This document shows positions 1 through 64,000 of a DNA stretch of 64,000 bases, piece after piece; position 1 is the stretch's first letter, and the number at the start of each line of letters is the position of its first letter. The position numbers were made by a program, and so were the translations under genes. The stretch is from Oscillibacter ruminantium GH1 (GTDB lineage: Bacteria; Bacillota; Clostridia; Oscillospirales; Oscillospiraceae): the NCBI RefSeq assembly GCF_000307265.1, contig NZ_DF158896.1:878860-942859 (forward strand), written 5' to 3'. Under the pieces are notes generated by a model. It was not told the DNA's origin and searched no databases. It saw only the letters and a list, made by a program, of their open reading frames with translations.

Positions 1-264
1 GTCCTCCCAGACGACGGGCAGGGGCCACGGCCCCGGCACCGGGGCCTCCCGCTGTGCCCGCACGTCCCCGCTTTCCGCCGCGACCGTGTCACCGGGGGAG
101 AGTACGAACGTGGTGCGGGCGGGCAGGCCGTTGACCAGAATGCCGTTTTCGGTCCGGGTCAGGCGGGAAATGGCGTGGGAGGAAAAGTGCAGCTTCTGTT
201 TTAAGATGTGGCGGACAGTGAGGCCGCGCTCCTCCTGAGAGACGCAATGGGAAACATACGGCAT
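1..264 (-). CDS. RluA-family pseudouridine synthase, N-terminal part (runs off the left edge)
   Basis: The first 88 codons are visible on the minus strand. They hold an S4-like RNA-binding segment (residues about 13-50, with a VRHILK start, a SRLTR stretch and a GILVNG turn), as found at the N terminus of RluA/RluD enzymes that isomerise uridine in rRNA or tRNA. The catalytic domain lies outside the window. The ATG at 264 follows an AAGGAGG site seven bases upstream. The family call rests on the S4 segment only, so another S4-domain protein is possible. Confidence 0.75.
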   Translation of the reverse strand, partial: MPYVSHCVSQEERGLTVRHILKQKLHFSSHAISRLTRTENGILVNGLPARTTFVLSPGDTVAAESGDVRAQREAPVPGPWPLPVVWED

Positions 265-634
265 GACCTGTCCTCCTTATAAAAATAAAAGTTCGTTCAT
301 CTAAAGGCCCGTCGTCTTCGACGTCACGGCCAATCTCCAAGCCCGTCCGCGTCAATAGGCGATGCGTGAATACGGCTGTATTGCTTTATTTTAGCATGCG
401 GCTTTCCGCTTATCAAGGCGGGGCGGCCCGCACCTTGCGAAATGGGGCAGAATGTAGTAAAATAAAAAACAGCGTGAACCGCTATTTTTTACGGCATATG
501 GCTCCTCTGGGGCCATGCCTGAAATTTTAGCCGCGCCGCTGAGCGGCGCATGGCATTTTTTATTGCGAAGCAATAAAAAGCAATATGAATGGCGGAGGCG
601 CATTTGCGCCGCGCCGGACTTGAAGGAGGCCCCT
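265..634. other. Intergenic leader region between rluA-like and ABC-F genes
   Basis: This 370-base gap separates divergent genes. The right part (498-561) is the attenuator-like leader described separately. At about 460-490 a short AGCG/CGCT stem is flanked by A and T runs on both sides and may stop transcription weakly in either direction. A second hairpin made from TTTTTATTGC and its complement lies at 557-580. I see no convincing -35/-10 pair and no other gene. Confidence 0.5.
498..561 (+). promoter_or_regulatory. Putative attenuator with leader peptide upstream of ABC-F gene
   Basis: A 10-codon ORF (498-530, MAPLGPCLKF) overlaps an early hairpin (ATGGCTCC, 498-505, with GGGGCCAT, 509-516). 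GCCATGC (512-518) can instead pair with GCATGGC (548-554), enclosing an inner GCGCCG/CGGCGC hairpin and ending in six T (556-561), like an intrinsic terminator. The two pairings exclude each other because both use GCCAT. This is the architecture of ribosome-mediated attenuation known for antibiotic-inducible ABC-F genes. The leader ORF has no strong ribosome site, so its translation is inferred. Confidence 0.55.
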
Positions 635-2413
635 ATGCTCTTATCGGCGGAACACCTGTCTATCAACTTCGGCAGCAGACAGCTGCTGGAGGATGTGAAT
701 TTTTACCTGAATGACGGCGACAAGGTTGGGATTATCGGAATCAACGGCACCGGAAAATCCACCTTTTTGCGGGTTCTTGCCCAATTTATCGAGCCGGACG
801 GCGGCACGGTGCGCCGGGACCCCAATGTACAGGTGAGCTTTTTATCCCAGAATCCGGACATGGACGACGACGCAACCGTTTTGGAGCAGGTCTTCCTCAG
901 CTTTCCAAAGGAATTTCGGGCGCTGAACGAGTATGAGGCAAAGTCCATGCTGAACCGTCTGGGGATACCGGACACGGACCGGAAGATCGGAACGCTCTCC
1001 GGCGGACAGCGCAAGCGGGTTGCGCTGGCGGCGGCACTGATCCACCCGGCGGACGTGCTGATTCTGGACGAGCCGACGAACCATCTGGATACGGAAATGG
1101 TGGCGTGGTTGGAAGAACGGCTGCGCAGATGGACCGGCGGTCTTATAATGGTGACCCATGACCGCTACTTTTTGGAGCGGGTTGCCAACCACATCACAGA
1201 GCTGGACCGGGCAAAGCTCTATTACTACGAGGCGAACTACTCAAAATATCTGGAACTGAAGGAACAGCGTGCGGAATACGCTTTGGCAGGAGAGCGAAAG
1301 CGCCAGTCCATCCTGCGGGTGGAGCGGGAATGGATCATGCGGGGCTGCCGCGCCCGAACCACCAAGAGCAAAGACCGCATCGAGCGGTACGAGGCCATAA
1401 AAAATCAGGCCGCGCCGGAGACAGACGACGCGGTGCAGTTGGCGGCGGCGTCCAGCCGTCTGGGAAAGAAGATCATCGAGATCGACGACCTCTCCAAAGC
1501 CTTCGACGGTAAAACGGTCCTCTCCCACTTTTCTTACGGCGTTCTGCGGGACGACCGCATCGGCATTGTGGGCCATAACGGTGTGGGAAAATCCACGCTG
1601 CTGAACCTCATTGCAGGGATGCTGACGCCGGATGGCGGCAGCGTGGACGTGGGAGCCACGGTGAAAATCGGTTATTTCTCTCAGGAGGGGCGGGAGCTGG
1701 ACCTTGACCAGCGGGTGTTTGATTTCATCCGGGGCATTTCCGACGAGGTGAAAACCGAGGAGGGAACCCTTTCCGCCAAGGACATGATGGAGCGGTTCCT
1801 GTTCCCGGCGGACTTGCAGTCCGTGCCCATCGGGCGGCTTTCCGGCGGGGAAAGGCGGCGGCTGTATCTGCTGAGTATTTTGATGTCCGCGCCCAACTTG
1901 CTGCTGCTGGACGAACCCACCAACGATCTGGATGTGACGACCCTGTCCGTGCTGGAGGACTATTTGGAGACGTTCCCCGGCCCGATTCTGGCGGTGTCCC
2001 ATGACCGGTTTTTCTTGGACAAGCTGGCAGAGCAGATTTTCGCCGTGGAGGACGGAGGCCGGATAGAGCGTTACACCGGCAACTGGTCGGACTATGCCAA
2101 AAAGCGAAAGGCGGCGGAGCAGCCCGCTGCGGCGGAGAAATCGCAGCGGGAGGATACCCGTAAGCCCCGGGAAAAGAAACTGAAGTTCACCTTTAAAGAG
2201 CAGCATGAGTTTGAGACGATTGACGACGACATTGCCGCGCTGGAAGCGGAACTGAAGACGGTGGGCGCGGAAATGAGCGCCTGCGGAAGCGATTATGTGA
2301 AGCTCCAAGAGCTGACGGAAAAGCAGGAGTCGCTGCAAGCGGCGCTGGATGAAAAGACCGAGCGCTGGGTCTATCTCAACGAGTTGAAAGAGCAGATCGA
2401 CGCACAGGAGTAA
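635..2413 (+). CDS. ABC-F family ATPase (Uup-like)
   Basis: Soluble protein of 592 residues with two ABC ATPase domains and no membrane segment. Domain 1 has Walker A GINGTGKST (about 35-43), signature LSGGQ (about 119) and Walker B with DEPTNHLD (about 145). Domain 2 has GHNGVGKST (about 312), LSGGE (about 402) and DEPTND (about 424). An inter-domain linker and a charged C-terminal coiled coil (about 520-590) fit the Uup-type subgroup. ABC-F proteins act on the ribosomal E site in translation rescue or antibiotic protection. I start at the ATG at 635 behind GAAGGAGG; the longer frame runs through the attenuator and is unlikely. A resistance role is possible because of the leader, but a housekeeping role is equally likely. 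Confidence 0.93.
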   Translation: MLLSAEHLSINFGSRQLLEDVNFYLNDGDKVGIIGINGTGKSTFLRVLAQFIEPDGGTVRRDPNVQVSFLSQNPDMDDDATVLEQVFLSFPKEFRALNEYEAKSMLNRLGIPDTDRKIGTLSGGQRKRVALAAALIHPADVLILDEPTNHLDTEMVAWLEERLRRWTGGLIMVTHDRYFLERVANHITELDRAKLYYYEANYSKYLELKEQRAEYALAGERKRQSILRVEREWIMRGCRARTTKSKDRIERYEAIKNQAAPETDDAVQLAAASSRLGKKIIEIDDLSKAFDGKTVLSHFSYGVLRDDRIGIVGHNGVGKSTLLNLIAGMLTPDGGSVDVGATVKIGYFSQEGRELDLDQRVFDFIRGISDEVKTEEGTLSAKDMMERFLFPADLQSVPIGRLSGGERRRLYLLSILMSAPNLLLLDEPTNDLDVTTLSVLEDYLETFPGPILAVSHDRFFLDKLAEQIFAVEDGGRIERYTGNWSDYAKKRKAAEQPAAAEKSQREDTRKPREKKLKFTFKEQHEFETIDDDIAALEAELKTVGAEMSACGSDYVKLQELTEKQESLQAALDEKTERWVYLNELKEQIDAQE

Positions 2414-2456
2414 AACGGCTGTCGTGTATCCGCAGCGGGGCGGAAAAAAGAAAAAA

Positions 2457-2483
2457 CGGGAGCAGCGTTATACGCTGCTCCCG
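2457..2483. terminator. Bidirectional intrinsic terminator
   Basis: Perfect 11-bp stem CGGGAGCAGCG/CGCTGCTCCCG with loop TTATA. An A-rich run before it gives a strong U tract on the minus strand, so it best serves the CBS-domain gene transcribed leftward; it may also end ABC-F transcription. Confidence 0.8.
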
Positions 2484-2675
2484 CTTTCAGTTCAGATGGT
2501 TGTTTGGGGCTTGCTTAAAAATTGTCAACACGTCCAATCGACGGACCTTTTTTCACTGTGCCGCGCCATTTTTTATTGAAACCCGTCAGGGGCCCTGCAC
2601 AAAAATAGCTTGCCCAGTAAAAAAACTCCTCGTCGTTGGGCATATTTCCAATTATTAAACAAGCTCTAGTTCCGC

Positions 2676-3143
2676 TCAAACAATTTTTTGCAGCTGGGGC
2701 GCGGTCGAAAAATCCGTGCTCTTGGAAAGGTGCCGCAGGATGTCCTTCCGGGTGACAATCCCGATGAACTTTCCCAGGTCGTCCACAACCGGGATGAAGT
2801 TCTGGTTCAGTGCATTGGAGAGCAGATGCTCCATCGAGGCGGTGATGCGGACGGGGGGATATGTATTGTTCCGGAGAATGTCCCGTACATGGAGTTTTTC
2901 CGTGTCCTTCATGGAAAGCGGCGCGTCCTGTGTCTTTTCCGCGTCCAGCAGATGCCAGAGGAAATCTCCCTCGCTGACGGTTCCCTTGTAGGCTCCATCC
3001 CGCGCGATAACAGGAATGGCAGAGTACCCATGCCGCCGCATTTTTTCCAGACCCTGGCGAAACGTGGAGTCGTCGTACAGATAGGCAACACTGTTCTTGG
3101 GTGTCAGGAAATAAGCGATATTCACGCGCATACCCCTTTTCAT
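2676..3143 (-). CDS. CBS-domain pair protein (CbpB-like)
   Basis: A 155-residue protein made almost wholly of two CBS domains. The first (about 10-70) contains SAIPVIARDG and GTVSEGDFLW; the second (about 85-145) contains FIPVVDDLGKFIGIVTRKDIL. Such free-standing CBS pairs sense adenine nucleotides or c-di-AMP; the Gram-positive CbpB proteins are the closest type I know. It is transcribed divergently from a Crp-family gene, which suggests a shared energy or redox signalling context. The ATG at 3143 is preceded by a GAAGAA-type site; an internal ATG at 3128 is possible but its purine run is too close. The ligand cannot be read from the sequence. Confidence 0.85.
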   Translation of the reverse strand: MKRGMRVNIAYFLTPKNSVAYLYDDSTFRQGLEKMRRHGYSAIPVIARDGAYKGTVSEGDFLWHLLDAEKTQDAPLSMKDTEKLHVRDILRNNTYPPVRITASMEHLLSNALNQNFIPVVDDLGKFIGIVTRKDILRHLSKSTDFSTAPQLQKIV

Positions 3144-3251
3144 TGTTTCTTCAGGATGTCGGTATACTGACTTCTTATGTTTACTATACCGATTTTTTTC
3201 CAGCCAATGGTGAACAAATTTTTAAATCGTGTTTGCAGGTAAAAAAATGCC

Positions 3252-3280
3252 TTTACATTTGCAAAAATATTTGGTAAAAT
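3252..3280 (+). promoter_or_regulatory. Sigma-A promoter for the Crp/Fnr-family gene
   Basis: TTTACA (3252-3257), 17-base spacer, TAAAAT (3275-3280), 30 bases before the start codon of the regulator gene. Confidence 0.7.
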
Positions 3281-3309
3281 GTGATAAATGCAACAAGGGG
3301 GCGCGTTTC

Positions 3310-3969
3310 ATGCTATCACCGGAGGAACTGAGGGATAGCCCTATTTTTGAGGGCATCAGTTATGAGAGCTATCTTTTAATGATTGATTGTTTTCGGGCGG
3401 CTCAAAAGTCCTATCGCCCGGAGGACGTGGCCTATGACTTTGAACGGGGCGGAGATCAGGTGGGAATTTTGGAGCGGGGAGAGGCGTCGCTCATCCGCAT
3501 TGATGAGGACGGCGTGTCCACCGTTTTGGAGAATTTGACCACAGGCAGTGTCTTTGGTCGCAGCCTTGCCTTTTCGGGCGGCAGCGGAGACAGTCTGGAG
3601 GTGGTCTGTCGAACGGCCTGCGACGTACTGTACATCGACTATCCGCACATCCTGAAGCGATGCGAGAAGGCCTGCACCCACCACAGTATGCTGGTCCAGA
3701 ACATGCTGCGTCTTATCACCGAAAAGGCGCAGACGCTGGCGGAGCGGATCGACGTCCTCTCCCGCCGCTCCATTCGTGAAAAGCTCCTGTGCTTTTTCCA
3801 TCAGCAGGCGGAAAAGACCGGAAAGAAAACGTTCCAGCTGCCTTTTTCCCTGAGTATGCTGGCGGATTACATCGCCACGGACCGCAGCGCCATGATGCGG
3901 GAGATGAAGCATTTGCGGGAAGAGGATCTCATCCAGACGGATGGCCGAGAAATCACCCTGCTGGATTAA
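3310..3969 (+). CDS. Crp/Fnr-family transcriptional regulator
   Basis: A 219-residue regulator. The N-terminal half is a cyclic-nucleotide-binding-type beta barrel with a GEASLIRIDEDG turn and GSVFG. A long dimer helix (about 125-155) follows, then a C-terminal winged helix in which SMLADYIATDRSAMMREM is the recognition segment. No Fnr-type N-terminal cysteine cluster is present, so it is not a classical Fe-S Fnr. The start at 3310 follows AAGGGGG. It lies just upstream of nfnAB, whose promoter carries a TGTCA-N6-TGACA palindrome of the Crp half-site type, so nfnAB is a likely target. The effector is unknown. Confidence 0.88.
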   Translation: MLSPEELRDSPIFEGISYESYLLMIDCFRAAQKSYRPEDVAYDFERGGDQVGILERGEASLIRIDEDGVSTVLENLTTGSVFGRSLAFSGGSGDSLEVVCRTACDVLYIDYPHILKRCEKACTHHSMLVQNMLRLITEKAQTLAERIDVLSRRSIREKLLCFFHQQAEKTGKKTFQLPFSLSMLADYIATDRSAMMREMKHLREEDLIQTDGREITLLD

Positions 3970-4089
3970 GGCTGGTCCCGCGAAAAGAGAGAAAGAGTGA
4001 CCGGGAAGATGGAGAAATCTTCATTTTTGCACGAAAGATTGGGATGAAATCGGTTACTTTTTGGCTATCTACGAATGTTACAAAAATAT

Positions 4090-4105
4090 TGTCAAAAATT
4101 TGACA
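4090..4105. promoter_or_regulatory. Crp/Fnr-type palindrome upstream of nfnAB
   Basis: Perfect inverted repeat TGTCAAA-AA-TTTGACA, that is TGTCA-N6-TGACA, the half-site spacing of Crp-family operators. Its centre is about 62 bases before the start point predicted from the nfn promoter, the classical position of an activating Crp site. Confidence 0.65.
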
Positions 4106-4124
4106 TTAAAGACAGGGAATTGAT

Positions 4125-4153
4125 TTGACGCGCAGGAGCCCGTGTGTTAACAT
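4125..4153 (+). promoter_or_regulatory. Sigma-A promoter of nfnAB
   Basis: TTGACG (4125-4130), 17-base spacer, TAACAT (4148-4153). The expected start near 4160 leaves a leader of about 46 bases with GAAAGAAGGAG before the ATG at 4206. Confidence 0.75.
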
Positions 4154-4205
4154 ATGAGAAGTATGTTGTCCCAGCGCGCAGCAATATGAGGAAAGAAGGA
4201 GAACT

Positions 4206-5048
4206 ATGTTTCGAATCGTGAGAAAAGAGGCGCTCAAACCCACTGTCGTGTTGTTTGAGATCGAAGCCCCCATGATCGCCAAGAAAGCCCAGCCCGGTCA
4301 GTTCATCATCCTGCGTGTGGATGAGAACGGCGAGCGTATCCCCCTGACGATCCATGATTACGACCGCGAGAAGGGTACTGTCAGCATCATTGTCCAGATC
4401 GTCGGCGCTACCACGGAGAAGCTGAATCATCTGAACGAGGGCGATTGCCTGCAGGACTTTGTGGGTCCTCTCGGCAAGGCCACCGAGACTGAGGGCAAGA
4501 AAAAGGTTGCCGTGGTCGGCGGCGGTGTGGGCTGCGCCATCGCGTATCCCGTTTTGAAGAAGTTCCATGACGACGGGGCCGAAGTCCATGCCGTTGTTGG
4601 CTTCAAGAGCAAGGACGTTGTTATTCTTGAGGACAAGTTCAAGGCGGTTTCCTCTGTGCTGAAGGTCTGCACCGACGACGGTACATATGGGCAGAAGGGT
4701 CTGGTCACCGACGCGCTGAAGGAACTGATCGAAGCAGGGAACCAGTATGACGAAATCTTCGCCATTGGCCCCATGATTATGATGAAATTTGTCTGCAAGA
4801 CCACGGAGCCTTACGGCATCCCCACCACGGTGTCCATGAGCCCCATTATGATCGACGGAACGGGCATGTGCGGTGGCTGCCGGCTGAGCGTGGGCGGCGA
4901 GATGAAGTTTGCCTGTGTGGACGGCCCCGATTTCGACGGGTTTAAGGTTGACTGGGATCTGGCTGTTAAGCGCAACCAGATGTACAAGGACTTCGAGAAG
5001 CACAAGCACGAAGAAACCTGCAACCTGCTCAAAAAGGAGGCCAACTGA
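4206..5048 (+). CDS. nfnA: NfnA-like NADH/ferredoxin:NADP oxidoreductase small subunit (sulfide/dihydroorotate dehydrogenase-like FAD protein)
   Basis: 280 residues. An FAD-binding barrel (about 1-95, with GQFIILRV and the IPLTIHD flavin motif) is followed by a nucleotide-binding domain (VAVVGGGVGCAIA, about 101-113). The C-terminal MCGGCRL and FACVDGPDFDG segment holds the cysteines for a [2Fe-2S] cluster. With the next gene it forms the Nfn complex, which couples reduced ferredoxin and NADH to NADP reduction by flavin bifurcation in anaerobes. The genes are two bases apart. Very similar subunits occur in sulfide dehydrogenase (SudB), so the physiological substrate is inferred. Confidence 0.9.
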   Translation: MFRIVRKEALKPTVVLFEIEAPMIAKKAQPGQFIILRVDENGERIPLTIHDYDREKGTVSIIVQIVGATTEKLNHLNEGDCLQDFVGPLGKATETEGKKKVAVVGGGVGCAIAYPVLKKFHDDGAEVHAVVGFKSKDVVILEDKFKAVSSVLKVCTDDGTYGQKGLVTDALKELIEAGNQYDEIFAIGPMIMMKFVCKTTEPYGIPTTVSMSPIMIDGTGMCGGCRLSVGGEMKFACVDGPDFDGFKVDWDLAVKRNQMYKDFEKHKHEETCNLLKKEAN

Positions 5049-5050
5049 TT

Positions 5051-6436
5051 ATGCCCAATATGAGTTTGAAGAAAAATCCCATGCCCGCTCAGGACCCCAA
5101 TGTCCGCAACAAGAACTTTGAAGAGGTCACACTGGGCTATACGAAGGAAATGGCACTGGACGAGGCGCAGCGCTGCCTTCACTGCAAGAACCATCCCTGC
5201 ATTCAGGGCTGCCCCGTTATGATCCACATTCCCGAGTTTATTGCCGAGGTCGCCAAGGGCGATTTTGAGGCTGCTTATCAGATTATTTCCCAGACCAGTT
5301 CTCTGCCTGCCGTGTGCGGCCGTGTCTGTCCGCAGGAGAGCCAGTGCGAGAAATACTGCGTCCGCGGCGTGAAGGGCGAGCCTGTGGGTATCGGCCGGTT
5401 GGAGCGCTTTGTGGCTGACTGGCACAACGCCAACGTCACCGCCGCCCCGGAAAAGCCCAAGGCCAACGGCCATAAGGTTGCCGTCATCGGTTCCGGCCCC
5501 TCCGGCCTGACCTGCGCGGGCGACCTTGCCAAGAAGGGCTATGATGTCACCGTGTTCGAGGCCCTCCATCTGGCGGGCGGTGTTCTGGTGTACGGCATTC
5601 CCGAGTTCCGTCTGCCCAAGGCCATCGTTCAGAAGGAAGTGGACGGGCTGAAGGCTCTGGGTGTTACCATCGCCACCGACACCGTGGTGGGCCGCACGAT
5701 TTCCATCGACGAGCTGATGGAAGAAGAGGGCTTTGAGGCCGTGTTCATCGGTTCCGGCGCAGGTCTGCCCATGTTTATGCACATTCCCGGCGAGAACTAC
5801 AAGGGCGTGTATTCCGCCAATGAGTTCCTGACCCGGATCAACCTGATGAAGGCTTATAAGCCCGAATCCGACACCCCCATCCAGCACCCCAAGCGGGTGG
5901 CCGTGGTTGGCGGCGGCAACGTGGCAATGGACGCGGCCCGCTGTTCCAAGCGGCTGGGCGCAGAAGTGTACGTGGTTTATCGCCGCGGCATGGAGGAGCT
6001 GCCCGCCCGTCACGAGGAAGTGGAGCACGCGGAGGAGGAAGGCGTCATCTTTAAGACGCTGCACAATCCCGTGGAGATTCTGGCCGACGAGAACGACGAC
6101 GTGCGTGCCATCCGCTGCATCAAGATGGAACTGGGCGAGCCGGACGCTTCCGGCCGCCGCCGTCCTGTGGAGATCCCCGGCAGCGAGTTTGAGATTGAGG
6201 TGGACTGCGTCATCATGTCTCTGGGAACCTCTCCCAATCCCCTCATCAAGTCCACCACCGAGGGACTGGAGATCAACAAGAAGGGCGGTATCGTCGTCAA
6301 TGAGGACGGCCTGACCTCCCGCAAGAGCGTCTATGCCGGCGGTGACGCCGTCACCGGCGCGGCTACCGTCATTCTGGCCATGGGCGCCGGCAAAACCGCC
6401 GCCAAGGCCATCGACGAAGAAATCAGCAAGCGCTAA
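5051..6436 (+). CDS. nfnB: NfnB-like NADPH-binding large subunit (GltD/SudA family)
   Basis: 461 residues. The N terminus carries a cysteine-rich Fe-S region (CLHCKNHPCIQGCP at about 37-50 and CGRVCPQESQCEKYC at about 92-106). Two dinucleotide folds follow (VIGSGPSGLTCAGDLA at about 145 and VVGGGNVAMDAA at about 285) and a C-terminal FAD motif (VYAGGDAVTGAATV). This is the layout of the NADP-reducing large subunit of Nfn and of glutamate synthase small subunits. No glutamate synthase large subunit is nearby and the upstream partner is NfnA-like, so Nfn is preferred. Confidence 0.9.
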   Translation: MPNMSLKKNPMPAQDPNVRNKNFEEVTLGYTKEMALDEAQRCLHCKNHPCIQGCPVMIHIPEFIAEVAKGDFEAAYQIISQTSSLPAVCGRVCPQESQCEKYCVRGVKGEPVGIGRLERFVADWHNANVTAAPEKPKANGHKVAVIGSGPSGLTCAGDLAKKGYDVTVFEALHLAGGVLVYGIPEFRLPKAIVQKEVDGLKALGVTIATDTVVGRTISIDELMEEEGFEAVFIGSGAGLPMFMHIPGENYKGVYSANEFLTRINLMKAYKPESDTPIQHPKRVAVVGGGNVAMDAARCSKRLGAEVYVVYRRGMEELPARHEEVEHAEEEGVIFKTLHNPVEILADENDDVRAIRCIKMELGEPDASGRRRPVEIPGSEFEIEVDCVIMSLGTSPNPLIKSTTEGLEINKKGGIVVNEDGLTSRKSVYAGGDAVTGAATVILAMGAGKTAAKAIDEEISKR

Positions 6437-6450
6437 CTCGTTTTACTGAA

Positions 6451-6487
6451 GCGCCCGCAGGGAAAAAATCCCTGCGGGCGCTTCTTT
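6451..6487 (+). terminator. Intrinsic terminator after nfnB
   Basis: 13-bp GC-rich stem (6451-6463 with 6469-6481), AAAAA loop, followed by TTCTTT. Confidence 0.9.
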
Positions 6488-6589
6488 GCACCGACTGCGA
6501 AAAGGCGGAAAAGATTGACCAATCATCCAAAAAAGCGGCGCTTTTCTGGAGAACCTTTAACAACGACTTGCTTAATTCACAAAATTATA

Positions 6590-6605
6590 CCACAATATTT
6601 TGTGG
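6590..6605. promoter_or_regulatory. Palindrome upstream of DUF3870 gene
   Basis: Perfect inverted repeat CCACAA-TATT-TTGTGG, ending 37 bases before the -35 box at 6643. It looks like a dimeric regulator site; the regulator is unknown. Confidence 0.4.
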
Positions 6606-6642
6606 AAACGGATGATTTTTGTACAAAATGGCCATGAGGTTC

Positions 6643-6670
6643 TTGACAGGTAAGAGTGAAATGATATAAT
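6643..6670 (+). promoter_or_regulatory. Strong sigma-A promoter of DUF3870 gene
   Basis: Consensus TTGACA (6643-6648), 16-base spacer, consensus TATAAT (6665-6670). Confidence 0.85.
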
Positions 6671-6706
6671 AGCCATAGAAAATATTTTAGCAGGGTAATG
6701 TGACAC

Positions 6707-7033
6707 ATGGATAATAAGGAGACATTATACATCATCGGTGAGTCCCGAACCAACAGCGACAATGCAATCACGAAAATTTACGGCTCATTTTACATGGCTC
6801 TGGAGATTGAGGCTGACAGCGGGAGAATTTTGGAATTTGGCTGTACGCATTCTCTGGATTTGACGGAACTGTTTTTGCGGCGTATTTTTGTGGGGAAGTC
6901 CCTGTTGGAGCAATATACCCAGATCGAGGACGAGGTGGCTCGCCGATATCATGGTTCCTCTGCCAAGGCAGTGCTGGCCGCTATGAAGGACGCGGAAAAA
7001 CGGTATCGTGCTGCGGTGGGAAAAAGCGAATAA
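6707..7033 (+). CDS. DUF3870 domain protein
   Basis: A 108-residue soluble protein that is a single DUF3870 domain. It has the YIIGESRTNSDNAIT start, a GCTHSLDLTELFLRRIFVG core and a C-terminal helix rich in Ala, Lys and Arg. The function of this family is not known. It is a single-gene unit with its own strong promoter and its own terminator. It sits before the dipeptidase cluster but is separated from it by that terminator, so a shared function is not implied. The ATG at 6707 starts about 35 bases after the -10 box; no strong ribosome site is visible. Confidence 0.82.
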   Translation: MDNKETLYIIGESRTNSDNAITKIYGSFYMALEIEADSGRILEFGCTHSLDLTELFLRRIFVGKSLLEQYTQIEDEVARRYHGSSAKAVLAAMKDAEKRYRAAVGKSE

Positions 7034-7101
7034 TCGGGTAATTTCATAAACTGCTTCCTCTTGTGTGATATATCTTCCAATATATCAATCAGCAAGGGAA
7101 A

Positions 7102-7147
7102 CCCAGTAAAGATCGAAGAATTTCTTCGGTCCTTGCTGGGCTTTTTT
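7102..7147 (+). terminator. Intrinsic terminator after DUF3870 gene
   Basis: Long hairpin: CCCAG (7102-7106) pairs with CTGGG (7136-7140), with an inner GATCGAAGAA/TTCTTCGGTC stem, followed by CTTTTTT. Confidence 0.88.
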
Positions 7148-7244
7148 GCGTTTTGCGGTTTGACATCAACTGCGATTGACATCCGCGCCTCTACCGTCGA
7201 TCCGCCGGGGAAGGCGCGCGGCAAAGTACGAAAAGGAGTGCGAA

Positions 7245-8615
7245 ATGGAACTGAAAAACTTGGTGGAACAGCAGCGAGAAGCGCTGCTGAAGACCTTGCA
7301 GGCGTGCATCCAAATCCCCAGCGTGCAGGAGGAGGACGGCAGCGCCTATCCCTATGGCGCAAATATTCAAAGGTGTCTGGAATTCATGCTGAACACGGGA
7401 AAAGAGCTTGGATTTAAAACAGAAAATCTGGATAATCAGGCCGGCTGGTGCGAGTTGGGCGAGGGCGAGGAAATGGTAGCCGTGCTGGGCCATCTGGATG
7501 TGGTCCCCGCAGGAGAGGGGTGGCACGGCGATCCGTTTTCCGGTGAGATTCGGGACGGAAAGGTGTTCGGCAGAGGCTCTATGGATGACAAGGGACCGAC
7601 AGTCGCCGCGCTGTACGCTTTAAAGGCGCTGAAGGAGTCGGGACTTCCTTTGCGGCGGCGGGTTCGCCTGCTGATGGGAACCAACGAGGAGACTGGTTCC
7701 GCCGACATGAAATACTATCTGGCGCATGGCGGCGAGACGCCGGTGATGGGCTTTACGCCGGACGGAGAATATCCCCTCATCAACGGGGAAAAGGGGATCG
7801 TCAACGTGACGTTTCGCCGGGAACTGCGGCAGTCCGGCCCTGTGCGGCTGAAAAAGCTCTCCGGCGGGTCCGCGCCCAACGTGGTTCCCGCTTCCGCTGC
7901 GGCAGAGTTGGAGTGCCCGGAAGATTTGGCGGGGAAGATCGTTGAAGCGCTGCCGGAAAAGGTGACCTGTGTTCCCATTCCCGGCGGCGTGCGGCTGGAG
8001 GCTCTGGGCGTGAGCGCCCACGGCAGCACCCCGGAGCAGGGAGAAAACGCGGTGGGCCGCCTGTTCCTTGCGCTGAACGCGCTGCCGCTGGAGGGCGAGT
8101 TGAAACAGGCTGTGGGTTTTCTGGCGGAAAAGCTGGGGATGGAGACAGACGGGAAAGCGCTGGGCATCGCATTGCAGGATGAGGTTTCCGGCGGCCTGAC
8201 ATTCAATTTCGGTACGGCCGAGGGTGATGAGACGGGCTTGCGCTGCTGCGTGAATTACCGTTATCCTGTGACGAAGACACTGGACGACTGCGGCCCGAAG
8301 TTCCAGACGGAACTGGAAGCGGCCGGTTTTCAGGTGGAAAAGCAGACCCATAAGGCCAGCCTTTACGTCTCTCCGGAGAGTGAGCTGGTGAGCAAGCTCC
8401 TGAAGGTGTACGTGGAGGAGACGGGCCTGCCCGCGGTTCCCAAGAGCATTGGAGGCGGGACCTATGCCAAGGCTGTGCCAAACGTGGTGGCTTTTGGTCC
8501 TATTTTCCCGGGCGACGAAGTCCGCGAACACAAGCCGGATGAGTTCATTGAGGTGGACCGTCTGATGCAAAATGCGCAGATCATCGCGCGAGCGATGTAT
8601 GAACTTGCGAAATAA
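7245..8615 (+). CDS. pepV: M20-family dipeptidase (PepV/Sapep type)
   Basis: 456 residues. Zinc-ligand and catalytic motifs of M20 dipeptidases are present: GHLDVVP (about 84-90), GRGSMDDKGP (about 112-121), TNEETGS (about 146-152), D in FTPDGEYP, and a C-terminal GGGTYAK...FPGD segment. These cytosolic enzymes hydrolyse dipeptides with broad specificity. The ATG at 7245 is preceded by AAAAGGAG. It is 21 bases upstream of a dipeptide epimerase gene, which supports a role in using peptides derived from peptidoglycan. Gene name by family similarity. Confidence 0.92.
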   Translation: MELKNLVEQQREALLKTLQACIQIPSVQEEDGSAYPYGANIQRCLEFMLNTGKELGFKTENLDNQAGWCELGEGEEMVAVLGHLDVVPAGEGWHGDPFSGEIRDGKVFGRGSMDDKGPTVAALYALKALKESGLPLRRRVRLLMGTNEETGSADMKYYLAHGGETPVMGFTPDGEYPLINGEKGIVNVTFRRELRQSGPVRLKKLSGGSAPNVVPASAAAELECPEDLAGKIVEALPEKVTCVPIPGGVRLEALGVSAHGSTPEQGENAVGRLFLALNALPLEGELKQAVGFLAEKLGMETDGKALGIALQDEVSGGLTFNFGTAEGDETGLRCCVNYRYPVTKTLDDCGPKFQTELEAAGFQVEKQTHKASLYVSPESELVSKLLKVYVEETGLPAVPKSIGGGTYAKAVPNVVAFGPIFPGDEVREHKPDEFIEVDRLMQNAQIIARAMYELAK

Positions 8616-8636
8616 GAAAGAACGAGGAGGAGCGAT

Positions 8637-9728
8637 ATGAAGATCACAGAAGTCCGACTGGGGCGCATTTCTGTACCCCTGCGGGTGCCGTTTAAGACGG
8701 CGCTGCGGCAGGTAAACAGCGTAGAGGATATCATTGTGGAGGTTCATACCGACACCGGCGCAGTGGGCTATGGCGAGGCACCCCCCACCGGCGTTATCAC
8801 CGGCGATACCACCGGGGCGATCATTGGAGCCTTGAAGGATCATATCATCAAGACCGTGGTGGGACGGGATGTGGACGATTTCGAGGATTTGATGACCGCC
8901 ATGAACGGCTGCATCGTGAAAAACAGCAGCGCCAAGGCCGCCATGGACATGGCCTTGTGGGACCTGTACGGGCAGCTCTATAAAATCCCCGTCTATAAAC
9001 TGATGGGCGGTGCGCGCAAGCAGATTGTCACCGATATCACCATCAGCGTGAACGATCCTGAGGAGATGGCGCGCGACGCAGTCAATGCCCTCGAGCGGGG
9101 TTATGACTGCCTGAAGGTCAAAGTCGGAGCCAACCCCGAGCTGGACGTTGCCCGGCTTGCCGCCGTGCGGAAGGCCGCCGGAAACGATATGTGCATCCGC
9201 ATCGACGCCAATCAGGCTTGGTCCCCCAAGCAGGCAGTGAAGTTGCTGAACCAGATGCAGGAGAAGGGCTTGGACATCGAGTTCGTGGAGCAGCCCGTGA
9301 AGGCTCACGATTTCGAGGGTATGAAATACGTCACCGAGCGGAGCTACGTTCCGGTCCTCGCGGACGAGAGCGTGTTCTCCCCCGAGGATGCCGTGAAGAT
9401 CATGCAGATGGGCGCGGCGGACTTGGTAAACATTAAGCTGATGAAGTGCGGCGGCCTTTGGAACGGACTGAAGATTGCCTCCGCCGCTGAGGTTTACGGC
9501 GTGGAGTGCATGATCGGCTGTATGCTGGAGGCAAAGGTCAGCGTCAACGCGGCGGTGCATCTGGCCTGCGGCAAGAAGATCATCACAAAGGTGGATCTGG
9601 ACGGACCGGTGCTGTGCAGTGAGGACCCCATTCTGGGCGGCGCGGAGTTCAACGAAAAGGAGATCACCATTTCCGACGAACCGGGCCTTGGCATCAAGGG
9701 CATTCAGGGCCTCACCTATCTGGATTAA
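8637..9728 (+). CDS. Dipeptide epimerase (L-Ala-D/L-Glu epimerase type, enolase superfamily)
   Basis: 363 residues with the muconate-lactonizing-enzyme fold. Visible motifs are the catalytic KVK (about 161-163), metal ligands D in IDANQAW (about 186), E in EFVEQPV (about 215) and D in LADES (about 240), the second catalytic lysine in IKLMKCGG (about 264) and MIGCMLE. This set matches L-Ala-D/L-Glu and related dipeptide epimerases, which convert murein-derived L-Ala-D-Glu to L-Ala-L-Glu so that a dipeptidase can cleave it. The neighbouring PepV-like gene fits that path. The exact dipeptide specificity is not certain. Confidence 0.88.
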   Translation: MKITEVRLGRISVPLRVPFKTALRQVNSVEDIIVEVHTDTGAVGYGEAPPTGVITGDTTGAIIGALKDHIIKTVVGRDVDDFEDLMTAMNGCIVKNSSAKAAMDMALWDLYGQLYKIPVYKLMGGARKQIVTDITISVNDPEEMARDAVNALERGYDCLKVKVGANPELDVARLAAVRKAAGNDMCIRIDANQAWSPKQAVKLLNQMQEKGLDIEFVEQPVKAHDFEGMKYVTERSYVPVLADESVFSPEDAVKIMQMGAADLVNIKLMKCGGLWNGLKIASAAEVYGVECMIGCMLEAKVSVNAAVHLACGKKIITKVDLDGPVLCSEDPILGGAEFNEKEITISDEPGLGIKGIQGLTYLD

Positions 9729-9871
9729 GTGGACCGGCGGGATCTCCCGCAAACAATAAAAAAAGAGGGGGAGAGGAGGCGTAGTCCGGAAAAAAGGTTC
9801 CATACTGGGAGACGGAACTGAAAAGAGGGTTTTAGAACTTACAAAATTAACGAGTGAAAGGGAGAGAATTT

Positions 9872-11059
9872 ATGGTTATCACCAACAGCTTCACGTACAT
9901 AGCGTTCTTGATGTTCATTGCCGGCGGGCTTCTGTTCCTGGAGAAAAAGACCAAGTGGAAGGTATTTAACGTGGTGCCGCCTCTGGTGTGGATTTACGTA
10001 CTGAACATGGTTTTCTGCACCATGGGTCTTTACAGCTCGGACGCTTGCTCCGCCGCGTACGGCTCTTTGAAAAACAATATTCTCTACGCTATGATCTTTG
10101 TCATGCTGCTGCGCTGCGACTTCCGCAAGCTGGGCAAGCTGGGACCCCGCATGATCGCCATCTTTATGGGCTGCGCCTTTACGCTGGCAATCGGCTTCAT
10201 TGTGTGCTATCCCCTTTTCATGGGCGTTCTGGGCGGCGGCGAAAAGACTTGGGCTGCCACCGCGGCGCTGTATGCCTCCTGGGTAGGCGGCTCTGCCAAC
10301 ATGGCTGCCATGCAGGACGCGCTTCCTGTGGACGCGGGCGCTTACAGCTGCGCACTGGCGCTGGATACGGTTTGCTACTCCCTGTGGATTGCGCTGCTGC
10401 TTCTGGCAGTCCGTTATGCCAATAAGTGGAACAACTCCGTCAAGGCCAATACCACCGGTCTGGATGCCATTGCCGAAGCGGCCAACGCCGAGGTTGCAAA
10501 GGATAAGAAACACGCGACCGCTTCTGACTGGATTTTCCTGATCGGTCTGTCTCTCATGGTTTCCGCAGTTTTCCAGTGGCTGGGAGCCAGCGCCAACGAG
10601 GGCTTGAAGGCGATTGGCTTGGGCATGTTCGACAAGGGAACCTGCGTCACCGTGTTCATTACCATCTTTGGCCTGATTTGCGCTATGACTCCGCTGGGCA
10701 AGCTGCCCGCCGTGGAAGACCTCTCCAGCGTCTATCTCTATGCGGTGGTTTCTCTGCTGGCTTCCACTGCCTCTGTCACCGACTTGCTCACCGCACCCAT
10801 GTGGGTGGTTTACGGCATCGCGATTCTGGTGATTCATGTGGTACTGATGTACATCCTGTGCAAGGTGTTCCACTGGGATCTGTGCATGTGCTCTACCGCC
10901 TCGGTGGCCTGCATCGGCGGATCGGCGTCTGCACCGATTATTGCCACTGCGTATGACCCCTCTTTCGCCGGTATCGGTGTTTTGATGGGTGTGCTGGGTG
11001 CAGCCATCGGCAACTTCTGTGGATTGGGAATGGGCGCAATTTTGCATTTGTTTGTCTGA
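9872..11059 (+). CDS. DUF819 family membrane protein
   Basis: 395 residues with about ten hydrophobic segments, beginning with TYIAFLMFIAGGLLFLE. It contains the family pattern AALYASWVGGSANMAAMQ (about 130-147) and a C-terminal GGSASAPIIATAYD segment. DUF819 (YjcL-like) proteins are predicted inner-membrane carriers of unknown substrate. The ATG at 9872 follows GAAAGGGAGAG. Its place between dipeptide epimerase and transglutaminase-like genes makes a peptide or murein-fragment transporter an attractive but unproved idea. Confidence 0.85.
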   Translation: MVITNSFTYIAFLMFIAGGLLFLEKKTKWKVFNVVPPLVWIYVLNMVFCTMGLYSSDACSAAYGSLKNNILYAMIFVMLLRCDFRKLGKLGPRMIAIFMGCAFTLAIGFIVCYPLFMGVLGGGEKTWAATAALYASWVGGSANMAAMQDALPVDAGAYSCALALDTVCYSLWIALLLLAVRYANKWNNSVKANTTGLDAIAEAANAEVAKDKKHATASDWIFLIGLSLMVSAVFQWLGASANEGLKAIGLGMFDKGTCVTVFITIFGLICAMTPLGKLPAVEDLSSVYLYAVVSLLASTASVTDLLTAPMWVVYGIAILVIHVVLMYILCKVFHWDLCMCSTASVACIGGSASAPIIATAYDPSFAGIGVLMGVLGAAIGNFCGLGMGAILHLFV

Positions 11060-11093
11060 GTTCCATCGCAAACGAATTTGATTTTCCTGTGAA

Positions 11094-11127
11094 CAATCCC
11101 CCATCTGCCGCGGCGGGTGGGGGATTG
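11094..11127 (+). other. Intercistronic stem-loop
   Basis: 10-bp arms CAATCCCCCA/TGGGGGATTG around a GC-rich loop, 34 bases after the DUF819 stop, without a T run. It may be a weak terminator or an mRNA-stabilising hairpin before the next gene. Confidence 0.45.
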
Positions 11128-11150
11128 CACGCAGAAAGAGAGGATACGGT

Positions 11151-12539
11151 ATGAGTCTTAACGACAATTTTAAATATCTGCACATCGGTTTGCCGGAGGA
11201 TGTTCTGCGCCTGAAAACCTTTGGCGACTTTGCCAGGGCGGACCTGGCCATCGAGCGGCATCTGCGCTCGCCCAACACTCCAACGGCGCTGAAAAGCTGC
11301 CTAACCGTCCAGCGGGAGATGATGGCGCGGCTCTCGACGGATTACCCCCTGACGCGGGAGGAGGCCATTGCTTTGGCGAAGTCCGCCGCGCCGGATTTCA
11401 CGGCGGAGGAGTTTGACGCGCTGGTTAAGGCGGGCCGGGTGGATTGGATCTATATTGAAGGTGTGCCCCATTACTTTGATCGCTGGTTTGACTCCCTGTG
11501 CAAGACCGACGCATCTTTCGCCGCCCGGGCGGGTGTTTCGCAGCTGGGTGCGGATGGGTCCAGCGCCGCCGGAGAAAACGGCGAACCGCGTTTGGATCGG
11601 GCCATGCGGCTGATGCGGGAAAACGGACAGATGTCCGCCCGCATCCGCTGTCGCGCATCGGTGCGGCTGAAAGACGAGACATTCCGCAAAGGGGAGCTGG
11701 TGCGGGCGTATCTGCCTTTGCCGTGTGCCTGTGGGGCGCAAAACGATATCCGCATTGAAAAGATTACGCCCGAGCCTGCGCATATCTCCCCGGAGAATGC
11801 CCCGCAGCGCGTGGTGTTCTGGGAGGAGCGCATGGAAGAAAACCACGAATTTTCCGTCGAATTCTCCTATGTGCGTACCGCCGTGTACACCGATTTGAGC
11901 CATCCCCAGTACGGTGCGGAGCGTCCGGCATTGTATCTGGAGGAACAGCCGCCCCACATCCTGTTCACGCCCTATCTCCGGGCGCTGGCAGAAGAACTGA
12001 CGAACGGAGTGGAGGAGCCGCTGGAAAAAGCGCGGAAACTCTATGATTTTGTGACGCTGAACGTGAAATACTCTTATGTCCGGCCCTATTTCGGACTGGA
12101 AAACATTGCGGAGAACTGCGCACGAAATCTGGTGGGTGACTGCGGGATCATGGCGCTGCTGTTCATTACCCTGTGCCGCTGCGCGGGTGTTCCCGCCCGG
12201 TGGGAGAGCGGCTGGAAGGCGGAGCCGGGCTTTTGCGGAGCCCACGACTGGACGCAGTTTTACGCCGCGCCCTACGGCTGGCTGTACGCCGACCCCTCCT
12301 TTGGAGCGGGAGCCGCCCGAGAGGGGAACGAGACACGCCGAACGTTCTATTTCGGCAATTTGGACTGTTACCGGATGTCTTCCAACACGGCGTTTCAGTC
12401 GGATTTCGATGTACCCATGAAACACTGGCGCGCCGATCCCTATGACAATCAGGTAGGGGAAATGGAGCTGTCAAGCCGGGGGCTTCGGTATGAGGAATTT
12501 GAGCGGACGAAGGAAGTTTTGGAATTCACCGAGCTGTGA
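11151..12539 (+). CDS. Transglutaminase-like protein
   Basis: 462 residues without an obvious signal peptide. The C-terminal half carries the transglutaminase core triad: Cys in NLVGDCGIMALL (about 328), His in CGAHDWTQFY (about 365) and Asp in LYADPSFG (about 382). The N-terminal 150 residues are helical and of unknown type. Bacterial members are usually cysteine proteases or peptidases rather than cross-linkers. Genes of this kind often sit next to dipeptide epimerases, which agrees with a role in processing murein peptides. The ATG at 11151 follows AAAGAGAGGAT. Confidence 0.82.
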   Translation: MSLNDNFKYLHIGLPEDVLRLKTFGDFARADLAIERHLRSPNTPTALKSCLTVQREMMARLSTDYPLTREEAIALAKSAAPDFTAEEFDALVKAGRVDWIYIEGVPHYFDRWFDSLCKTDASFAARAGVSQLGADGSSAAGENGEPRLDRAMRLMRENGQMSARIRCRASVRLKDETFRKGELVRAYLPLPCACGAQNDIRIEKITPEPAHISPENAPQRVVFWEERMEENHEFSVEFSYVRTAVYTDLSHPQYGAERPALYLEEQPPHILFTPYLRALAEELTNGVEEPLEKARKLYDFVTLNVKYSYVRPYFGLENIAENCARNLVGDCGIMALLFITLCRCAGVPARWESGWKAEPGFCGAHDWTQFYAAPYGWLYADPSFGAGAAREGNETRRTFYFGNLDCYRMSSNTAFQSDFDVPMKHWRADPYDNQVGEMELSSRGLRYEEFERTKEVLEFTEL

Positions 12540-12569
12540 GCGGTTCCAAAAGTTAACAGACGAAACAAA

Positions 12570-12600
12570 ACGGAGGGAGCCGCAGCGCGGCTCCCTCCGT
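12570..12600. terminator. Bidirectional intrinsic terminator between convergent genes
   Basis: 14-bp perfect stem (12570-12583 with 12587-12600), AGC loop. CCCATTT follows on the plus strand and TTTTGTTTCG on the minus strand. Confidence 0.82.
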
Positions 12601-12661
12601 CCCATTTATTCGGCATTCTATTGGAATAGCGGGCGCTGATACCAAGGCCGTACCGCACGAT

Positions 12662-12844
12662 TTAGTCTTCTTTCTGCCAGAGCTCCGGGTTGATCCAGAT
12701 AAAGAAGGCCGCAAAGGGCAGCAGGAGCAGAAGACCGAGGCCATCCAGCTCCAAAAGCCTCCATGCGAGGGCCAGACCCGCCAGCAGGGCAGCAATGCCC
12801 AGCAGAATCCGCAGATGCAAAGGCAGCTGAAGAAGTTTTTTCAT
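12662..12844 (-). CDS. Small two-helix membrane protein
   Basis: 60 residues. A short basic N terminus (MKKLLQ) leads into two hydrophobic stretches (about 11-29 and 33-51), with the second ending in a FFIWINPELWQ tail. The start at 12844 follows CAGGAGGATCGC, a good ribosome site; longer frames upstream lack one. It is convergent with the transglutaminase-like gene and divergent from the M13 peptidase gene. I do not recognise a family. Confidence 0.7.
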   Translation of the reverse strand: MKKLLQLPLHLRILLGIAALLAGLALAWRLLELDGLGLLLLLPFAAFFIWINPELWQKED

Positions 12845-12982
12845 GCGATCCTCCTGAATGCTGAGTGAATGTTTCAAGGATATTGTAGTAGTATGGTGGG
12901 TGTAAAATATGTCGAAAAGGCTGAAATTCTGAAAATTGCTGTCTGCAAGTGGTGCTTGCGGTAAATATTTCCTATAAAGGGA

Positions 12983-13011
12983 TTGACAATAATGTTTGAT
13001 TGTATTAGTAT
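12983..13011 (+). promoter_or_regulatory. Sigma-A promoter of M13 peptidase gene
   Basis: TTGACA (12983-12988), 17-base spacer, TAGTAT (13006-13011). Confidence 0.72.
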
Positions 13012-13076
13012 TGCAATACAAACATAAGCGCGGACAAAATTTTCCTGTTTGCAAGAGATGAATGGAGGAAACTGGA

Positions 13077-15431
13077 TTGAGTATTAAAAAGCGAATCTTG
13101 TCGGCATTGCTGACGGCAGTCATGCTGGCGTCGTCGGTGCAGACGGTTTTGGCGGCGGAACCGGGGTATCTGACGCGCGGCGAGGTGGCGGATATGCTGG
13201 TGGCCGCGGCGGACGACTACAACCTCGGCGTGGAGAAAACCGATATTTTGCAGGGGTATTCCGACGGCAGCCTCCACGAGGAGCGGCCCGTCACCCGTGC
13301 GCAGGCGCTGGTGATGCTGCGCCGGGCCTTTGGCGGTGATCTGCCGGCGGCTGTGGGTGACAATGCCCGCAGCGGATACTCCAGCGCCAACTTTGCCGAT
13401 CTGCCCGCGTGGGCGGCGGAGGATCTGAAGGACGTGCTCTCTACCGGCATTGTGGCCGGGACCAGCGCCACCACCTTTTCCCCTAACAGTTACGTAACGG
13501 AGCGGCAGATGGAGTTGTTCATCCAGCGGACTTACGCGCTGGAGGGCGCGAATCTAAAGGATGATTTTTATGCGACGGTGAACAAGACGGCGCTGGATTC
13601 CAGCGTCATCAAAACCGGATACACCGGCACCGGCGGCTTTACCGATCTGGCCATCACGGTAAACGATCAGGTGGCGCAGATTATCAAGGAGGCCGCCGCG
13701 TCTCCCAAAACGGCGGGGGAGAAAAAGATTTCCGCGCTGTACGGCAATATCCTGAACATGGAAGCCCGGAACAAGGCGGGGATTAAGCCCATCCAGCCTT
13801 ATCTGGACGCGATCGGCTCCGCGAAGACCCTGAACGAGCTGATGGATGTATGCAATCGCGTTTATCAGGAGTTGGGCTCCAGTATGCTGCTGGGTTTTGA
13901 TTTGACCGTGGACTCCAAAAATAGCGATGTGTACGATCTGACATTTGGCGCGTTTTCCCCCTCTTTGGGCCAGAGCGGCTACACAGGGGCGACTGACAGC
14001 CAGAAGTCCGCCTATCTGACCTATGTTGCCACGCTGCTCCAGCTGGGCGGCGCATCTGCCGCCGACGCGAAAAAGCAGGCGCAGCAGATTTGGGAATTGG
14101 AATCGTCCGTTGCCGCCAAGTCCCTGACCAATCAAGAACTTTACGACGTGGACAAAACCTACAACCTCTATACCATGACGCAGCTGCAAAATCTGTTTCC
14201 CAATGTGGACTTGAATGCGGTTTTCGCCCAGACCGGCTATACCCAGACCGACAAGATCGTGGTGGCGGATGTCGGGGAGCTGAAAGCCTGCGCGGCGTAT
14301 TTCAACGCGGCGCATCTGGAATTGCTGAAGACCTACTGCCGACTGGATCTGACCGCCAATTACGGCGCACTGTTGAGTCAGGATTTCATCGACGCATCCA
14401 ACGCATTTCAGCAGGATTATATGGGTTCCAGCGGGAGCCTGTCCAAAGAGGAAGTGGCCGCGCAGTATGTGCAGTCCCTGATGAGCGACTATCTGAGTAA
14501 GGCGTATGTGGATCGCCATTTCACCGCCAAGGCCAAGGCCGACGTGGAGAAGATGGTGAAGGAGATGCTGGCCGTCTATAAGGAGCGTATCCAGAATCTG
14601 ACGTGGATGCAGGACGCCACCAAGACCAAGGCCATTCGCAAGCTGGAGACTATGAAGCTGAACATCGGCTATCCCGATACATGGCGGGATGATTTTAAGG
14701 ACACGGAGTTTTTGACCGTGGCGCAGGGCGGCAGCTTTTTTGACAATGTGATCGCCATGAGCAAGACGGAGCAGGCGCTGTCGGTCCAAGCACAAAAGGA
14801 CGGCGTGGATAAGACGGAGTGGCCCATGACGCCGGATACCGTGAATGCCTGCTATTTAGACGTTGATAATTCCATCACCTTCCCCGCCGCCATTTTGCAG
14901 CCGCCGTTTTACGACGTGAATGCTTCTTATGAGCAGAATCTGGGTTCCATCGGCTATGTGATCGCCCACGAGATCACCCATGCCTTTGACAACAACGGGG
15001 CAAAGTTTGACGAAAAGGGCAATGCCACCGACTGGTGGACCGCCGCAGACTACGCGGCGTTTCAGAAGCTGTGTGATCAGGCAGTCTCCTTGTACGACGG
15101 AAAAGAGGCCGCACCCGGCATCACCTGCAACGGGGCGTTGACGCTGTCTGAAAATATTGCGGATTTGGGAGCCATGGCCTGTATCACCGAAATGGAGGGC
15201 AAGCGTACGCATCCGGATTACAAGGCGCTGTACACCGCAGCGGCGGAGATTTGGTGCTCCAGCTATTCCAGAGAGATGAAGCAGTATCTGACGCAGGCCG
15301 ACGTTCACGCGCCCGATAAACTGCGGGGCAGTTTGGTTTTGCAGAATTTCCAGCAGTTCTATGACGCCTTTGACATCAAGGAGGGCGACGGAATGTGGCT
15401 GGCTCCGGCAAACAGAGTCGTTATCTGGTAA
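13077..15431 (+). CDS. Secreted M13 (neprilysin/PepO-like) metallopeptidase with N-terminal S-layer homology domains
   Basis: 784 residues. A signal peptide (basic MSIKKR, hydrophobic core, cleavage near VLAAEP) precedes two SLH-like repeats (about 35-90 and 95-145, with YLTRGEVADML, GYSDGSLHEERPVTRAQA and FSPNSYVTERQ). Then comes a full M13 peptidase domain with zinc motif HEITH (631-635), the ENIADLGA third-ligand motif (about 690) and the C-terminal VRGxx-equivalent region HAPDKLRGS. SLH domains bind secondary cell-wall polymer, so the protease is probably displayed on the surface. I choose TTG at 13077 because GGAGG lies eight bases before it; the upstream ATG at 13062 overlaps that site. 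Confidence 0.9.
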   Translation: MSIKKRILSALLTAVMLASSVQTVLAAEPGYLTRGEVADMLVAAADDYNLGVEKTDILQGYSDGSLHEERPVTRAQALVMLRRAFGGDLPAAVGDNARSGYSSANFADLPAWAAEDLKDVLSTGIVAGTSATTFSPNSYVTERQMELFIQRTYALEGANLKDDFYATVNKTALDSSVIKTGYTGTGGFTDLAITVNDQVAQIIKEAAASPKTAGEKKISALYGNILNMEARNKAGIKPIQPYLDAIGSAKTLNELMDVCNRVYQELGSSMLLGFDLTVDSKNSDVYDLTFGAFSPSLGQSGYTGATDSQKSAYLTYVATLLQLGGASAADAKKQAQQIWELESSVAAKSLTNQELYDVDKTYNLYTMTQLQNLFPNVDLNAVFAQTGYTQTDKIVVADVGELKACAAYFNAAHLELLKTYCRLDLTANYGALLSQDFIDASNAFQQDYMGSSGSLSKEEVAAQYVQSLMSDYLSKAYVDRHFTAKAKADVEKMVKEMLAVYKERIQNLTWMQDATKTKAIRKLETMKLNIGYPDTWRDDFKDTEFLTVAQGGSFFDNVIAMSKTEQALSVQAQKDGVDKTEWPMTPDTVNACYLDVDNSITFPAAILQPPFYDVNASYEQNLGSIGYVIAHEITHAFDNNGAKFDEKGNATDWWTAADYAAFQKLCDQAVSLYDGKEAAPGITCNGALTLSENIADLGAMACITEMEGKRTHPDYKALYTAAAEIWCSSYSREMKQYLTQADVHAPDKLRGSLVLQNFQQFYDAFDIKEGDGMWLAPANRVVIW

Positions 15432-15452
15432 TCCGCGCCAAGGATAAGAAAG

Positions 15453-15492
15453 CACCGCCCGTTCGGTTTTTACCGAATGGGCGGTGTCGTTA
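15453..15492 (+). terminator. Terminator-like hairpin after M13 peptidase gene
   Basis: 15-bp stem (15453-15467 with 15472-15486, one G-U pair), TTTT loop, then a weak TCGTTATT tract. Confidence 0.75.
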
Positions 15493-15506
15493 TTCCAAAG
15501 CCAGAC

Positions 15507-15541
15507 TTGACAGGTGCCTGAGAAATACCCTATCATAGGGT
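15507..15541 (+). promoter_or_regulatory. Promoter with overlapping palindrome before LysR gene
   Basis: TTGACA (15507-15512) and TATCAT (15531-15536) are 18 bases apart. The perfect palindrome ACCCTA-TCA-TAGGGT (15527-15541) covers the -10 box, a repressor-like position. It resembles CsoR/CstR-class ACCC...GGGT sites but with wider spacing. Confidence 0.55.
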
Positions 15542-15631
15542 CAATCACATAAAGAGAACTGCTTTGCCAGCGGGATGATGACAGAACTGCCCGATGCGCG
15601 AAGGCACAAAACAGGACTGCGAGGGAAGGAT

Positions 15632-16543
15632 ATGCTGAAGATCAATCTCAAGCAACTGGAAGCATTCACAGCCACGGCGGAATATGGCAGTTTTACGAGG
15701 GCAGCGGAAGAACTTTATCTAACGCAGTCCACCGTCAGCGCCCACATTTTGGCGCTGGAGGAGACACTGGGCGTTCAGCTGATCCTGCGGGGAGCGCGGC
15801 GAAAGCTGACGCTCACAGAGGAGGGGCGGAGGGTCTACGGTGCGGCGAGAGATATTCTGGATCGCTGCCGACTTTTGCAGGACCCGGAGTCCACGGCGCA
15901 GGGCGGAGAATTGAGCGTGGGTGCGTCCACGGCTCCGGCGCAGTATTTGCTGCCGGGGCTGCTGTCGGGATTTTTCCAGCGCTATGGCGACAGCCGATTT
16001 CTCCTGCGCCGGGGAGACAGCGCACAGGTTCACAGTCTCCTGACACAGGGGGAGGTCCGTATCGGCGTGGTGGGTGGTGCGCTGGATCGGCGGATGTTTA
16101 CCTACCAGACGCTGTGCGACGACCGGCTGGTGCTGGTCACCGCGGCAACGGAGCGGTTCCGAGCGCTGAAGGCGCAGGGCCTGTATGGGCGGGATCTGCT
16201 GGACGAGCCGTTTATCGTCCGGGAGGAGACTTCAGGCACCCGCCGTGTTACAGAGGAATATTGGAAAAAACACGGTATTTCTCAAGACAGAATGCGGGTG
16301 GTGGCCTGCATGGACAATCCGGAGGCAATTCGGCGCAGCGTGGCGGAGGGGATGGGCGTTTCCGTCATGTCGGAGTTATCTGTTCGGGAGGAGGCAAACG
16401 CCGGAAAGCTGTTGACTTTCGATTTGGATGAGAGCGGCTTTTTCCGAAGAATTTATCTGGTTTGGCGCAAGGACGTGAGCCTTACCCGCATGGAGCAGGC
16501 GTTTGTTACATATCTTCGCTCCGAGCTGAAGAAGAAGGGGTGA
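15632..16543 (+). CDS. LysR-family regulator (CysL/CysR-like)
   Basis: 303 residues. The N-terminal winged helix (LKQLEAFTATAEYGSFTRAA, then LTQSTVSAHILALEE) is typical of LysR proteins, and a periplasmic-binding-like effector domain (about 90-290) follows. I start at ATG 15632 behind GAGGGAAGGAT. It lies just upstream of yedE, and an ATC-N9-GAT LysR site stands in front of that gene, so it most likely controls the selenium/sulfur operon. The effector may be a sulfur or selenium compound; that part is inference. Confidence 0.9.
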   Translation: MLKINLKQLEAFTATAEYGSFTRAAEELYLTQSTVSAHILALEETLGVQLILRGARRKLTLTEEGRRVYGAARDILDRCRLLQDPESTAQGGELSVGASTAPAQYLLPGLLSGFFQRYGDSRFLLRRGDSAQVHSLLTQGEVRIGVVGGALDRRMFTYQTLCDDRLVLVTAATERFRALKAQGLYGRDLLDEPFIVREETSGTRRVTEEYWKKHGISQDRMRVVACMDNPEAIRRSVAEGMGVSVMSELSVREEANAGKLLTFDLDESGFFRRIYLVWRKDVSLTRMEQAFVTYLRSELKKKG

Positions 16544-16589
16544 AAATTGAGCGGCAGCCTGTCCGGCGGGAAAAAGAAGCCGCGCTATC

Positions 16590-16604
16590 ATCGTTAAAAA
16601 CGAT
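16590..16604 (+). promoter_or_regulatory. LysR-type binding site upstream of yedE
   Basis: ATCGTT-AAA-AACGAT is an exact ATC-N9-GAT LysR recognition motif, centred about 73 bases before the predicted yedE start point. The following TTTTTGA run means it might also act as a weak terminator of the LysR gene. Confidence 0.5.
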
Positions 16605-16633
16605 TTTTGATTTCACGGCATTGTAAACAAAGA

Positions 16634-16663
16634 TTGGCCTTTTTCATAGATGTATTCTATAAT
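16634..16663 (+). promoter_or_regulatory. Promoter of yedE operon
   Basis: TTGGCC (16634-16639), 18-base spacer, consensus TATAAT (16658-16663). The poor -35 box fits activation by a regulator. Confidence 0.65.
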
Positions 16664-16721
16664 AAATGGCGAAAACCTGTGGAAAATCACGGGAATTTTG
16701 TATGGATATAGGAGCGTTGAA

Positions 16722-17834
16722 ATGAAGAAGGTTAACTGGGTCGTGGTGATCGCCGGCGCGGCGGTCGGTCTTGCGGCGGTTGTGCTGACAGCACTTGGGA
16801 ACCCCGCTAACATGGGCTTTTGTATCGCTTGCTTTTTACGGGATATCGCAGGTGCGGTGGGAATGCACAGCGCGGCAAAGGTGCAGTATGTCCGCCCGGA
16901 GATCATCGGGCTGGTGCTGGGCGCGTTCATCATGTCCGTGGCAACAAAGGAATTCCGGGCGAAAGCGGGTTCCTCTCCGGCTACGCGGTTTGTGTTGGGC
17001 GGATTTGTGGTAATCGGCGCACTGGCATTTTTGGGCTGCCCCCTGCGGATGGTAATTCGGCTGGGCGGCGGAGACGCCAACGCGTTGGTGGGCCTTCTGG
17101 GCTTCATCATCGGCATTGTGATCGGTGTGCAGTTCCTCAAGCGCGGTTTTTCTTTAAAGCGGGCATATGAGGTGCGCAAGGCGGAGGGCGGCGTGCTGCC
17201 GATCGTCATGACCGGTCTGCTGATTTTGCTGCTGGCGGTCCCCACGCTGTTAAAATTCAGCGAGGAAGGCCCCGGCTCCAAGCACGCGCCCCTGCTCGCT
17301 GCTCTGGTAATCGCTTTGATTGTGGGAGCACTGGCCCAGAAGGCCCGCCTGTGCATGGTGGGCGGCATCCGCGATGCGGTGCTGTTTCAGGATTTTAAAC
17401 TGCTGTACGGCTTTGTCGCCATCTTTTTGGTAGTTCTGGTGGGAAACCTTGTCACCGGCAGCTTCCACTTCGGCTTTACCATGCAGCCTGTTGCCCACAG
17501 CAATCATCTGTGGAACTTGCTGGGCATGGTACTGGTGGGCTGGGGTTCTGTTCTGCTGGGCGGCTGCCCGCTGCGTCAACTCATTTTGGCGGGCGAGGGC
17601 AATGGCGACTCCGCCGTTACCGTGTTTGGAATGATCTCCGGCGCGGCGCTGGCGCACAACTTTGGCTTGGCGGGAAACCCCGACTCTCTGAATGAGGCCA
17701 AGGAGCTGGTGGTTGGCGGAATCTCCAACGCTGGTAAGGTGGCGGTGCTTTTGGGCTTCGTGGTGTTTGCTGTGATTTCTGTGATGAATCTGCCCAAAGA
17801 GGAAACTGCCGCTGTTGCCGCAAAGACGCATTGA
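16722..17834 (+). CDS. yedE: YedE/YeeE-family membrane protein (probable selenium- or sulfur-species transporter)
   Basis: 370 residues with about ten membrane segments in two homologous halves. Each half carries the conserved GCPLR motif (about 105 and about 284), followed by glycine-rich turns, and there are further conserved cysteines (GFCIACFLRD near 35, KARLCMVGGIRD near 210). This is the YedE/FdhT type linked by comparative genomics to selenium metabolism; related YeeE proteins import thiosulfate. Its downstream partners, a TusA-like carrier and a DUF3343 protein, belong to the same association. The ATG at 16722 follows AGGAG. Substrate is inferred. Confidence 0.88.
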   Translation: MKKVNWVVVIAGAAVGLAAVVLTALGNPANMGFCIACFLRDIAGAVGMHSAAKVQYVRPEIIGLVLGAFIMSVATKEFRAKAGSSPATRFVLGGFVVIGALAFLGCPLRMVIRLGGGDANALVGLLGFIIGIVIGVQFLKRGFSLKRAYEVRKAEGGVLPIVMTGLLILLLAVPTLLKFSEEGPGSKHAPLLAALVIALIVGALAQKARLCMVGGIRDAVLFQDFKLLYGFVAIFLVVLVGNLVTGSFHFGFTMQPVAHSNHLWNLLGMVLVGWGSVLLGGCPLRQLILAGEGNGDSAVTVFGMISGAALAHNFGLAGNPDSLNEAKELVVGGISNAGKVAVLLGFVVFAVISVMNLPKEETAAVAAKTH

Positions 17835-17852
17835 GAAAGGAAGGACATCAAA

Positions 17853-18056
17853 ATGGTTGACGCAAGAGGCTACTCCTGCCCCACGCCCGTGGTGATGGTG
17901 CAGAGGGAAGTGAAGAAGAACAGTCCCGCAGAGCTGGAAGTTCTGGTGGACAACCAGTGTTCGGTGGAGAATGTGACCCGCTATGGAAGCAGCTGCGGCT
18001 ATCAGGTCAGCGTGACTCCGGAAGGCCATGACTTCCATATGACACTGAAAAAATGA
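17853..18056 (+). CDS. TusA/SirA-like sulfurtransferase carrier (YedF-like)
   Basis: 67 residues forming one TusA fold with the active-site CPTP motif (residues 9-12 of MVDARGYSCPTP). The cysteine of this family carries persulfide or perselenide sulfur/selenium. It starts 18 bases after yedE behind AAAGGAAGG and overlaps the DUF3343 gene by four bases (ATGA). Next to YedE it most likely receives the imported chalcogen inside the cell. Confidence 0.9.
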   Translation: MVDARGYSCPTPVVMVQREVKKNSPAELEVLVDNQCSVENVTRYGSSCGYQVSVTPEGHDFHMTLKK

Positions 18057-18295
18057 GCCGTTACATCGCCACGTTCCATACCCATCTGGCGGCCTTGACC
18101 ACAGCCCGCGCTTTGGGCGGAGTGGGCGTTATCGCCAAGATGATGCCGGTCCCCAGAAAGCTGAGTTCTTCCTGCGGTACCTGCGTGCGATATGAGGCGG
18201 GGGAGGCCTGCCTTTCTGCCATGGACACGGATGTGGAGCGGGTCTACGAAGTGAGCAGGGAGGATCAATATACGCTGCTGCTGGAAAACAAGTAA
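18053..18295 (+). CDS. DUF3343 protein, putative Se/S carrier
   Basis: 80 residues matching DUF3343: a YIATFHTHLAALTTARAL start, then a SSSCGTCVRYE cysteine pair (about 39-42) and another cysteine in GEACLSA. Members are annotated as putative Se/S carriers because they co-occur with YedE and selenium genes; no reaction has been shown that I know of. It is translationally coupled to the TusA-like gene and is the last gene of the operon. Confidence 0.82.
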   Translation: MSRYIATFHTHLAALTTARALGGVGVIAKMMPVPRKLSSSCGTCVRYEAGEACLSAMDTDVERVYEVSREDQYTLLLENK

Positions 18296-18329
18296 ATCGG
18301 CCAAACCTTGAGACTTGCTTTCATAAAAT

Positions 18330-18369
18330 AAGGGCATTCCGCCTGTATTTGACAGACGGAATGCCCTTT
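18330..18369 (+). terminator. Terminator of the yedE operon
   Basis: Long stem, AAGGGCATTCCG with CGGAATGCCCTT plus an inner CCTGT/ACAGA extension with one mismatch, followed by TCGGC. The T run is weak. Confidence 0.7.
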
Positions 18370-18397
18370 CGGCATATAGAAAATAATTTTTAACGGC

Positions 18398-18430
18398 AAA
18401 AAAACGGCGCGGCCGAAAGACCGTGCCGTT
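18398..18430 (-). terminator. Minus-strand terminator after the 48-codon small gene
   Basis: 10-bp stem AACGGCGCGG/CCGTGCCGTT (one G-U). Read on the minus strand it ends in seven T. Confidence 0.75.
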
Positions 18431-18535
18431 TGCAGCGCCAATATGACTCCTGTCTCAGGGATATCTTGAAACTGCGGTGTTAGAAGACCTTTGCTGTGGG
18501 ACTTTGTGCGCGGCCAATCTGGACGGGCTGCCCTT

Positions 18536-18682
18536 CTAAAGGTCTTCCAAGTCTGCGGCGGGAATGTTGTTCTCGATATTGTCGCGTGCAAGATCAGTGT
18601 CAATCACCGGGTAGACATTTGGAATGGGTTTTTCTTCTTGATATGGTTTTTTGTGCGGAATTTCAATAGGACGGTCATCCAC
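18536..18682 (-). CDS. Unrecognised 48-residue acidic small protein
   Basis: Reading leftward, GTG at 18682 opens a 48-codon frame: VDDRPIEIPHKKPYQ, then PIPNVYPVIDTDLARDN, ending PAADLEDL. GAGGTGAT, an eight-base match to the 16S anti-Shine-Dalgarno sequence, lies six bases before the GTG. A minus-strand terminator follows about 105 bases after the stop. The protein is proline-rich at the start and acidic at the end, with no membrane segment. I do not recognise the family. The stop codon lies in one arm of a 10-bp inverted repeat (18483-18492 and 18538-18547). Confidence 0.65.
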   Translation of the reverse strand: MDDRPIEIPHKKPYQEEKPIPNVYPVIDTDLARDNIENNIPAADLEDL

Positions 18683-18856
18683 AGAAAATCACCTCAGCGG
18701 TAGATTGCCCATCATGACGAGAATTATGTAGAAATTTGAGGAAAAGTGCTGTAATGCATTCCTAATATAAAGTTTTGTGGGCGCACTCATTCGGTGACAA
18801 CCGGGGTTATACGGGAATCCTATTTTATAGGAAATAACAAGCGGGTAAAAGAAAAG

Positions 18857-18881
18857 CCCTGAAACCATTGAGGTTTCAGGG
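18857..18881 (-). terminator. Terminator of tRNA-Gln gene
   Basis: Perfect 10-bp stem CCCTGAAACC/GGTTTCAGGG; read leftward it is followed by CTTTTCTTTT. Confidence 0.85.
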
Positions 18882-18889
18882 AAATCTTG

Positions 18890-18963
18890 TGGCAGCGGGT
18901 GAAGGATTCGAACCCTCACAGACGGAGTCAGAGTCCGGCGTGCTACCATTACACAAACCCGCT
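18890..18963 (-). tRNA. trnQ: tRNA-Gln (anticodon CTG)
   Basis: Acceptor arms AGCGGGT and ACCCGCT pair fully. The D arm contains TAATGGTAGCA. The anticodon loop CTCTGAC gives anticodon CTG. The T arm is GAGGG-TTCGAAT-CCTTC, and the CCA end is encoded. It reads CAG codons. Confidence 0.95.
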
Positions 18964-19004
18964 ATCTGCCGTTCGGTACGTGATTGGCGTAGCGAACAGA
19001 TATT

Positions 19005-19032
19005 ATTATACAAAAAATTCCGAGATTGTCAA
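19005..19032 (-). promoter_or_regulatory. Promoter of tRNA-Gln gene
   Basis: On the minus strand: TTGACA (19032-19027), 16-base spacer, TATAAT (19010-19005), about 40 bases before the mature tRNA 5' end. Confidence 0.8.
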
Positions 19033-19099
19033 CCCCTTTTCAAAAAAATGTATGGAATACTTTTTTTCAACGTTCCACACACTACCGAAGGGTGATTTC

Positions 19100-19279
19100 A
19101 TGAGCAAAAGACAACGAACGGATCGTCCTGCGGAAAACACGCCCACCCTGCGCATTGAGCCGGAAAAACGGCTCTGCCCTGCGTTCGACCCCGTGAGCAT
19201 TGCACTGTTCCCCGTGGCCAGCCGGAGCGAGATGGGCGTGCGCGTGGTGGATAACTTCTGCGAGGAACACATCATGTAA
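19100..19279 (+). CDS. Unrecognised 59-residue small protein
   Basis: 59 codons starting at ATG 19100 after a moderate AAGGGTGAT site. The sequence begins MSKRQRTDRPAENTP, has a central CPAFDPVSIALFPVAS stretch and ends in EEHIM. There is no clear membrane segment and I do not know the family. A strong terminator follows 45 bases after the stop, which supports a real transcription unit. Confidence 0.55.
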   Translation: MSKRQRTDRPAENTPTLRIEPEKRLCPAFDPVSIALFPVASRSEMGVRVVDNFCEEHIM

Positions 19280-19323
19280 CGGTTCTGCAAATAGAAAAGC
19301 AAAGTGAAACGCTTCCGAGCAAA

Positions 19324-19354
19324 GCCCCGGCCCCGCTTTTGGCGGGGCCGGGGC
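19324..19354 (+). terminator. GC-rich terminator-like hairpin
   Basis: 13-bp stem GCCCCGGCCCCGC/GCGGGGCCGGGGC with TTTTG loop, between the small gene and thiT, which end toward each other. No long T run. Confidence 0.65.
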
Positions 19355-19375
19355 CGATTGCGTATTTCGGATGGA

Positions 19376-19942
19376 TTACACCTGCGCAGCGCGGAGATCG
19401 GCGCTGGTAAAATACTTTTTCAAGGGTCGGTACAGCAGAGCGAAGATCACGCCGCAGATCAGGATGTCCGGAAGCATGTAACTGCCGTTATACAGCAGAG
19501 AATAGAACCAGGGGCTGGTCATGGTCATGCCGAAAAACGCGTCCGGCATCCACTTTCCCCAGACCACCGCGCCTACCACCAAATGGGCCGCAAACCGCAG
19601 AAGACCGCCGCTGAGTGTCCCGAAGTAGACACCGTATTTATGACCACGGAACAGCCCCGCGCCAAAGCCCAGCAGTGCGTAGGCAATGAAATAGTCACAG
19701 ATAATAGTCGTCCAGTCGATGGAAATACCGTTGGCAAAGAAATATTGCATGGCTCCGTAGACAAAGCCGACGCCGGTTCCCCAGCCCGCGCCATAGCGAA
19801 CGGCGAAGAGAATGATGGGGACCATGGCGCAGTCGATAGACCCGCCGTTGGGAAACTCGTAGAGCTTGATGTAGCTGAGGATCTGCGCCATGGCCATCAT
19901 AACGGCGGCTTCGCAGATCATGCGGACGTTGCTGTTTTTCAT
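19376..19942 (-). CDS. thiT: Thiamine transporter ThiT (ECF S component)
   Basis: 188 residues with six hydrophobic helices, starting with ICEAAVMMAMAQILSYIKLYE. The PNGGSIDCAMVPIILFA and RYGAGWGTGVGFVYG motifs and the late VVWGKWMPDAFFGM stretch match ThiT, which binds thiamine outside the cell and works with the shared ECF energy module. No ECF ATPase is in the window. The gene stands directly behind a TPP riboswitch. Start ATG 19942 follows GGGAG. Confidence 0.93.
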   Translation of the reverse strand: MKNSNVRMICEAAVMMAMAQILSYIKLYEFPNGGSIDCAMVPIILFAVRYGAGWGTGVGFVYGAMQYFFANGISIDWTTIICDYFIAYALLGFGAGLFRGHKYGVYFGTLSGGLLRFAAHLVVGAVVWGKWMPDAFFGMTMTSPWFYSLLYNGSYMLPDILICGVIFALLYRPLKKYFTSADLRAAQV

Positions 19943-20007
19943 AATTTCGGAACTCCCTTTACGATATTTGGCAATTCCGTTTCCCCCGGCCTTCGCCCAC
20001 GGGCAGA

Positions 20008-20047
20008 AAAAACCGCATGGCGGGCGTCGGCCTCGTCATGCGGGTAC
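20008..20047 (-). terminator. Riboswitch expression-platform terminator
   Basis: On the minus strand CCGCATG pairs with CATGCGG across a GC-rich loop, followed by TTTTTT. It lies between the TPP aptamer and thiT, as expected for transcriptional control. Edges are accurate to a base or two. Confidence 0.82.
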
Positions 20048-20059
20048 AGTCAAACAGCT

Positions 20060-20150
20060 CGCATTCCTACGCCGGCATTACCCGGATCAGGTTCGAGGGA
20101 CCGGGCGAGAATACGCCCATCTCAGCCGGCTTCCGCCAGCACCCCTTGGA
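20060..20150 (-). ncRNA. TPP riboswitch (THI element)
   Basis: The minus strand carries the THI-box core: GGGGTGC, then GCTGAGATGGGC, CCCTCGAACCTGATCC, GGGTAATGCCGGCGTAGG and AATGCGA closing helix P1. It binds thiamine pyrophosphate and should stop thiT expression when thiamine is plentiful. Confidence 0.95.
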
Positions 20151-20163
20151 ATTGTCGCATTCA

Positions 20164-20213
20164 TTATAATGTGGTAACACCTGTTTGTCAAGTGGGAGAA
20201 GTTGTGGTACAAT
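20164..20213. promoter_or_regulatory. Overlapping divergent promoters of thiT and thiN
   Basis: Leftward promoter: TTGACA (20192-20187) and TATAAT (20169-20164), spacer 17. Rightward promoter: TTGTCA (20185-20190) and TACAAT (20208-20213), spacer 17. The two -35 boxes overlap. Confidence 0.82.
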
Positions 20214-20280
20214 CACAGCAAACCGGTGGGCGAAAGAGAGTGGGGTCCCGCCGTCAACACAAGAAACAGAGGGAACGCGC

Positions 20281-20910
20281 ATGAGACGCTGTTTTATTTT
20301 TGCTGCCGGGAGTTTTTATGGCCTGCGGGAATGTCCCGCACCCGGAGATCTGGTGATTGCCGCCGATGCGGGCTACCGACTGTGCCAAAGCCTTGGGATT
20401 ATACCGGACTTGGTGCTGGGAGATTTCGATTCCATGCCGGAGCCGGAGGGGATTGCGGTGCGGCGGGTGCCGGTGGAAAAAGACGACACCGACACGATGC
20501 TGGCGCTGAAAACCGGACTGGAAGCCGAATGCGATGCGTTTTATCTGTACGGCTTCACCGGCGGGAAACGGTTGGATCACACGCTGGCAAATCTCCAGTC
20601 CTTGCTGTATTTGCGGCGCAGAGGAGCGCGAGGCTGGCTGTACGGCGATGATTTTCTCTGGACAGCCATTGAAAATGAGTCCCTCTCCATTCAAAAGGAA
20701 GTGGAATGGGGCCTGTTCTCAGCATTCTGTCTGGGGGACGAGGCCAGAGGGATTGACGAGACGGGCTTTCAGTACCCGCTGAAAAACGCCGTGCTGACGC
20801 CGGAGTTTCCGCTGGGAGTCAGCAATCACATTCTGGAGAGGTCCGCCGTCGTCACCGTCCGGGACGGAGCGCTGCTGGTGGGTTGGGAGCTTCCGCAAAA
20901 GAAAGCGTGA
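20281..20910 (+). CDS. thiN: Thiamine pyrophosphokinase
   Basis: 209 residues. The TPK signature is present: ADAGYRLC (about 28-35), DLVLGDFDS (about 43-51), PVEKDDTDTMLAL (about 63-75) and GFTGGKRLDHTLANL (about 94-108). The enzyme makes thiamine pyrophosphate from thiamine and ATP, completing salvage of the thiamine imported by the divergent ThiT. Only a weak AGAGGGA ribosome site precedes the ATG at 20281. It has no riboswitch of its own. Confidence 0.93.
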   Translation: MRRCFIFAAGSFYGLRECPAPGDLVIAADAGYRLCQSLGIIPDLVLGDFDSMPEPEGIAVRRVPVEKDDTDTMLALKTGLEAECDAFYLYGFTGGKRLDHTLANLQSLLYLRRRGARGWLYGDDFLWTAIENESLSIQKEVEWGLFSAFCLGDEARGIDETGFQYPLKNAVLTPEFPLGVSNHILERSAVVTVRDGALLVGWELPQKKA

Positions 20911-20946
20911 TAGCATAAGTAGTATAACGGACTGCACAAACAAAGA

Positions 20947-20975
20947 TTGCGCTGGCCTAAAAATTATTGTATAAT
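20947..20975 (+). promoter_or_regulatory. Promoter of one-chain molybdenum hydroxylase gene
   Basis: TTGCGC (20947-20952), 17-base spacer, consensus TATAAT (20970-20975). The roughly 90-base leader contains a CCTTTCGGC/GCCGAAGGG hairpin at about 20993-21016. Confidence 0.72.
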
Positions 20976-21074
20976 GAGTCAATAAAAGGTTGACCTTTCG
21001 GCAAGAGGCCGAAGGGCGGCTGAAGAATGACCGTGGGACCGGGGCCGGGCACGGAGTTTGAGGAGGAATACACG

Positions 21075-23624
21075 ATGGCGACATTTACCGTGAACGGCAA
21101 AGCCGTGAGCGTGGAGAAAAACCAAAAACTCATCCGCTTCCTGCGGGATGAACTGCACTTGACCTCCGTGAAGGACGGGTGCAGCGAAGGGGCCTGCGGC
21201 ACCTGCACGGTGCTGATTGACGGAAAACCCACCAAGGCCTGCATTCCACAGACCGACAAGATGGAGGGAAAGTCCGTTTTGACGGTAGAGGGCCTCAGCG
21301 ATTTTGAAAAGGACGTATATACTTACGCCTTTGGCAAAGCGGGAGCCGTTCAGTGCGGCTTTTGCATTCCGGGGATGGTGATCTCCGCCAAGGCGCTGCT
21401 GGACGCGAATCCGAATCCCACCCGGGAGGAGGCGGCGTTTGCCATTCGGAACAATATCTGCCGCTGTACCGGATATGTGAAGATCATCGACGGAATTCTG
21501 TTGGCGGCGGAGACGCTGCGCAGCGGCGAGATTCCTGCTCTGCCGACAGACTGGAATCTGGGCGCGCGGGTACCCCGGGTGGACGTGCGGGAAAAGGTTA
21601 CCGGCACCGGGCAGTATCCCGACGATGTGTATCTGGACGGTATGCTCTATGCCAGCGCGGTGCGCAGCCGGTATCCTCGGGCGCGGGTGCTGGCCATCCG
21701 CACAGAAGCGGCAAAGGCGTTGCCGGGTGTTGCGGGAGTTTTCACCGCGGCGGACATTCCCGGACAGAACAAGGTGGGCCATCTTCAAAAGGACTGGGAT
21801 ACGATGATTCCCGTGGGAGAGGTCACCCACTATCTGGGGGACACCATCTGCATTGTAGCCGCCGAGACAAAGGAGATTTTGGAGCAGGCGAAAGCGCTGG
21901 TGGAAGTGGATTATGAGGAACTGCCCATGGTCCGAAGCCCGAAGGAGGCCATGCTGCCCGACGCGCCGCTGGTCCATCGGTCCGGGAATCTGCTGGCCCA
22001 CAAGCATATCCAGCGGGGCAATCCGGCAGAGGCCATCGCCAGATCGAAATATGTGCTGACGCAGCATTTTTCCACGCCTTGGACGGAGCATGCGTTCTTG
22101 GAGCCGGAATGCGCCGTGGCGTTTCCGGAGGGGGATGGAGTCACCATCTGGTCCACGGATCAGGGGGCCTATGACACCCAGCATGAAACGATGGGGATGC
22201 TGGGCCTGCCCGCCGAAAAGGTGAAGGTCAAAAATCTGCTGGTGGGCGGCGGCTTTGGCGGCAAGGAGGACGTGACGGTCCAGCACCACGCCGCGCTGGT
22301 GGCTTATCTTTTGAAACGTCCGGTCAAGGTGAAACTGACTCGGGCGGAGAGCATTTTAATCCACCCCAAGCGCCACCCCATGGAGATGGAATTTTCCATG
22401 GGCTGCGACGAAAACGGGATTATTCAGGGCGTTGCGGCGGAGGTCATTGCGGACACCGGTGCATATGCCTCTTTGGGCGGGCCGGTGCTGGAACGGGCCT
22501 GCACCCACGCGGCGGGACCTTATAATTATCAGAATTTTGAGATTGACGGCTGGGCGTATTACACCAATAACCCGCCCGCCGGGGCGTTCCGGGGCTTTGG
22601 CGTGACGCAGACGTGCTTTTGCGTGGAGAGCCTTTTGAACCAGATGGCCGACAAAGTGGGCATTACCCCTTGGGAGATTCGCTGGCGCAACGCCATCCGT
22701 CCGGGGCAGGAACTGCCCAACGGCCAGATCGTGGATGCGTCCACGGGTCTTGCGGAGACGCTGGAGGCGGTGAAGCCCTACTACGACGCGGCAAAGTACG
22801 TGGGCATCGGCTGCGCCATGAAAAACGCGGGCGTGGGCGTGGGAATTCCGGACACGGGCCGGATTCGCCTGCGGGTGGAAGAAGGAAAACTCCACATTTA
22901 CGCCGGAGCCTCCTGCATCGGGCAGGGATTGGGTACGGTTTTGACCCAGATGGTCTGCGACCAGACGGGCCTTGGACGGGACGATGTGGTCTACGAGCGG
23001 TCCAACACCTATCTGGCCCCGGATTCGGGGACTACCTCTGGTTCCCGGCAGACGCTGGTGACGGGAGAGGCCTGCCGCCGGGCGTGTGAGAAGCTGAACG
23101 AGGCAAAAAAAGAAAACCCCCTGTCCCATTTGGAGGGGCAGGAGTTTTACGGAGAGTATCTGGCAAAGACCGACCCGTTGGGGGCGGACGTGCCGAACCC
23201 TGTCAGCCATGTGGCCTACGGCTACGCCACCCAGATCTGCATTTTGGACGACGAGGGAAAGATCGAGAAGATCGTGGCGGCCCACGATGTGGGAAAGGCG
23301 GTCAACCCCACCTCGGTGGAGGGACAGATCGAGGGCGGCGTGGTGATGAGTATGGGCTTTGCCCTGACGGAGCGCTATCCTCTGGAGGACTGCAAACCCT
23401 TGGCAAGGTACGGCACGCTGGGCCTGTTTCGGGCGAATCAGGTGCCGGAGGTGAAGGCGCTGATCGTGGAGAAGCCGGGCCTTGACGTGGCCTGCGGCGC
23501 CATCGGTATCGGAGAGATTACCTCCATCCCCACGGCCCCCGCTATCGCGGACGCCTATTTCCGGTACGATGGAAATTTCCGGTCCAGCCTGCCGTTGGAG
23601 AACACACCTTACAGTAAAAAGTAA
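21075..23624 (+). CDS. One-chain molybdenum hydroxylase, probable selenium-dependent xanthine dehydrogenase
   Basis: 849 residues. The N terminus is a two-cluster [2Fe-2S] domain (CSEGACGTC at about 36-44 and CGFC...CRCTG at about 94-133). It is fused directly to the molybdopterin-binding domains, with GGGFGGKED (about 392-400), AFRGFGVTQT (about 504-513), ASCIGQG, GTTSGSRQT and the catalytic glutamate in GAIGIGE (about 805). There is no FAD domain. This fused size and order is that of the Se-dependent xanthine dehydrogenase type of Clostridia, which uses a labile selenium ligand. ATG 21075 follows GAGGAGGAAT. Substrate remains inferred. Confidence 0.88.
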   Translation: MATFTVNGKAVSVEKNQKLIRFLRDELHLTSVKDGCSEGACGTCTVLIDGKPTKACIPQTDKMEGKSVLTVEGLSDFEKDVYTYAFGKAGAVQCGFCIPGMVISAKALLDANPNPTREEAAFAIRNNICRCTGYVKIIDGILLAAETLRSGEIPALPTDWNLGARVPRVDVREKVTGTGQYPDDVYLDGMLYASAVRSRYPRARVLAIRTEAAKALPGVAGVFTAADIPGQNKVGHLQKDWDTMIPVGEVTHYLGDTICIVAAETKEILEQAKALVEVDYEELPMVRSPKEAMLPDAPLVHRSGNLLAHKHIQRGNPAEAIARSKYVLTQHFSTPWTEHAFLEPECAVAFPEGDGVTIWSTDQGAYDTQHETMGMLGLPAEKVKVKNLLVGGGFGGKEDVTVQHHAALVAYLLKRPVKVKLTRAESILIHPKRHPMEMEFSMGCDENGIIQGVAAEVIADTGAYASLGGPVLERACTHAAGPYNYQNFEIDGWAYYTNNPPAGAFRGFGVTQTCFCVESLLNQMADKVGITPWEIRWRNAIRPGQELPNGQIVDASTGLAETLEAVKPYYDAAKYVGIGCAMKNAGVGVGIPDTGRIRLRVEEGKLHIYAGASCIGQGLGTVLTQMVCDQTGLGRDDVVYERSNTYLAPDSGTTSGSRQTLVTGEACRRACEKLNEAKKENPLSHLEGQEFYGEYLAKTDPLGADVPNPVSHVAYGYATQICILDDEGKIEKIVAAHDVGKAVNPTSVEGQIEGGVVMSMGFALTERYPLEDCKPLARYGTLGLFRANQVPEVKALIVEKPGLDVACGAIGIGEITSIPTAPAIADAYFRYDGNFRSSLPLENTPYSKK

Positions 23625-23652
23625 AGCGGTCCCCCACAGGGGACCGCTGGAC

Positions 23653-24018
23653 TCAGCCTACCAGTGACCGGCTCAAGGACTGGCCCAGCCAGACGCCCGC
23701 GAGACACCCGGCAAGGCTGAGAAGAATGTACAGCGCGGCCAGACCCCGCTCCCCAGCGGAGAGCAGCTGGGCGGCCTCCAGCGAAAAGGTGGAGAAGGTG
23801 GTAAAGCCGCCGCAGACCCCGGTTTTCCAGAAGAGAAGCGCACGGGGATTCAACGCTCGCTGCTCCGCAAGGCCCACCAGAAAGCCGATCACCGCCGCAC
23901 CCAGAAGATTGATGCAAAGCGTCAGGAGCGGAAAATTCCCCCGCCATGGGAGAAGCCCGACGCCATATCGGGCGGCGGCTCCCAATCCGCCGCCCAGACC
24001 AACGACCAAAAAGTTCAT
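23653..24018 (-). CDS. crcB: Fluoride channel CrcB/FluC
   Basis: 121 residues with four membrane helices. It carries the N-terminal GGGLGAAARYG motif, a central LGAAVIGFLVG helix and the FluC signature GGFTTFSTFSLE (about 73-84). Members export fluoride as dual-topology dimers. One gene is present, so it would be a homodimer. Start ATG 24018 follows GGAGGACAAGGC and overlaps the mocA stop by four bases, giving an unexpected pairing of fluoride export with molybdenum cofactor modification. No fluoride riboswitch is seen. Confidence 0.9.
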   Translation of the reverse strand: MNFLVVGLGGGLGAAARYGVGLLPWRGNFPLLTLCINLLGAAVIGFLVGLAEQRALNPRALLFWKTGVCGGFTTFSTFSLEAAQLLSAGERGLAALYILLSLAGCLAGVWLGQSLSRSLVG

Positions 24019-24611
24019 GCCTTGTCCTCCGGGTTTAAGATGTGCGCCGCTTCGTCCAGCGCCTGCGGCGTGTCCACGTCCCAAAGCTCCTTGGCGGGAA
24101 CCTCTAAAAGGCGCAAAGCGTTCTCGTGTCGGCGGATGACCGCCGCGCCGCCAATATCACCCGTCAGAGCCATCAGCTCCGGGAAAAATTCGGAGGGGAA
24201 GATACAGGGATTGCCCCGGACGCCGCCGTGGCCCAAGGCCGCCAGCTTTTTCGGCGATTCCCTCCAGAAATCACACAGCGCTGCCACGGACTCTCGCCGC
24301 AGAAGCGGCTGGTCCGAGACTTGAAAGCAGACGGCCTCGCAGTTTCGCACTTCCGTAAGCCCCAGCTGGAGGGAGCGGCTCAATCCAAGCTCCGGCTTGT
24401 CGTTGAGAATGGCGGCGAAATGAAATTCTCCCGCCAGCTTCAGCACTTCCGGGTACTGGGTGACCACAACGATGGAGGAAAAGTGCTCTGAAGGAACTGT
24501 TTCCAGCGAGCGCAGGATCAGAGAACGACCATCCAGCGCCGCAGTCAGCTTATTCCCGCCGAACCGCTTTCCGTATCCGGCGGCAAGGACCACACAGCCC
24601 AAGTTTTCCAT
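24015..24611 (-). CDS. mocA: Molybdenum cofactor nucleotidyltransferase (MocA-like)
   Basis: 198 residues of the MobA/MocA NTP-transferase fold. The N-terminal VVLAAGYGKRFGGNK motif (about 7-21) binds nucleotide and metal, VSDQPLL (about 98-104) holds the metal-binding Asp, and GVRGNPCIFP and DIGGAAVI follow, ending in WDVDTPQAL. MocA attaches CMP to molybdopterin for xanthine dehydrogenase-family enzymes. The gene lies between two such enzymes. ATG 24611 follows AAGGGGTG. Confidence 0.88.
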   Translation of the reverse strand: MENLGCVVLAAGYGKRFGGNKLTAALDGRSLILRSLETVPSEHFSSIVVVTQYPEVLKLAGEFHFAAILNDKPELGLSRSLQLGLTEVRNCEAVCFQVSDQPLLRRESVAALCDFWRESPKKLAALGHGGVRGNPCIFPSEFFPELMALTGDIGGAAVIRRHENALRLLEVPAKELWDVDTPQALDEAAHILNPEDKA

Positions 24612-24641
24612 TTTGACACCCCTTATCGGTTACTTTTCTTT

Positions 24642-24683
24642 AGTATATCCGCTTTCCCCACATCGAGTCAACTATGTGGGGAA
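24642..24683 (-). promoter_or_regulatory. mocA-crcB promoter with overlapping inverted repeat
   Basis: On the minus strand TTGACT (24671-24666) and TATACT (24647-24642) are 18 bases apart. The perfect 10-bp inverted repeat TTCCCCACAT (24654-24663) and ATGTGGGGAA (24674-24683) brackets the -35 box. It could be an operator for both mocA and the divergent xdhA. Confidence 0.6.
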
Positions 24684-24710
24684 GTTCAGTTGAAAAAGGA
24701 GGCCAGTTTC

Positions 24711-27005
24711 ATGAGCAAAAGCGTCGGCAAGAGCGCTATCCGGGTGGACGCGTACGAAAAAGCCACAGGCCGGGCAAAGTACATGGATGACCTGTGCGAC
24801 AGGGGGGCCCTGATCGCAAAGGTCAAGCACAGCACCATTGCCCACGGATTCGTAAAATCAATTGACACCAGCGAGGCGGAGACGATTCCCGGCGTGGTGA
24901 AGATTCTCACCTGCTTTGACGCGCCCAACCGCCCCTTCCCCACAGCAGGACACCCTTGGTCTATGGACCCCCATCATCAGGACGTGGCGGACAGAATGCT
25001 GCTGAACCGCCATGTCCGGTACTACGGCGACGATGTGGCCGCCGTGATCGCGGAGGACGAGGTGTCCGCCATGCAGGCCGTTCGGGCGCTGAAGGTGGAG
25101 TATGAGGAGATGCCCTTTGTGCTGGATGTGCTGAAGGCCTTGGAGCCGGACGCGCCGCAGCTGCACGAGGAGTATCCCGGCAATGTGCTGGCTCACACCG
25201 AAATCCGCCGGGGCGACTATGAAGCGGCGATTCAGGAGCCGGGCCTCATCCGCGTGGAGGGCTGGTACGACACGCCCACGGTGCAGCACTGCCACATTGA
25301 AAACCACGGCTGCTTTGCCTATGAGGAAGCGGGCCGGGTGGTAGTGGTTTCCTCTACTCAGATTCCCCACATTGTCCGCCGTGTGGTGGGTCAGGCGCTG
25401 GGGATTCCATGGGGCAATGTACGCATCATCAAGCCCTATATCGGTGGCGGCTTTGGCAACAAGCAGGACGCGCTGTATGAACCGCTGTGCGCGTGGCTTT
25501 CCACGCAGGTGGGCGGAAGACTGGTGAAATTCGAGTGTTCGCGGGAAGAAACGTTTGTCTCCAACCGCGTGCGCCACGCGATCCGCACCCACATCATCAG
25601 CTATGTCCGGCCGGACGGCACGTTTGTCGCCCGGAAGTTCGAGGCGTTTTCCAATCAGGGAGCCTACGCCTCCCACGGCCACGGCATCGTGGCCAAGGGC
25701 ATGGGCGCGTTCCCCCAGCTGTATCCCTGCGAAAATCTGGAGTGCGACTGCTGGACGGTGTTCACCAATAAACCTTCTGCCGGAGCGATGCGGGGCTACG
25801 GAATTCCGCAGGCAATGTTTGCCGGAGAGTGCCACATCGACGATGTGGCAAAGGCTGTGGGGCAGGAGCCCGTAGCGTTCCGCCGGGCGCATCTGATGCC
25901 GGTGGGGTATGTGGACGGGTTTTCCAAAAATGAGCTGTATGACGACACGTTCAATCAGTGCATGGACCGTGGACTGGCGTACATCGACTTCGCGCGGAAG
26001 TATGAGGCATATAAGAACCAGACCGGGCCGGTGCGCAAGGGCGTTGGGTGCGCGGTGTTCTGGTACAATACCGCCGTGTGGCCCATTTCGCTGGAGTCCT
26101 CCTCCTGCCGGATGGTGCTCAATCAGGACGGCTCCCTGCAATTCCAGACCGGCGAGACGGAGATCGGGCAGGGCTGCGACACCGCGTATTCCCAGATGGT
26201 AGCGGATGCGGTGGGTGTGCCGCTGGAGAAGGTTCACGTAGTCTCCACACAGGATACCGACGTGACGCCTTACGGCACGGGCGCGTATGCTTCCCGGCAA
26301 ACTTACATCGGCGGATTTTCCATTATGCAGACCGGGCTTGCCCTGCGGGAGCGGATTTTGAACATCGCCCATGAGCAGACCCGGATGCCGGTTTCCAATC
26401 TCGACCTGATCGACGGCAACATTGTCCGCAAGACCGACGGGCGGATTTTGAAGACGCTGGGAGATTTGGCGATGGAGAGCCTTTATTCTATGGAAAGCAG
26501 CCAGCACATCACCGCCGAAACCACCGCCCAGATCAAGACGAACGCCTATTCTTTTGGATGTTCCTTTGCAGAAGTGGAAGTGGACATCGAAATGTGCAAG
26601 GTAAAACTGGTGAATATGATCAATGTTCACGACTGCGGAACGCTCATCAATCCTCAGCTGGCGGAGGCACAGGTGCACGGCGGCATGTCCATGGCCATTG
26701 GCTATGGACTTTCTGAGGAGCTGAAGTTTGACGAAAAGACCGGAAAGCCCTTGAACAATAACCTGCTGGATTATAAGCTGTCCACCTTTATGGATCATCC
26801 CCATCTGGAGGGAGAGTTTGTGGAAAATCCAGAGCCGACCTCGCCGTACGGGACAAAGGCGCTGGGTGAACCTCCGGCCTGCTCCGGCGCGCCGGCGATC
26901 CGCAACGCGATTTTGAACGCCACCGGAGTGGCTGTGGATTGCTGTCCCATCACCCCGCATGTGCTGTACGCAGAGTTCCGCAAGGCGGGACTGATCGAAG
27001 AGTGA
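24711..27005 (+). CDS. xdhA: Xanthine dehydrogenase-family molybdenum-binding subunit
   Basis: 764 residues of the molybdopterin-binding large subunit. It has an N-terminal a/b hammerhead domain (about 15-120), then GGGFGNKQD (about 242-250), GAMRGYGIPQA (about 360-370), ETEIGQGCDT (about 481-490), GTGAYASRQT and the catalytic Glu in KALGEPPACSGAP (about 722). The next two genes encode the FAD and Fe-S subunits, giving a three-subunit hydroxylase for purines or other heterocycles. The ATG at 24711 follows AAGGAGG with nine bases spacing. The real substrate is not evident. Confidence 0.9.
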   Translation: MSKSVGKSAIRVDAYEKATGRAKYMDDLCDRGALIAKVKHSTIAHGFVKSIDTSEAETIPGVVKILTCFDAPNRPFPTAGHPWSMDPHHQDVADRMLLNRHVRYYGDDVAAVIAEDEVSAMQAVRALKVEYEEMPFVLDVLKALEPDAPQLHEEYPGNVLAHTEIRRGDYEAAIQEPGLIRVEGWYDTPTVQHCHIENHGCFAYEEAGRVVVVSSTQIPHIVRRVVGQALGIPWGNVRIIKPYIGGGFGNKQDALYEPLCAWLSTQVGGRLVKFECSREETFVSNRVRHAIRTHIISYVRPDGTFVARKFEAFSNQGAYASHGHGIVAKGMGAFPQLYPCENLECDCWTVFTNKPSAGAMRGYGIPQAMFAGECHIDDVAKAVGQEPVAFRRAHLMPVGYVDGFSKNELYDDTFNQCMDRGLAYIDFARKYEAYKNQTGPVRKGVGCAVFWYNTAVWPISLESSSCRMVLNQDGSLQFQTGETEIGQGCDTAYSQMVADAVGVPLEKVHVVSTQDTDVTPYGTGAYASRQTYIGGFSIMQTGLALRERILNIAHEQTRMPVSNLDLIDGNIVRKTDGRILKTLGDLAMESLYSMESSQHITAETTAQIKTNAYSFGCSFAEVEVDIEMCKVKLVNMINVHDCGTLINPQLAEAQVHGGMSMAIGYGLSEELKFDEKTGKPLNNNLLDYKLSTFMDHPHLEGEFVENPEPTSPYGTKALGEPPACSGAPAIRNAILNATGVAVDCCPITPHVLYAEFRKAGLIEE

Positions 27006-27021
27006 AAGGAGAGAGACGCAG

Positions 27022-27903
27022 ATGTATGATATGAAAGCCCTCTATGAGGCAGGCTCTGTGGAGGAGGCCGTCTCCCTTCGTATGGAGCATCCCGAGGCCC
27101 AGATCATCGCGGGAGGGTCCGACGTGCTGGTGCAGATGCGGGAGGGAAAGCGGGCCGGAAAAGAGCTGATCTCCATTTACGGCATCGACGCTCTGCGAGG
27201 CGTGTCGCTGGAAGAGGACGGGACGCTGCGCATCGGCTCCCTCACCAGCTTTTCTCACATCACCCGGGATCCGCTTATCCAAAAATACATCAATGTGCTG
27301 GGACAGGCGGTGGATCAGGTGGGCGGCCCCCAGATCCGCAACATCGGCACCATCGGCGGCAATACCTGCAACGGCGTGACCTCCGCCGACTCTGCTTCCA
27401 CGCTGTTCGCGTGGGACGCGGTGGTCGAGCTGACGGGACAGGCGGGCGTGCGCCGTATCCCCATTCAGGAGTTCTATATCAAGGCGGGAAAAGTGGATAT
27501 CCATCCCGACGAGATTCAAACGGCCATTTTGATTTCCAAAGAGAGCTACGAAAATACCTTTGGACATTATATTAAATATGCAATGCGCAACGCCATGGAC
27601 ATCGCCACGCTGGGAACCTCGGTCAACGTGCGGCTGTCCGCCGACAAAAAGTATGTGAAACGGGCGCGCGTGGCCTTCGGCGTGGCAGGCCCCATCCCCC
27701 TGCGGGCAGTGACGGCGGAGCGTCTGGCAGAGGGCCAGCCGATTTCCGAGGAATTGGCGGAGCGGTTTTCTCAGGCGGTGAAGGAGGACATCAATCCGCG
27801 GGACAGCTGGCGCGCCAGCCGGGATTTCCGACTGCACATTGCCGTGGAGAGCGCGAAGCGGGCGTTTATGGAGAGCGTGAAACTGGCGGGAGGTGCGCTG
27901 TGA
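27022..27903 (+). CDS. xdhB: Xanthine dehydrogenase-family FAD-binding subunit
   Basis: 293 residues. The FAD-binding fold is marked by AQIIAGGSDVLVQMREGK (about 29-46), the GGPQIRNIGTIGGNTCNG motif (about 101-118) that contacts the flavin, and a C-terminal CO-dehydrogenase-flavoprotein-like domain (VAFGVAGPIPLRA). It passes electrons from the molybdenum and Fe-S centres to NAD. The gene begins 16 bases after xdhA behind GAAAGGAGAG and its stop overlaps the xdhC start by one base. Confidence 0.9.
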   Translation: MYDMKALYEAGSVEEAVSLRMEHPEAQIIAGGSDVLVQMREGKRAGKELISIYGIDALRGVSLEEDGTLRIGSLTSFSHITRDPLIQKYINVLGQAVDQVGGPQIRNIGTIGGNTCNGVTSADSASTLFAWDAVVELTGQAGVRRIPIQEFYIKAGKVDIHPDEIQTAILISKESYENTFGHYIKYAMRNAMDIATLGTSVNVRLSADKKYVKRARVAFGVAGPIPLRAVTAERLAEGQPISEELAERFSQAVKEDINPRDSWRASRDFRLHIAVESAKRAFMESVKLAGGAL

Positions 27904-28415
27904 TGGAAAAACATGTGATGCAGTACAAGACCGTCCATTTTAGTCTCAACGGCAAGAATGTGGAGCGCACGGTGGACGTGCGGGCGTCTTTGACGGACAT
28001 GCTGCGCAACGATTTTCGGATGACTTCGGTGAAAAAGGGCTGCGAGGTGGGGGAGTGCGGCGCGTGCAACGTGCTGATCGACGGCGAGGCTTTCAACTCC
28101 TGCATCTATCTGGCGGTTTGGGCGGAGGGCAAGGCCATCCGCACACTGGAGGGGCTGCTGGGTCCCAATGGCGAGCTTTCCGATATCCAGCAGGCGTTTG
28201 TGGACGAGGCCGCCATCCAGTGCGGCTTCTGTTCCCCCGGCTTTATGCTGACCGCCGTGGAGATTCTGGAATCCGGAAAGGAATACACGGACGACGAGCT
28301 ACGCAAGCTCCTCTCCGGCCATCTTTGCCGGTGTACCGGATATGAAAACATCCTGCGGGCCGTGAAAAAGACCATGTACCGCAGACTGGGAAAGCCCATG
28401 CCGGAAGAAAGCTGA
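27903..28415 (+). CDS. xdhC: Xanthine dehydrogenase-family [2Fe-2S] subunit
   Basis: 170 residues with the two-cluster layout of hydroxylase Fe-S subunits: a plant-type cluster (GCEVGECGACNVL, about 45-57, then C in SCIYL) and an alpha-helical cluster (CGFCSPGF at about 105-112 and CRCTGYENI at about 141-149). ATG 27903 overlaps the xdhB TGA (TGATG) behind GGGAGGTG, so translation is coupled. Last gene of the operon; a terminator hairpin follows. Confidence 0.92.
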   Translation: MEKHVMQYKTVHFSLNGKNVERTVDVRASLTDMLRNDFRMTSVKKGCEVGECGACNVLIDGEAFNSCIYLAVWAEGKAIRTLEGLLGPNGELSDIQQAFVDEAAIQCGFCSPGFMLTAVEILESGKEYTDDELRKLLSGHLCRCTGYENILRAVKKTMYRRLGKPMPEES

Positions 28416-28480
28416 GGCAGCGCAGGAAGACTGCGGGCGGACCGCCCGATGAACCCCTCAAATATCGAAAATACAGGATG

Positions 28481-28518
28481 CGCTGATTCAATCCATTGTG
28501 CGGATTGAATCAGCGTTC
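28481..28518 (+). terminator. Terminator of xdhABC
   Basis: Perfect 14-bp stem CGCTGATTCAATCC/GGATTGAATCAGCG with a 7-base loop, followed by TTCCCTT. Confidence 0.75.
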
Positions 28519-28570
28519 CCTTAAGCGCAGATGTCAGGTGCAGGGGCGGTTGGCACATTTCTTGCCGTAA

Positions 28571-28709
28571 TTGTCAAATTAGTGTGTCAAAGTGCGCTGT
28601 CACGTTCCAACAATTTGGCAAAGCCTTGGTATAACTGGAAATTGAGGGACTTCTGGCAGCGCCGGACCGCCCGTGTCAACTGGCGCGCGATGACAAACCG
28701 TACTGTCAA
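28571..28709. promoter_or_regulatory. Candidate enhancer sites for the sigma-54 activator (nhaC side)
   Basis: Six TGTCA/TGACA half sites occur in 140 bases: TTGTCA 28571, TGTCAA 28585, TGTCAC 28599, TGTCAA 28674, TGACAA 28691, TGTCAA 28704. They lie 135-275 bases upstream of the sigma-54 promoter, the usual enhancer distance. Similar half sites flank the other sigma-54 promoter. Confidence 0.5.
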
Positions 28710-28843
28710 ATATTAATGAATTGCATGGGAAGCTGAAATTTTTTTGCTCTTAATGTAATTTTAAATCGTTAAAAAACTGTGAATTCTTGCGATAAACCGG
28801 AATTCTAAAAAAAACAGGCAAAAAAATCCTCCATACTCCGCTT

Positions 28844-28859
28844 TGGCACGGAATGTGCT
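28844..28859 (+). promoter_or_regulatory. Sigma-54 promoter of nhaC gene
   Basis: TGGCACG-GAAT-GTGCT has GG (28845-28846) and GC (28857-28858) exactly ten bases apart and one mismatch to TGGCACG-N4-TTGCW. Confidence 0.85.
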
Positions 28860-28911
28860 GCAAAGTAGATAAAGCCCAAATCAAGCGGAACCCAAAATAA
28901 GGAGGATTCAT

Positions 28912-30498
28912 ATGGAATCATATGGCGCATTAGCACTGCTTCCCCCTCTTGTGGCGATTGTTCTTTGCTTTGCCACGAAACAGGTCCTGATCTCGATGTT
29001 CATGGGCCTGTTTACCGGATGCTTGATCGTATCCGGATGGAATCCCCTCGGCGGCATCTCCTACTCTTTGAAGGTCCTTGTGGACAATCTGGGCGACCCT
29101 GACAACGCGCTGCTTGTCATTTTCACGATGTTCATGGGCGTCGGCATTGCATTCATCTGGCGGCTTGGTGGCAGCTTTGCACTGGCTGAGGCCGCAAAGC
29201 ACCGCTTCAAGAAGCGGCGTTCCGTGTGCCTTGGCACATGGGGACTGGGCATTTGCACCTCTATCAACGACTGCTTGGTGGCGGCGGTGGATGGAAACGT
29301 CTTCCGCGACATCTGCAAGGAGTACCGCATTTCCTCGGAGAAGCTCTCCTATGTGCTGGACTCCACTGCCGCGCCCGCGGCGGCGCTGCTGATCTCCGAC
29401 TGGATTGCCTATCAGATCTCCATGATCAAACAGGGACTGGATATGGCGGGGATCTCCGATGTGCAGCCGATGGCGGCTTACGTCCACTCCATCCCTTTTA
29501 ACATGTACTCCATTCTGACGCTGTTGTTTGTGGCGTTCCTGATGTATACCGGCAAGGACTACGGCCCTATGCTGAAGGCTGAGGCGCGCTGCCTGTCCAC
29601 CGGAAAGTTTACCCGGGACGGAGCAAGCCCCATGATGGACGTGGGCAATGAGCTGGGAGACCCCAAAATGGACAAGCCCATGGTCAAGACCTTTGTTCTG
29701 CCCATCGGTCTGGCGCTGGCAACCATTTTGGGCGGTATCGTCTGGACAGGCCGGGAGTATCTGTCCGAGGGCGTCATGGCGGTTCTTGAGAACTGCGACG
29801 CCAGTTCCGCGCTGCTGTGGGGCTCTTTCGTCATGGCGGCCACAGGAATCGTGCTGGCGCTGACCACCCGCATCATGACCTTTGCGGAGACGATGTCCAC
29901 CATCGTGGACGGCTTCAAGCTGATGGTCCTCACCGGCGCGATTCTGGTGATGGCGTGGTCTCTGGGCTCCATCACCAAGGAACTGGGATTGGCCTCGTTC
30001 GTGGTGGAACTGATCGGAGACAACGTGCCCTTTGGCGTTCTGCCTCCGCTGGTGCTTTTGCTATCTATTTTAATCGCCTTTGCAACCGGTACCTCTTGGG
30101 GCACCATGGCCATCATGACCCCGCTGGCTATCTCCATGGGCTATCAGCTGACCGGCGACGTGAACATGTCCATCGGCATGGCCGGCGCGGTTCTGTCCGG
30201 CGCGATTCTGGGCGACCACTCCTCTCCTGTGTCTGACACCACGGTCATGGCCTCCATCTTCTCCGGTGCGGATCACATTGACCATGTGGGTACGCAGCTG
30301 CCCTATGCCCTGACGGTGGGCGGCGTGATTCTGGTGCTGTATACGATCTACGGCTTTACGGCCTGCAATCCGCTGATTCTGCTGCCGGTGGGTCTGGTGC
30401 TGCTGTGCTTGCTTGCCACTGTGCTGCACAAGATCGACCTCAAGCGTTATCACATCGACCCCAGCTACGCCGACAACATGACGAAGGCGTTTAAGTGA
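28912..30498 (+). CDS. nhaC: NhaC-family Na+/H+ antiporter
   Basis: 528 residues with about twelve hydrophobic helices. Family motifs include TSINDCLVAA (about 122), FATGTSWGTMAIMTPLA (about 389-405) and GAILGDHSSPVSDTTV (about 425-440). NhaC proteins exchange sodium for protons; relatives exchange organic acids, for example malate for lactate with sodium. It stands behind a sigma-54 promoter and next to the sigma-54 activator, so it may be the carrier for the substrate of the SDR-gcvPAB-acoX operon rather than a housekeeping antiporter. ATG follows AAGGAGGATTCAT. Confidence 0.9.
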   Translation: MESYGALALLPPLVAIVLCFATKQVLISMFMGLFTGCLIVSGWNPLGGISYSLKVLVDNLGDPDNALLVIFTMFMGVGIAFIWRLGGSFALAEAAKHRFKKRRSVCLGTWGLGICTSINDCLVAAVDGNVFRDICKEYRISSEKLSYVLDSTAAPAAALLISDWIAYQISMIKQGLDMAGISDVQPMAAYVHSIPFNMYSILTLLFVAFLMYTGKDYGPMLKAEARCLSTGKFTRDGASPMMDVGNELGDPKMDKPMVKTFVLPIGLALATILGGIVWTGREYLSEGVMAVLENCDASSALLWGSFVMAATGIVLALTTRIMTFAETMSTIVDGFKLMVLTGAILVMAWSLGSITKELGLASFVVELIGDNVPFGVLPPLVLLLSILIAFATGTSWGTMAIMTPLAISMGYQLTGDVNMSIGMAGAVLSGAILGDHSSPVSDTTVMASIFSGADHIDHVGTQLPYALTVGGVILVLYTIYGFTACNPLILLPVGLVLLCLLATVLHKIDLKRYHIDPSYADNMTKAFK

Positions 30499-30528
30499 CG
30501 CCTTTACTACCGGGCGCAGTTTGAAAAA

Positions 30529-30578
30529 GGAACCGGCGTTTCCGTATCTGACCAAGGCAGACGGGAAACGCCGGTTCC
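30529..30578. terminator. Bidirectional terminator between nhaC and the sigma-54 activator gene
   Basis: An 18-bp arm (GGAACCGGCG...) pairs across a 15-base loop. An A run before it gives CTTTTTC on the minus strand; the plus side ends in a CTGTTTATTT tract. Confidence 0.82.
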
Positions 30579-30584
30579 GGCTGT

Positions 30585-32324
<1,740 letters not shown>

Positions 32325-32366
32325 ACGTACACCTTCATTTCTGTTTTTCCTCACTGTATCATAGAA

Positions 32367-32411
32367 TTGTCAGTTTGACAACATTGACATTTTCCGTCAC
32401 GGCGCTGTCAA
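32367..32411. promoter_or_regulatory. Candidate enhancer sites for the sigma-54 activator (SDR operon side)
   Basis: TTGTCA-GTT-TGACAA (32367-32381) is a perfect palindrome. A second pair, TTGACA (32384-32389) and TGTCAA (32406-32411), follows. They sit 105-150 bases upstream of the sigma-54 promoter at 32515 and share half sites with the nhaC cluster. Confidence 0.6.
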
Positions 32412-32514
32412 GCGTCATCCTGCGCCCCGATGTACCGGGATGTTTTCCGGCTGAAGAGGCCGGATTTTCTGGCCCAAGCAGAAAAAACGACATCCTTTTC
32501 TGCTTTTTGAAAAT

Positions 32515-32530
32515 TGGCATGCTTCTTGCT
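32515..32530 (+). promoter_or_regulatory. Sigma-54 promoter of SDR-gcvPAB-acoX operon
   Basis: TGGCATG-CTTC-TTGCT: GG (32516-32517) and GC (32528-32529) ten bases apart, near-perfect match to the -24/-12 consensus, 58 bases before the first start codon. Confidence 0.9.
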
Positions 32531-32587
32531 TGTATATTGACAGAAGAATTGCCACACAGAGACATTTAACAAATATAGGAGGAATTT

Positions 32588-33385
32588 ATGATGCTGCAGA
32601 AGAAAGATCCCCTGAATCTGACCGGGAAGGTGGCCGTCATCACCGGCGGCGGCTCCGGCATTGGACTGGGCGTGGCGCAGCTGCTGTCCGCCTACGGCGC
32701 GGCAGTCGCCATTGTGGATGTGAGCGACAAGGCGGAAGAAAAGGCGCAGGAGATGCGGGACGCCGGACGGCAGGCGGCGTTTTTTAAGTGCGATGTCACC
32801 AGCGAGGAGAGCGTCACCGCCACAGTTGCGGCCATTGTAGAGAAGTTCGGACGCATCGACATTCTGCATAATAATGCGGGCGTCACCGTTCGCAAGGCCA
32901 TGGCCGACCTGTCCGAAAAGGAGTGGGACTTTGTGCTGGACGTGGGTCTGAAGGGCCTGTTCCTTATGAGTAAGCACGTCATCCCCGAGATGCAGAAGGT
33001 GGGCGGCGGTTCCATCGTCAACACCGGCTCAGGCTGGGGCCTCAAGGGCGGCGATCTGGCGGCGGCCTACTGCGCCGTGAAGGGCGGTATCGTCAACGTC
33101 ACCCGCGCCATGGCCATCGACTACGGCAAGTACAACATCCGCGTCAACTCCGTCAACCCCGGCGACACGGTCACTGCCATGATGGTCAGCGAGGGTCGTC
33201 AGACCGGCGAGATTAAGAGCGACGCCGACATCGACGCATTCCTGAAGTCTTGCGGTTCCGGTCGTCCGCTGGCTCGCATCGGTCAGCCGGAGGACATCGC
33301 CAACGGCGTGCTGTTCCTATGCTCCGGGCTTGCCAGCTGGGTCACCGGCGCGGCGCTGGTAGTGGACGGCGGCGGCATCGCCTGA
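32588..33385 (+). CDS. Short-chain dehydrogenase/reductase
   Basis: 265 residues of the classical SDR type. It has the nucleotide motif TGGGSGIG (about 19-26), an acidic DVSD after beta-2 suggesting NAD rather than NADP, NNAG (about 97-100), catalytic Ser in NTGSGWG (about 144) and YCAVK (160-164). It is the first gene of a sigma-54 operon with GcvP-like and AcoX-like genes and probably oxidises a hydroxyl group of the operon substrate or reduces a carbonyl product. ATG 32588 follows AGGAGGAATTT. Substrate unknown. Confidence 0.9.
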   Translation: MMLQKKDPLNLTGKVAVITGGGSGIGLGVAQLLSAYGAAVAIVDVSDKAEEKAQEMRDAGRQAAFFKCDVTSEESVTATVAAIVEKFGRIDILHNNAGVTVRKAMADLSEKEWDFVLDVGLKGLFLMSKHVIPEMQKVGGGSIVNTGSGWGLKGGDLAAAYCAVKGGIVNVTRAMAIDYGKYNIRVNSVNPGDTVTAMMVSEGRQTGEIKSDADIDAFLKSCGSGRPLARIGQPEDIANGVLFLCSGLASWVTGAALVVDGGGIA

Positions 33386-33403
33386 TCAGGCGGGAAAGGG
33401 GCA

Positions 33404-34804
33404 ATGACTGACATGAAGGGTTTTGCGAATCATCCCTACATACCAAACTCCGATCCTGCCGTGCAGGCGGAGATGCTTCGGGAGATCGGACTTTCCTCGC
33501 TGGAGGAGCTGCATCACGATATTCCCGACGAAATCCAGATGCACCGCTCGTTGGACCTGCCCGAGGCGTTCGACTCGGAGTACGCCCTGACGCGGCATGT
33601 GGAAAGCCTGATGGCCCGGAACACCACCTGCAAGCAGAACTTGAACTTTTTAGGCGCGGGCTGCTGGCAGCACTATGTTCCCGCCCTGTGCGACGAGATC
33701 AACTCCCGGGGTGAATTCCTTACCGGTTACGGCGGTGAGCCGTACAACGAACTGGGCCGGTTCCAGTCTCTGTTTGAGTACGCCAGCATGGTGGCGGAGC
33801 TGGTGGGCATGGACGTGGTGAACGTCCCCACCATGGATTGGGCGCAGGCTGCGGCGACGACCGCCCGCATGGCGCAGCGCTACACCGGGCGCAAAGAAGT
33901 GATTATCCCGGCCATCATCGACCCGGACAAGCAGAACATCATGCGCAACTACTGCGCGTCCGACGTGGCGTTTGTGTCCGTCGCCTGTGATGCGCAGGGC
34001 TTGCTGGATTTAAATGATCTGAAGGCCAAACTCAATTCCAATACCGCCGGTGTCTATTTTGAAAATCCCAATTACCTCGGCGCGCTGGAAGTGAACGCGC
34101 AGGCGATTTCCGACCTCGCCCACGGCGCGGGGGCGCTGAGCCTTGTGGGCGTGGACCCCATCACGCTGGGCGTGGTGGCTCCTCCGGCGGACTACGGCGC
34201 GGACATCGTCTGCGGCGATCTCCAGCCCCTTGGCATCCACATGAACTTCGGCGGCGGCCAGTCCGGCTTTATCGCGACCCGGGACGAGGAGCGCTTTGTG
34301 ATGGAGTTCCCCTCCCGCCTGTTCGGCATCGCCCCCACCAGCAAGGAGGGGGAGTACGGCTTCGGCGACGTGGCCTACGACCGCACCTCCTTCGGACACC
34401 TTCGGGAGAAGGCCAAGGAGTATGTGGGTACGCAGACCGCCCTGTGGGGCATCACCGCCGGGGTGTACCTTGCCACCATGGGTCCCCGGGGCATGGAGGA
34501 GGTTGGGCAGACCATGATGCAGAACGCCCAGTATGCCGTGGCCTGCCTCAGCAAGATTCCCGGCGTGAAGGCCAATGCGCTGAACGGAGCCTTTGTCAAG
34601 GAGTTTGTGGTGGATTTCACCGCCACCGGAAAAACCGTTGCAGAGATCAACCGCGCATTGCTGGAAAAGGGTATTTTCGGCGGCAAGGACCTCTCCGGCG
34701 AGTTCCCGGCGCTGGGCCAGTCCGCGCTGTACTGCGTGACGGAAATTCATACCTGCGAAGACCTAGACCGTCTGGCGGCGGCGCTGGCGCAGGTCGTCGG
34801 CTAA
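33404..34804 (+). CDS. Divergent GcvPA-like protein (glycine decarboxylase P-protein, N-terminal half homologue)
   Basis: 466 residues matching subunit 1 of the two-part glycine decarboxylase (start YIPNSDPAVQAEMLREIG, then GAGCWQHYVPAL, FEYASMVAELVGMDV and GIHMNFGGGQSGF). Several usually fixed stretches differ: the family TAYTPYQPEISQG region here reads TGYGGEPYNELGRFQ, and the ASLYDGATA loop reads VPTMDWAQA. These loops lie around the active site in known P-proteins. No GcvT, GcvH or Lpd gene lies nearby. It may therefore act on a substrate other than glycine. Start 33404, 18 bases after the SDR gene. Confidence 0.85.
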   Translation: MTDMKGFANHPYIPNSDPAVQAEMLREIGLSSLEELHHDIPDEIQMHRSLDLPEAFDSEYALTRHVESLMARNTTCKQNLNFLGAGCWQHYVPALCDEINSRGEFLTGYGGEPYNELGRFQSLFEYASMVAELVGMDVVNVPTMDWAQAAATTARMAQRYTGRKEVIIPAIIDPDKQNIMRNYCASDVAFVSVACDAQGLLDLNDLKAKLNSNTAGVYFENPNYLGALEVNAQAISDLAHGAGALSLVGVDPITLGVVAPPADYGADIVCGDLQPLGIHMNFGGGQSGFIATRDEERFVMEFPSRLFGIAPTSKEGEYGFGDVAYDRTSFGHLREKAKEYVGTQTALWGITAGVYLATMGPRGMEEVGQTMMQNAQYAVACLSKIPGVKANALNGAFVKEFVVDFTATGKTVAEINRALLEKGIFGGKDLSGEFPALGQSALYCVTEIHTCEDLDRLAAALAQVVG

Positions 34805-34819
34805 GGAGGGGAGCGTATC

Positions 34820-36382
34820 ATGAAACGTATCGACAGAACACAGAAGGTCCGCACCGGTTTCCACGAGGCCAAGTGGGACGAACCCATTATCTATGAGCTG
34901 AGCAAGCCCGGCGAGCGGGGCATCCTGCCTCCTCACGCGGAAGAAAAGGTACGCAAAACCGTGGGTGACGGCGTGTCTGCCCTGCCGGAAGGTCTGCGCC
35001 GCAAGCAGACGGTCAATCTGCCCGAGCTGTCTCAGAGCCGGGTTCTGCGCCACTATCTGCGCCTTTCGCAGGAGACGCTGGGCGCGGACGTGAACATCGA
35101 GATCGGGCAGGGAACCTGCACCATGAAATACAGCCCCAAAGTCAACGAGCAGCTATCGCGCAGCCTGTTCGACCTGCATCCCTTGCAGGACCCCTCCACC
35201 GTGCAGGGTATCCTGAAAATCTTCCACGAGACGGACCGATACATGCAGGAGATTTCCGGCATGAGCCGCTTCACCTTCCAGCCCGGCGGCGGCTCTCAGG
35301 GCCTGTTCACCATGGCCTCCGTGGTTCGGGCCTATATGGACAGCCGGGGTGAGACGCGGGACAAGTTCATCTCCACGATTTACTCTCACCCCTCCGACGC
35401 GGCGGCCCCGGCGCTGAAGGGCTATAAAATCATCTACCTCCAGCCGGACCCGGAGACCGGCGTCCCCGATCTGGAGGCGTTCAAGGCCGTGTGTACGGAG
35501 CGGACGGCGGGCTTTATTCAGGCCAACCCCGAGGATACCGGTCTGTACAACGGGCACATCGCCCAGTTCACGGAGTATGCGCACAAGATGGGTGCCTTGT
35601 GCTGCTACGATCAGGCCAACGGAAACGCGGTGCTGGGCGTGGCCCGGGCAAAGGAAGCGGGCTTTGACATGTGCCACTTCAACCTGCACAAGACTTTTTC
35701 CACGCCCCACGGCTGCGGCGGCCCCGCCTGCGGCGCCACCGGCGTCCGGGAAGGGCTGGAGGAGTTCCTGCCCGCGCCTCTCATCGACTTTGACGGGGAG
35801 GAGTATTTCTATAACTACGCCTTTGAAAACAAGGAATTCGGCGTCCGTAAGGTTCGGTCCTACTACGGCGTGGCTCCGGTGGTATTCAAAACCTACTGCT
35901 GGATTCGCTCCATGGGCCCCAACGGACTCTATCAGGTCACCAAGACTGCGGTGCTGAACAACAACTATATGTTCAAAAAAATGCTGGAGATTCCCGGTGT
36001 CAGCGCCTATTACATGGACGGGAAGAATCAGCGGGTGGAGCAGTGCCGCTATACTATGGAAAAAATTTTCGAGGATACCGGCGTGTCCACCACCGACATT
36101 CAGCGCCGCATGATGGACTTCGGGATGCACTACTGGACCAGCCACCACCCCTTCTATCTCCCCGAGCCCATCACGCTGGAGCCCACGGAGACGCCGTCCA
36201 AGGAGGACATTGACGAGTATGTGGAGACGCTGAAATATGTGTTCCGGGAGTGCTATGAAAAGCCGGAGTACGTGAAGTCCGCGCCCCACGCCAGCACCAC
36301 CCATCAGGTGGACGAATCCGTGATGGACGACCCGGCGAAATGGGCCACCAGCTGGAAGGTCTATCTGCGCAAGTATCAGTGA
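34820..36382 (+). CDS. Divergent GcvPB-like PLP enzyme (glycine decarboxylase P-protein, C-terminal half homologue)
   Basis: 520 residues, PLP enzyme of the GcvPB type. The Schiff-base lysine is K291 in FNLHKTFSTPHG. The loop after it reads HGCGGPACGATGV where the family normally has HGGGGPGAGPVGV, and YYGVAPVVFKTY replaces the usual YGNFGVLVRAYAY. PPTIYFP is also replaced near the C terminus (HYWTSHHPFYLP). The fold and cofactor are clear, but the glycine- and lipoyl-site loops have changed. Together with the GcvPA-like subunit it probably forms an alpha2beta2 enzyme with altered specificity. ATG 34820 follows AAGGAGGGGAG. Confidence 0.87.
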   Translation: MKRIDRTQKVRTGFHEAKWDEPIIYELSKPGERGILPPHAEEKVRKTVGDGVSALPEGLRRKQTVNLPELSQSRVLRHYLRLSQETLGADVNIEIGQGTCTMKYSPKVNEQLSRSLFDLHPLQDPSTVQGILKIFHETDRYMQEISGMSRFTFQPGGGSQGLFTMASVVRAYMDSRGETRDKFISTIYSHPSDAAAPALKGYKIIYLQPDPETGVPDLEAFKAVCTERTAGFIQANPEDTGLYNGHIAQFTEYAHKMGALCCYDQANGNAVLGVARAKEAGFDMCHFNLHKTFSTPHGCGGPACGATGVREGLEEFLPAPLIDFDGEEYFYNYAFENKEFGVRKVRSYYGVAPVVFKTYCWIRSMGPNGLYQVTKTAVLNNNYMFKKMLEIPGVSAYYMDGKNQRVEQCRYTMEKIFEDTGVSTTDIQRRMMDFGMHYWTSHHPFYLPEPITLEPTETPSKEDIDEYVETLKYVFRECYEKPEYVKSAPHASTTHQVDESVMDDPAKWATSWKVYLRKYQ

Positions 36383-36465
36383 GCGGCTGCGCCGCAGACA
36401 AATGAAATCGGACGGGGCGGCGGCAGACTCTGCGCGCCGCCCCGTCTCACATGGGAGGGACCTTC

Positions 36466-37584
36466 ATGGAACGTGGAAAACTGGGACTAATCGTCAACCC
36501 CGTGGCGGGGCTGGGCGGCAGCGTGGGACTCAAGGGCACCGACCATGTGGCGGCGGAGGCCCTGCGCCGGGGAGCTGTGCCGCAGGCGGAGCGGCGGGCC
36601 GCTGACGCGCTGGCGCGGCTGCTTCCTCTGCGAGAGCAGATCACGGTCTACACGGGCCGCGGCCCACTGGGGGAGAACGCGGCCCGTTCACTGGGCTTTA
36701 CCTGCGTCTGCGCCGAAGAGATCGGCTGCGCCGCCACCGACGGGGAAACCACCGCCGCTCTCGGCGCGTGGATACAGGCGCAGGGAGCGGACCTGACCCT
36801 TTTTGCCGGGGGCGACGGCACGGCCCGGGATGTCTGCCGGACTGCCGGACCGTCCGGCGTGTTTCTGGGAATTCCCGCCGGGGTGAAAATCCATTCCCCG
36901 GTGTATGCCCGCAGCCCCCGGGCGGCGGGGGAATTGGCGGCGCTGTGGCTGACGGGAAAGGTGACGCGGACGAAGGAAGAGGAGGTTCTGGACATCGACG
37001 AGGAGCTCTACCGTCAGGAGCAAATCGCACCCCGGCTGTACGGGTATCTGCCCATTCCCCTGCAAAAGCAATACACGCAAAACCGCAAGTGTGCTTCGCC
37101 GCCGGATGAGGCCGCATCCATGGCGGCCATCGGCTGCCGCATCGCGGACGACATGGAGCCGGGGGTCTTCTACCTTGTCGGAGCGGGGACAACCACCCGG
37201 GCGGTGATGGAGCAGCTGGGCCTGCCTAACACGCTGATTGGGGTCGATTTGGTAAAGAATGGGCAGTTGGTAGGAAGCGATCTGTATGGGCAGCAGATTT
37301 TGGACCTGATTCGGGGCCACCCCGCGAAGCTGGTGCTTACCGTCACCGGCGGGCAGGGCTTTTTGTTCGGGCGGGGCAATCAGCAGCTGACCCCGGCAGT
37401 GCTCCGGGCTGTTGGCCGGGAGAATCTCATCATTGCCGCCACGAGGGAGAAGCTGTTCCGGCTGCGGGGCCAGCCGCTGCTGGCGGATACCGGGGATGCT
37501 GCGCTGGACGCGGCCTTAAGCGGCTACTGCCGGGTGCTGACGGGCTATGCCGATTCGGTGGTATGCCGGATTGCTCCCGGCTGA
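36466..37584 (+). CDS. ATP-NAD kinase-like / AcoX-family protein
   Basis: 372 residues. The N-terminal GLIVNPVAGLGGSVGLKG and LFAGGDGTARDV (about 112-123, GGDGT being the kinase motif) are those of the diacylglycerol/NAD kinase superfamily in its AcoX branch. A distinctive C-terminal region (GAGTTTRAVMEQLG, GVDLVKNGQL, VTGGQGFLFGRGNQQ) follows. AcoX occurs in acetoin and related catabolic operons, where its role is unproved; NADP formation is one suggestion. It closes the sigma-54 operon. ATG 36466 follows GGGAGGG; an ATG at 36451 is in frame but has no ribosome site. Confidence 0.82.
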   Translation: MERGKLGLIVNPVAGLGGSVGLKGTDHVAAEALRRGAVPQAERRAADALARLLPLREQITVYTGRGPLGENAARSLGFTCVCAEEIGCAATDGETTAALGAWIQAQGADLTLFAGGDGTARDVCRTAGPSGVFLGIPAGVKIHSPVYARSPRAAGELAALWLTGKVTRTKEEEVLDIDEELYRQEQIAPRLYGYLPIPLQKQYTQNRKCASPPDEAASMAAIGCRIADDMEPGVFYLVGAGTTTRAVMEQLGLPNTLIGVDLVKNGQLVGSDLYGQQILDLIRGHPAKLVLTVTGGQGFLFGRGNQQLTPAVLRAVGRENLIIAATREKLFRLRGQPLLADTGDAALDAALSGYCRVLTGYADSVVCRIAPG

Positions 37585-37646
37585 GGGCTTGCGCGGACGG
37601 CTGCGCCGCCGGACCGCCCGATCCGCTGCCCCCAAACCGAAAAAAA

Positions 37647-37678
37647 CGCGCCTCTCCCTGCGTGTGGGGAGAGGCGCG
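37647..37678. terminator. Terminator-like hairpin after acoX-like gene
   Basis: 12-bp stem CGCGCCTCTCCC/GGGAGAGGCGCG. The U tract is on the minus strand (TTTTTT after CGCG), while the plus side only has CCTTGCTT. It may end acoX transcription weakly or stop leftward transcription. Confidence 0.6.
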
Positions 37679-38117
37679 CCTTGCTTGACGGGATTTTTCG
37701 GGATATGCGGGATGTACAGGCGAATGATAGTTAAACTTCATACCGCAGCGGGCAGCGAAGGCCAAAGGCGGTTCTGAAATCAGACACCGCCCATGATTTA
37801 TCTGTCGTTTTCGCAGAGAAACTCCGTTAAGTTAGAATGGTATAAACAAAAGGAACAAGGGAACTTACTCGTTCTATGCGATAAAGGTAAAATTGTTTCG
37901 CGGGGAGTTTAGCAAACAGAGAAAAGGTGCTGTTTCAGTGTATCTAGGGGGATGGCATGAGCGGCAAACCCGCGGATGAACGGTTTCAAAGCAGCCCAAC
38001 ACATACACTGCGGTGAAATCCATGAAGGGGGAGAATTTGCCGCGGCCTGATTTCCAGCGAGGACTTCAAAACAGTTGCCTTTTTGCGGGAAAGCCCTAAA
38101 TGCCGCGCGTCTTTTCG

Positions 38118-38146
38118 TTGACGGAAGACCCTCTTCGCAGTATAAT
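38118..38146 (+). promoter_or_regulatory. Sigma-A promoter of cytidylate-kinase-like gene
   Basis: TTGACG (38118-38123), 17-base spacer, consensus TATAAT (38141-38146), 28 bases before the start codon. Confidence 0.85.
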
Positions 38147-38173
38147 TCAATTACACAGAAGGGAGGTCTTTCC

Positions 38174-38785
38174 ATGAGAACCATTATCACCATTGGCCGC
38201 CAATTTGGCAGCGGAGGGCGAAACATTGGCGCTCGTTTGGCGAAGAAACTGGAGATTCCCTTTTACGACAAGGAACTGCTGAAAAAAGCGGCGGAGAAAA
38301 GCGGCCTGTGTGAAAAGTTATTCGAGAATTTTGACGAGCGGCCCAAGAGTCTGCTGTATTCCATAGCCATGGACTCGTACATGTTTGCTCTGCCCGGCGC
38401 GGTAACCAACGACTCGCTGGAACAGCAGGTGTATCTGGCAACCTTCGACGCAGTGAGGCATGTGGCGGAGGAAGGCCCTTGCGTGATTATCGGCCGCTGC
38501 GCGGACTATGCGCTGGAGGGGTGGGACAATACGCTCAGCCTGTTTATCCACGCACCGCTGGAGCGACGGATTGCCGCCGTGGCCCGGCGGCAGAATCTGG
38601 ATACCGACAAGGCCCGCCAGATGGTTCTGCGGACCGACAAACGCCGCGCCGCATACTATGAATATTACTCCGCAAAAAAGTGGGGCGCAGTGGACAGCTA
38701 TGATTTTTGTCTGGACAGCAGTGTGTTCGGGCAGGATGGTGCCGTGGAACTCATTGAAGACTTGGTGCGGTTAAAGGAACGGTAA
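38174..38785 (+). CDS. Cytidylate kinase-like family protein
   Basis: 203 residues. The P-loop region is GRQFGSGGRNIGARLAKKL (about 8-26), followed by a YDKELLKKAA segment, VIIGRCADY (about 97-105) and a lid-like RRIAAVARRQNLD. This is the Cytidylate_kin_2-type family common in Clostridia, which resembles CMP kinase but differs from the essential Cmk; its substrate is not established. Single-gene unit with strong promoter, GAAGGGAGG ribosome site and its own terminator. Confidence 0.87.
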   Translation: MRTIITIGRQFGSGGRNIGARLAKKLEIPFYDKELLKKAAEKSGLCEKLFENFDERPKSLLYSIAMDSYMFALPGAVTNDSLEQQVYLATFDAVRHVAEEGPCVIIGRCADYALEGWDNTLSLFIHAPLERRIAAVARRQNLDTDKARQMVLRTDKRRAAYYEYYSAKKWGAVDSYDFCLDSSVFGQDGAVELIEDLVRLKER

Positions 38786-38961
38786 AATAGGTTCCGTGAC
38801 ACCCAACTCCGCCGAATAACCGCGAAGCACATTGAAAAATTTTGCGGAGTTTGCTGTCGAAGCGGCGAGAAAACAAAATCCGTTTTTTCCGATAGTGTAT
38901 GCGTCGGAAAGAACCGGCTGCAAATCCATTTTTCTTGAAAAAATTTATTAACCGATGCAGA

Positions 38962-39000
38962 GCACCGGCGCGGACCATGAGTCCGCGCCGGTGCCTTTTC
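38962..39000 (+). terminator. Intrinsic terminator
   Basis: Perfect 14-bp stem GCACCGGCGCGGAC/GTCCGCGCCGGTGC, CATGA loop, followed by CTTTTC. Confidence 0.88.
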
Positions 39001-39085
39001 ATGTCAACGGCAAATTTCGCGATTTTGAGTTTGAACGGGTGAGTCATTGACTTTTCGGGAAAGATAGGAGATGTTAAAAAGACGC

Positions 39086-39146
39086 TTGACAGATACCCGG
39101 TGGGGGTATATTATAAAGGCATAAAAGAAATACCCGATGGGGGTAT
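39086..39146 (+). promoter_or_regulatory. CsoR-controlled copA promoter with two operators
   Basis: TTGACA (39086-39091) and TATTAT (39109-39114) are 17 bases apart. ATACCCGGTGGGGGTAT (39093-39109) fills the spacer and ATACCCGATGGGGGTAT (39130-39146) lies just after the start point. Both match the TACCC-N5-GGGTA operator type of copper repressor CsoR, encoded two genes downstream. Copper should relieve repression. Confidence 0.9.
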
Positions 39147-39171
39147 TTTGCCGGCTGGAAAGGAGCCAATT

Positions 39172-41409
39172 ATGCGCGAAGAGACCTATGAAATCAGCGG
39201 AATGCACTGCGCGGCGTGCAGTGCGTCCGTGGAACGGGTGACCCGGAAACTGCCGGGCGTCAACCGAAGTGAAGTGAACCTCACCACGGGGATTCTGTCC
39301 ATTGAATACGACGAGGGGCAGACCAGTCCGGCGGATATTGTCAAAAAGGTGGAAAAAGCAGGCTTTGGCTGCAAGTCCAGAACCGAGGAGAAAGCCGCCC
39401 CGGTCAAGGAGGAGACAGACGAGGCAGAGCTTGCCCTACGGCAGACAAAGCGAAATCTGATCAGCGCGGCAGTGGTTACGGCTGTTTTGCTGTATGTATC
39501 CATGGGGCAGATGCTGCCCACGCCGCTGCCGCTGCCGAATATCCTGTCCATGGATACCCATCCGGTGAACTTTGCCATGACGCAGCTCATCCTGACCATT
39601 CCGGTTCTGTGGTTTGGGCGCAGTTATCTGGTGGGCGGACTGAAGGCCCTGTGGCACCGGAATCCCAATATGGATTCGCTGGTGGCCATTGGCAGCGGGT
39701 GCTCGTTCCTATACTCACTGGCGATGACCTATTTGATTTCGGACGTACCCCACCATGTGCATCATCTATATTATGAGTCGGCGGCGGTGGTGCTGACCCT
39801 CATCATGGTGGGAAAATTTTTGGAGAGCCGAAACGTGCAGAAGACCAAGGGAGCGATCACAAAGCTGATGGACCTGCGGCCCGACGTGGCGGTTTTAGCG
39901 GAAACAGGAGAAAAAATTCCCACCGCATCCCTGAAGGCGGGTGATTTGATTTTAATCAAGCCCGGCGAGAAAATCGCGGCCGACGGCACGGTGAGCAAGG
40001 GTGAGAGCAGCGTCAATGAGTCGATGCTTACCGGCGAGAGCCTGCCGGTGGAAAAAGCGGCGGGCAGTGCCGTTATCGGCGGGAGCATCAATGGCGACGG
40101 CGTGCTGTACGTTTCTGTTACCCGGGTGGGTGAGGACTCCACACTGTCCAAAATCATCCGGTTTGTGGAGAACGCTCAAGGGAAAAAGGCGCCCATCTCC
40201 CGCATTGCCGACAAGGTGGCGGGGGTGTTCGTCCCCACTGTCATGGTGATCGCCGCTATTGCCGCCGCCGTGTGGCTGCTGGCAGGACAGGACTTTCCCT
40301 TTGCTCTGCGAATTTTCACCTCTATACTGGTGATTGCCTGCCCTTGCGCACTGGGATTGGCTACCCCTACCGCCATTATGGTGGGGACGGGCCTTGGCGC
40401 ATCCAACGGAATTTTGATCCGCAGCGGCGAGGCGCTGGAAGTCACCCACAAAACCTCTGCGGTGGTGCTGGACAAGACCGGGACCGTGACGGAAGGAAAA
40501 CCTGCGGTGATGGAAGTGCTGCCGCTGGGTGTTTCAGAAGAAGAACTGCTGACGCTGGCGGCGGGGGTGGAGTCCGTGTCCCAGCACCCCCTGGCTGCCG
40601 CCATTGTGGAGGAAGCCGGGAAGCGGGAGCTGACGCTGCCCAACCCGCCGGAGAAATTTGAAAATCTATCCGGCCGGGGCCTGCGGGCCGTGCTGAATGG
40701 TGCGGATGTGCTGGCTGGAAACCGGCGGCTGATGGGGGAGTCCGGCGTGGACCTGTCGGCACTGGAACGGGATGCGGAACGTCTGGCGGGGCAGGGGCAG
40801 ACACCCATGTACTTCACAAGAGACGGGAAGCTGCTGGGGCTGATCTCTGTGGCGGACCGGGTGAAGCCCACCAGCAAGGACGCTATCGCCGCGCTGAAAG
40901 CGCAGGGAATCCGCACCGTTTTGCTCACCGGAGACAACCAAGCCGCCGCGCAGGCCATTGCCGCGCAGGTGGGAGTGGATGAAGTGGTGGCAGAGGTACT
41001 GCCGGAGGAAAAGGCGGATGTGGTGCGAAAGATTCAGGATGAGGGCCGCACGGTCATGATGGTGGGCGACGGGATCAACGACGCTCCCGCCTTGGCGCAG
41101 GCAGATATCGGCTGTGCCATTGGAAACGGCAGCGATATTGCCATCGAGTCCGCACAGGTGATTTTGATGCGGGGAGACTTGGCCGACGTGGCCCGGGCAA
41201 TCCGGCTCAGCCGGTTGACCATCCGCAACATCAAGCAAAACCTGTTCTGGGCATTTTGCTACAACACCGTGGGAATTCCGCTGGCTGCGGGCGCACTGTA
41301 TTTGAGCCACGGATTATTGCTGTCGCCCATGTTTGCGGGGGCGGCAATGTCTCTCAGCTCCATCTGCGTGGTGGGGAACGCGCTGCGGCTGGGCCGCAAA
41401 AAGCTGTAA
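39172..41409 (+). CDS. copA: Copper-exporting P1B-type ATPase
   Basis: 745 residues. One N-terminal heavy-metal-associated domain with GMHCAAC (residues 10-16) precedes eight membrane helices. Motifs are the transport CPC in CPCALGLATP (about 389), phosphorylation DKTGTVTEG (about 433), the HP motif QHPLAAAI and GDGINDAPAL (about 628). CPC with the copper-sensing CsoR context indicates Cu(I) efflux. ATG 39172 follows AAAGGAG, with CsoR operators upstream. First gene of copA-csoR-copZ. Confidence 0.95.
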   Translation: MREETYEISGMHCAACSASVERVTRKLPGVNRSEVNLTTGILSIEYDEGQTSPADIVKKVEKAGFGCKSRTEEKAAPVKEETDEAELALRQTKRNLISAAVVTAVLLYVSMGQMLPTPLPLPNILSMDTHPVNFAMTQLILTIPVLWFGRSYLVGGLKALWHRNPNMDSLVAIGSGCSFLYSLAMTYLISDVPHHVHHLYYESAAVVLTLIMVGKFLESRNVQKTKGAITKLMDLRPDVAVLAETGEKIPTASLKAGDLILIKPGEKIAADGTVSKGESSVNESMLTGESLPVEKAAGSAVIGGSINGDGVLYVSVTRVGEDSTLSKIIRFVENAQGKKAPISRIADKVAGVFVPTVMVIAAIAAAVWLLAGQDFPFALRIFTSILVIACPCALGLATPTAIMVGTGLGASNGILIRSGEALEVTHKTSAVVLDKTGTVTEGKPAVMEVLPLGVSEEELLTLAAGVESVSQHPLAAAIVEEAGKRELTLPNPPEKFENLSGRGLRAVLNGADVLAGNRRLMGESGVDLSALERDAERLAGQGQTPMYFTRDGKLLGLISVADRVKPTSKDAIAALKAQGIRTVLLTGDNQAAAQAIAAQVGVDEVVAEVLPEEKADVVRKIQDEGRTVMMVGDGINDAPALAQADIGCAIGNGSDIAIESAQVILMRGDLADVARAIRLSRLTIRNIKQNLFWAFCYNTVGIPLAAGALYLSHGLLLSPMFAGAAMSLSSICVVGNALRLGRKKL

Positions 41410-41420
41410 GGAGGCAGAGT

Positions 41421-41747
41421 ATGAACGAGGAAAAATGTCCGGAGACGGGCGAGATCTGCGCTTGCTGTACGCGGCACAAGCACCGGGAACCGGCGGAGGC
41501 CGACGCGCTGCTGCGCCGTCTCAGCCGCATTGAAGGGCAGGTGCGGGGCATCCGGGGCATGGTGGAAAAGGAGGCCTACTGCACCGACATCCTGACGCAG
41601 GTATCGGCAGTGCAGGCGGCGCTGAACGCCTTTTCCAGAGAATTGCTGGGCAGCCATGTCAAAACCTGCGTGGTGCAGGATATTCAGGCGGGGCGCACCG
41701 AGGTGGTGGACGATCTGCTGAATATCCTTCAAAAGCTGATGAAGTGA
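41421..41747 (+). CDS. csoR: Copper-sensing repressor CsoR
   Basis: 108 residues, all-helical CsoR/RcnR family. The Cu(I) ligands are visible as Cys in EAYCTDIL (about 55) and His...Cys in GSHVKTCVVQD (about 80 and 84). The N terminus is extended and cysteine-rich (CPETGEICACCTRHKH), an uncommon addition that might bind further metal. The helical core starts at LLRRLSRIEGQVRGI. Start at 41421 after AAGGAGG, 11 bases after copA. Two matching operators precede copA, so the operon is autoregulated. Confidence 0.92.
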   Translation: MNEEKCPETGEICACCTRHKHREPAEADALLRRLSRIEGQVRGIRGMVEKEAYCTDILTQVSAVQAALNAFSRELLGSHVKTCVVQDIQAGRTEVVDDLLNILQKLMK

Positions 41748-41796
41748 ACGGCGATTTTAAGCTGCCGTGAACAATAAATGAAAAGGAGAATGAAAA

Positions 41797-41991
41797 ATGA
41801 AGACAATTTCTGTACCTGATATGATGTGCGAGAACTGCGTCCGGCGCATCACGGAAGCCCTGACCAAGGCGGACCTGAAATTTGAGGTATCGCTGGAGAA
41901 GAAAACCGTGGAGATCGACGGCTGTGAGAATTGTGTAAAGACCGCTCTCGGTGAGCTGGAGGATCTGGGCTTTACACCGGAGGAACGCTAA
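41797..41991 (+). CDS. copZ: Copper chaperone-like heavy-metal-associated domain protein
   Basis: 64 residues forming one ferredoxin-like HMA domain. The metal-binding motif is MMCENC (residues 9-14); a second CENC occurs near 44-47 (GCENCVKTAL), which ordinary CopZ proteins lack. It would carry Cu(I) in the cytosol to CopA. It ends the cop operon and starts behind AAAAGGAGAATG. Confidence 0.88.
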   Translation: MKTISVPDMMCENCVRRITEALTKADLKFEVSLEKKTVEIDGCENCVKTALGELEDLGFTPEER

Positions 41992-42125
41992 TCGTTCGCT
42001 GCCCTCGCCAACGGCAGAGGAGAAACAACCAATCTGTGGCGAGCGTTACCGCCGGGCCGAAAAGCGCAACCAATTTGCTTTCTGGCTCAAGTGATGGGCA
42101 ATTTGCATAAAACCCTTGCGGTGCA

Positions 42126-42180
42126 AGAGAAACAGGCGAGACATTACAAAAAGATGTCTCGCCTGTTTCTCTTTATCTTT
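42126..42180 (+). terminator. Strong intrinsic terminator of cop operon
   Basis: Perfect 19-bp stem (42126-42144 with 42154-42172) and a TTTATCTTTTTT tract. Confidence 0.93.
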
Positions 42181-42290
42181 TTTGTTATTTTTTTGTTACT
42201 GTTAACCTGATAATATCCAATCTTATCCAATCGCTTTAGGGAACTTTTGGGCGAAAGTGGGGAGGTGTCCCTCCTTAACACGGCGGAAAC

Positions 42291-42319
42291 TTGACAAGAG
42301 TGGGAAATGGGGGTATACT
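42291..42319 (+). promoter_or_regulatory. Sigma-A promoter of 3D-domain protein gene
   Basis: TTGACA (42291-42296), 17-base spacer, TATACT (42314-42319). Confidence 0.82.
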
Positions 42320-42442
42320 AAGCCCAGTTTTTCATTCGGTAACAATAAGTTACAAAAGATTTCTCCGAGATTTTGAATGCGTATAATCGTCTTCCAAATC
42401 GGGAAAAATATGGGATGGAAACGATTCTCAGGAGGTATTGTT

Positions 42443-43477
42443 TTGAAACTGCAACTACTGTCCCGCGCGAAGAGCGCGGCGCGGCGGCTGATCCCATTCG
42501 TCAGTGTGACGGTGCTGGTTCTGACCGCCTGTTGGTTCACCACGGACCGGGCAGCCGCGCTCTATATCCTCACCGACGAGGACGATGCAACCATCGTTTT
42601 GGAGCAGGGCGCCGACGTGGCGGACTTTTCTTCCAAGATGGTGTATATCGGCACCAACGCCAGCGGCTTTGAATTGACGCTGGCTGCCGGACGGCCCGTG
42701 ACGGTGCTGTACAACGGCGCGTCCATTTCCACCACATCCCGGCAGGAGACTGTCTCTCAGCTGCTGGATCGCGTCCACACGGTTCCCGGTCCGCTGGACA
42801 TGGTGGCTGTGGACCTGAACGACACGGGGCTGACGCTGAGTGTGGCTTCCGACCTGACTTATTATGAGCGGGTGACGGAAAGCGATTCCTTCCAGACGGT
42901 ATACGAGGACGATCCAACCATGGAGGCTGGTACGCAGAAGGTGGTTCAGACCGGTGCGGACGGCGTTCGTTCCGCAGTATATGAGGTGACTTATTCCGGC
43001 GGTGAGCGGGTTTCCCGCCAGCTGGTGTCCGAGGAGGACTCCACCGCTGTGGACGAGATCATCCGTGTGGGAACCGCTGTGGCCGCCGACATCCCCGTGG
43101 ACAGTGGGGACCGGGTGGTAGACGTGACGAAGAACGCAGACGGCAGCGGTACGCTGACCTTCGCGTCCGGAGCCACGCGAAGCTTCAGCACAGTCAAGTC
43201 CATGACCGCCACCGCCTATACCAAGGGACACGGCGGCGCAGACAGCTACACCGCCACCGGAACTACCGTGCGTGTGGGTGTTGTGGCCGTTGACAAGCGG
43301 GTAATCCCTCTGGGGACGAAGCTTTATATCGTTTCTTCCGACGGCAAGGTGACTTATGGCATGGCTGTTGCCGAGGATACCGGCGTCAGGGGCAATATCG
43401 TGGATTTGTACTATGACACGTATCAGCAGTGTATCGAATTTGGTCGCCGGGGCGCCACGGTGTACGTGTTGAACTGA
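42443..43477 (+). CDS. Membrane-anchored or exported G5/3D-domain cell-wall protein (YabE-like)
   Basis: 344 residues. A basic N terminus and one membrane segment (about 17-40) lead to an extracellular region with DUF348-like repeats, a G5-like domain (about 165-230) and a C-terminal 3D domain (about 255-344). The 3D domain has the three conserved Asp in AVDKRVIPLGT, AEDTG and IVDLYYD. 3D domains are lytic-transglycosylase-like and occur in resuscitation or spore-cortex factors. I start at TTG 42443 because AGGAGG lies seven bases before it. Confidence 0.83.
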   Translation: MKLQLLSRAKSAARRLIPFVSVTVLVLTACWFTTDRAAALYILTDEDDATIVLEQGADVADFSSKMVYIGTNASGFELTLAAGRPVTVLYNGASISTTSRQETVSQLLDRVHTVPGPLDMVAVDLNDTGLTLSVASDLTYYERVTESDSFQTVYEDDPTMEAGTQKVVQTGADGVRSAVYEVTYSGGERVSRQLVSEEDSTAVDEIIRVGTAVAADIPVDSGDRVVDVTKNADGSGTLTFASGATRSFSTVKSMTATAYTKGHGGADSYTATGTTVRVGVVAVDKRVIPLGTKLYIVSSDGKVTYGMAVAEDTGVRGNIVDLYYDTYQQCIEFGRRGATVYVLN

Positions 43478-43497
43478 AGAAATTTTGGAAGATTAAA

Positions 43498-43540
43498 AAC
43501 GTCTGTCCCGCCGAATTTTCGGCGGGACAGACGTTTTTTT
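43498..43540 (+). terminator. Strong intrinsic terminator
   Basis: Perfect 17-bp stem (43498-43514 with 43519-43535) with ATTT loop and a run of seven T. Confidence 0.94.
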
Positions 43541-43627
43541 GAACAGACAGAGGACTAAAAAAACAAGAGAAAAGAAAGCAGAAATTGTCATTTTTTTCGG
43601 CAAAGACTTCCAAAATTAAAAAAGTCA

Positions 43628-43636
43628 TGGTACAAT
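43628..43636 (+). promoter_or_regulatory. Extended -10 promoter of deacetylase gene
   Basis: TGG-TACAAT is an extended -10 element; the -35 box (TTCCAA at 43607) is poor. Confidence 0.5.
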
Positions 43637-43786
43637 AACCGCAAGAAAAAATTTGCACGCCGATTTTAACCGTTTTTTCGCAGGTTGCGGTTTACTCCAA
43701 GGCGGGAAAATTGTGGTATGTGTGTTATCCCAAAGCAGTGAGGCTTATTTGAAAGGGCCGCTGCGGCGCGGGAGGGGAGGACCCTA

Positions 43787-45250
43787 ATGAAACGGCTGGC
43801 ACAGGGTGCGTTGATTGAGGACGATTTGACAGAGGAACTTCTACCCGGGAAGACGGTGGATTTTCCCGGAGGCATGAAGCAGTCGGAGGAGAGAATTACC
43901 GACGGCGAAAATTTCAAATCAAAAGATGCTGTGGATGCGGAGAAGACAGCGGAGAGTTTCACAGAAGATAGTGAAGCCGGAGAGGTGGAGGACGCTTCAA
44001 AGGACAGCGAAGGCGAAGAAACAGAGAGCGCCTCAGAAGGCAATGAAGTTGGAGAAGCGGAGAACGATTCAAAGGACAGCGAAGCCGAGGAAACAGAGAG
44101 CGTCTCAGAAGGCAGCCAAGCTGGAGAGGCGGAGAAGTTTGCCGAGGCGCAGACCTCTGCAAAACCGGGAGAGCCTACGAAAACGGACAATGGCGGGGAA
44201 GGCGATCCCGCTCAGGACGGAGCGGAATGGCAGGATGTTGAAGAACAGGGCAACGAAAGCCAACGCTTTGCAGAAAAAGCACAGGAGCCGTATTTCGGGA
44301 GCGTTAAATTTTTTAAAAACATGATTTTGGTGGCGGTTGCCATCGCCATTGCGGTACCCACGGTACTGGCGGTCGCCATTTGGCGGCACGGAGAGGCAGC
44401 CGTCAGTACGATGGAGGGAGAGCAGGCACAGCTCAATACCGCGCTGGAGGACTTACAGACCCGATATGACCAGTTGGCCGCCGACAAACAGGCGGAAGAG
44501 GCGATCTGGGGCGGGTCGGTTGCCGGGCAGGTGGTACAGACCGAGCCGCTGGACTATCAGACGCTCTATCCGGATTTTTACGTGGACGCGCCCATGGGCG
44601 CGCCGGTGCAGGACGACAAGACAATGTACCTCACCTTTGACGACGGCCCCTCATCCAACACGCCGCTGCTTCTGTCCATCCTGCGCAGCAAGGACGTGAA
44701 GGCCACCTTTTTTGTTGTGGGGGGCGACACGGAGAGACAGCGCCAATGGATGCGTGATATTGCGGCGGACGGCAATACCTTGGGGATGCACAGCTACACC
44801 CACAATTACCATGAAATCTATGAATCGGTGGAGTCGTTTTTGGACGACTACTATCAATTGTTCACCAATATCAAGGAAGCTACCGGACAGGCACCGACCA
44901 TCTTCCGATTCCCCGGAGGAAGCGTGAACAGCTATAACTATCCGGTATACCGGGAGATCGTGGCCGAAATGCTGCGGCGGGGATTCGTGTTTTACGATTG
45001 GAACCTGTCCAGCGGAGATGCGTCCTCCAACTACATATCGCCCAAGAGGATCACGGATAATATTCTGAACAATTCTTCGGCATTCTCGCGGGGAATCGTA
45101 CTGTTCCACGACGCACCCAGCAAGGACAGTACGGTAGAAGCCCTCGGCGGGGTGATCGACGGGCTGCGGGAACAGGGCTATAACTTTGCCCCTCTCAGCC
45201 GCGAGGTGCGGCCCATGCTGTTCAACTATACCGACTATCAGCCGGACTGA
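43787..45250 (+). CDS. Membrane-anchored polysaccharide deacetylase with acidic repeat tail
   Basis: 487 residues. The first 175 form an acidic, low-complexity cytosolic tail with a 24-residue repeat. A membrane anchor (about 178-200) and a short coiled coil follow, then the NodB deacetylase domain with TFDDGPS (about 283), the metal histidines HSYTH (about 334) and RFPGGS (about 374). Such enzymes remove acetyl groups from peptidoglycan or other wall sugars outside the cell. The tail is unusual for the family and may bind a cytosolic partner. It is followed by a bactofilin gene. ATG 43787 follows GGGAGGGGAGG. Confidence 0.9.
   Translation: MKRLAQGALIEDDLTEELLPGKTVDFPGGMKQSEERITDGENFKSKDAVDAEKTAESFTEDSEAGEVEDASKDSEGEETESASEGNEVGEAENDSKDSEAEETESVSEGSQAGEAEKFAEAQTSAKPGEPTKTDNGGEGDPAQDGAEWQDVEEQGNESQRFAEKAQEPYFGSVKFFKNMILVAVAIAIAVPTVLAVAIWRHGEAAVSTMEGEQAQLNTALEDLQTRYDQLAADKQAEEAIWGGSVAGQVVQTEPLDYQTLYPDFYVDAPMGAPVQDDKTMYLTFDDGPSSNTPLLLSILRSKDVKATFFVVGGDTERQRQWMRDIAADGNTLGMHSYTHNYHEIYESVESFLDDYYQLFTNIKEATGQAPTIFRFPGGSVNSYNYPVYREIVAEMLRRGFVFYDWNLSSGDASSNYISPKRITDNILNNSSAFSRGIVLFHDAPSKDSTVEALGGVIDGLREQGYNFAPLSREVRPMLFNYTDYQPD
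43973..44136 (+). repeat. 72-bp tandem repeat inside deacetylase gene
   Basis: Copy 1 is 43973-44044, copy 2 is 44045-44116 and a partial third is 44117-44136. They encode 24-residue acidic units containing SKDSE and EETES. Repeat-number change by slippage is possible. Confidence 0.85.
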
Positions 45251-45344
45251 GCTGGAAGACACAAATCAAGCGAATCACCGCCGGACGGCGAAGCGATATC
45301 CGCTGTCAGGGTAGGCCAGAGTAGAGAAAGGATATGGAGAACAG

Positions 45345-46058
45345 ATGAAAAAGGAAAATTTCAGCAAGGCCATGAATGAGATGTTTGGCGTGGGCGGAGA
45401 CAGCAGAACGGAATCACCTGCCGCAGAGCCGGTTATGTCCCCCCCGTCGGAGCCGTTTGCTCCGGAAGAACCCTTCGTGCCCGCGGATATCCCTGCAGCT
45501 CCAGTCCCCGCGCCCGAACCCATCATCCCGCCGGAGCCGATCGCTCCGCCCGAAATGCCGAAAGAGAAGGTCCCCGACCCCTTTGCCGCCGCAGTTCCCT
45601 ACTCGCCGCAGACCTCTTATACCAGAACGGTGCCTGTGCAAAAGACGATTTTGGCGCCGGGCACCACGTTCGTGGGAAATATGACCGCACAGGGCGATGT
45701 GGACATGGATTGTGATTTTCAGGGCGATATCCACGCCAGCGGCACGGTGACGATTCGGACGAAACTGGCGGGCGATTTGAGTGCGAATGTGGTGGAGCTG
45801 GTGGCCTGCGAAGTGCAGGGCGACGTTCACGCCGACGAGAGTGTGCGGATTGACGGCAGCTCCAAGGTGATCGGCAACATCACCGGAAAAGATCTGAACT
45901 GCGCCGGAAGCGTGCAGGGCAACGTGCAGGTCAGCGGCCATGTGACGGTTAACGGCAGCGCCTATATTGAGGGCGATCTGGAAGCCGCCAGTATAACTAT
46001 TGAAAACGGCGCGGGCATCAACGGACAGATGCAGGTTCTGCCCCGCAAGGTCCAGTAA
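45345..46058 (+). CDS. Bactofilin (polymer-forming cytoskeletal protein)
   Basis: 237 residues. A proline/glutamate-rich disordered N terminus (about 20-95) precedes a right-handed beta-helix bactofilin domain (about 100-230). That domain shows the repeating G(D/N)(I/V/L) steps (GNMTAQGDVDMDCDFQGDI, GDLSANVVEL, GNITGKDL, GNVQVSGHV, GDLEAASI). Bactofilins polymerise without nucleotide and localise wall enzymes. Its place right after a membrane-anchored deacetylase suggests the two work together on wall shape. ATG 45345 follows GGAGAACAG. Confidence 0.9.
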   Translation: MKKENFSKAMNEMFGVGGDSRTESPAAEPVMSPPSEPFAPEEPFVPADIPAAPVPAPEPIIPPEPIAPPEMPKEKVPDPFAAAVPYSPQTSYTRTVPVQKTILAPGTTFVGNMTAQGDVDMDCDFQGDIHASGTVTIRTKLAGDLSANVVELVACEVQGDVHADESVRIDGSSKVIGNITGKDLNCAGSVQGNVQVSGHVTVNGSAYIEGDLEAASITIENGAGINGQMQVLPRKVQ

Positions 46059-46170
46059 CGAAGAAATGATAGCAATCCACAGAAATAGCACATATAAAAG
46101 AGACGAGACAAACGGCTGCGGCACAAGACAAGGACGACGCAGTGCTGAGGCAGTTTGAGTGTTGAACTGT

Positions 46171-46223
46171 TTGCGATATTTTTGTGAATTGCTATAATAC
46201 AGGCTGGCGGAAATCGCCAGCCT
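46171..46223 (+). promoter_or_regulatory. rsmA promoter with 5' leader hairpin
   Basis: TTGCGA (46171-46176), 16-base spacer, consensus TATAAT (46193-46198). The transcript would begin with the hairpin AGGCTGGCG/CGCCAGCCT (46201-46223), which may protect the 5' end. Confidence 0.65.
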
Positions 46224-46312
46224 GTATTTGTCTGCGGCCGGTTTTAAACCCGCCGGTTTGCGGCGATACTTTCTGTGAACAGGCGCACGAGCGCGGAAAG
46301 GCGGAGAATCTC

Positions 46313-47161
46313 ATGAATCTTTGCGATCTGAATGATCTGCGGAACCTGCTGGGACGGCATGGTTTCCGCTTCTCGAAATCCATGGGTCAGAATTTCCTGA
46401 TCGACCCTGCTGTGCCGCAGGAGATCGCGGACGCTTCCGGCGCTTCGCCGAAGTGGGGCGTGTTGGAGATTGGCCCGGGTGTGGGGCCGCTGACGGTGGA
46501 ACTGGCAAGCAGAGCCGGAAAAGTGATCTCTGTGGAGCTGGACAAGTCCCTGATGCCGGTGCTGGCGGAGACGTTGGCGGAGTTTCCCAACGCGGAAATT
46601 GTGCCCGGCGATGTGATGAAGCTGGATCTGGACGGTCTGCTTCAGGAAAAATTCGGAGATCGGCCGGTGATGGCCTGCGCGAATCTGCCCTACAACATCA
46701 CCACGCCGGTGCTGACGAAATTCGTGGAGACAAAAGCCATCCGGCAATTCACCGTTATGATTCAGCGGGAGGTGGCGCAGCGGATCTGCGCCGCGCCGGG
46801 GACCAGTGGGGGGAGCTCTTTCTCCCTGTTTTTGCAGTATTATATGGAGCCGGAATATCTGTTCCCGGTGCCTCCGGAAAAGTTTTATCCCGCGCCGAAG
46901 GTGACCTCCGCCGTGGTGCGGTGCGTCCGGCGGGAAAAGCCGCCGGTGGAGGTGGAGAATGAGGAATTGCTGTTCCGGCTGATGCGGGGGGCGTTTGCTT
47001 TGCGCCGCAAGACGCTGGCGAACAGTCTGGCCTCCGCGCTGGGAAGATCCAAGGAGGAGCTGCTGGCCGCCATACGGGCAGCGGGACTGGCGGAGACGGT
47101 TCGGGGTGAGCAGCTGACCTTTGCAGACTTTGCCGCGCTCTGTGAAATTTTACAAGACTGA
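46313..47161 (+). CDS. rsmA: 16S rRNA dimethyladenosine transferase RsmA (KsgA)
   Basis: 282 residues. Family motifs are SMGQNFLIDP (about 23-32), the SAM-binding EIGPGVGPLT (about 52-61), VELDKS (about 74), and the catalytic NLPYNITTP (about 122-130), with the C-terminal RRKTLANSL. It methylates two adjacent adenines near the 3' end of 16S rRNA. Start ATG 46313 behind GGCGGAG. Confidence 0.95.
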   Translation: MNLCDLNDLRNLLGRHGFRFSKSMGQNFLIDPAVPQEIADASGASPKWGVLEIGPGVGPLTVELASRAGKVISVELDKSLMPVLAETLAEFPNAEIVPGDVMKLDLDGLLQEKFGDRPVMACANLPYNITTPVLTKFVETKAIRQFTVMIQREVAQRICAAPGTSGGSSFSLFLQYYMEPEYLFPVPPEKFYPAPKVTSAVVRCVRREKPPVEVENEELLFRLMRGAFALRRKTLANSLASALGRSKEELLAAIRAAGLAETVRGEQLTFADFAALCEILQD

Positions 47162-47254
47162 CGTTCTATCAAAATTGAGCAAAGAGTATCCGCCTTCCCC
47201 GAAGATACATATCTTCGGCGGAGGCGGATGTTTTTCGGTTTGGAGAAGCGGGGA

Positions 47255-47695
47255 TTATTTGCGGTCGGGAAATTTTTTACACAGTGCGTCCAGCTCGTCG
47301 ATCAGTGCGTCCAGTTCCGGAGCGGTCAGCGTGCAGCTGATATCCGCGTTTTCAAGATCTTCCATTGTGTTGGGCAGGGTGAAGGAGACATCCACGGCGT
47401 AACGGCCCTCGCCCTCCGTCCGGGCGGAGAAGAGAAAATACGGCTCGGAAAAATCGCTGTCGTAGCTGTCGCGGATGCCGGAGCGCAAAACCTTGAGCCC
47501 GGCGGTCAGCTCGGTCAGCTCAAAGGTCAAAAGACAGCTGTTGGAGTCTTTGATCACACGTCCGTCCTCGTCGGAATAGGTGGCGCGAAGGACCAGCCAG
47601 TTGCGGTCGTCGCTGTTGGGTGCGCCGGAATCCTCGGAAAATTCATAGTTGATGATTTCCAGCTTCAAGCTGGCTTCGTCGTTTTTGAAAAGCAT
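47255..47695 (-). CDS. WapI-like immunity-family protein
   Basis: 146 residues, acidic, soluble. The pattern LKLEIINYEFSEDSG, NWLVLRATYSDEDG and CLLTFELTELTAGL resembles the WapI-type immunity family that neutralises WapA-like contact toxins. No toxin gene is near; it follows an Fe-S aldo/keto reductase gene by 11 bases. Orphan immunity proteins are common, and some relatives may have unrelated roles. ATG 47695 follows AAGGAGAACCCGT. Confidence 0.65.
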   Translation of the reverse strand: MLFKNDEASLKLEIINYEFSEDSGAPNSDDRNWLVLRATYSDEDGRVIKDSNSCLLTFELTELTAGLKVLRSGIRDSYDSDFSEPYFLFSARTEGEGRYAVDVSFTLPNTMEDLENADISCTLTAPELDALIDELDALCKKFPDRK

Positions 47696-47706
47696 ACGGG
47701 TTCTCC

Positions 47707-48741
47707 TTATTGATCGTTATGATGCTGGGCATAAAACGCGTCGTAGTCCTTCAGCATGGCCTGGAGCAGCTCCGGCGTATCCAACTCATAGGGGCAGCGG
47801 CTCTTGCAGACATCGCAGTGGATGCAATCTTCGATCCTGTGCATTTTTGCGTACCACTCGTCGGTCATATAGGGCTGGTAGGGGGAGCGGCGCAGAAGCA
47901 TGGCCATTCGGGCGGCCTGAGGAATGTCAATCCCGGCGGAGCAGGGGAGACAGTATCCACAGCTGCGGCAGAAATTATGGGCCAGCTCCTTGCGGTCATG
48001 GTCGATCACGGCCTGAAGCGCGGGGGTCAGCTGCTGGTTCTCCTCGGTCAGCTCCAGCCACTGGTCCAGTTCCCATTCGTGCTGCACGCCCCAGATGGGA
48101 ACCACATTGTCATAGCCCTGCATGAACGCATAGCAGGCGGCGGCATTGTTCAGCATTCCGCCGGACAGACCCTTCATGGCGATGAAACCCATATCCGCCG
48201 CCTTGCAGCGATTGACCAAATCCACGTCCTTGCCGGAGGACAAATAGCAGAAGGGAAACTGCATCGTCTCAAAATTGCCGGAGTCCACAGCGGCAAGGGC
48301 TACCTTTAAACGGTGGTTTGTGATGCCGATATGGCGGACATAGCCCTTCTGCTTTGCCTCCAGCGCGGCGGCAAACGGCCCGTCTGGGTCGTTGATATCC
48401 GGCAGCTGGGCAGGATTATGAAACTGGAAGAGGTCAATGTAATCCGTTTTCAAGCGGCGGAGACTCTCCTCAATGTGGGATTGCACGGTTTTTTTATCCC
48501 CGCCGCCGCTTTTGGTGGAGATCACAATGTTGTGGCGCACATCACTGAGCGCCTCACCAATTTTTTCTTCGCTGTCCGTATAGGCGTTGGCGGTATCAAA
48601 ATAATTGATACCGGAATCATAGGCCCGGCGCAGGAGCGCTTTTGCATCCGCATGGCCGATGCGCTGGACGGGCAAAGCGCCGAAAGCGGTTTTCGTGACC
48701 ATCAGTTCGGTTCTGCCAAGGCGGACTTTTTTCATTTCCAT
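47707..48741 (-). CDS. Aldo/keto reductase with C-terminal ferredoxin-like [4Fe-4S] domain
   Basis: 344 residues. The aldo/keto reductase barrel has FDTANAYTDSEEKIG (catalytic Asp and Tyr), STKSGGG and a QFHNPAQLPD loop. A C-terminal extension carries two cysteine sets: CRSCGYCLPC (about 275-284) and CIHCDVCKSRCP (about 316-327). The second fits a 4Fe-4S cluster. These fusions are frequent in anaerobes; the substrate is unknown. I start at ATG 48741 after GGGAGGAA, giving MEMKKVRLG. Confidence 0.9.
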   Translation of the reverse strand: MEMKKVRLGRTELMVTKTAFGALPVQRIGHADAKALLRRAYDSGINYFDTANAYTDSEEKIGEALSDVRHNIVISTKSGGGDKKTVQSHIEESLRRLKTDYIDLFQFHNPAQLPDINDPDGPFAAALEAKQKGYVRHIGITNHRLKVALAAVDSGNFETMQFPFCYLSSGKDVDLVNRCKAADMGFIAMKGLSGGMLNNAAACYAFMQGYDNVVPIWGVQHEWELDQWLELTEENQQLTPALQAVIDHDRKELAHNFCRSCGYCLPCSAGIDIPQAARMAMLLRRSPYQPYMTDEWYAKMHRIEDCIHCDVCKSRCPYELDTPELLQAMLKDYDAFYAQHHNDQ

Positions 48742-49041
48742 GGGAAGTTCCTCCCTATTTGTGTATTCGAGGGATTTATGAAAGGGAATCACAGACAATT
48801 TATGACGCCGGCGTTATCCGCGAACGATGCAACGCCGTTCTCAAAAAGTGCTGGTGAAATTTTCTGACACTGATTGTACCCCATTCAGATGCGGTTTGCA
48901 AGGGGCGGAAGGCTCTCGAATTTTGCCCGGATGCGGTGGGGGGCTGCGCTTATTTAGCACGTTGCGAGAAAAGGCACTACGGCTGTGGTGACAAAAAATT
49001 CGTTGTTTGACGAGAGATATAAAATGTGCTATCATGCAGGC
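48742..49041. other. Intergenic region between AKR and ModE-like genes
   Basis: Divergent spacer of 300 bases. The only clear element is the sigma-A promoter at 49007-49035. No gene is visible. Confidence 0.6.
49007..49035 (+). promoter_or_regulatory. Promoter of ModE-like gene, apparently giving a leaderless mRNA
   Basis: TTGACG (49007-49012), 17-base spacer, TATCAT (49030-49035). A start point 6-8 bases downstream falls on the ATG at 49042. Confidence 0.65.
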
Positions 49042-49398
49042 ATGAAAAAGAAGTTGCAGTTAAAACTGACGATCCGGTTGTACTCCGACGACGATGAGCG
49101 CTGTTTTGGGCCGGGAATTGCCGTGCTGCTCCACAGGGTGGAGGAGCACCATTCTTTGCGCGCTGCTGCGGCGTCCATGGAGATGGCATACTCCAAGGCG
49201 TGGCGCATCGTGCGCACGGCGGAGGCCGTGTTCGGCTGCAAGCTGCTGGACAGCGCCACCGGCGGAAAAAACGGCGGAGGAGCCGCGCTGACCAAAGAGG
49301 CGAAGGCGCTGTTGACGGACTATGACGGGTACTGCGCCGAGGTAAGCGCGTTCGCGGCGGAAAAGTTTAAAAGCTATTTTGAAGAACGGAAAGAGTAA
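49042..49398 (+). CDS. ModE N-terminal-type winged-helix regulator
   Basis: 118 residues holding only the ModE/LysR-like DNA-binding domain. It has FGPGIAVLLHRVEEHHSLRAAAASMEMAYSKAWRIVRTAEAVFG, then the wing region with GGKNGGGAALT. The molybdate-binding C-terminal domains of full ModE are absent. Such single-domain proteins are found near molybdate or tungstate genes, but none adjoins it here; molybdenum enzymes lie elsewhere in the window. There is no ribosome site before ATG 49042, and the promoter position suggests a leaderless transcript. Confidence 0.8.
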   Translation: MKKKLQLKLTIRLYSDDDERCFGPGIAVLLHRVEEHHSLRAAAASMEMAYSKAWRIVRTAEAVFGCKLLDSATGGKNGGGAALTKEAKALLTDYDGYCAEVSAFAAEKFKSYFEERKE

Positions 49399-49417
49399 AG
49401 GATATCGTTGATCAATC

Positions 49418-49449
49418 AAGCGGCGGAGGAGTCAAATCCTCCGCTGCTT
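49418..49449 (+). terminator. Terminator after ModE-like gene
   Basis: 13-bp stem (49418-49430 with 49437-49449, one G-U), loop GTCAAA, followed by AATTTG. Confidence 0.75.
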
Positions 49450-49509
49450 AATTTGTTAAGCAATCTTGTTTGCAGCAGAACAATCCTTTCATGCAAAGGC
49501 AATATATGG

Positions 49510-49566
49510 TTGACAATATCGATATTCGATGTTATGCTATGGGCATGAAATATCGATATTCGATAT
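49510..49566 (+). promoter_or_regulatory. PadR promoter with twin operators
   Basis: TTGACA (49510-49515) and TATGCT (49533-49538) are 17 bases apart. The 16-base sequence AATATCGATATTCGAT occurs at 49515-49530, filling the spacer, and again at 49549-49564 near the start point. The second copy extends to the perfect palindrome ATATCGA-TAT-TCGATAT (49550-49566). This is a strong layout for autorepression by the PadR protein. Confidence 0.8.
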
Positions 49567-49587
49567 CTGCTGGAAGGAGAGGCGGCA

Positions 49588-49911
49588 ATGGCACGGAAGA
49601 AATTTCAGACCCTGACGGAGCAGATGTTTTATAGTTTGTTATGTCTGCGGCAGGAGCGATGCGGTGCGGACGTGATGGCGCAGGTGGACCAAATGACCCG
49701 GGGGCGTGTCGTGATCGGGCCGGGGACGCTTTATAATCTGCTGGACAGCTTTTTGACTGCCGGAATGATCGAAGAGACGGCGGTGGAGGGGCGGCGGCGC
49801 AGCTATCGCATTACGGCGGCGGGGGAGCGGGCGCTGGCGGAGGAGGCGGAACGGCTGGAGACATTGCTGGGGGACTATCGGCGCTTTCGTGTGGAAGGAG
49901 AGACGCGATGA
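49588..49911 (+). CDS. PadR-family transcriptional regulator
   Basis: 107 residues with the PadR winged helix: LTEQMFYSLLCL, then VVIGPGTLYNLLDSFLTAGMIEE and the wing RRRSYRITAAGERAL. It overlaps the DUF2812 gene by four bases (ATGA), the usual arrangement in which PadR represses a membrane partner. Two matching palindromes cover its promoter. ATG 49588 follows AAGGAGAGGCGG. Confidence 0.92.
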   Translation: MARKKFQTLTEQMFYSLLCLRQERCGADVMAQVDQMTRGRVVIGPGTLYNLLDSFLTAGMIEETAVEGRRRSYRITAAGERALAEEAERLETLLGDYRRFRVEGETR

Positions 49912-51296
49912 AAGAGATTAAGCGCGAGTTGATGTGGTTTGAGTTCTACGAAGACGCAGCCATCGTGGAACATCTGACGGCGATGGCGGAGAAGGGCTGG
50001 CTGCTGGAACAGGCGGGGAACCTCTGGCGATACCGCAGGGCGGAGCCGCGAAAGATACGGTATGCCGTGACCTATTTTTCTGAGTCCTCGGAGTTTAACC
50101 CGATACCTACGGAAAACGAGGAGACTCTGCGGGAATACTGCGCGGCGGCGGGGTGGGACTATGTGACCAGCTGGCACCAAATGGTGATTTTCTCCACCGA
50201 CCGGGCGGACGCACCGCCTATTGAGACGGATGAGAGGACGAAGCTGGCGGTGGTCCACCGGGCGATGAAGAAGAATTTCCTGCCGGGGAATCTGGTGCTG
50301 CTGGCGCTGTTTGGATTCAATTTGCTGATCCAACTATCCGTCAACATGGATGACCTTGTGCAGTACCTGTCCGATGGGATGCAGTTGGGCACATCGCTGC
50401 TGGTACTGATGTTGCTGGTGTATTATGGAGGGAACCTGATCTCCTATGGATTGTGGTATCGAAGAAGCAGACGCTCAGTGGAGCGGGGCGGGCCGTGCGT
50501 GGAACGGAAGAATCGCTTTAAGCGGGGAAAGCAGGTCGCGCTGCTGGCCTTTTCGGCGGCGGTCATGGCGCTGCTATACATTCCTTCCGCGTTGGCGTAT
50601 GGACACGAGACAGCCGGTGCGTGGCTGATTTACAGCGGCATTTATGGGCTGGAGATCGCGGCGGTATGGGGCCTGCGAAAGTGGATGAAACGGCGGGGTG
50701 TAAACGCGTGGACGAATCGGCTGGTGTCAGTGGGGGGCGGAATTGTGCTGGCGCTTGCTTTGACGGCGGGTACCACGGCATTGATGCTGCGAGCGGATTT
50801 GTTTCAGCCGAAGGATGCGGAGGAATACGTCAACACTCACGGCAATACGTGGACGATTTATCACGATGATTTGCCGCTGACCATGGAAGATCTGCGGGGC
50901 GCAGACGAGAAGCACTGGTCTTATGAGATACGCGTTAAAACAAGCCCGCTGGCGGTATATCGGGACGCGCAGCAAACCGAATATGACGACTGGGAAAGAC
51001 TGAACTACGAAATTCTGGATGTGCGGGCCGGTTTTTTACGCCAAAGTTTACTGAATGACTGGCTGGATCTTTCTGATTGGAATAACGAAATGGATCCCGA
51101 CGAGGGCTACGTTTACCGCAGTGTGGATGCGCAGCCATGGGGAGCGGATGCAGTCTATCAACTGGAACGTGCCGGGGAACCGACGGGCACCTTTATCCTG
51201 TGCAAAGGAAAGCGCATTGTGCGGATTTACCTTGAATGGGAGCCTGCGGCCAAGCAGATGGCGCTGACGGGAGAAAAACTGCTGACAGACGTGTGA
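49908..51296 (+). CDS. DUF2812 domain membrane protein
   Basis: 462 residues. The N-terminal DUF2812 domain (about 5-110) has WFEFYEDAAIVEHLTAMAEKGWLLE. Four hydrophobic helices (about 124-145, 162-182, 207-227, 234-255) and perhaps a fifth (about 280-298) follow, with a 150-residue hydrophilic C-terminal domain probably outside. The function is unknown; PadR/DUF2812 pairs are common in Firmicutes and tend to respond to envelope or drug stress. Translationally coupled to padR. Confidence 0.85.
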   Translation: MKEIKRELMWFEFYEDAAIVEHLTAMAEKGWLLEQAGNLWRYRRAEPRKIRYAVTYFSESSEFNPIPTENEETLREYCAAAGWDYVTSWHQMVIFSTDRADAPPIETDERTKLAVVHRAMKKNFLPGNLVLLALFGFNLLIQLSVNMDDLVQYLSDGMQLGTSLLVLMLLVYYGGNLISYGLWYRRSRRSVERGGPCVERKNRFKRGKQVALLAFSAAVMALLYIPSALAYGHETAGAWLIYSGIYGLEIAAVWGLRKWMKRRGVNAWTNRLVSVGGGIVLALALTAGTTALMLRADLFQPKDAEEYVNTHGNTWTIYHDDLPLTMEDLRGADEKHWSYEIRVKTSPLAVYRDAQQTEYDDWERLNYEILDVRAGFLRQSLLNDWLDLSDWNNEMDPDEGYVYRSVDAQPWGADAVYQLERAGEPTGTFILCKGKRIVRIYLEWEPAAKQMALTGEKLLTDV

Positions 51297-51301
51297 GATA
51301 G

Positions 51302-51336
51302 AAGACGCGGCGGAGCCAATAGCTCCGCCGCGTCTT
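51302..51336. terminator. Bidirectional terminator
   Basis: Perfect 15-bp stem AAGACGCGGCGGAGC/GCTCCGCCGCGTCTT, loop CAATA, between genes that end toward each other. Confidence 0.78.
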
Positions 51337-51339
51337 GCA

Positions 51340-51777
51340 TTATCGGATATTGTACAGGGAGGACATGGCGAGATACAGCTGGGAGAAGGGACGCATAACG
51401 TTCCAGATACCTGCGCCCTGAAAGCCGTATTCCTGAATAAGCCGGAGACGGGCGGAGAGACTGCGGGCGTCGTCAAACCAGACCTCGTGGACCGTGCCGC
51501 CGGGGTCGGCATAGTGGAAAAAGGGGGCCTGAGCCGTTTCATCGTACTGAATGGCGACCTCGTGCTCAATGGCCAGCTCAATGGCCCGCTGGTTGGAGAT
51601 GGATTGTGCTTTTGTCTCGCCCTCCATAAAGGGGAGGGGCCAGTCGTAGCCATAATTGGAAAGACCCAGAAAAATCTTTGCGGCGGGAATCTCGGTGATG
51701 GCATAATCCAGCACTTCCCGGACTTGAGGAAGGGGTGACACAGGGCCGGGAGGCCCATAGGTATATCCCCCGTGTTG
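51340..51777 (-). pseudogene. GH18 (YaaH-like spore hydrolase) gene, 3' part only, cut by the integrated element
   Basis: The minus strand keeps about 145 codons of the C-terminal half of a glycoside hydrolase 18 domain. Segments are GGYTYGPPGPVSPLPQV, VLDYAITEIPAAKIFLGLSNYGYDW, HEVWFDDARSLSARL and GFQGAGIWNVMRPF, all typical of YaaH/SleL-type spore cortex glycosidases. Upstream of GGYTYGPP the frame meets the stop codon of the recombinase (51778-51780), so the catalytic half is missing. The 5' part should lie at the far end of the element, outside the window. Excision would restore the gene. Confidence 0.88.
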
Positions 51778-51780
51778 TTA
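51760..51780. other. Attachment junction (attL/attR) of the integrated element
   Basis: Sequence homologous to the GH18 gene ends within about 51763-51777 and the recombinase stop codon is at 51778-51780. The crossover must lie near GGGGATATACC on the minus strand, inside the codons for the conserved GGYTYGPP motif. The exact core cannot be fixed without the other junction. Confidence 0.7.
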
Positions 51781-53361
51781 TAGGTGACTTTTGGGGCCGA
51801 CAATCTTTGGGAAGACGTATAGCCGCATATCGCTTTCTTGATAGCGCCCACCCACTGTCTTGCTGTATATTGCGTGATCCAGCACAGTTCGTAACAGTGC
51901 ATTCTTTTCGTCGGGCGAATCCAGTGCAGGGTATAGCTCCAGCACATGCTTGATTCTTGGAACCATGGACTTGCGGGTGTTTTCCGCTTCTCTGATTGCA
52001 GATAGATGGGCGGACAGTGCTTTTATATTAGCTTCCGCTTCTGCTGTACGTCCTGCTAAAACGCGCGAGCGTTCCAAAAATACTTCCTGCGTATAAGTGC
52101 CTTGTTCCAACAAATCGTACAGGCTGCCTTTCTGCTTTTGCAGTGCGGCCAGATCCCGATTGGCTTTGGCAAGGTTGCGTTCTGCGGCCTTGATTCCCGA
52201 ATCATCGGTATTTGATGGTTCGGGGAGTTGTATGCGATAGCCACGCAACCAGTCTTGCAGACAGCCAAGCAAGGTCGATTCCACAACCGACCGAAGACTG
52301 CTAACAGTCGGACATTTTGCCGTTGGACAAATTAGCATAGGGGATTTTCCTTTTTTGTGAATCTGCACCATAGATCGCCCGCATGTGGAACAATAGACCA
52401 ACCCGGCCAGCGGATTTGTAAGTTGTTTATTATTTGGCACAGGCGCGTGGCTGCGGCTGGATATAACCGATCTGGCAGCTGCCCAAGTATCTTCGGAGAT
52501 AATGGGTGGATGTACCCCCTTGCGCAGCGGCATGTCCTGATTGACGGGCGCTGTAATAACAACCTTGCCGTCTACCATTTGTTTTTTTACTGGGCGATAA
52601 GACCAGCGGAGATACCCGGCATAGGTTGGGTTTTTAATAATGTCCCGAACGGCGGTGGCCGTCCACTTGATTCCGCCGGGTGATAAGACGCCACGGGCAT
52701 TCAGCAAATTAGCTATCCCGGTGCTGCCTATTGGCTCCGTGGTTCCGTCTGGTTGGGGATCTCCGACCGTATAAAGCCTAAAGATTTCATGGACGGTTTC
52801 CGCTTGCGTTGGGTCTATCTCCAGCGTATAACCGCGCTGATGCGGTATTTTGACCTTGCAATAGCCATAGGGTGCTGTACCGGCAATATATTTCCCTTCG
52901 TTTAACGATGCCATGCGGCCGCGCTGGAGACGGCGGTTGATGGCCTTATATTCTCGGCGGGACATAAACAGGCCAAACTCAAAATACTCCTCGTCAGCCT
53001 CGTCGGATGGGTCGTAAATTTTATCCGGTGTGATTATTTTCGTTTCTGAATATTGAAAGGTTTCTGCCACCGTTCCTTGATCTCGGGTGTTGCCTCTGGC
53101 CAGACGCGGGACCTCCATCACCAACACTCCGGCATACTCTCCCGTTTCCACAGCAGCCAGAAGTTTTTGCATCTCTGGCCTCTCTGCAATTGTATCGCCG
53201 CTGACGACCTCCTCGAAGATATAGGCTATTGTATAGCCATGCTGCTTTGCAAGGGCTAGCAGCGCGTCTCTGTGGCGCTGGAGCGTATCAAAATTACCGG
53301 TTTGCAGTTCCTTGTCCTGATCCTGTCGCGACTTACGGAGATAGATTAGATATTGATCCAT
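51778..53361 (-). CDS. Large serine recombinase (element integrase)
   Basis: 527 residues. The N-terminal resolvase domain has the catalytic serine in YLRKSRQDQ (residue 11) and RLARGNTRDQG. The recombinase domain follows (about 160-270, PYGYCKVKI, GIANLLNARGV, TYAGYLRW), then a zinc ribbon (CSTCGRSM near 318, CPTAKCPT) and a coiled coil (about 385-470). It catalyses integration and excision between attP and attB. Its stop codon touches the cut GH18 gene, as expected for the integrase at the end of its element. ATG 53361 follows AGGAGG. Confidence 0.94.
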   Translation of the reverse strand: MDQYLIYLRKSRQDQDKELQTGNFDTLQRHRDALLALAKQHGYTIAYIFEEVVSGDTIAERPEMQKLLAAVETGEYAGVLVMEVPRLARGNTRDQGTVAETFQYSETKIITPDKIYDPSDEADEEYFEFGLFMSRREYKAINRRLQRGRMASLNEGKYIAGTAPYGYCKVKIPHQRGYTLEIDPTQAETVHEIFRLYTVGDPQPDGTTEPIGSTGIANLLNARGVLSPGGIKWTATAVRDIIKNPTYAGYLRWSYRPVKKQMVDGKVVITAPVNQDMPLRKGVHPPIISEDTWAAARSVISSRSHAPVPNNKQLTNPLAGLVYCSTCGRSMVQIHKKGKSPMLICPTAKCPTVSSLRSVVESTLLGCLQDWLRGYRIQLPEPSNTDDSGIKAAERNLAKANRDLAALQKQKGSLYDLLEQGTYTQEVFLERSRVLAGRTAEAEANIKALSAHLSAIREAENTRKSMVPRIKHVLELYPALDSPDEKNALLRTVLDHAIYSKTVGGRYQESDMRLYVFPKIVGPKSHL

Positions 53362-53377
53362 GGGGCCTCCTATGGTT

Positions 53378-53404
53378 AGCGCCGCCCGGAAGGGCGGCGC
53401 TTTT
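53378..53404 (+). terminator. GC hairpin between lipoprotein and integrase genes
   Basis: 10-bp stem AGCGCCGCCC/GGGCGGCGCT with GGAA loop. TTTT follows only on the plus strand, so leftward transcripts of the lipoprotein gene may run through it into the integrase gene. Confidence 0.6.
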
Positions 53405-53406
53405 GG

Positions 53407-54249
53407 TTACTGTTGAAAACTTAGATCAAACGTGTAGTCTTGCACATCTTCGTCCCAGTCAGCTGAGCTCGCTTCCATAATCAACTGGAATGCACTTGCT
53501 TCAATCGCAGGGAAAGTAATAACGCCCTCTGTTGTTATGCCAGGGCGCAGATCAGTCTGAATTTCTGGGTAGTCTGCATCATAATTTGCCACGTAGTCGT
53601 ACTGCTTCCCATTTTGCAGAATTATTGCATTGAACGAATAGAGGCTGAATGTGTCCTTTCCGTTGTTTGTAATAGAAATATAAGCTCTGGTTTCCTTGTC
53701 GGCAAGCTCAACTTTCTGGACAGTTACAGAATACCCAAATTGATCCTGTGTGGGAACACCGGCTGTTGCTACGCTCTGTGTCGGAGCTATAGCGTCTTGG
53801 TAAGACGTTTTAGTGACAGAGGTTGCTTGAATAGCGGGAGCGATAATTTTTCCGCCTACCATGTTCTCGCCTTCAAACGTACCTGCTACTTTACCACAAA
53901 TCTGAACATAATCATTTGCACTTAGGTCGAAACTCGGATCACCATATGACACGACCGTATTTAAATCGGATCTAGCAGGATCACCCCACATTTGAAAATA
54001 TATCGCGTCTCCTTCATACTCTACTGTGCCAAAAACTTGACCGGTAATTTCTACGTATGAACCCTCAAAACTTTCTGGACTCGAATACATCTGCTTAATC
54101 TCTGAGGCAGTTAAAGGCACTGCTCCAGTAGATGTATTTTCTGCGGATAGAGTGCTGGAGGAATGGGACTCGGAGTCAGGGGTAGATCCGCATGCAACCA
54201 TAGTTGCGGCCAATAGCAATGCCAGTACAAGAGACATTAGCTTTTTCAT
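53407..54249 (-). CDS. Lipoprotein with OB-fold-like and DUF4352-like domains (cargo)
   Basis: 280 residues. A lipoprotein signal peptide (MKKLMSLVLALLLAATMVAC, lipid-accepting Cys at 20) is followed by a Ser/Thr-rich linker. Next is an OB-fold tRNA_anti-like domain (about 50-140, SFEGSYVEITGQVFG, DYVQICGKVAG) and a C-terminal DUF4352-like immunoglobulin domain (about 170-275, FGYSVTVQKVELADKETRAYISITNNG). Function unknown; it sits on the outer face of the membrane. A 17-bp palindrome (54263-54279) lies just upstream of its GAGGAGG ribosome site. Confidence 0.8.
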   Translation of the reverse strand: MKKLMSLVLALLLAATMVACGSTPDSESHSSSTLSAENTSTGAVPLTASEIKQMYSSPESFEGSYVEITGQVFGTVEYEGDAIYFQMWGDPARSDLNTVVSYGDPSFDLSANDYVQICGKVAGTFEGENMVGGKIIAPAIQATSVTKTSYQDAIAPTQSVATAGVPTQDQFGYSVTVQKVELADKETRAYISITNNGKDTFSLYSFNAIILQNGKQYDYVANYDADYPEIQTDLRPGITTEGVITFPAIEASAFQLIMEASSADWDEDVQDYTFDLSFQQ

Positions 54250-54262
54250 CTTTTCCTCCTCG

Positions 54263-54279
54263 GTGCCCAAATCGGACAC
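54263..54279. repeat. 17-bp palindromic repeat, copy 1
   Basis: GTGCCCAAATCGGACAC, consensus GTGYCCRAWTYGGRCAC. It lies directly upstream of the ribosome site of the minus-strand lipoprotein gene. Confidence 0.75.
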
Positions 54280-54281
54280 TC

Positions 54282-55199
54282 TTATTTTGAAATCCCAGCC
54301 ATATTGTCATCTACTGCGTCCCAAAAGTCGGTTTCGTTAACAATCAGGACTGACTCGCCGGCCTTGCGCAGTCTCACAGCTTCTTCAATTTTTCTTCCAT
54401 AACAGGCATAGGCCCAGCACGGATTACCTGCATTTCCGACTATCAAATAATTAGTCTTAGCTGTGACAGCAGATTTTACAATGCCACCCAAACTTTGTAC
54501 CGCCGTAGCCATTTCAGCCCGCTTTGCCCGGTAAGATTCTCCCGTAAAACAAAAAGTTCTATCTTCAAATTCAATGTCTGGACAAAATGCACAGATTCCT
54601 GACACAGTATATTTTTCCCTTAGGTTTGAAAAGTCAGCCTCGGAAAGATTATAGGATGATGTGAAGTCAATGACGTTTCCAAAAAACGCCATCAATTCTT
54701 CGCGCTCTTCAGTCGTAATCTTTTTGTCGGCAAGCACAGTATGCAATAGGCTGTTGATCTCATCGAAAGGATAGGTTCCAGCCAGAAACTCATTGGCATC
54801 TACCCAAGACTTTAGCGTAGAAATTTCTTTATCCCCTAAATCACCGTCGGCCATAATGCCGTGGATCATACCGGAAAGGAATTGAATGGATGAAGTAACC
54901 TCGTTGTAGTAGGAACTGTTGTCGGCAAAATTATTACACAACCACAGGATATCCTTGGATTCATCTTCGGTGATTACACCGTCAGCACACGCAGCTTCAA
55001 CCACCGGGAGCAACTCAGAAAATGGGTGCCGATCATTCAAGTGCGTATGTAATTCGCACCAGTTGATTAATTCTGTGATTTCCTTACTGCCTATTTCAGT
55101 ATCGGAATTAATCCCTGCAACAAGGCCACGCAAAGTATTGACGGCCTTGTGCAATTCGGCGGGCTTTGTGAATTTGCGATATTCTTCAAGTTCTTTCAT
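54282..55199 (-). CDS. BRCT-domain protein with N-terminal TerB-like helical region (cargo)
   Basis: 305 residues. The first 200 are helical with two related segments (AGINSDTEIGSKEITELINWC and GIMADGDLGDKEISTLKSWV, each followed by DGVITEDE- or DKKITTEE-like turns), resembling a duplicated TerB-type fold. The C-terminal 85 form a BRCT domain (FCFTGESYRAKRAEM, VQSLGGIVKSAVTAKTNYLIVG) as in NAD-dependent DNA ligase. It may recognise DNA ends or nicks; its phage role is unknown. A copy of the 17-bp palindrome (55215-55231) precedes it. ATG 55199 follows GGGAGG. Confidence 0.78.
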   Translation of the reverse strand: MKELEEYRKFTKPAELHKAVNTLRGLVAGINSDTEIGSKEITELINWCELHTHLNDRHPFSELLPVVEAACADGVITEDESKDILWLCNNFADNSSYYNEVTSSIQFLSGMIHGIMADGDLGDKEISTLKSWVDANEFLAGTYPFDEINSLLHTVLADKKITTEEREELMAFFGNVIDFTSSYNLSEADFSNLREKYTVSGICAFCPDIEFEDRTFCFTGESYRAKRAEMATAVQSLGGIVKSAVTAKTNYLIVGNAGNPCWAYACYGRKIEEAVRLRKAGESVLIVNETDFWDAVDDNMAGISK

Positions 55200-55214
55200 A
55201 ACCCATCCTCCCGT

Positions 55215-55231
55215 GTGCCCAATTCGGGCAC
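55215..55231. repeat. 17-bp palindromic repeat, copy 2
   Basis: GTGCCCAATTCGGGCAC, upstream of the ribosome site of the BRCT gene; the arms extend one base to TGTGCCC/GGGCACA. Confidence 0.78.
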
Positions 55232-55260
55232 ATTTATTTATTTCGCCGCCCGGCGATAGA

Positions 55261-55695
55261 TCAAAAAAATAAATCTGCCGCAAGATTTCCATGGGTATAC
55301 CAGCAGACGGCCTTGCGCATAAAGTCCTCGGTTACTCCGAAATGCTCTGCCAACGACCAGATATCGGTCCGGCCATCAGCAATGGCATCATCCAGTTCGT
55401 CCACGGGGACAAGGCGGTTGATGGCCCACTTGTCGGCCTGATGCTCGTGCTTTTGGCGGACATCCAACGCCGCCTCCTCGCAGTAAAAGCTGCCGGTTTC
55501 GCAGTGCCCCAGCTCATGGGCTAAACATACCTTCTCTTGTTGGATAGTCGACATCTTCCACGGGTCGACTGCAATGCTGTACGACCCGTCATCCAGCGGA
55601 ACAGACAGCGACGCAGAACGCTGCATCGGAAACCAGTCTACGCCAATGTCCCGCTGCTCCGCAAACTTGTATAAGTCAACGGGATCATTTGTCAT
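55261..55695 (-). CDS. ImmA/IrrE-family metallopeptidase
   Basis: 144 residues with the zinc protease motif HELGH (about 77-81) and a downstream EHQADKWA helix holding the third ligand. In mobile elements such as ICEBs1, ImmA cleaves the ImmR repressor to induce the element. Its start overlaps the 3' end of the repressor gene by 11 bases, the same layout. ATG 55695 follows GGAGGAAGCAGAAAC. Confidence 0.9.
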   Translation of the reverse strand: MTNDPVDLYKFAEQRDIGVDWFPMQRSASLSVPLDDGSYSIAVDPWKMSTIQQEKVCLAHELGHCETGSFYCEEAALDVRQKHEHQADKWAINRLVPVDELDDAIADGRTDIWSLAEHFGVTEDFMRKAVCWYTHGNLAADLFF

Positions 55696-56068
55696 GTTTC
55701 TGCTTCCTCCGCTGCTCCAGCTTGTACTGCATGTAAGACCGGGCATCATCCCAAAGCATATCCATTTCTTCTTTGCTCAGGTCTTCGGCACCCTCAAAAA
55801 ACGCCGCCCGGATATGCTCCGGTTTGACTGCGCCCGCTCCGGCTTTGGAGGTGGTCGCTTTTTTATCTGATTCATTACCGTACAAAAGATATTGCGGTGT
55901 AGTGTTTAATTCTTCTGAAATTATCTCCAATCGTTTCACATAACTAGCTGACTTACGCCGTCTCCACTCACTCACTACTGATGCTGTTACCCCAATTTTT
56001 GCAGCAAATTCACGCTGCTCCTGATACTTCTCATCTACAAGTTCAAAGATGCGGTCAACTATATCCAA
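55685..56068 (-). CDS. XRE-family repressor (ImmR/CI-like)
   Basis: 127 residues. The N-terminal helix-turn-helix is QREFAAKIGVTASVVSEWRRRK (split here as QREFAAKIGV and TASVVSEWRRRK); the C-terminal half is helical and charged, without a self-cleaving LexA-type domain, so inactivation by the neighbouring ImmA protease is likely. I favour TTG at 56068 because GAGGTGAT lies just before it; GTG at 56077 would overlap that site. It faces the lytic-side gene at 56289 across an operator region. Confidence 0.8.
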   Translation of the reverse strand: MDIVDRIFELVDEKYQEQREFAAKIGVTASVVSEWRRRKSASYVKRLEIISEELNTTPQYLLYGNESDKKATTSKAGAGAVKPEHIRAAFFEGAEDLSKEEMDMLWDDARSYMQYKLEQRRKQKHDK

Positions 56069-56145
56069 ATTAATCACCTCAATTTAAACAAAATGCAAAG
56101 AACAAAATTAGGTAAGTTTAACAAAAAACGTAAGTTCGGGAATTC

Positions 56146-56178
56146 ACGATTGACAATCGTAAAAATTACGATTATATT
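56146..56178 (+). promoter_or_regulatory. Immunity-switch promoter and operators
   Basis: TTGACA (56150-56155) and TATATT (56173-56178), spacer 17. Two overlapping palindromes, ACGATTG-A-CAATCGT (56146-56160) and AATCGTAA-AAA-TTACGATT (56155-56173), cover it and share ACGATT half sites. The XRE repressor probably binds here. Confidence 0.75.
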
Positions 56179-56288
56179 ATAGCTACAAGTTAACAAGCCT
56201 CAAGTTACTGTGAGCGGTGCAAAAGTAACTATAAGGCAATATTACCACAAGGAAACAAATGTTTCAAGACATACAGAAAGGAGAAATT

Positions 56289-56486
56289 ATGAACCGAGTA
56301 AAGGAATTGCGCATTGCCGCAAAAATGACACAGGCAGACCTCGCGAAACAGCTTGATATCACAACGCCCAGCATCACGAAATGGGAGCAGGGCCGCTCGA
56401 ACCCGGAGCTTGCCAATGCATTCAAGTTGGCTGACATCTTTGGCGTTACGCTTGATTACCTGCTGGGTCGCAGCGCCAGTGCGTGA
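56289..56486 (+). CDS. Cro-like XRE-family regulator
   Basis: 65 residues that are almost only a helix-turn-helix domain: KELRIAAKMTQADLAKQLD, then TTPSITKWEQGRSNPE and LADIFGVTLDYLLGR. It is divergent from the ImmR-like repressor and first in the rightward operon, the position of Cro. ATG 56289 follows AAAGGAGAAATT. Confidence 0.87.
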   Translation: MNRVKELRIAAKMTQADLAKQLDITTPSITKWEQGRSNPELANAFKLADIFGVTLDYLLGRSASA

Positions 56487-56538
56487 GGCTCGGCGGCCTA
56501 TGAGACCAGTATATCCCAGCGATAGGAGGAAGACCACG

Positions 56539-57000
56539 ATGGAAAATAGCGTGCTGCCTTATGGACCGTCCCGAAAGTTAGCGGGTTATACGCAGGAACG
56601 TGCAGCAGAAAAACTGGGCATCTCATGCCGATGCCTGTGTGACTATGAGACGGGAGTCCGACCTGTCCCAAACCAGATCGCCGACCTGATGGTTATTGCA
56701 TACAATGACCAAATGCTGGCTGTGCAACACCTGCGGATCTCAGCCCCGGCGGTCAACGACATACTTCCGGATTTTAGACCAGGTCTGCCATTTGGGCAGA
56801 CAACCCTAAGATATTACCGGTTGATGCATGATTTTATAACCAACTACGATAAGGCCGCGCTGCTGATGCTGATAGCCGAGGATGGTATGGTAGACAAGCA
56901 GGAGTCCCAAGCGTATGAAAAGATCCGGCTCCAAATGCGCGAGATCACGGCGGCCGGGCTGGAAGTTGAATACTCGGATAATAGTGGAAACCACGCATAG
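56539..57000 (+). CDS. Helix-turn-helix phage protein
   Basis: 153 residues. The N terminus resembles an XRE helix-turn-helix (GYTQERAAEKLGISCRCLCDYETGVRPVP), with the rest helical (LRYYRLMHDFITNYDKAALLMLIAEDG). Related small proteins occur in the early operon of clostridial prophages; the role is not known. ATG 56539 follows AGGAGGAAGACCACG. A 19-bp inverted repeat (56783-56801) lies inside the gene. Confidence 0.75.
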   Translation: MENSVLPYGPSRKLAGYTQERAAEKLGISCRCLCDYETGVRPVPNQIADLMVIAYNDQMLAVQHLRISAPAVNDILPDFRPGLPFGQTTLRYYRLMHDFITNYDKAALLMLIAEDGMVDKQESQAYEKIRLQMREITAAGLEVEYSDNSGNHA

Positions 57001-57040
57001 ACCAGTCTTTTTTTTAGTACATTGCGGTGAGGTGATGATT

Positions 57041-57241
57041 ATGGCAATGCTGGGTACGTTCCCCTTTGTCCCCAATATGGACGACTGCAAAATGGTGGTA
57101 CAAGCCGACGGGGCTGTCTGCTACATAATGGATACCTGCTGCCGCAATATGACTCCAGAGGTTAAGGCACAAGCTGATCAGGAGATCGTTGACATCTATA
57201 TGAGGTCGGCGATGCGCCGGAAAATGAAAGGCTCTGCCTAA
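57041..57241 (+). CDS. Unrecognised 66-residue phage protein
   Basis: 66 codons from ATG 57041 behind GAGGTGATGATT. The protein has a cysteine-containing middle (CYIMDTCCRNM) and a basic end (RSAMRRKMKGSA). No family recognised. Its stop lies in a GGCTCTGC/GCAGAGCC hairpin (57230-57249) without a T run. Confidence 0.62.
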   Translation: MAMLGTFPFVPNMDDCKMVVQADGAVCYIMDTCCRNMTPEVKAQADQEIVDIYMRSAMRRKMKGSA

Positions 57242-57249
57242 GCAGAGCC
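57230..57249 (+). other. Hairpin at gene end
   Basis: 8-bp stem GGCTCTGC/GCAGAGCC, loop CTAA, overlapping the stop codon at 57239-57241; likely an mRNA processing or stability element. Confidence 0.4.
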
Positions 57250-57275
57250 GATGGACAAGCATAGAGAGGAGCGGC

Positions 57276-57428
57276 ATGAAAAAGTACAAAAGAAGACCGC
57301 CCATGGTTGCACCCATGAGCGGTCCGGTTCAGGGCCTCACGACCGAGAACGATTACAAAATTATTATATCACAACCGGTCGAAAATGCAAGCCCTGTTTT
57401 CTGCGGAAGGAGGTGTGACCTCCCGTGA
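57276..57428 (+). CDS. Unrecognised 50-residue phage ORF
   Basis: 50 codons from ATG 57276 behind GAGAGGAGCGG: a basic start (MKKYKRRPP), proline/glycine-rich middle and cysteine near the end. It contains an imperfect inverted repeat at 57295-57324, so the region may also work as RNA structure. The stop overlaps the next GTG start. Confidence 0.5.
   Translation: MKKYKRRPPMVAPMSGPVQGLTTENDYKIIISQPVENASPVFCGRRCDLP
57295..57324 (+). repeat. Inverted repeat within small ORF
   Basis: Arms GACCGC + CATGG (57295-57306) and CCATG + GCGGTC (57313-57324), each arm interrupted by one unpaired base. Confidence 0.5.
57409..57423 (+). promoter_or_regulatory. Hairpin masking the ribosome site of the 36-codon ORF
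   Basis: GGAGGT-GTG-ACCTCC is a perfect hairpin containing the only Shine-Dalgarno-like sequence before GTG 57425. Translation of the upstream ORF would open it, giving coupling. Confidence 0.4.
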
Positions 57429-57535
57429 GTGGATGGACGCTTGCATTTGTTGCGATCGGTGTTGCGTGGTGCGTTGGGCAGCTGTTTCGGCTGCTGGACG
57501 CGATCGAGAGAAAGGGGATGCGGAAGGATGCCTGA
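57425..57535 (+). CDS. Small single-span membrane protein
   Basis: 36 codons from GTG 57425: a hydrophobic helix (WTLAFVAIGVAWCVGQLF) and a charged tail (DAIERKGMRKDA). The start overlaps the preceding stop (GTGA) and the stop overlaps the next gene, as in compact phage operons. Family unknown. Confidence 0.5.
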   Translation: MSGWTLAFVAIGVAWCVGQLFRLLDAIERKGMRKDA

Positions 57536-57737
57536 AATTACGGAAAAGCACCTGAAAGATATGGCGGACGACTGGAATGCGGAGACTAACGATCCGGATA
57601 CGGAGGAGTGGCGTGAGGATCTGACACCGGAGGAGGCGCGAATCGTCAGAGACTGGGACAATGGCTACGCCATCGGGATGCATAATCTTTGCCGGGATAT
57701 CATGGCGCTTTATCAGGAGGGTGAGCACCATGGCTGA
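57528..57737 (+). CDS. Unrecognised 69-residue acidic phage protein
   Basis: 69 codons from ATG 57528 after GCGGAAGG. Strongly acidic helical protein (DMADDWNAETNDPDTEEW, LTPEEARIVRDWD) ending CRDIMALYQEGEHHG. It overlaps the next gene by eight bases. Function unknown. Confidence 0.65.
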   Translation: MPEITEKHLKDMADDWNAETNDPDTEEWREDLTPEEARIVRDWDNGYAIGMHNLCRDIMALYQEGEHHG

Positions 57738-58491
57738 GAGTATTATCCGTGGAAAACGCCAGGGCTTTACGGTCCTATACAATTCCGTGCTGATGGACAA
57801 TCGGCTGGACCTGAAGACCAAGGGTCTGTTTGCCATTGTACAGTCCTTCCCGGAGGACTGGGAATACAGTGTCAGCGGACTGGCTGCACGGGTCGGAATC
57901 GGGCGCGACAGTATCCGTGGATGCCTACGTCAGCTGGAGGATGCAGGCTATCTTCTGCGAGAGCAGCCGCACGGTGCACACGGTCATTTTGCAAGGACAA
58001 CGTTCGTTTTTCAAGAGCAAGCACCGGGCCAAAAGTCACCGTTGACTGAAAAGCCGTCAACGGTAAAACCGTCAACGGCTGAACCGTCGCCGGTGAATCC
58101 GACACAAGTAAATAAACACTTAAGTAAAGAAACAAAAGAGAAAGCCCCCATACCCCCGGCGCGTGAGTTTGTAAAGGACCTACCGCCAGATATATGCCGA
58201 CGTATTCTGGAGTATTCCCCAAATGACACGGGACTGCAACAGGCCATCCTCGACCTGTTGGAGAATCGGAGTGTTGCAAACAAGAAACCTGTCAAGACCA
58301 TGCGGGCCATGGATGGGATTCTCCGGGATCTGGACAAGCATTCGGGCGGCCAGCGTGATCTAAAACTCCGGCTGTTGGATAAGGCTATCAAGTGCAACTG
58401 GCTTACCGTTTACAAACTGAAGCCTGACGAAATGCCGCTGACAACCCCGGTATCCGACGGCAGCGAGGAGGGTGAGATTGATGGAATTTAA
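57730..58491 (+). CDS. Helix-turn-helix replication protein (phage replisome organizer type)
   Basis: 253 residues. The N-terminal winged helix (FTVLYNSVLMDNRLDLKTKG, then YSVSGLAARVGIGRDSIRGCL) is followed by a Pro/Thr/Lys linker with repeated KPSTV units (about 100-130) and a helical C-terminal domain (about 145-230). This is the usual layout of phage initiation proteins encoded just before the helicase. It probably binds the element origin and loads the downstream DnaB-like helicase. Confidence 0.8.
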   Translation: MAESIIRGKRQGFTVLYNSVLMDNRLDLKTKGLFAIVQSFPEDWEYSVSGLAARVGIGRDSIRGCLRQLEDAGYLLREQPHGAHGHFARTTFVFQEQAPGQKSPLTEKPSTVKPSTAEPSPVNPTQVNKHLSKETKEKAPIPPAREFVKDLPPDICRRILEYSPNDTGLQQAILDLLENRSVANKKPVKTMRAMDGILRDLDKHSGGQRDLKLRLLDKAIKCNWLTVYKLKPDEMPLTTPVSDGSEEGEIDGI

Positions 58492-59833
58492 CAAAGCCAT
58501 GGAGATTGCAGGCCGATATCTTGGGTTTGCCCCCCACGATATGGACCCAACCGCCCCACAGGGCCTTTGGATTTGCGATAATCTTGTGACCAGTTCTACC
58601 ATTCACGCCAACGCTGTGTGCATGGGTACTGGCTGCGACTGGGACGATATCGTCAAGTGTCAACCGTTTTTTGCGCATTTCCCGTACATCGTAATTGTCG
58701 CACCAAATGCCATTGCCCGCGAGGAAATGGTCAAGGAACTTCACCCGCGCCTTTCCGGTTCCTGCGTTTACGTCGCCACAGATGCGGGGTTTCGTGGTTG
58801 CACATCCATGGTGGACTACGTCAAGCGCTACGGCGATCAGAAAATCGTAGAAATTCTGGAGGGTTCGCTGGAGTTGCCTGCCTACGGCCTAGTTCGGCTG
58901 GCAGATGTCCAGCGTCGGGACCTTTCCAATGTTCCCCGTACACTGTCGGGCTTTAAGCGGCTGGATCAGGGCATTGGTGGATTTTTTGCCGGGGAATTAT
59001 CCGTCTGGACTGGCGTAAACGGCTCCGGAAAGAGCACGATCCTAAGCCAAATTTTGCTGGAAAGCATGAACCAGGGGCATACAGTGTGTGCCTACTCCGG
59101 GGAACTTCCTAAGGAACAGTTCAAAGAATGGACACTGTTGCAGGCGGCTGGCCCGGATCATGTTAGATATGAAACCGATAAAGTGACGGGTAAGCGAATT
59201 GCTATTCCAGACCCCATTGCCAATAAACAAATTGACGAGTGGCTTGGTGATCGGTACTGGCTGTTTGACCTTGAAAAAAACACAACCCACAGCCCCGAAA
59301 CCATCATCCGGCAATTTGAGGCTGCCAGAATGCAATACGGCGCAGATGTGTTTCTGGTGGATAACATCATGATGGTGGACTTTGATGGCGTGCGGGAAAA
59401 GGATTTTTACCGGGAGCAATCACGCTTTATGCGCACGCTGATCACCTTCGCGAAGCGCCGTAAAGTCCATGTGCATCTTGTAGTCCATCCCAAAAAAGAT
59501 GGAGCAGATGGAAATGGTGTGTTGACAAAGGCTGACGTTGGCGGCTCCGGTGACATAACAAACCGACCGGATAACGTGTTTGCCATGAGCATCCGTTCCC
59601 GCGACGTTGACGGGAAGTTGGAGCAGCGTCCGTATCTTTCAATCTTAAAGAACCGTGACTTCGGAGCTAAGGGCGAGGTCTGGCTGGATTTTGATAAAAA
59701 ATCACGACGCTTTTACCAGAATAGAACCGGAAGTCCGGATAAGCGATTCGGGTGGGACCCAGCCGGTCAGCAACTAACGTTGGAGGATGCGACCCCGGAG
59801 ATTAACGAGGTATTCCCGGAGGCCCACGGATGA
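58481..59833 (+). CDS. DnaB-like replicative helicase (RecA-type ATPase)
   Basis: 450 residues. The N-terminal 150 resemble a Toprim-containing primase remnant. The C-terminal RecA-like domain has Walker A TGVNGSGKST (about 178-187), a YSGELPKEQF segment, Walker B VFLVDNIMMVD (about 290-300), and HLVVHPKK and GGSGDITNRPDN motifs as in Twinkle/T7 gp4-type helicases. It starts at ATG 58481, overlapping the previous gene by 11 bases. Confidence 0.87.
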   Translation: MEFNKAMEIAGRYLGFAPHDMDPTAPQGLWICDNLVTSSTIHANAVCMGTGCDWDDIVKCQPFFAHFPYIVIVAPNAIAREEMVKELHPRLSGSCVYVATDAGFRGCTSMVDYVKRYGDQKIVEILEGSLELPAYGLVRLADVQRRDLSNVPRTLSGFKRLDQGIGGFFAGELSVWTGVNGSGKSTILSQILLESMNQGHTVCAYSGELPKEQFKEWTLLQAAGPDHVRYETDKVTGKRIAIPDPIANKQIDEWLGDRYWLFDLEKNTTHSPETIIRQFEAARMQYGADVFLVDNIMMVDFDGVREKDFYREQSRFMRTLITFAKRRKVHVHLVVHPKKDGADGNGVLTKADVGGSGDITNRPDNVFAMSIRSRDVDGKLEQRPYLSILKNRDFGAKGEVWLDFDKKSRRFYQNRTGSPDKRFGWDPAGQQLTLEDATPEINEVFPEAHG

Positions 59834-60045
59834 AAGTTGGAGACACCCTGCGCATTATCCCCACGTTTGACACCACCTACGGCATGCCGGACGATAATGT
59901 CCCACTGCCAGCCGTGGTCGTGTACATCCATCCGCAGCAGCGGTACTACCGCGTGCGGTATACAGCAGCCAACGGGGAAAGCTGGACGGAGACGTTTTCC
60001 TGCAACCCCTGCGAGCTGGACAGGAGAGGACGGAAGAACAAATGA
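59830..60045 (+). CDS. Unrecognised 71-residue phage protein
   Basis: 71 codons overlapping the helicase stop by four bases (ATGA). A beta-rich small protein (VGDTLRIIPTFDTTY, PAVVVYIHPQQRYYRVRY) ending CNPCELDRRGRKNK. It looks like a small SH3/Tudor-like barrel; the family is not recognised. Confidence 0.65.
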   Translation: MKVGDTLRIIPTFDTTYGMPDDNVPLPAVVVYIHPQQRYYRVRYTAANGESWTETFSCNPCELDRRGRKNK

Positions 60046-60839
60046 GAACGATTGCAATTTTTAATCTCAAGGGCGGTGTGGGCAAGACCATGACCACCGC
60101 TGCCATGGCCGATTGCCTTGCCGCCGATCACGGAAAGCGTGTCCTGCTGATCGACGCAGACGCACAGGGCAACCTGAGCCAGTATTTTGGAGCGGAGGCG
60201 GAGGACGGAAGCGACCTGCTGGCGCTCCTGCAAGGCGAAAACGAGCATTACTACCCGGATTTTGTGACACCTGCCCGGAAAGGCATCGACATCATTCCAG
60301 CAGGCATGAGCCTGATGTACGCGGACGTGGACGCCATTAAGGACGGTCGCTGCAATATCAACGCCATCGAGGACTTGCGTGGAGCCATTGCGGAGGATGC
60401 AGCTCGTGGAGAGTCGGGCGCGTATGATTACATTCTGATCGACTGCCCCCCCGCATTCAGCGCCGCCAGCTCCGCAGCCTTGACTGCTGCGGACGCAGTG
60501 ATTATCCCCATCCGGCTGGATGCCTTCTCCACTTCCGGCATGGCGGAGCTGATCACGCAGGTCAGCGCCATGCGCCGCATCAATGAGCGGCTGTGTGTTG
60601 CGGGGGTGCTGGCAACGCAGTACCAGCGGACACCAGAAGAAGATTTGGCATTCAACCTTCTGCGGAAAAATACCGTGCTGCCTATTTGCACCAGCAAAAT
60701 CCGGCAGTCGTCAAGAGTAAGCGCCGCCACCTTTGCATGCGAGTCGTTGCTGTCGTTTAGCCCGCACTGCGGAGCGGCAAAGGACTATCGTAAGTTCGTG
60801 CAAGAGTTTTTAGACAGGGAGGGACCAATCAATGGCTAA
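60042..60839 (+). CDS. parA: ParA-family partition ATPase
   Basis: 265 residues. Deviant Walker A KGGVGKTMTT (about 10-19), DADAQGNLS (about 39-47), and DCPPAFSAASSAAL (about 133-146) identify a ParA/Soj-type ATPase. It overlaps the upstream gene by four bases and parB by eight. Partition genes are expected on plasmids and plasmid-prophages, so this element may spend time as a free replicon. Confidence 0.93.
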   Translation: MRTIAIFNLKGGVGKTMTTAAMADCLAADHGKRVLLIDADAQGNLSQYFGAEAEDGSDLLALLQGENEHYYPDFVTPARKGIDIIPAGMSLMYADVDAIKDGRCNINAIEDLRGAIAEDAARGESGAYDYILIDCPPAFSAASSAALTAADAVIIPIRLDAFSTSGMAELITQVSAMRRINERLCVAGVLATQYQRTPEEDLAFNLLRKNTVLPICTSKIRQSSRVSAATFACESLLSFSPHCGAAKDYRKFVQEFLDREGPING

Positions 60840-62376
60840 GAAGACTGTGGACATTGCCGCCATGCTGGGCAAGCAGTTTGCAGATGTGCCCGAATTGGAC
60901 ACATCTGGTCGGGAACAGATCCGGTACATCGACATCGATCTGATCGACGACGACCCCAACAACTTTTACGCGCTGGACTGCTTGGATGAGCTAGCGGCCA
61001 ACATCGAGCTGTGCGGCTTGCAGCAGCCGATCCGGGTCCGCGCCGGGGAGAGTGGGCACTATACCATCGTCTCCGGGCACCGCCGTCGGGCGGCTCTGCG
61101 CAAGCTGGTGGAGGACGGTCAGTCAAAGTACCGGGAAGTTCCATGCATCGAGGAGCGGGACAACGTTTCTCCTGCAATGCAGAAAATGCGTTTGATCCTT
61201 GCCAATATGGACACGCGCAAAATGTCAAGCGCGGATATCGCCCAACAGCAAATTGAACTTGAAAAAATTGCGCTTGAACTTGAATCTGAGGGTTATGAAA
61301 TTAAAGGCCGAAAACGGGACTGGTTCTCTGAGATTTTAGGCGTATCCAAGAGCAAACTTGCCCGAATTAATGTGATCCGAAAAAAACTGATCCCCCTGTG
61401 GGCGAAACAGTATGACAAAAACAAGATTTCCGAGGACATGGCCTACGAGCTGGCCAAGCTGCCGGAAGACCACCAGCTGAAGTTGCAAATGTTGCAGGAC
61501 GGCAAGTATGGCTGCTATGCCAGCACAATCAAAGAGTACGCTCCGGCATTGGCGTCGCTGGATGCCATTAAATGCCCAAATGGCGAGCAGTGCTGCACCA
61601 ACGCCGATAATATGTGGTCGCGGATGCTAAAGCGTGATTATTGCACCAAACACTGTGATGGTCGCTATGGACGCAAAGCACAGTGCTGCAAGGGCTGCCC
61701 GGAGCTGTCGAAATGCAAATACGCCTGCCCCGCGTTTGCAGACGAGATTGCGAAAGAAAAGGCAGAAGCCAAGGCTGAGAGGCAAGAGGAAAAGGCAGCA
61801 AAAGAGGCTGCGGAGAAGGCACACATTGCTAGTGTCGCTGCAAGCTGGGCGCGCGTTGGCGCAGCTCGTAAGGCGGCAAAACTGAAAATGAATGATTTTA
61901 TCAGGGGCATCTATGAACCCAATAAACCGGAATCGGCCTCTTATAGCGATTGGCGCGAAAAAGAATGGGCGAATCGTGAAAAGGGCGAGGGGATCACGCT
62001 AAGTGATCGGTGCTTTGGCGCAGATATCCTGAACAACGATGAACTTATCCGCGCGGCAGACATTCTTGGTTGCTCGCTTGACTACCTGTTGGGCCGTGTG
62101 GATGACCCGCAGCCCTTTACCGGCGAGTGGAAGTCCGCGCTGGAGGAGCGACCGGACGAGGGACGGTTTTTGTTTGTGTGCGATGGCTGTGGATGCGTGC
62201 AGCCGTCGGTATTTTGGCAGGGTGACTACATGGATGCAACGCCCCAGAGCGTCGCAAATAATCGGCTGAAAAACGTCGAATTGTGGATGTACCAGCCCGC
62301 TCTGCCGGACGGCATGAAGCACATGGGGCAGGAAACGCTGAATCAAATCATGAAGGATCGAGGTATGGACGTATGA
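60832..62376 (+). CDS. parB: ParB-like DNA-binding protein with zinc-finger-like insert
   Basis: 514 residues. The ParB nuclease-like fold has NFYALDCLDELAANIELCGLQQPIRV and VSGHRRRAAL (the GHRR box, about 82-88), followed by a helix-turn-helix (about 160-190, WFSEILGVSKSKLARINVI). After it comes a cysteine-rich region (CPNGEQCC, CTKHCDGRYGRKAQCCKGCPE; about 244-300), a Lys/Glu coiled coil and an XRE-like/C-terminal region. This is longer than usual ParB. A copy of the 17-bp palindrome (60886-60902) lies near its 5' end. Confidence 0.85.
   Translation: MAKKTVDIAAMLGKQFADVPELDTSGREQIRYIDIDLIDDDPNNFYALDCLDELAANIELCGLQQPIRVRAGESGHYTIVSGHRRRAALRKLVEDGQSKYREVPCIEERDNVSPAMQKMRLILANMDTRKMSSADIAQQQIELEKIALELESEGYEIKGRKRDWFSEILGVSKSKLARINVIRKKLIPLWAKQYDKNKISEDMAYELAKLPEDHQLKLQMLQDGKYGCYASTIKEYAPALASLDAIKCPNGEQCCTNADNMWSRMLKRDYCTKHCDGRYGRKAQCCKGCPELSKCKYACPAFADEIAKEKAEAKAERQEEKAAKEAAEKAHIASVAASWARVGAARKAAKLKMNDFIRGIYEPNKPESASYSDWREKEWANREKGEGITLSDRCFGADILNNDELIRAADILGCSLDYLLGRVDDPQPFTGEWKSALEERPDEGRFLFVCDGCGCVQPSVFWQGDYMDATPQSVANNRLKNVELWMYQPALPDGMKHMGQETLNQIMKDRGMDV
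60886..60902. repeat. 17-bp palindromic repeat, copy 3 (inside parB)
   Basis: GTGCCCGAATTGGACAC. The outer bases CAGAT (60881-60885) and ATCTG (60903-60907) extend the inverted repeat to 27 bases. Confidence 0.82.
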
Positions 62377-62603
62377 GCATGGAGCAGTATGAAGCAAAAC
62401 GGCAGTTTGTGACGCGGGAGCTGTCCCGCTGCATCTGCGCAGCGTATGGCGGTGTGAGCCGTCTGGAGTATGAGTATCACGAGGACGACGAGGAGGCCGT
62501 GATTATCCGCTTTGACAACGGCTATCACAAGACGGTCAGCGTCAGCGGCGACAGCCGGAGCGGCATCATGACGGACGTGATGATCGCTTTGTCGGGGGTG
62601 TAA
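62373..62603 (+). CDS. Unrecognised 76-residue phage protein
   Basis: 76 codons overlapping the parB stop (ATGA). An N-terminal helix (EQYEAKRQFVTRELSRCI) is followed by beta strands with acidic turns (YEYHEDDEEAVIIRFDNG). No family recognised; conserved position after parB suggests a small accessory protein. Confidence 0.62.
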   Translation: MSMEQYEAKRQFVTRELSRCICAAYGGVSRLEYEYHEDDEEAVIIRFDNGYHKTVSVSGDSRSGIMTDVMIALSGV

Positions 62604-62604
62604 C

Positions 62605-62832
62605 ATGGCACGGTGTACATGGGATGATGGACGCGGAAACTGGGGCGTCAAGGGCGTGGAGCTGGCGCAGCTCTCGCCCAATGCCTACGGTGCCCTATAT
62701 AAGCTACATAACATTGAACGGATGGCGGAGGCTGTCCATGCGCAGCGCGATCCGGAGCACGCTTCCTATCTGCTGATGGACCTCCTGGAGGAACTTGGCC
62801 TGCATGGAGAGGTGCCGCATGCCGAAGCCTAA
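62605..62832 (+). CDS. Unrecognised 75-residue phage protein
   Basis: 75 codons from ATG 62605 behind TCGGGGGTG, one base after the previous stop. A helical, soluble protein (LAQLSPNAYGALYKLHNIERMAEAV) with acidic C terminus. Overlaps the next gene by 14 bases. Function unknown. Confidence 0.6.
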   Translation: MARCTWDDGRGNWGVKGVELAQLSPNAYGALYKLHNIERMAEAVHAQRDPEHASYLLMDLLEELGLHGEVPHAEA

Positions 62833-63061
62833 ACCAAACTGCGGAGCTTGCCAAAAGCGCTACCCCGGATGCCACAACCCGGAAACCTGCAAGGATTGGC
62901 GAGATTATATTGCTGCAAAGGCAGAGTGGGACGCCAGAGTAAAAGCCACACGCGGTGTGGAAGGCATGATGTATGGTTACAAGGCTGGAATTTTGCGGGA
63001 ATATACACGCGATAAAAAGCGAAAAGGGAGATGCCAAGATTGCTCAACAAAATTATCCTGA
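62819..63061 (+). CDS. Cysteine-rich small phage protein (zinc-ribbon-like)
   Basis: 80 codons from ATG 62819 behind GGAGAGGTG. The N terminus has CGACQKRYPGCHNPETC (about 8-24) and the C terminus CQDC, six cysteines and a histidine that could form a zinc site. The middle is a basic helix. It overlaps ssb by 31 bases. Function unknown. Confidence 0.65.
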   Translation: MPKPKPNCGACQKRYPGCHNPETCKDWRDYIAAKAEWDARVKATRGVEGMMYGYKAGILREYTRDKKRKGRCQDCSTKLS

Positions 63062-63453
63062 TGGGTCGCCTGACGCGGGACCCGGATCTGCGCCGCACCG
63101 GAAGCGGCAATGCCGTGACATCCTTTTGCTTGGCCGTTGACCGGGACTTCAAGTCCCAGAGCGGCGAAAAGGAAACGGATTTCATTGATATTGTCGCATG
63201 GCGTACTACTGCGGAGTTTGTTAGCAAGTATTTCTCAAAGGGCCGCATGGCCGTGGTGGAAGGCCGCTTGCAGATCCGGGACTGGACCGACAAAGAGGGC
63301 GGAAAACGCCGCTCTGCGGAGGTCGTGGCCGACAACGTGTATTTTGGAGACTCCAAGCGCGATGTGTCCAATTCGGGCACATCTGCTCCATCTCCGGTGG
63401 ATGCCCACTGTGAGCTGGCGGAAGACGAGGAGCCGGGCGAATTACCGTTTTGA
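63031..63453 (+). CDS. ssb: Single-stranded DNA-binding protein
   Basis: 140 residues. The OB fold shows LNKIILMGRLTRDPDLRRTGSG, FCLAVDRDF, FIDIVAWRTTAEFVSKYFSKG and VEGRLQIRDWTDKEG. The C-terminal tail is acidic and ends ELPF, the tip that contacts replication proteins. It belongs to the element replication module. A copy of the 17-bp palindrome (63364-63380) is in the codons of the flexible linker. ATG 63031 follows AAAAGGGAG. Confidence 0.93.
   Translation: MPRLLNKIILMGRLTRDPDLRRTGSGNAVTSFCLAVDRDFKSQSGEKETDFIDIVAWRTTAEFVSKYFSKGRMAVVEGRLQIRDWTDKEGGKRRSAEVVADNVYFGDSKRDVSNSGTSAPSPVDAHCELAEDEEPGELPF
63364..63380. repeat. 17-bp palindromic repeat, copy 4 (inside ssb)
   Basis: GTGTCCAATTCGGGCAC, flanked by GAT and ATC. 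It is the exact reverse complement of copy 3 over 25 bases. Confidence 0.82.
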
Positions 63454-63466
63454 GGGAGGCATGACG

Positions 63467-63976
63467 ATGGAAAATGAAAAGCTGATTGCGGCAATGCGGT
63501 ATTGCAATGCCGTTGTCAATGACACGGAAAATACGGGGCGTTGCAATTTCTGCCCGTACAGAGATCATTGCAGCGATTTGGACAATGAAGCCGCCGACGC
63601 GTTGGAACGCCTGACCGCCGAAAGCGCCGAAAAAGACGCGGAAATTGGGCGGCTGACAAACTTGGCACAGGATGCTCAAAAACAATGGAAAGCCGAGTAT
63701 GCGATGCGCCGTAAGTTTGAGGCCGACCGTGACCGTCTGCAAGCGGAGCTGGATGCGGCGGTGGAGGATTTAAACGGAACCGGAGCGTGTTTTACCTGTA
63801 AGCACTTCCGACGGAATGGCGGGGATTGCTTTGGCGCGGGCAGGTGCCGCTTAGACGGCATTGAAATATGGCCCTGCAACGAACCGGGGGTTTATCGGGT
63901 GGAAGTGCCTGATGACGGGCGAAAGATGTACGAATGGCGCGGCCCACAGGAAGCCGGGAATGGAGTGGTGGAATGA
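63467..63976 (+). CDS. Coiled-coil phage protein with cysteine clusters
   Basis: 169 residues from ATG 63467, seven bases after GGGAGG; the ATG at 63461 is too close to that site. An N-terminal CNFCPYRDHC set (about 26-35) is followed by a long coiled coil (about 43-100) and a C-terminal CFTCKHF...CFGAGRC...C set (about 106-135). The two cysteine groups look like zinc knuckles. No function recognised. Confidence 0.72.
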   Translation: MENEKLIAAMRYCNAVVNDTENTGRCNFCPYRDHCSDLDNEAADALERLTAESAEKDAEIGRLTNLAQDAQKQWKAEYAMRRKFEADRDRLQAELDAAVEDLNGTGACFTCKHFRRNGGDCFGAGRCRLDGIEIWPCNEPGVYRVEVPDDGRKMYEWRGPQEAGNGVVE

Positions 63977-64000
63977 AGAAGCTAGTAGTCGCCGGTATTA
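63973..64000 (+). CDS. Start of next phage gene, cut by the window edge
   Basis: Nine codons (MKKLVVAGI) from ATG 63973, overlapping the previous stop (ATGA). Too short to identify. Confidence 0.5.

Follow-up and report, generated by a model that had tools for sequence, protein, structure and literature searches.

A contractile-tailed prophage splits the spore hydrolase gene sleL of Oscillibacter ruminantium GH1 at a hotspot shared with relatives in other families

Among the mobile elements described in sporulation genes, two come closest to the locus reported here. The skin element lies in sigK of B. subtilis and C. difficile and, like the present element, is a serine-recombinase element in a sporulation gene. 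According to the accessible part of PMC5025042, the C. difficile skin has a small directionality factor of 72 aa under sigE/SpoIIID control, while its recombinase is not so controlled; the counterpart here is a candidate predicted from the DNA. The skin target is a sigma factor, whereas the target here is a lytic enzyme gene, and, unlike skin, the elements at this locus range from a prophage down to 4 kb and carry far-apart recombinases at one spot. SPbeta, a prophage in the spore-envelope gene spsM of B. subtilis, is similar in being a prophage in such a gene, and its excision restores spsM during sporulation (PMC4191935, accessible part). It differs in gene and recombinase, and for the present element excision is a prediction.

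Further elements occupy other sporulation genes: gin in gerE, vfbin in spoVFB, vrin in spoVR and yin in yabG. In the accessible parts of PMC5595907, PMC10747680 and PMC4191935, the interrupted genes named are sigK, spsM, spoVFB, spoVR, gerE and yabG, and no pair of tandem insertions flanking a 17-bp piece of the gene is described; the word 'yaaH' is absent from the main texts of all three. Among open-access articles judged by title and start of abstract, none was found to present sleL/yaaH or cotJC as the target of an intervening element. A survey of large serine recombinase (LSR) hotspots describes, as here, many diverse LSRs on one conserved coding site, and the targets in the accessible main text are a magnesium chelatase/protease gene, a prolyl isomerase and competence genes, with no spore gene among them (PMC10083194). 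The intervening elements named in the literature accessible to us are a handful from Bacillus, Geobacillus and clostridia. In the present case a single spore gene is cut at one spot, by elements far apart from one another, in at least 24 genomes of four families.

The window, the whole 64,000-nt stretch of O. ruminantium GH1 that was analysed, lies on contig C1 of its genome (G000; C1, C3 and C7 are its contigs). On the minus strand, 51340-51765 matches Pfam GH18 at positions 207-314 (E 7e-9), the C-terminal third of the GH18 protein, and shares 81% identity with an intact orthologue from a congener (G085, residues 283-423). The fragment reads ...L*QHGGYTYGPP..., its frame is open back to the recombinase stop TAA at 51778-51780, and this frame turns into sleL at the YTYGPP codons. 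A preliminary description of the locus had reported a GH18 frame open only to the recombinase stop and starting at the GGYTYGPP codons, and this observation is confirmed. It had also pointed to a second junction and a 5' GH18 half as the evidence to look for; both were found, on contig C3 beside a phage endolysin gene. The features of the split gene are as follows.

51340..51765, minus strand: sleL/yaaH-like 3' part (GH18 C-terminal part, without its own start codon), from Pfam, orthologue alignment and translation
51757..51770, minus strand: attL core GGGGATATACCTAT, one of only two genome matches
51748..51795, minus strand: attL with phage arm CTATAACAACAC, from the junction sequence
C3:1117-1995, minus strand: sleL 5' part, 292 aa open, from the whole-genome GH18 search
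C3:1138-1151: partner core GGGGATATACATAT, the other of only two genome matches
C3:2-877: phage endolysin (PHROG match), adjoining the sleL 5' part

The break falls at residues 283-284 in orthologue numbering. Both junctions carry GGGGATATAC(C/A)TAT, and the core GGGGATATACMTAT has exactly two matches in the genome, in which some small-contig sequence is masked; these two are the junctions. The phage arm at the other end is CATGTTGTTATATG; it pairs with the attL arm as an inverted repeat centred on AC, the repeated arms being TATAACAACA and TGTTGTTATA (by eye). A short direct repeat is thus present at both junctions, and excision would restore the frame: as follows from the junctions, attL x attR recombination would rebuild sleL exactly, in frame. 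No attB or attP junction of the excised form was found in the G000 assembly, and one narrow pattern for excised attP had no match in viral contigs. The sleL 3' part and the recombinase share one reading frame with the recombinase stop codon between them (51765-51780), and the same arrangement occurs in G039, G082, G234 and G009.

The interrupted gene is a sporulation gene. The intact G085 orthologue (425 aa), which both G000 halves match, aligns with the solved SleL/YaaH structures 4s3k (E 3.5e-87) and 4s3j (E 7e-82) over 416-420 residues. Its architecture is LysM-LysM-GH18, with the LysM repeats identified by eye and by weak matches to LysM proteins. The accessible part of PMC3533761 lists yaaH among spore coat genes and describes SleL (YaaH) as a widely conserved cortex-lytic enzyme. 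The element lies inside the coding sequence of a sleL/yaaH orthologue. The hydrolase would probably be inactive while the element is present, given that the last third of the GH18 protein is missing from the 5' fragment.

Between the halves lies a contractile-tailed prophage that adds up to about 36 kb and has the virion genes usual for such a phage, contig C7 being placed in it by gene content. Contig C1 ends 16.4 kb beyond the window, and its end and the start of C3, which lie in the right orientation, are most simply read as opposite ends of a single element. The region C1:930630-959256 encodes the recombinase, repressor, DnaB-like helicase, ParA, ParB, terminase, portal, head protease, capsid, tail sheath and tape measure; the 6.3-kb contig C7, with baseplate and tail genes, most likely fills the gap from the C1 end to the C3 start. 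PHROG matches to terminase, portal, capsid, sheath, tape measure, baseplate, endolysin, repressor and integrase identify a temperate contractile-tailed phage. Its genes in the window are as follows.

51771..64000, no strand assigned: prophage part in the window, continuing through C1 to its end (C1:959256), probably C7, then C3:1-1137
51778..53361, minus strand: large serine recombinase (integrase), 527 aa; Pfam PF00239, PF07508 and PF13408; PHROG 95 integrase, E 1e-101
53407..54279, minus strand: DUF4352-match protein upstream of the recombinase (Pfam)
54282..55292, minus strand: BRCT-domain prophage protein (Pfam)
55261..55749, minus strand: IrrE-like M78 peptidase of the prophage (Pfam)
55685..56077, minus strand: phage repressor-like HTH protein (Pfam; PHROG 8 and 4, regulators/repressors)
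58472..59833, plus strand: DnaB-like helicase of the prophage (Pfam, PHROG)
60042..60839, plus strand: ParA-like ATPase of the prophage (Pfam)
60832..62376, plus strand: ParB-like protein of the prophage (Pfam)

The recombinase has all three domains typical of the large serine family (Resolvase, Recombinase and zinc-ribbon), and the catalytic serine presumably lies in the YLRKSR motif. The prophage carries a ParA-/ParB-like pair (60042-62376), as do phage-plasmids. A serine-recombinase element within a spore-hydrolase gene, as originally proposed, is thus borne out by the recombinase domains and the SleL-type gene, and can now be specified as a prophage with virion genes. A scan of a genome-contig collection with the window recombinase gave four loci, two of them close (68-69% identity).

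The relatives were assessed with their genus taken as Dysosmobacter. The gene is split at the same few codons in at least 24 genomes of four families, 11 from Dysosmobacter and 13 others of the order. Within the genus, 86 genomes were searched, 77 gave some match, and 11 are split at the hotspot (G000, G082, G032, G081, G010, G029, G039, G041, G080, G009 and G035); G041 and G080 show the 5' side only, and a contig end truncates the 5' part of G009 and of G035. In a family sample of 400 genomes, 168 matched, and at least eight further splits occur among 25 genomes chosen from the matches listed (G216, G234, G418, G353, G162, G257, G190, and G443 with the 3' side only). An order sample of 295 genomes gave 84 matches (11 with a short open frame) and five further splits in other families (G724, G510 and G706; G721 and G627 with the 3' side only). 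Both parts end at the hotspot in 17 genomes (G000, G082, G032, G081, G010, G029, G039, G234, G216, G418, G353, G162, G257, G190, G724, G510 and G706), and both halves lie on a single contig in G082, G234, G216, G162, G257, G724, G510 and G706. IMG/VR proviruses also end at sleL (L253/L255, L254, L256, L257 and L258). Since the same codons are split in many relatives, the G000 split is not due to chance.

Two cut positions about 10 bp apart are used within this hotspot. The window's position, WGYT|YGPP, is used by the window's recombinase clade, G724 and G353. The second, in TATGA(A/G)TGG (MTYEW), is some 10 bp upstream of it and serves type B recombinases, which are about 25% identical to the window's (G162, G041, G081, G257, G032 and G190), as well as those of G510, G706 and G721, which are 38-41% identical to the window's. 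Type B cargo, assessed by eye, includes a replication-initiator-like gene at the junction in G032, G080 and G010 (ICE-like). In G082, the halves are 105 kb apart and enclose two tandem elements of 25 kb (with the window-type recombinase) and 80 kb, with a 17-bp gene piece, TATGAGTGGGGCTATAC, between them at C1:1699084 (minus strand). In G010 a similar 17-bp piece at C4:12310 adjoins a 40-kb element, and the second element extends past the end of the contig. The two junction types of G081 are those seen in these two tandem cases.

Several candidates were examined and not counted as splits. The breaks of G207 and G179 lie off the hotspot at residues 204-225, and the pieces of G620 overlap, also off the hotspot, at residues 199-206. 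In G027 the gene is cut by contig ends; in G315, G693, G656 and G603 the gene stops at a contig edge that coincides with the hotspot or is close to it; and G376 has a type-B-like 3' junction on a 3.0-kb contig.

The state of the split halves was quantified within the genus; the rest of the 11 split genomes were excluded because a part was truncated or absent or its start point ambiguous. Internal stops were absent from all seven 5' halves and all eight 3' halves tested. The pN/pS values were 0.09-0.24 for 3' halves (intact genes, 0.04-0.31) and 0.28-0.42 for 5' halves (intact, 0.05-0.39); all seven 5' halves lie above the intact median, and G029 (0.42) is just above the intact range. Open halves with low pN/pS would be explained either by recent insertion or by selection.

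Four relatives carry small sleL elements, of 3.9 kb (G706), 4.7 kb (G216), 5.6 kb (G724) and 6.4 kb (G234); since small elements are likelier to be assembled whole, their share is not a frequency. In all four the recombinase is open, and the gene halves are stop-free except for one stop at the very junction of G216. No virion genes were found among their ORFs (by eye, with PHROGs run on seven proteins of G216 and G234). G216 and G234 retain the recombinase, an endolysin, a small membrane-type protein (PHROG 20274) also encoded on G000 contig C7, and the candidate directionality factor described below. By eye, G724 carries transporter-like genes and G706 two lipoprotein-like genes.

An all-against-all comparison of the small elements with G000 identified a small protein common to G216, G234 and G000, which we regard as a candidate recombination directionality factor. 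Its features in the window are as follows.

56976..57003, plus strand: ATA-N15-CATA motif before the candidate factor (motif match only)
57041..57241, plus strand: candidate recombination directionality factor, 66 aa; start chosen by eye as the ATG with the best-placed ribosome site

A profile built from the G216, G234 and G000 proteins was run on 11,861 ORFs of 35-300 codons. The first pass gave nine hits including the three seeds, and these are exactly the window's sleL recombinase clade: G000, G234, G039, L254, G082, G010, G216, G443 and G418. The protein is 66-85 aa long depending on the start chosen. Three complete cotJC elements and two spoIVB elements, one of these covered only partially, gave no match, and neither did the more distant sleL elements G724, G706, G510 and G721, nor G353, nor those type B elements that were searched. 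L253, L207 and L064 gave weak hits (E 0.02-0.2), which may be distantly related proteins. Pfam and PHROG searches gave no match, and no known homologue was found. A model from a three-row alignment (mean pLDDT 70) has three strands and a long helix, and Foldseek against solved structures returned no match at E 0.001.

Upstream motifs were compared between the host gene and the element. CATA(G/T) stands close before sleL in 24/30 upstream regions of the genus (shuffled mean 1.8), CATAGG in 11/30, and ATA-N16-CATA in 12/30 (shuffled mean 0.12), the last test not being independent because the 16-base spacing was read from the alignment and tested on the same sequences. Three of the 30 regions belong to split genes (G000, G082 and G029). 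An earlier sigE pattern with 12-15 spacing matched just 2/30 of these regions (shuffled mean 0.39) and 0/7 recombinases. The host's own spoIVA has CATA-N16-CATAGAGT upstream. The motif upstream of sleL and spoIVA resembles the consensus of a sigE promoter.

In the 110 nt upstream of the conserved FPF-type codons of the candidate factors, CATAGG occurs in 6/9 cases, compared with 3/179 for other ORFs of the same elements, scored over the 110 nt ahead of their starts (Fisher 1e-7). This test is partly post hoc: the CATA motif was derived from the regions before sleL, but the CATAGG form and the wider spacing were picked once the regions before the small genes had been inspected. One of the three other carriers is the window's recombinase, and CATAGG precedes 1/9 recombinases overall. 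The looser CATA(GG|AG|GA) precedes 8/9 candidate factors, 12/179 other ORFs and 2/9 recombinases; the corresponding counts for ATA-N15..17-CATA are 3/9, 2/179 and 0/9, and no candidate factor (0/9) has the two-box motif with the host's N16 spacing. The SpoIIID consensus WWRRACARNY precedes 4/9 candidate factors compared with 0.27 for random windows. The candidate factor would be a close parallel to the C. difficile skin factor, a comparison resting on these motifs.

Related recombinases were found at other spore genes. Among at least 51 matches to the window recombinase, the best 29 with a locus (L038-L066) target sleL (5), cotJC (7), the last codons of spoIVB (8), an unnamed conserved gene (3) and others (6); targets were assigned by reading flanks, with Pfam/NCBIfam for five fragments and profile hits in genomes. 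In a quick tree, the spoIVB group (L051-L058, eight recombinases at the last codons of the gene) forms one clade (support 100) and 9/10 sleL rows fall together (96), with 9 changes of target label compared with 25.5 when labels are shuffled. The gene cotJC (Mn catalase family) is occupied by cousin recombinases at L042-L045, L047, L048, L050 and L246-L248, and its halves lie 2.7 kb (G446), 5.75 kb (G117), 8.3 kb (G416) and 32.7 kb (G434) apart. The window's own genome holds this second split spore gene as well: its cotJC (C3:324827-330593; L245) covers profile positions 1-32 and 28-198 in two parts about 5.2 kb apart, the 3' part adjoining a second, different serine recombinase (by eye).

Taken together, the sequence describes a temperate contractile-tailed phage integrated by a large serine recombinase at a fixed attB, the sleL codons WGYTYGPP. 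The reading we favour, at a probability of about 60%, is that of a skin-like element whose excision takes place in the mother cell during sporulation. Excision would occur there as with skin and SPbeta: the recombinase would be present beforehand, and the small phage protein at 57041-57241, made from a sporulation-type promoter, would flip integration to excision. The forespore genome would retain the element and nothing would be lost, because the mother cell dies. In some relatives the phage would have been cut down to a few genes including the recombinase and the small protein, and such reduction fits upkeep for the host gene's sake. A developmental switch for sleL is a hypothesis supported indirectly: the small elements keep the recombinase and the gene halves, the candidate factor is clade-wide, and its motif is shared with the sleL upstream region. 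The spoIVB cousins speak against it: spoIVB is a forespore gene, which does not suit a mother-cell switch.

Being a full-size prophage, the window element may be an ordinary lysogen, and sleL may simply be a safe, low-cost attachment site. Lysogens would then lack SleL and excision would follow phage induction only, the cost being low because, on this account's premise, sleL is silent in growing cells and the enzyme dispensable. This account, the chief alternative, is possible but less likely. It draws on the full-size prophage and ICE-like elements at the same site, the lack of a sleL match in some relatives (matches in 77/86 genomes of the genus and 168/400 of the family sample), the convergence of diverse LSRs on single coding sites of other genes in the accessible part of PMC10083194, and the spoIVB cousins, which touch only the last codons; yet the small elements retain recombinase and gene halves, the motif precedes the small protein, and related recombinases also lie in cotJC. 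A dead insertion, with gene and element decaying in a host without working spores, is very improbable: some genus members have GH18 paralogue matches only or none, in draft assemblies, but the tested halves are stop-free with low pN/pS, which led us to reject a decayed pseudogene, the recombinase is open, and spoIVA and spoIVB are present in the G000 genome. The G000 halves do lie on different contigs, as they would if unrelated contigs had been joined; however, the core repeat stands at both junctions, a separate viral contig has the recombinase beside the sleL 3' part, and eight genomes hold both halves on one contig, single-contig cases that refute an assembly artefact and leave it a negligible probability.

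Beyond the skin-like excision favoured above, a wider and more tentative proposal is that spore genes of the gut order to which Dysosmobacter belongs form a shared docking system for mobile DNA, with sub-groups of one LSR group on sleL, cotJC and spoIVB and a far-off group on sleL. A conserved small protein with a mother-cell promoter would license excision, sleL and cotJC of G000 would both be reassembled by DNA splicing during spore formation, and in some species two tandem elements would both have to leave for one gene to be rebuilt around the 17-bp piece. If excision is developmental, gut anaerobes would commonly time their spore genes by DNA splicing, and the candidate factor would offer a direct handle for testing this. 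The new recombinase/att pairs with fixed coding targets are useful as tools.

Three additional observations concern individual loci. Three more distant recombinases (L059, L060 and L066) lie at one conserved gene, encoding a YVDVEPV protein for which no Pfam match was found. A strong GC hairpin directly precedes the recombinase ribosome-binding site (window 53362-53406) in G000, G039 and G082, as judged by eye. The 9.7-kb type B element L130 of G162 carries, again by eye, a restriction-methylation-like enzyme, an AlbA-like protein and a RelE-like toxin.
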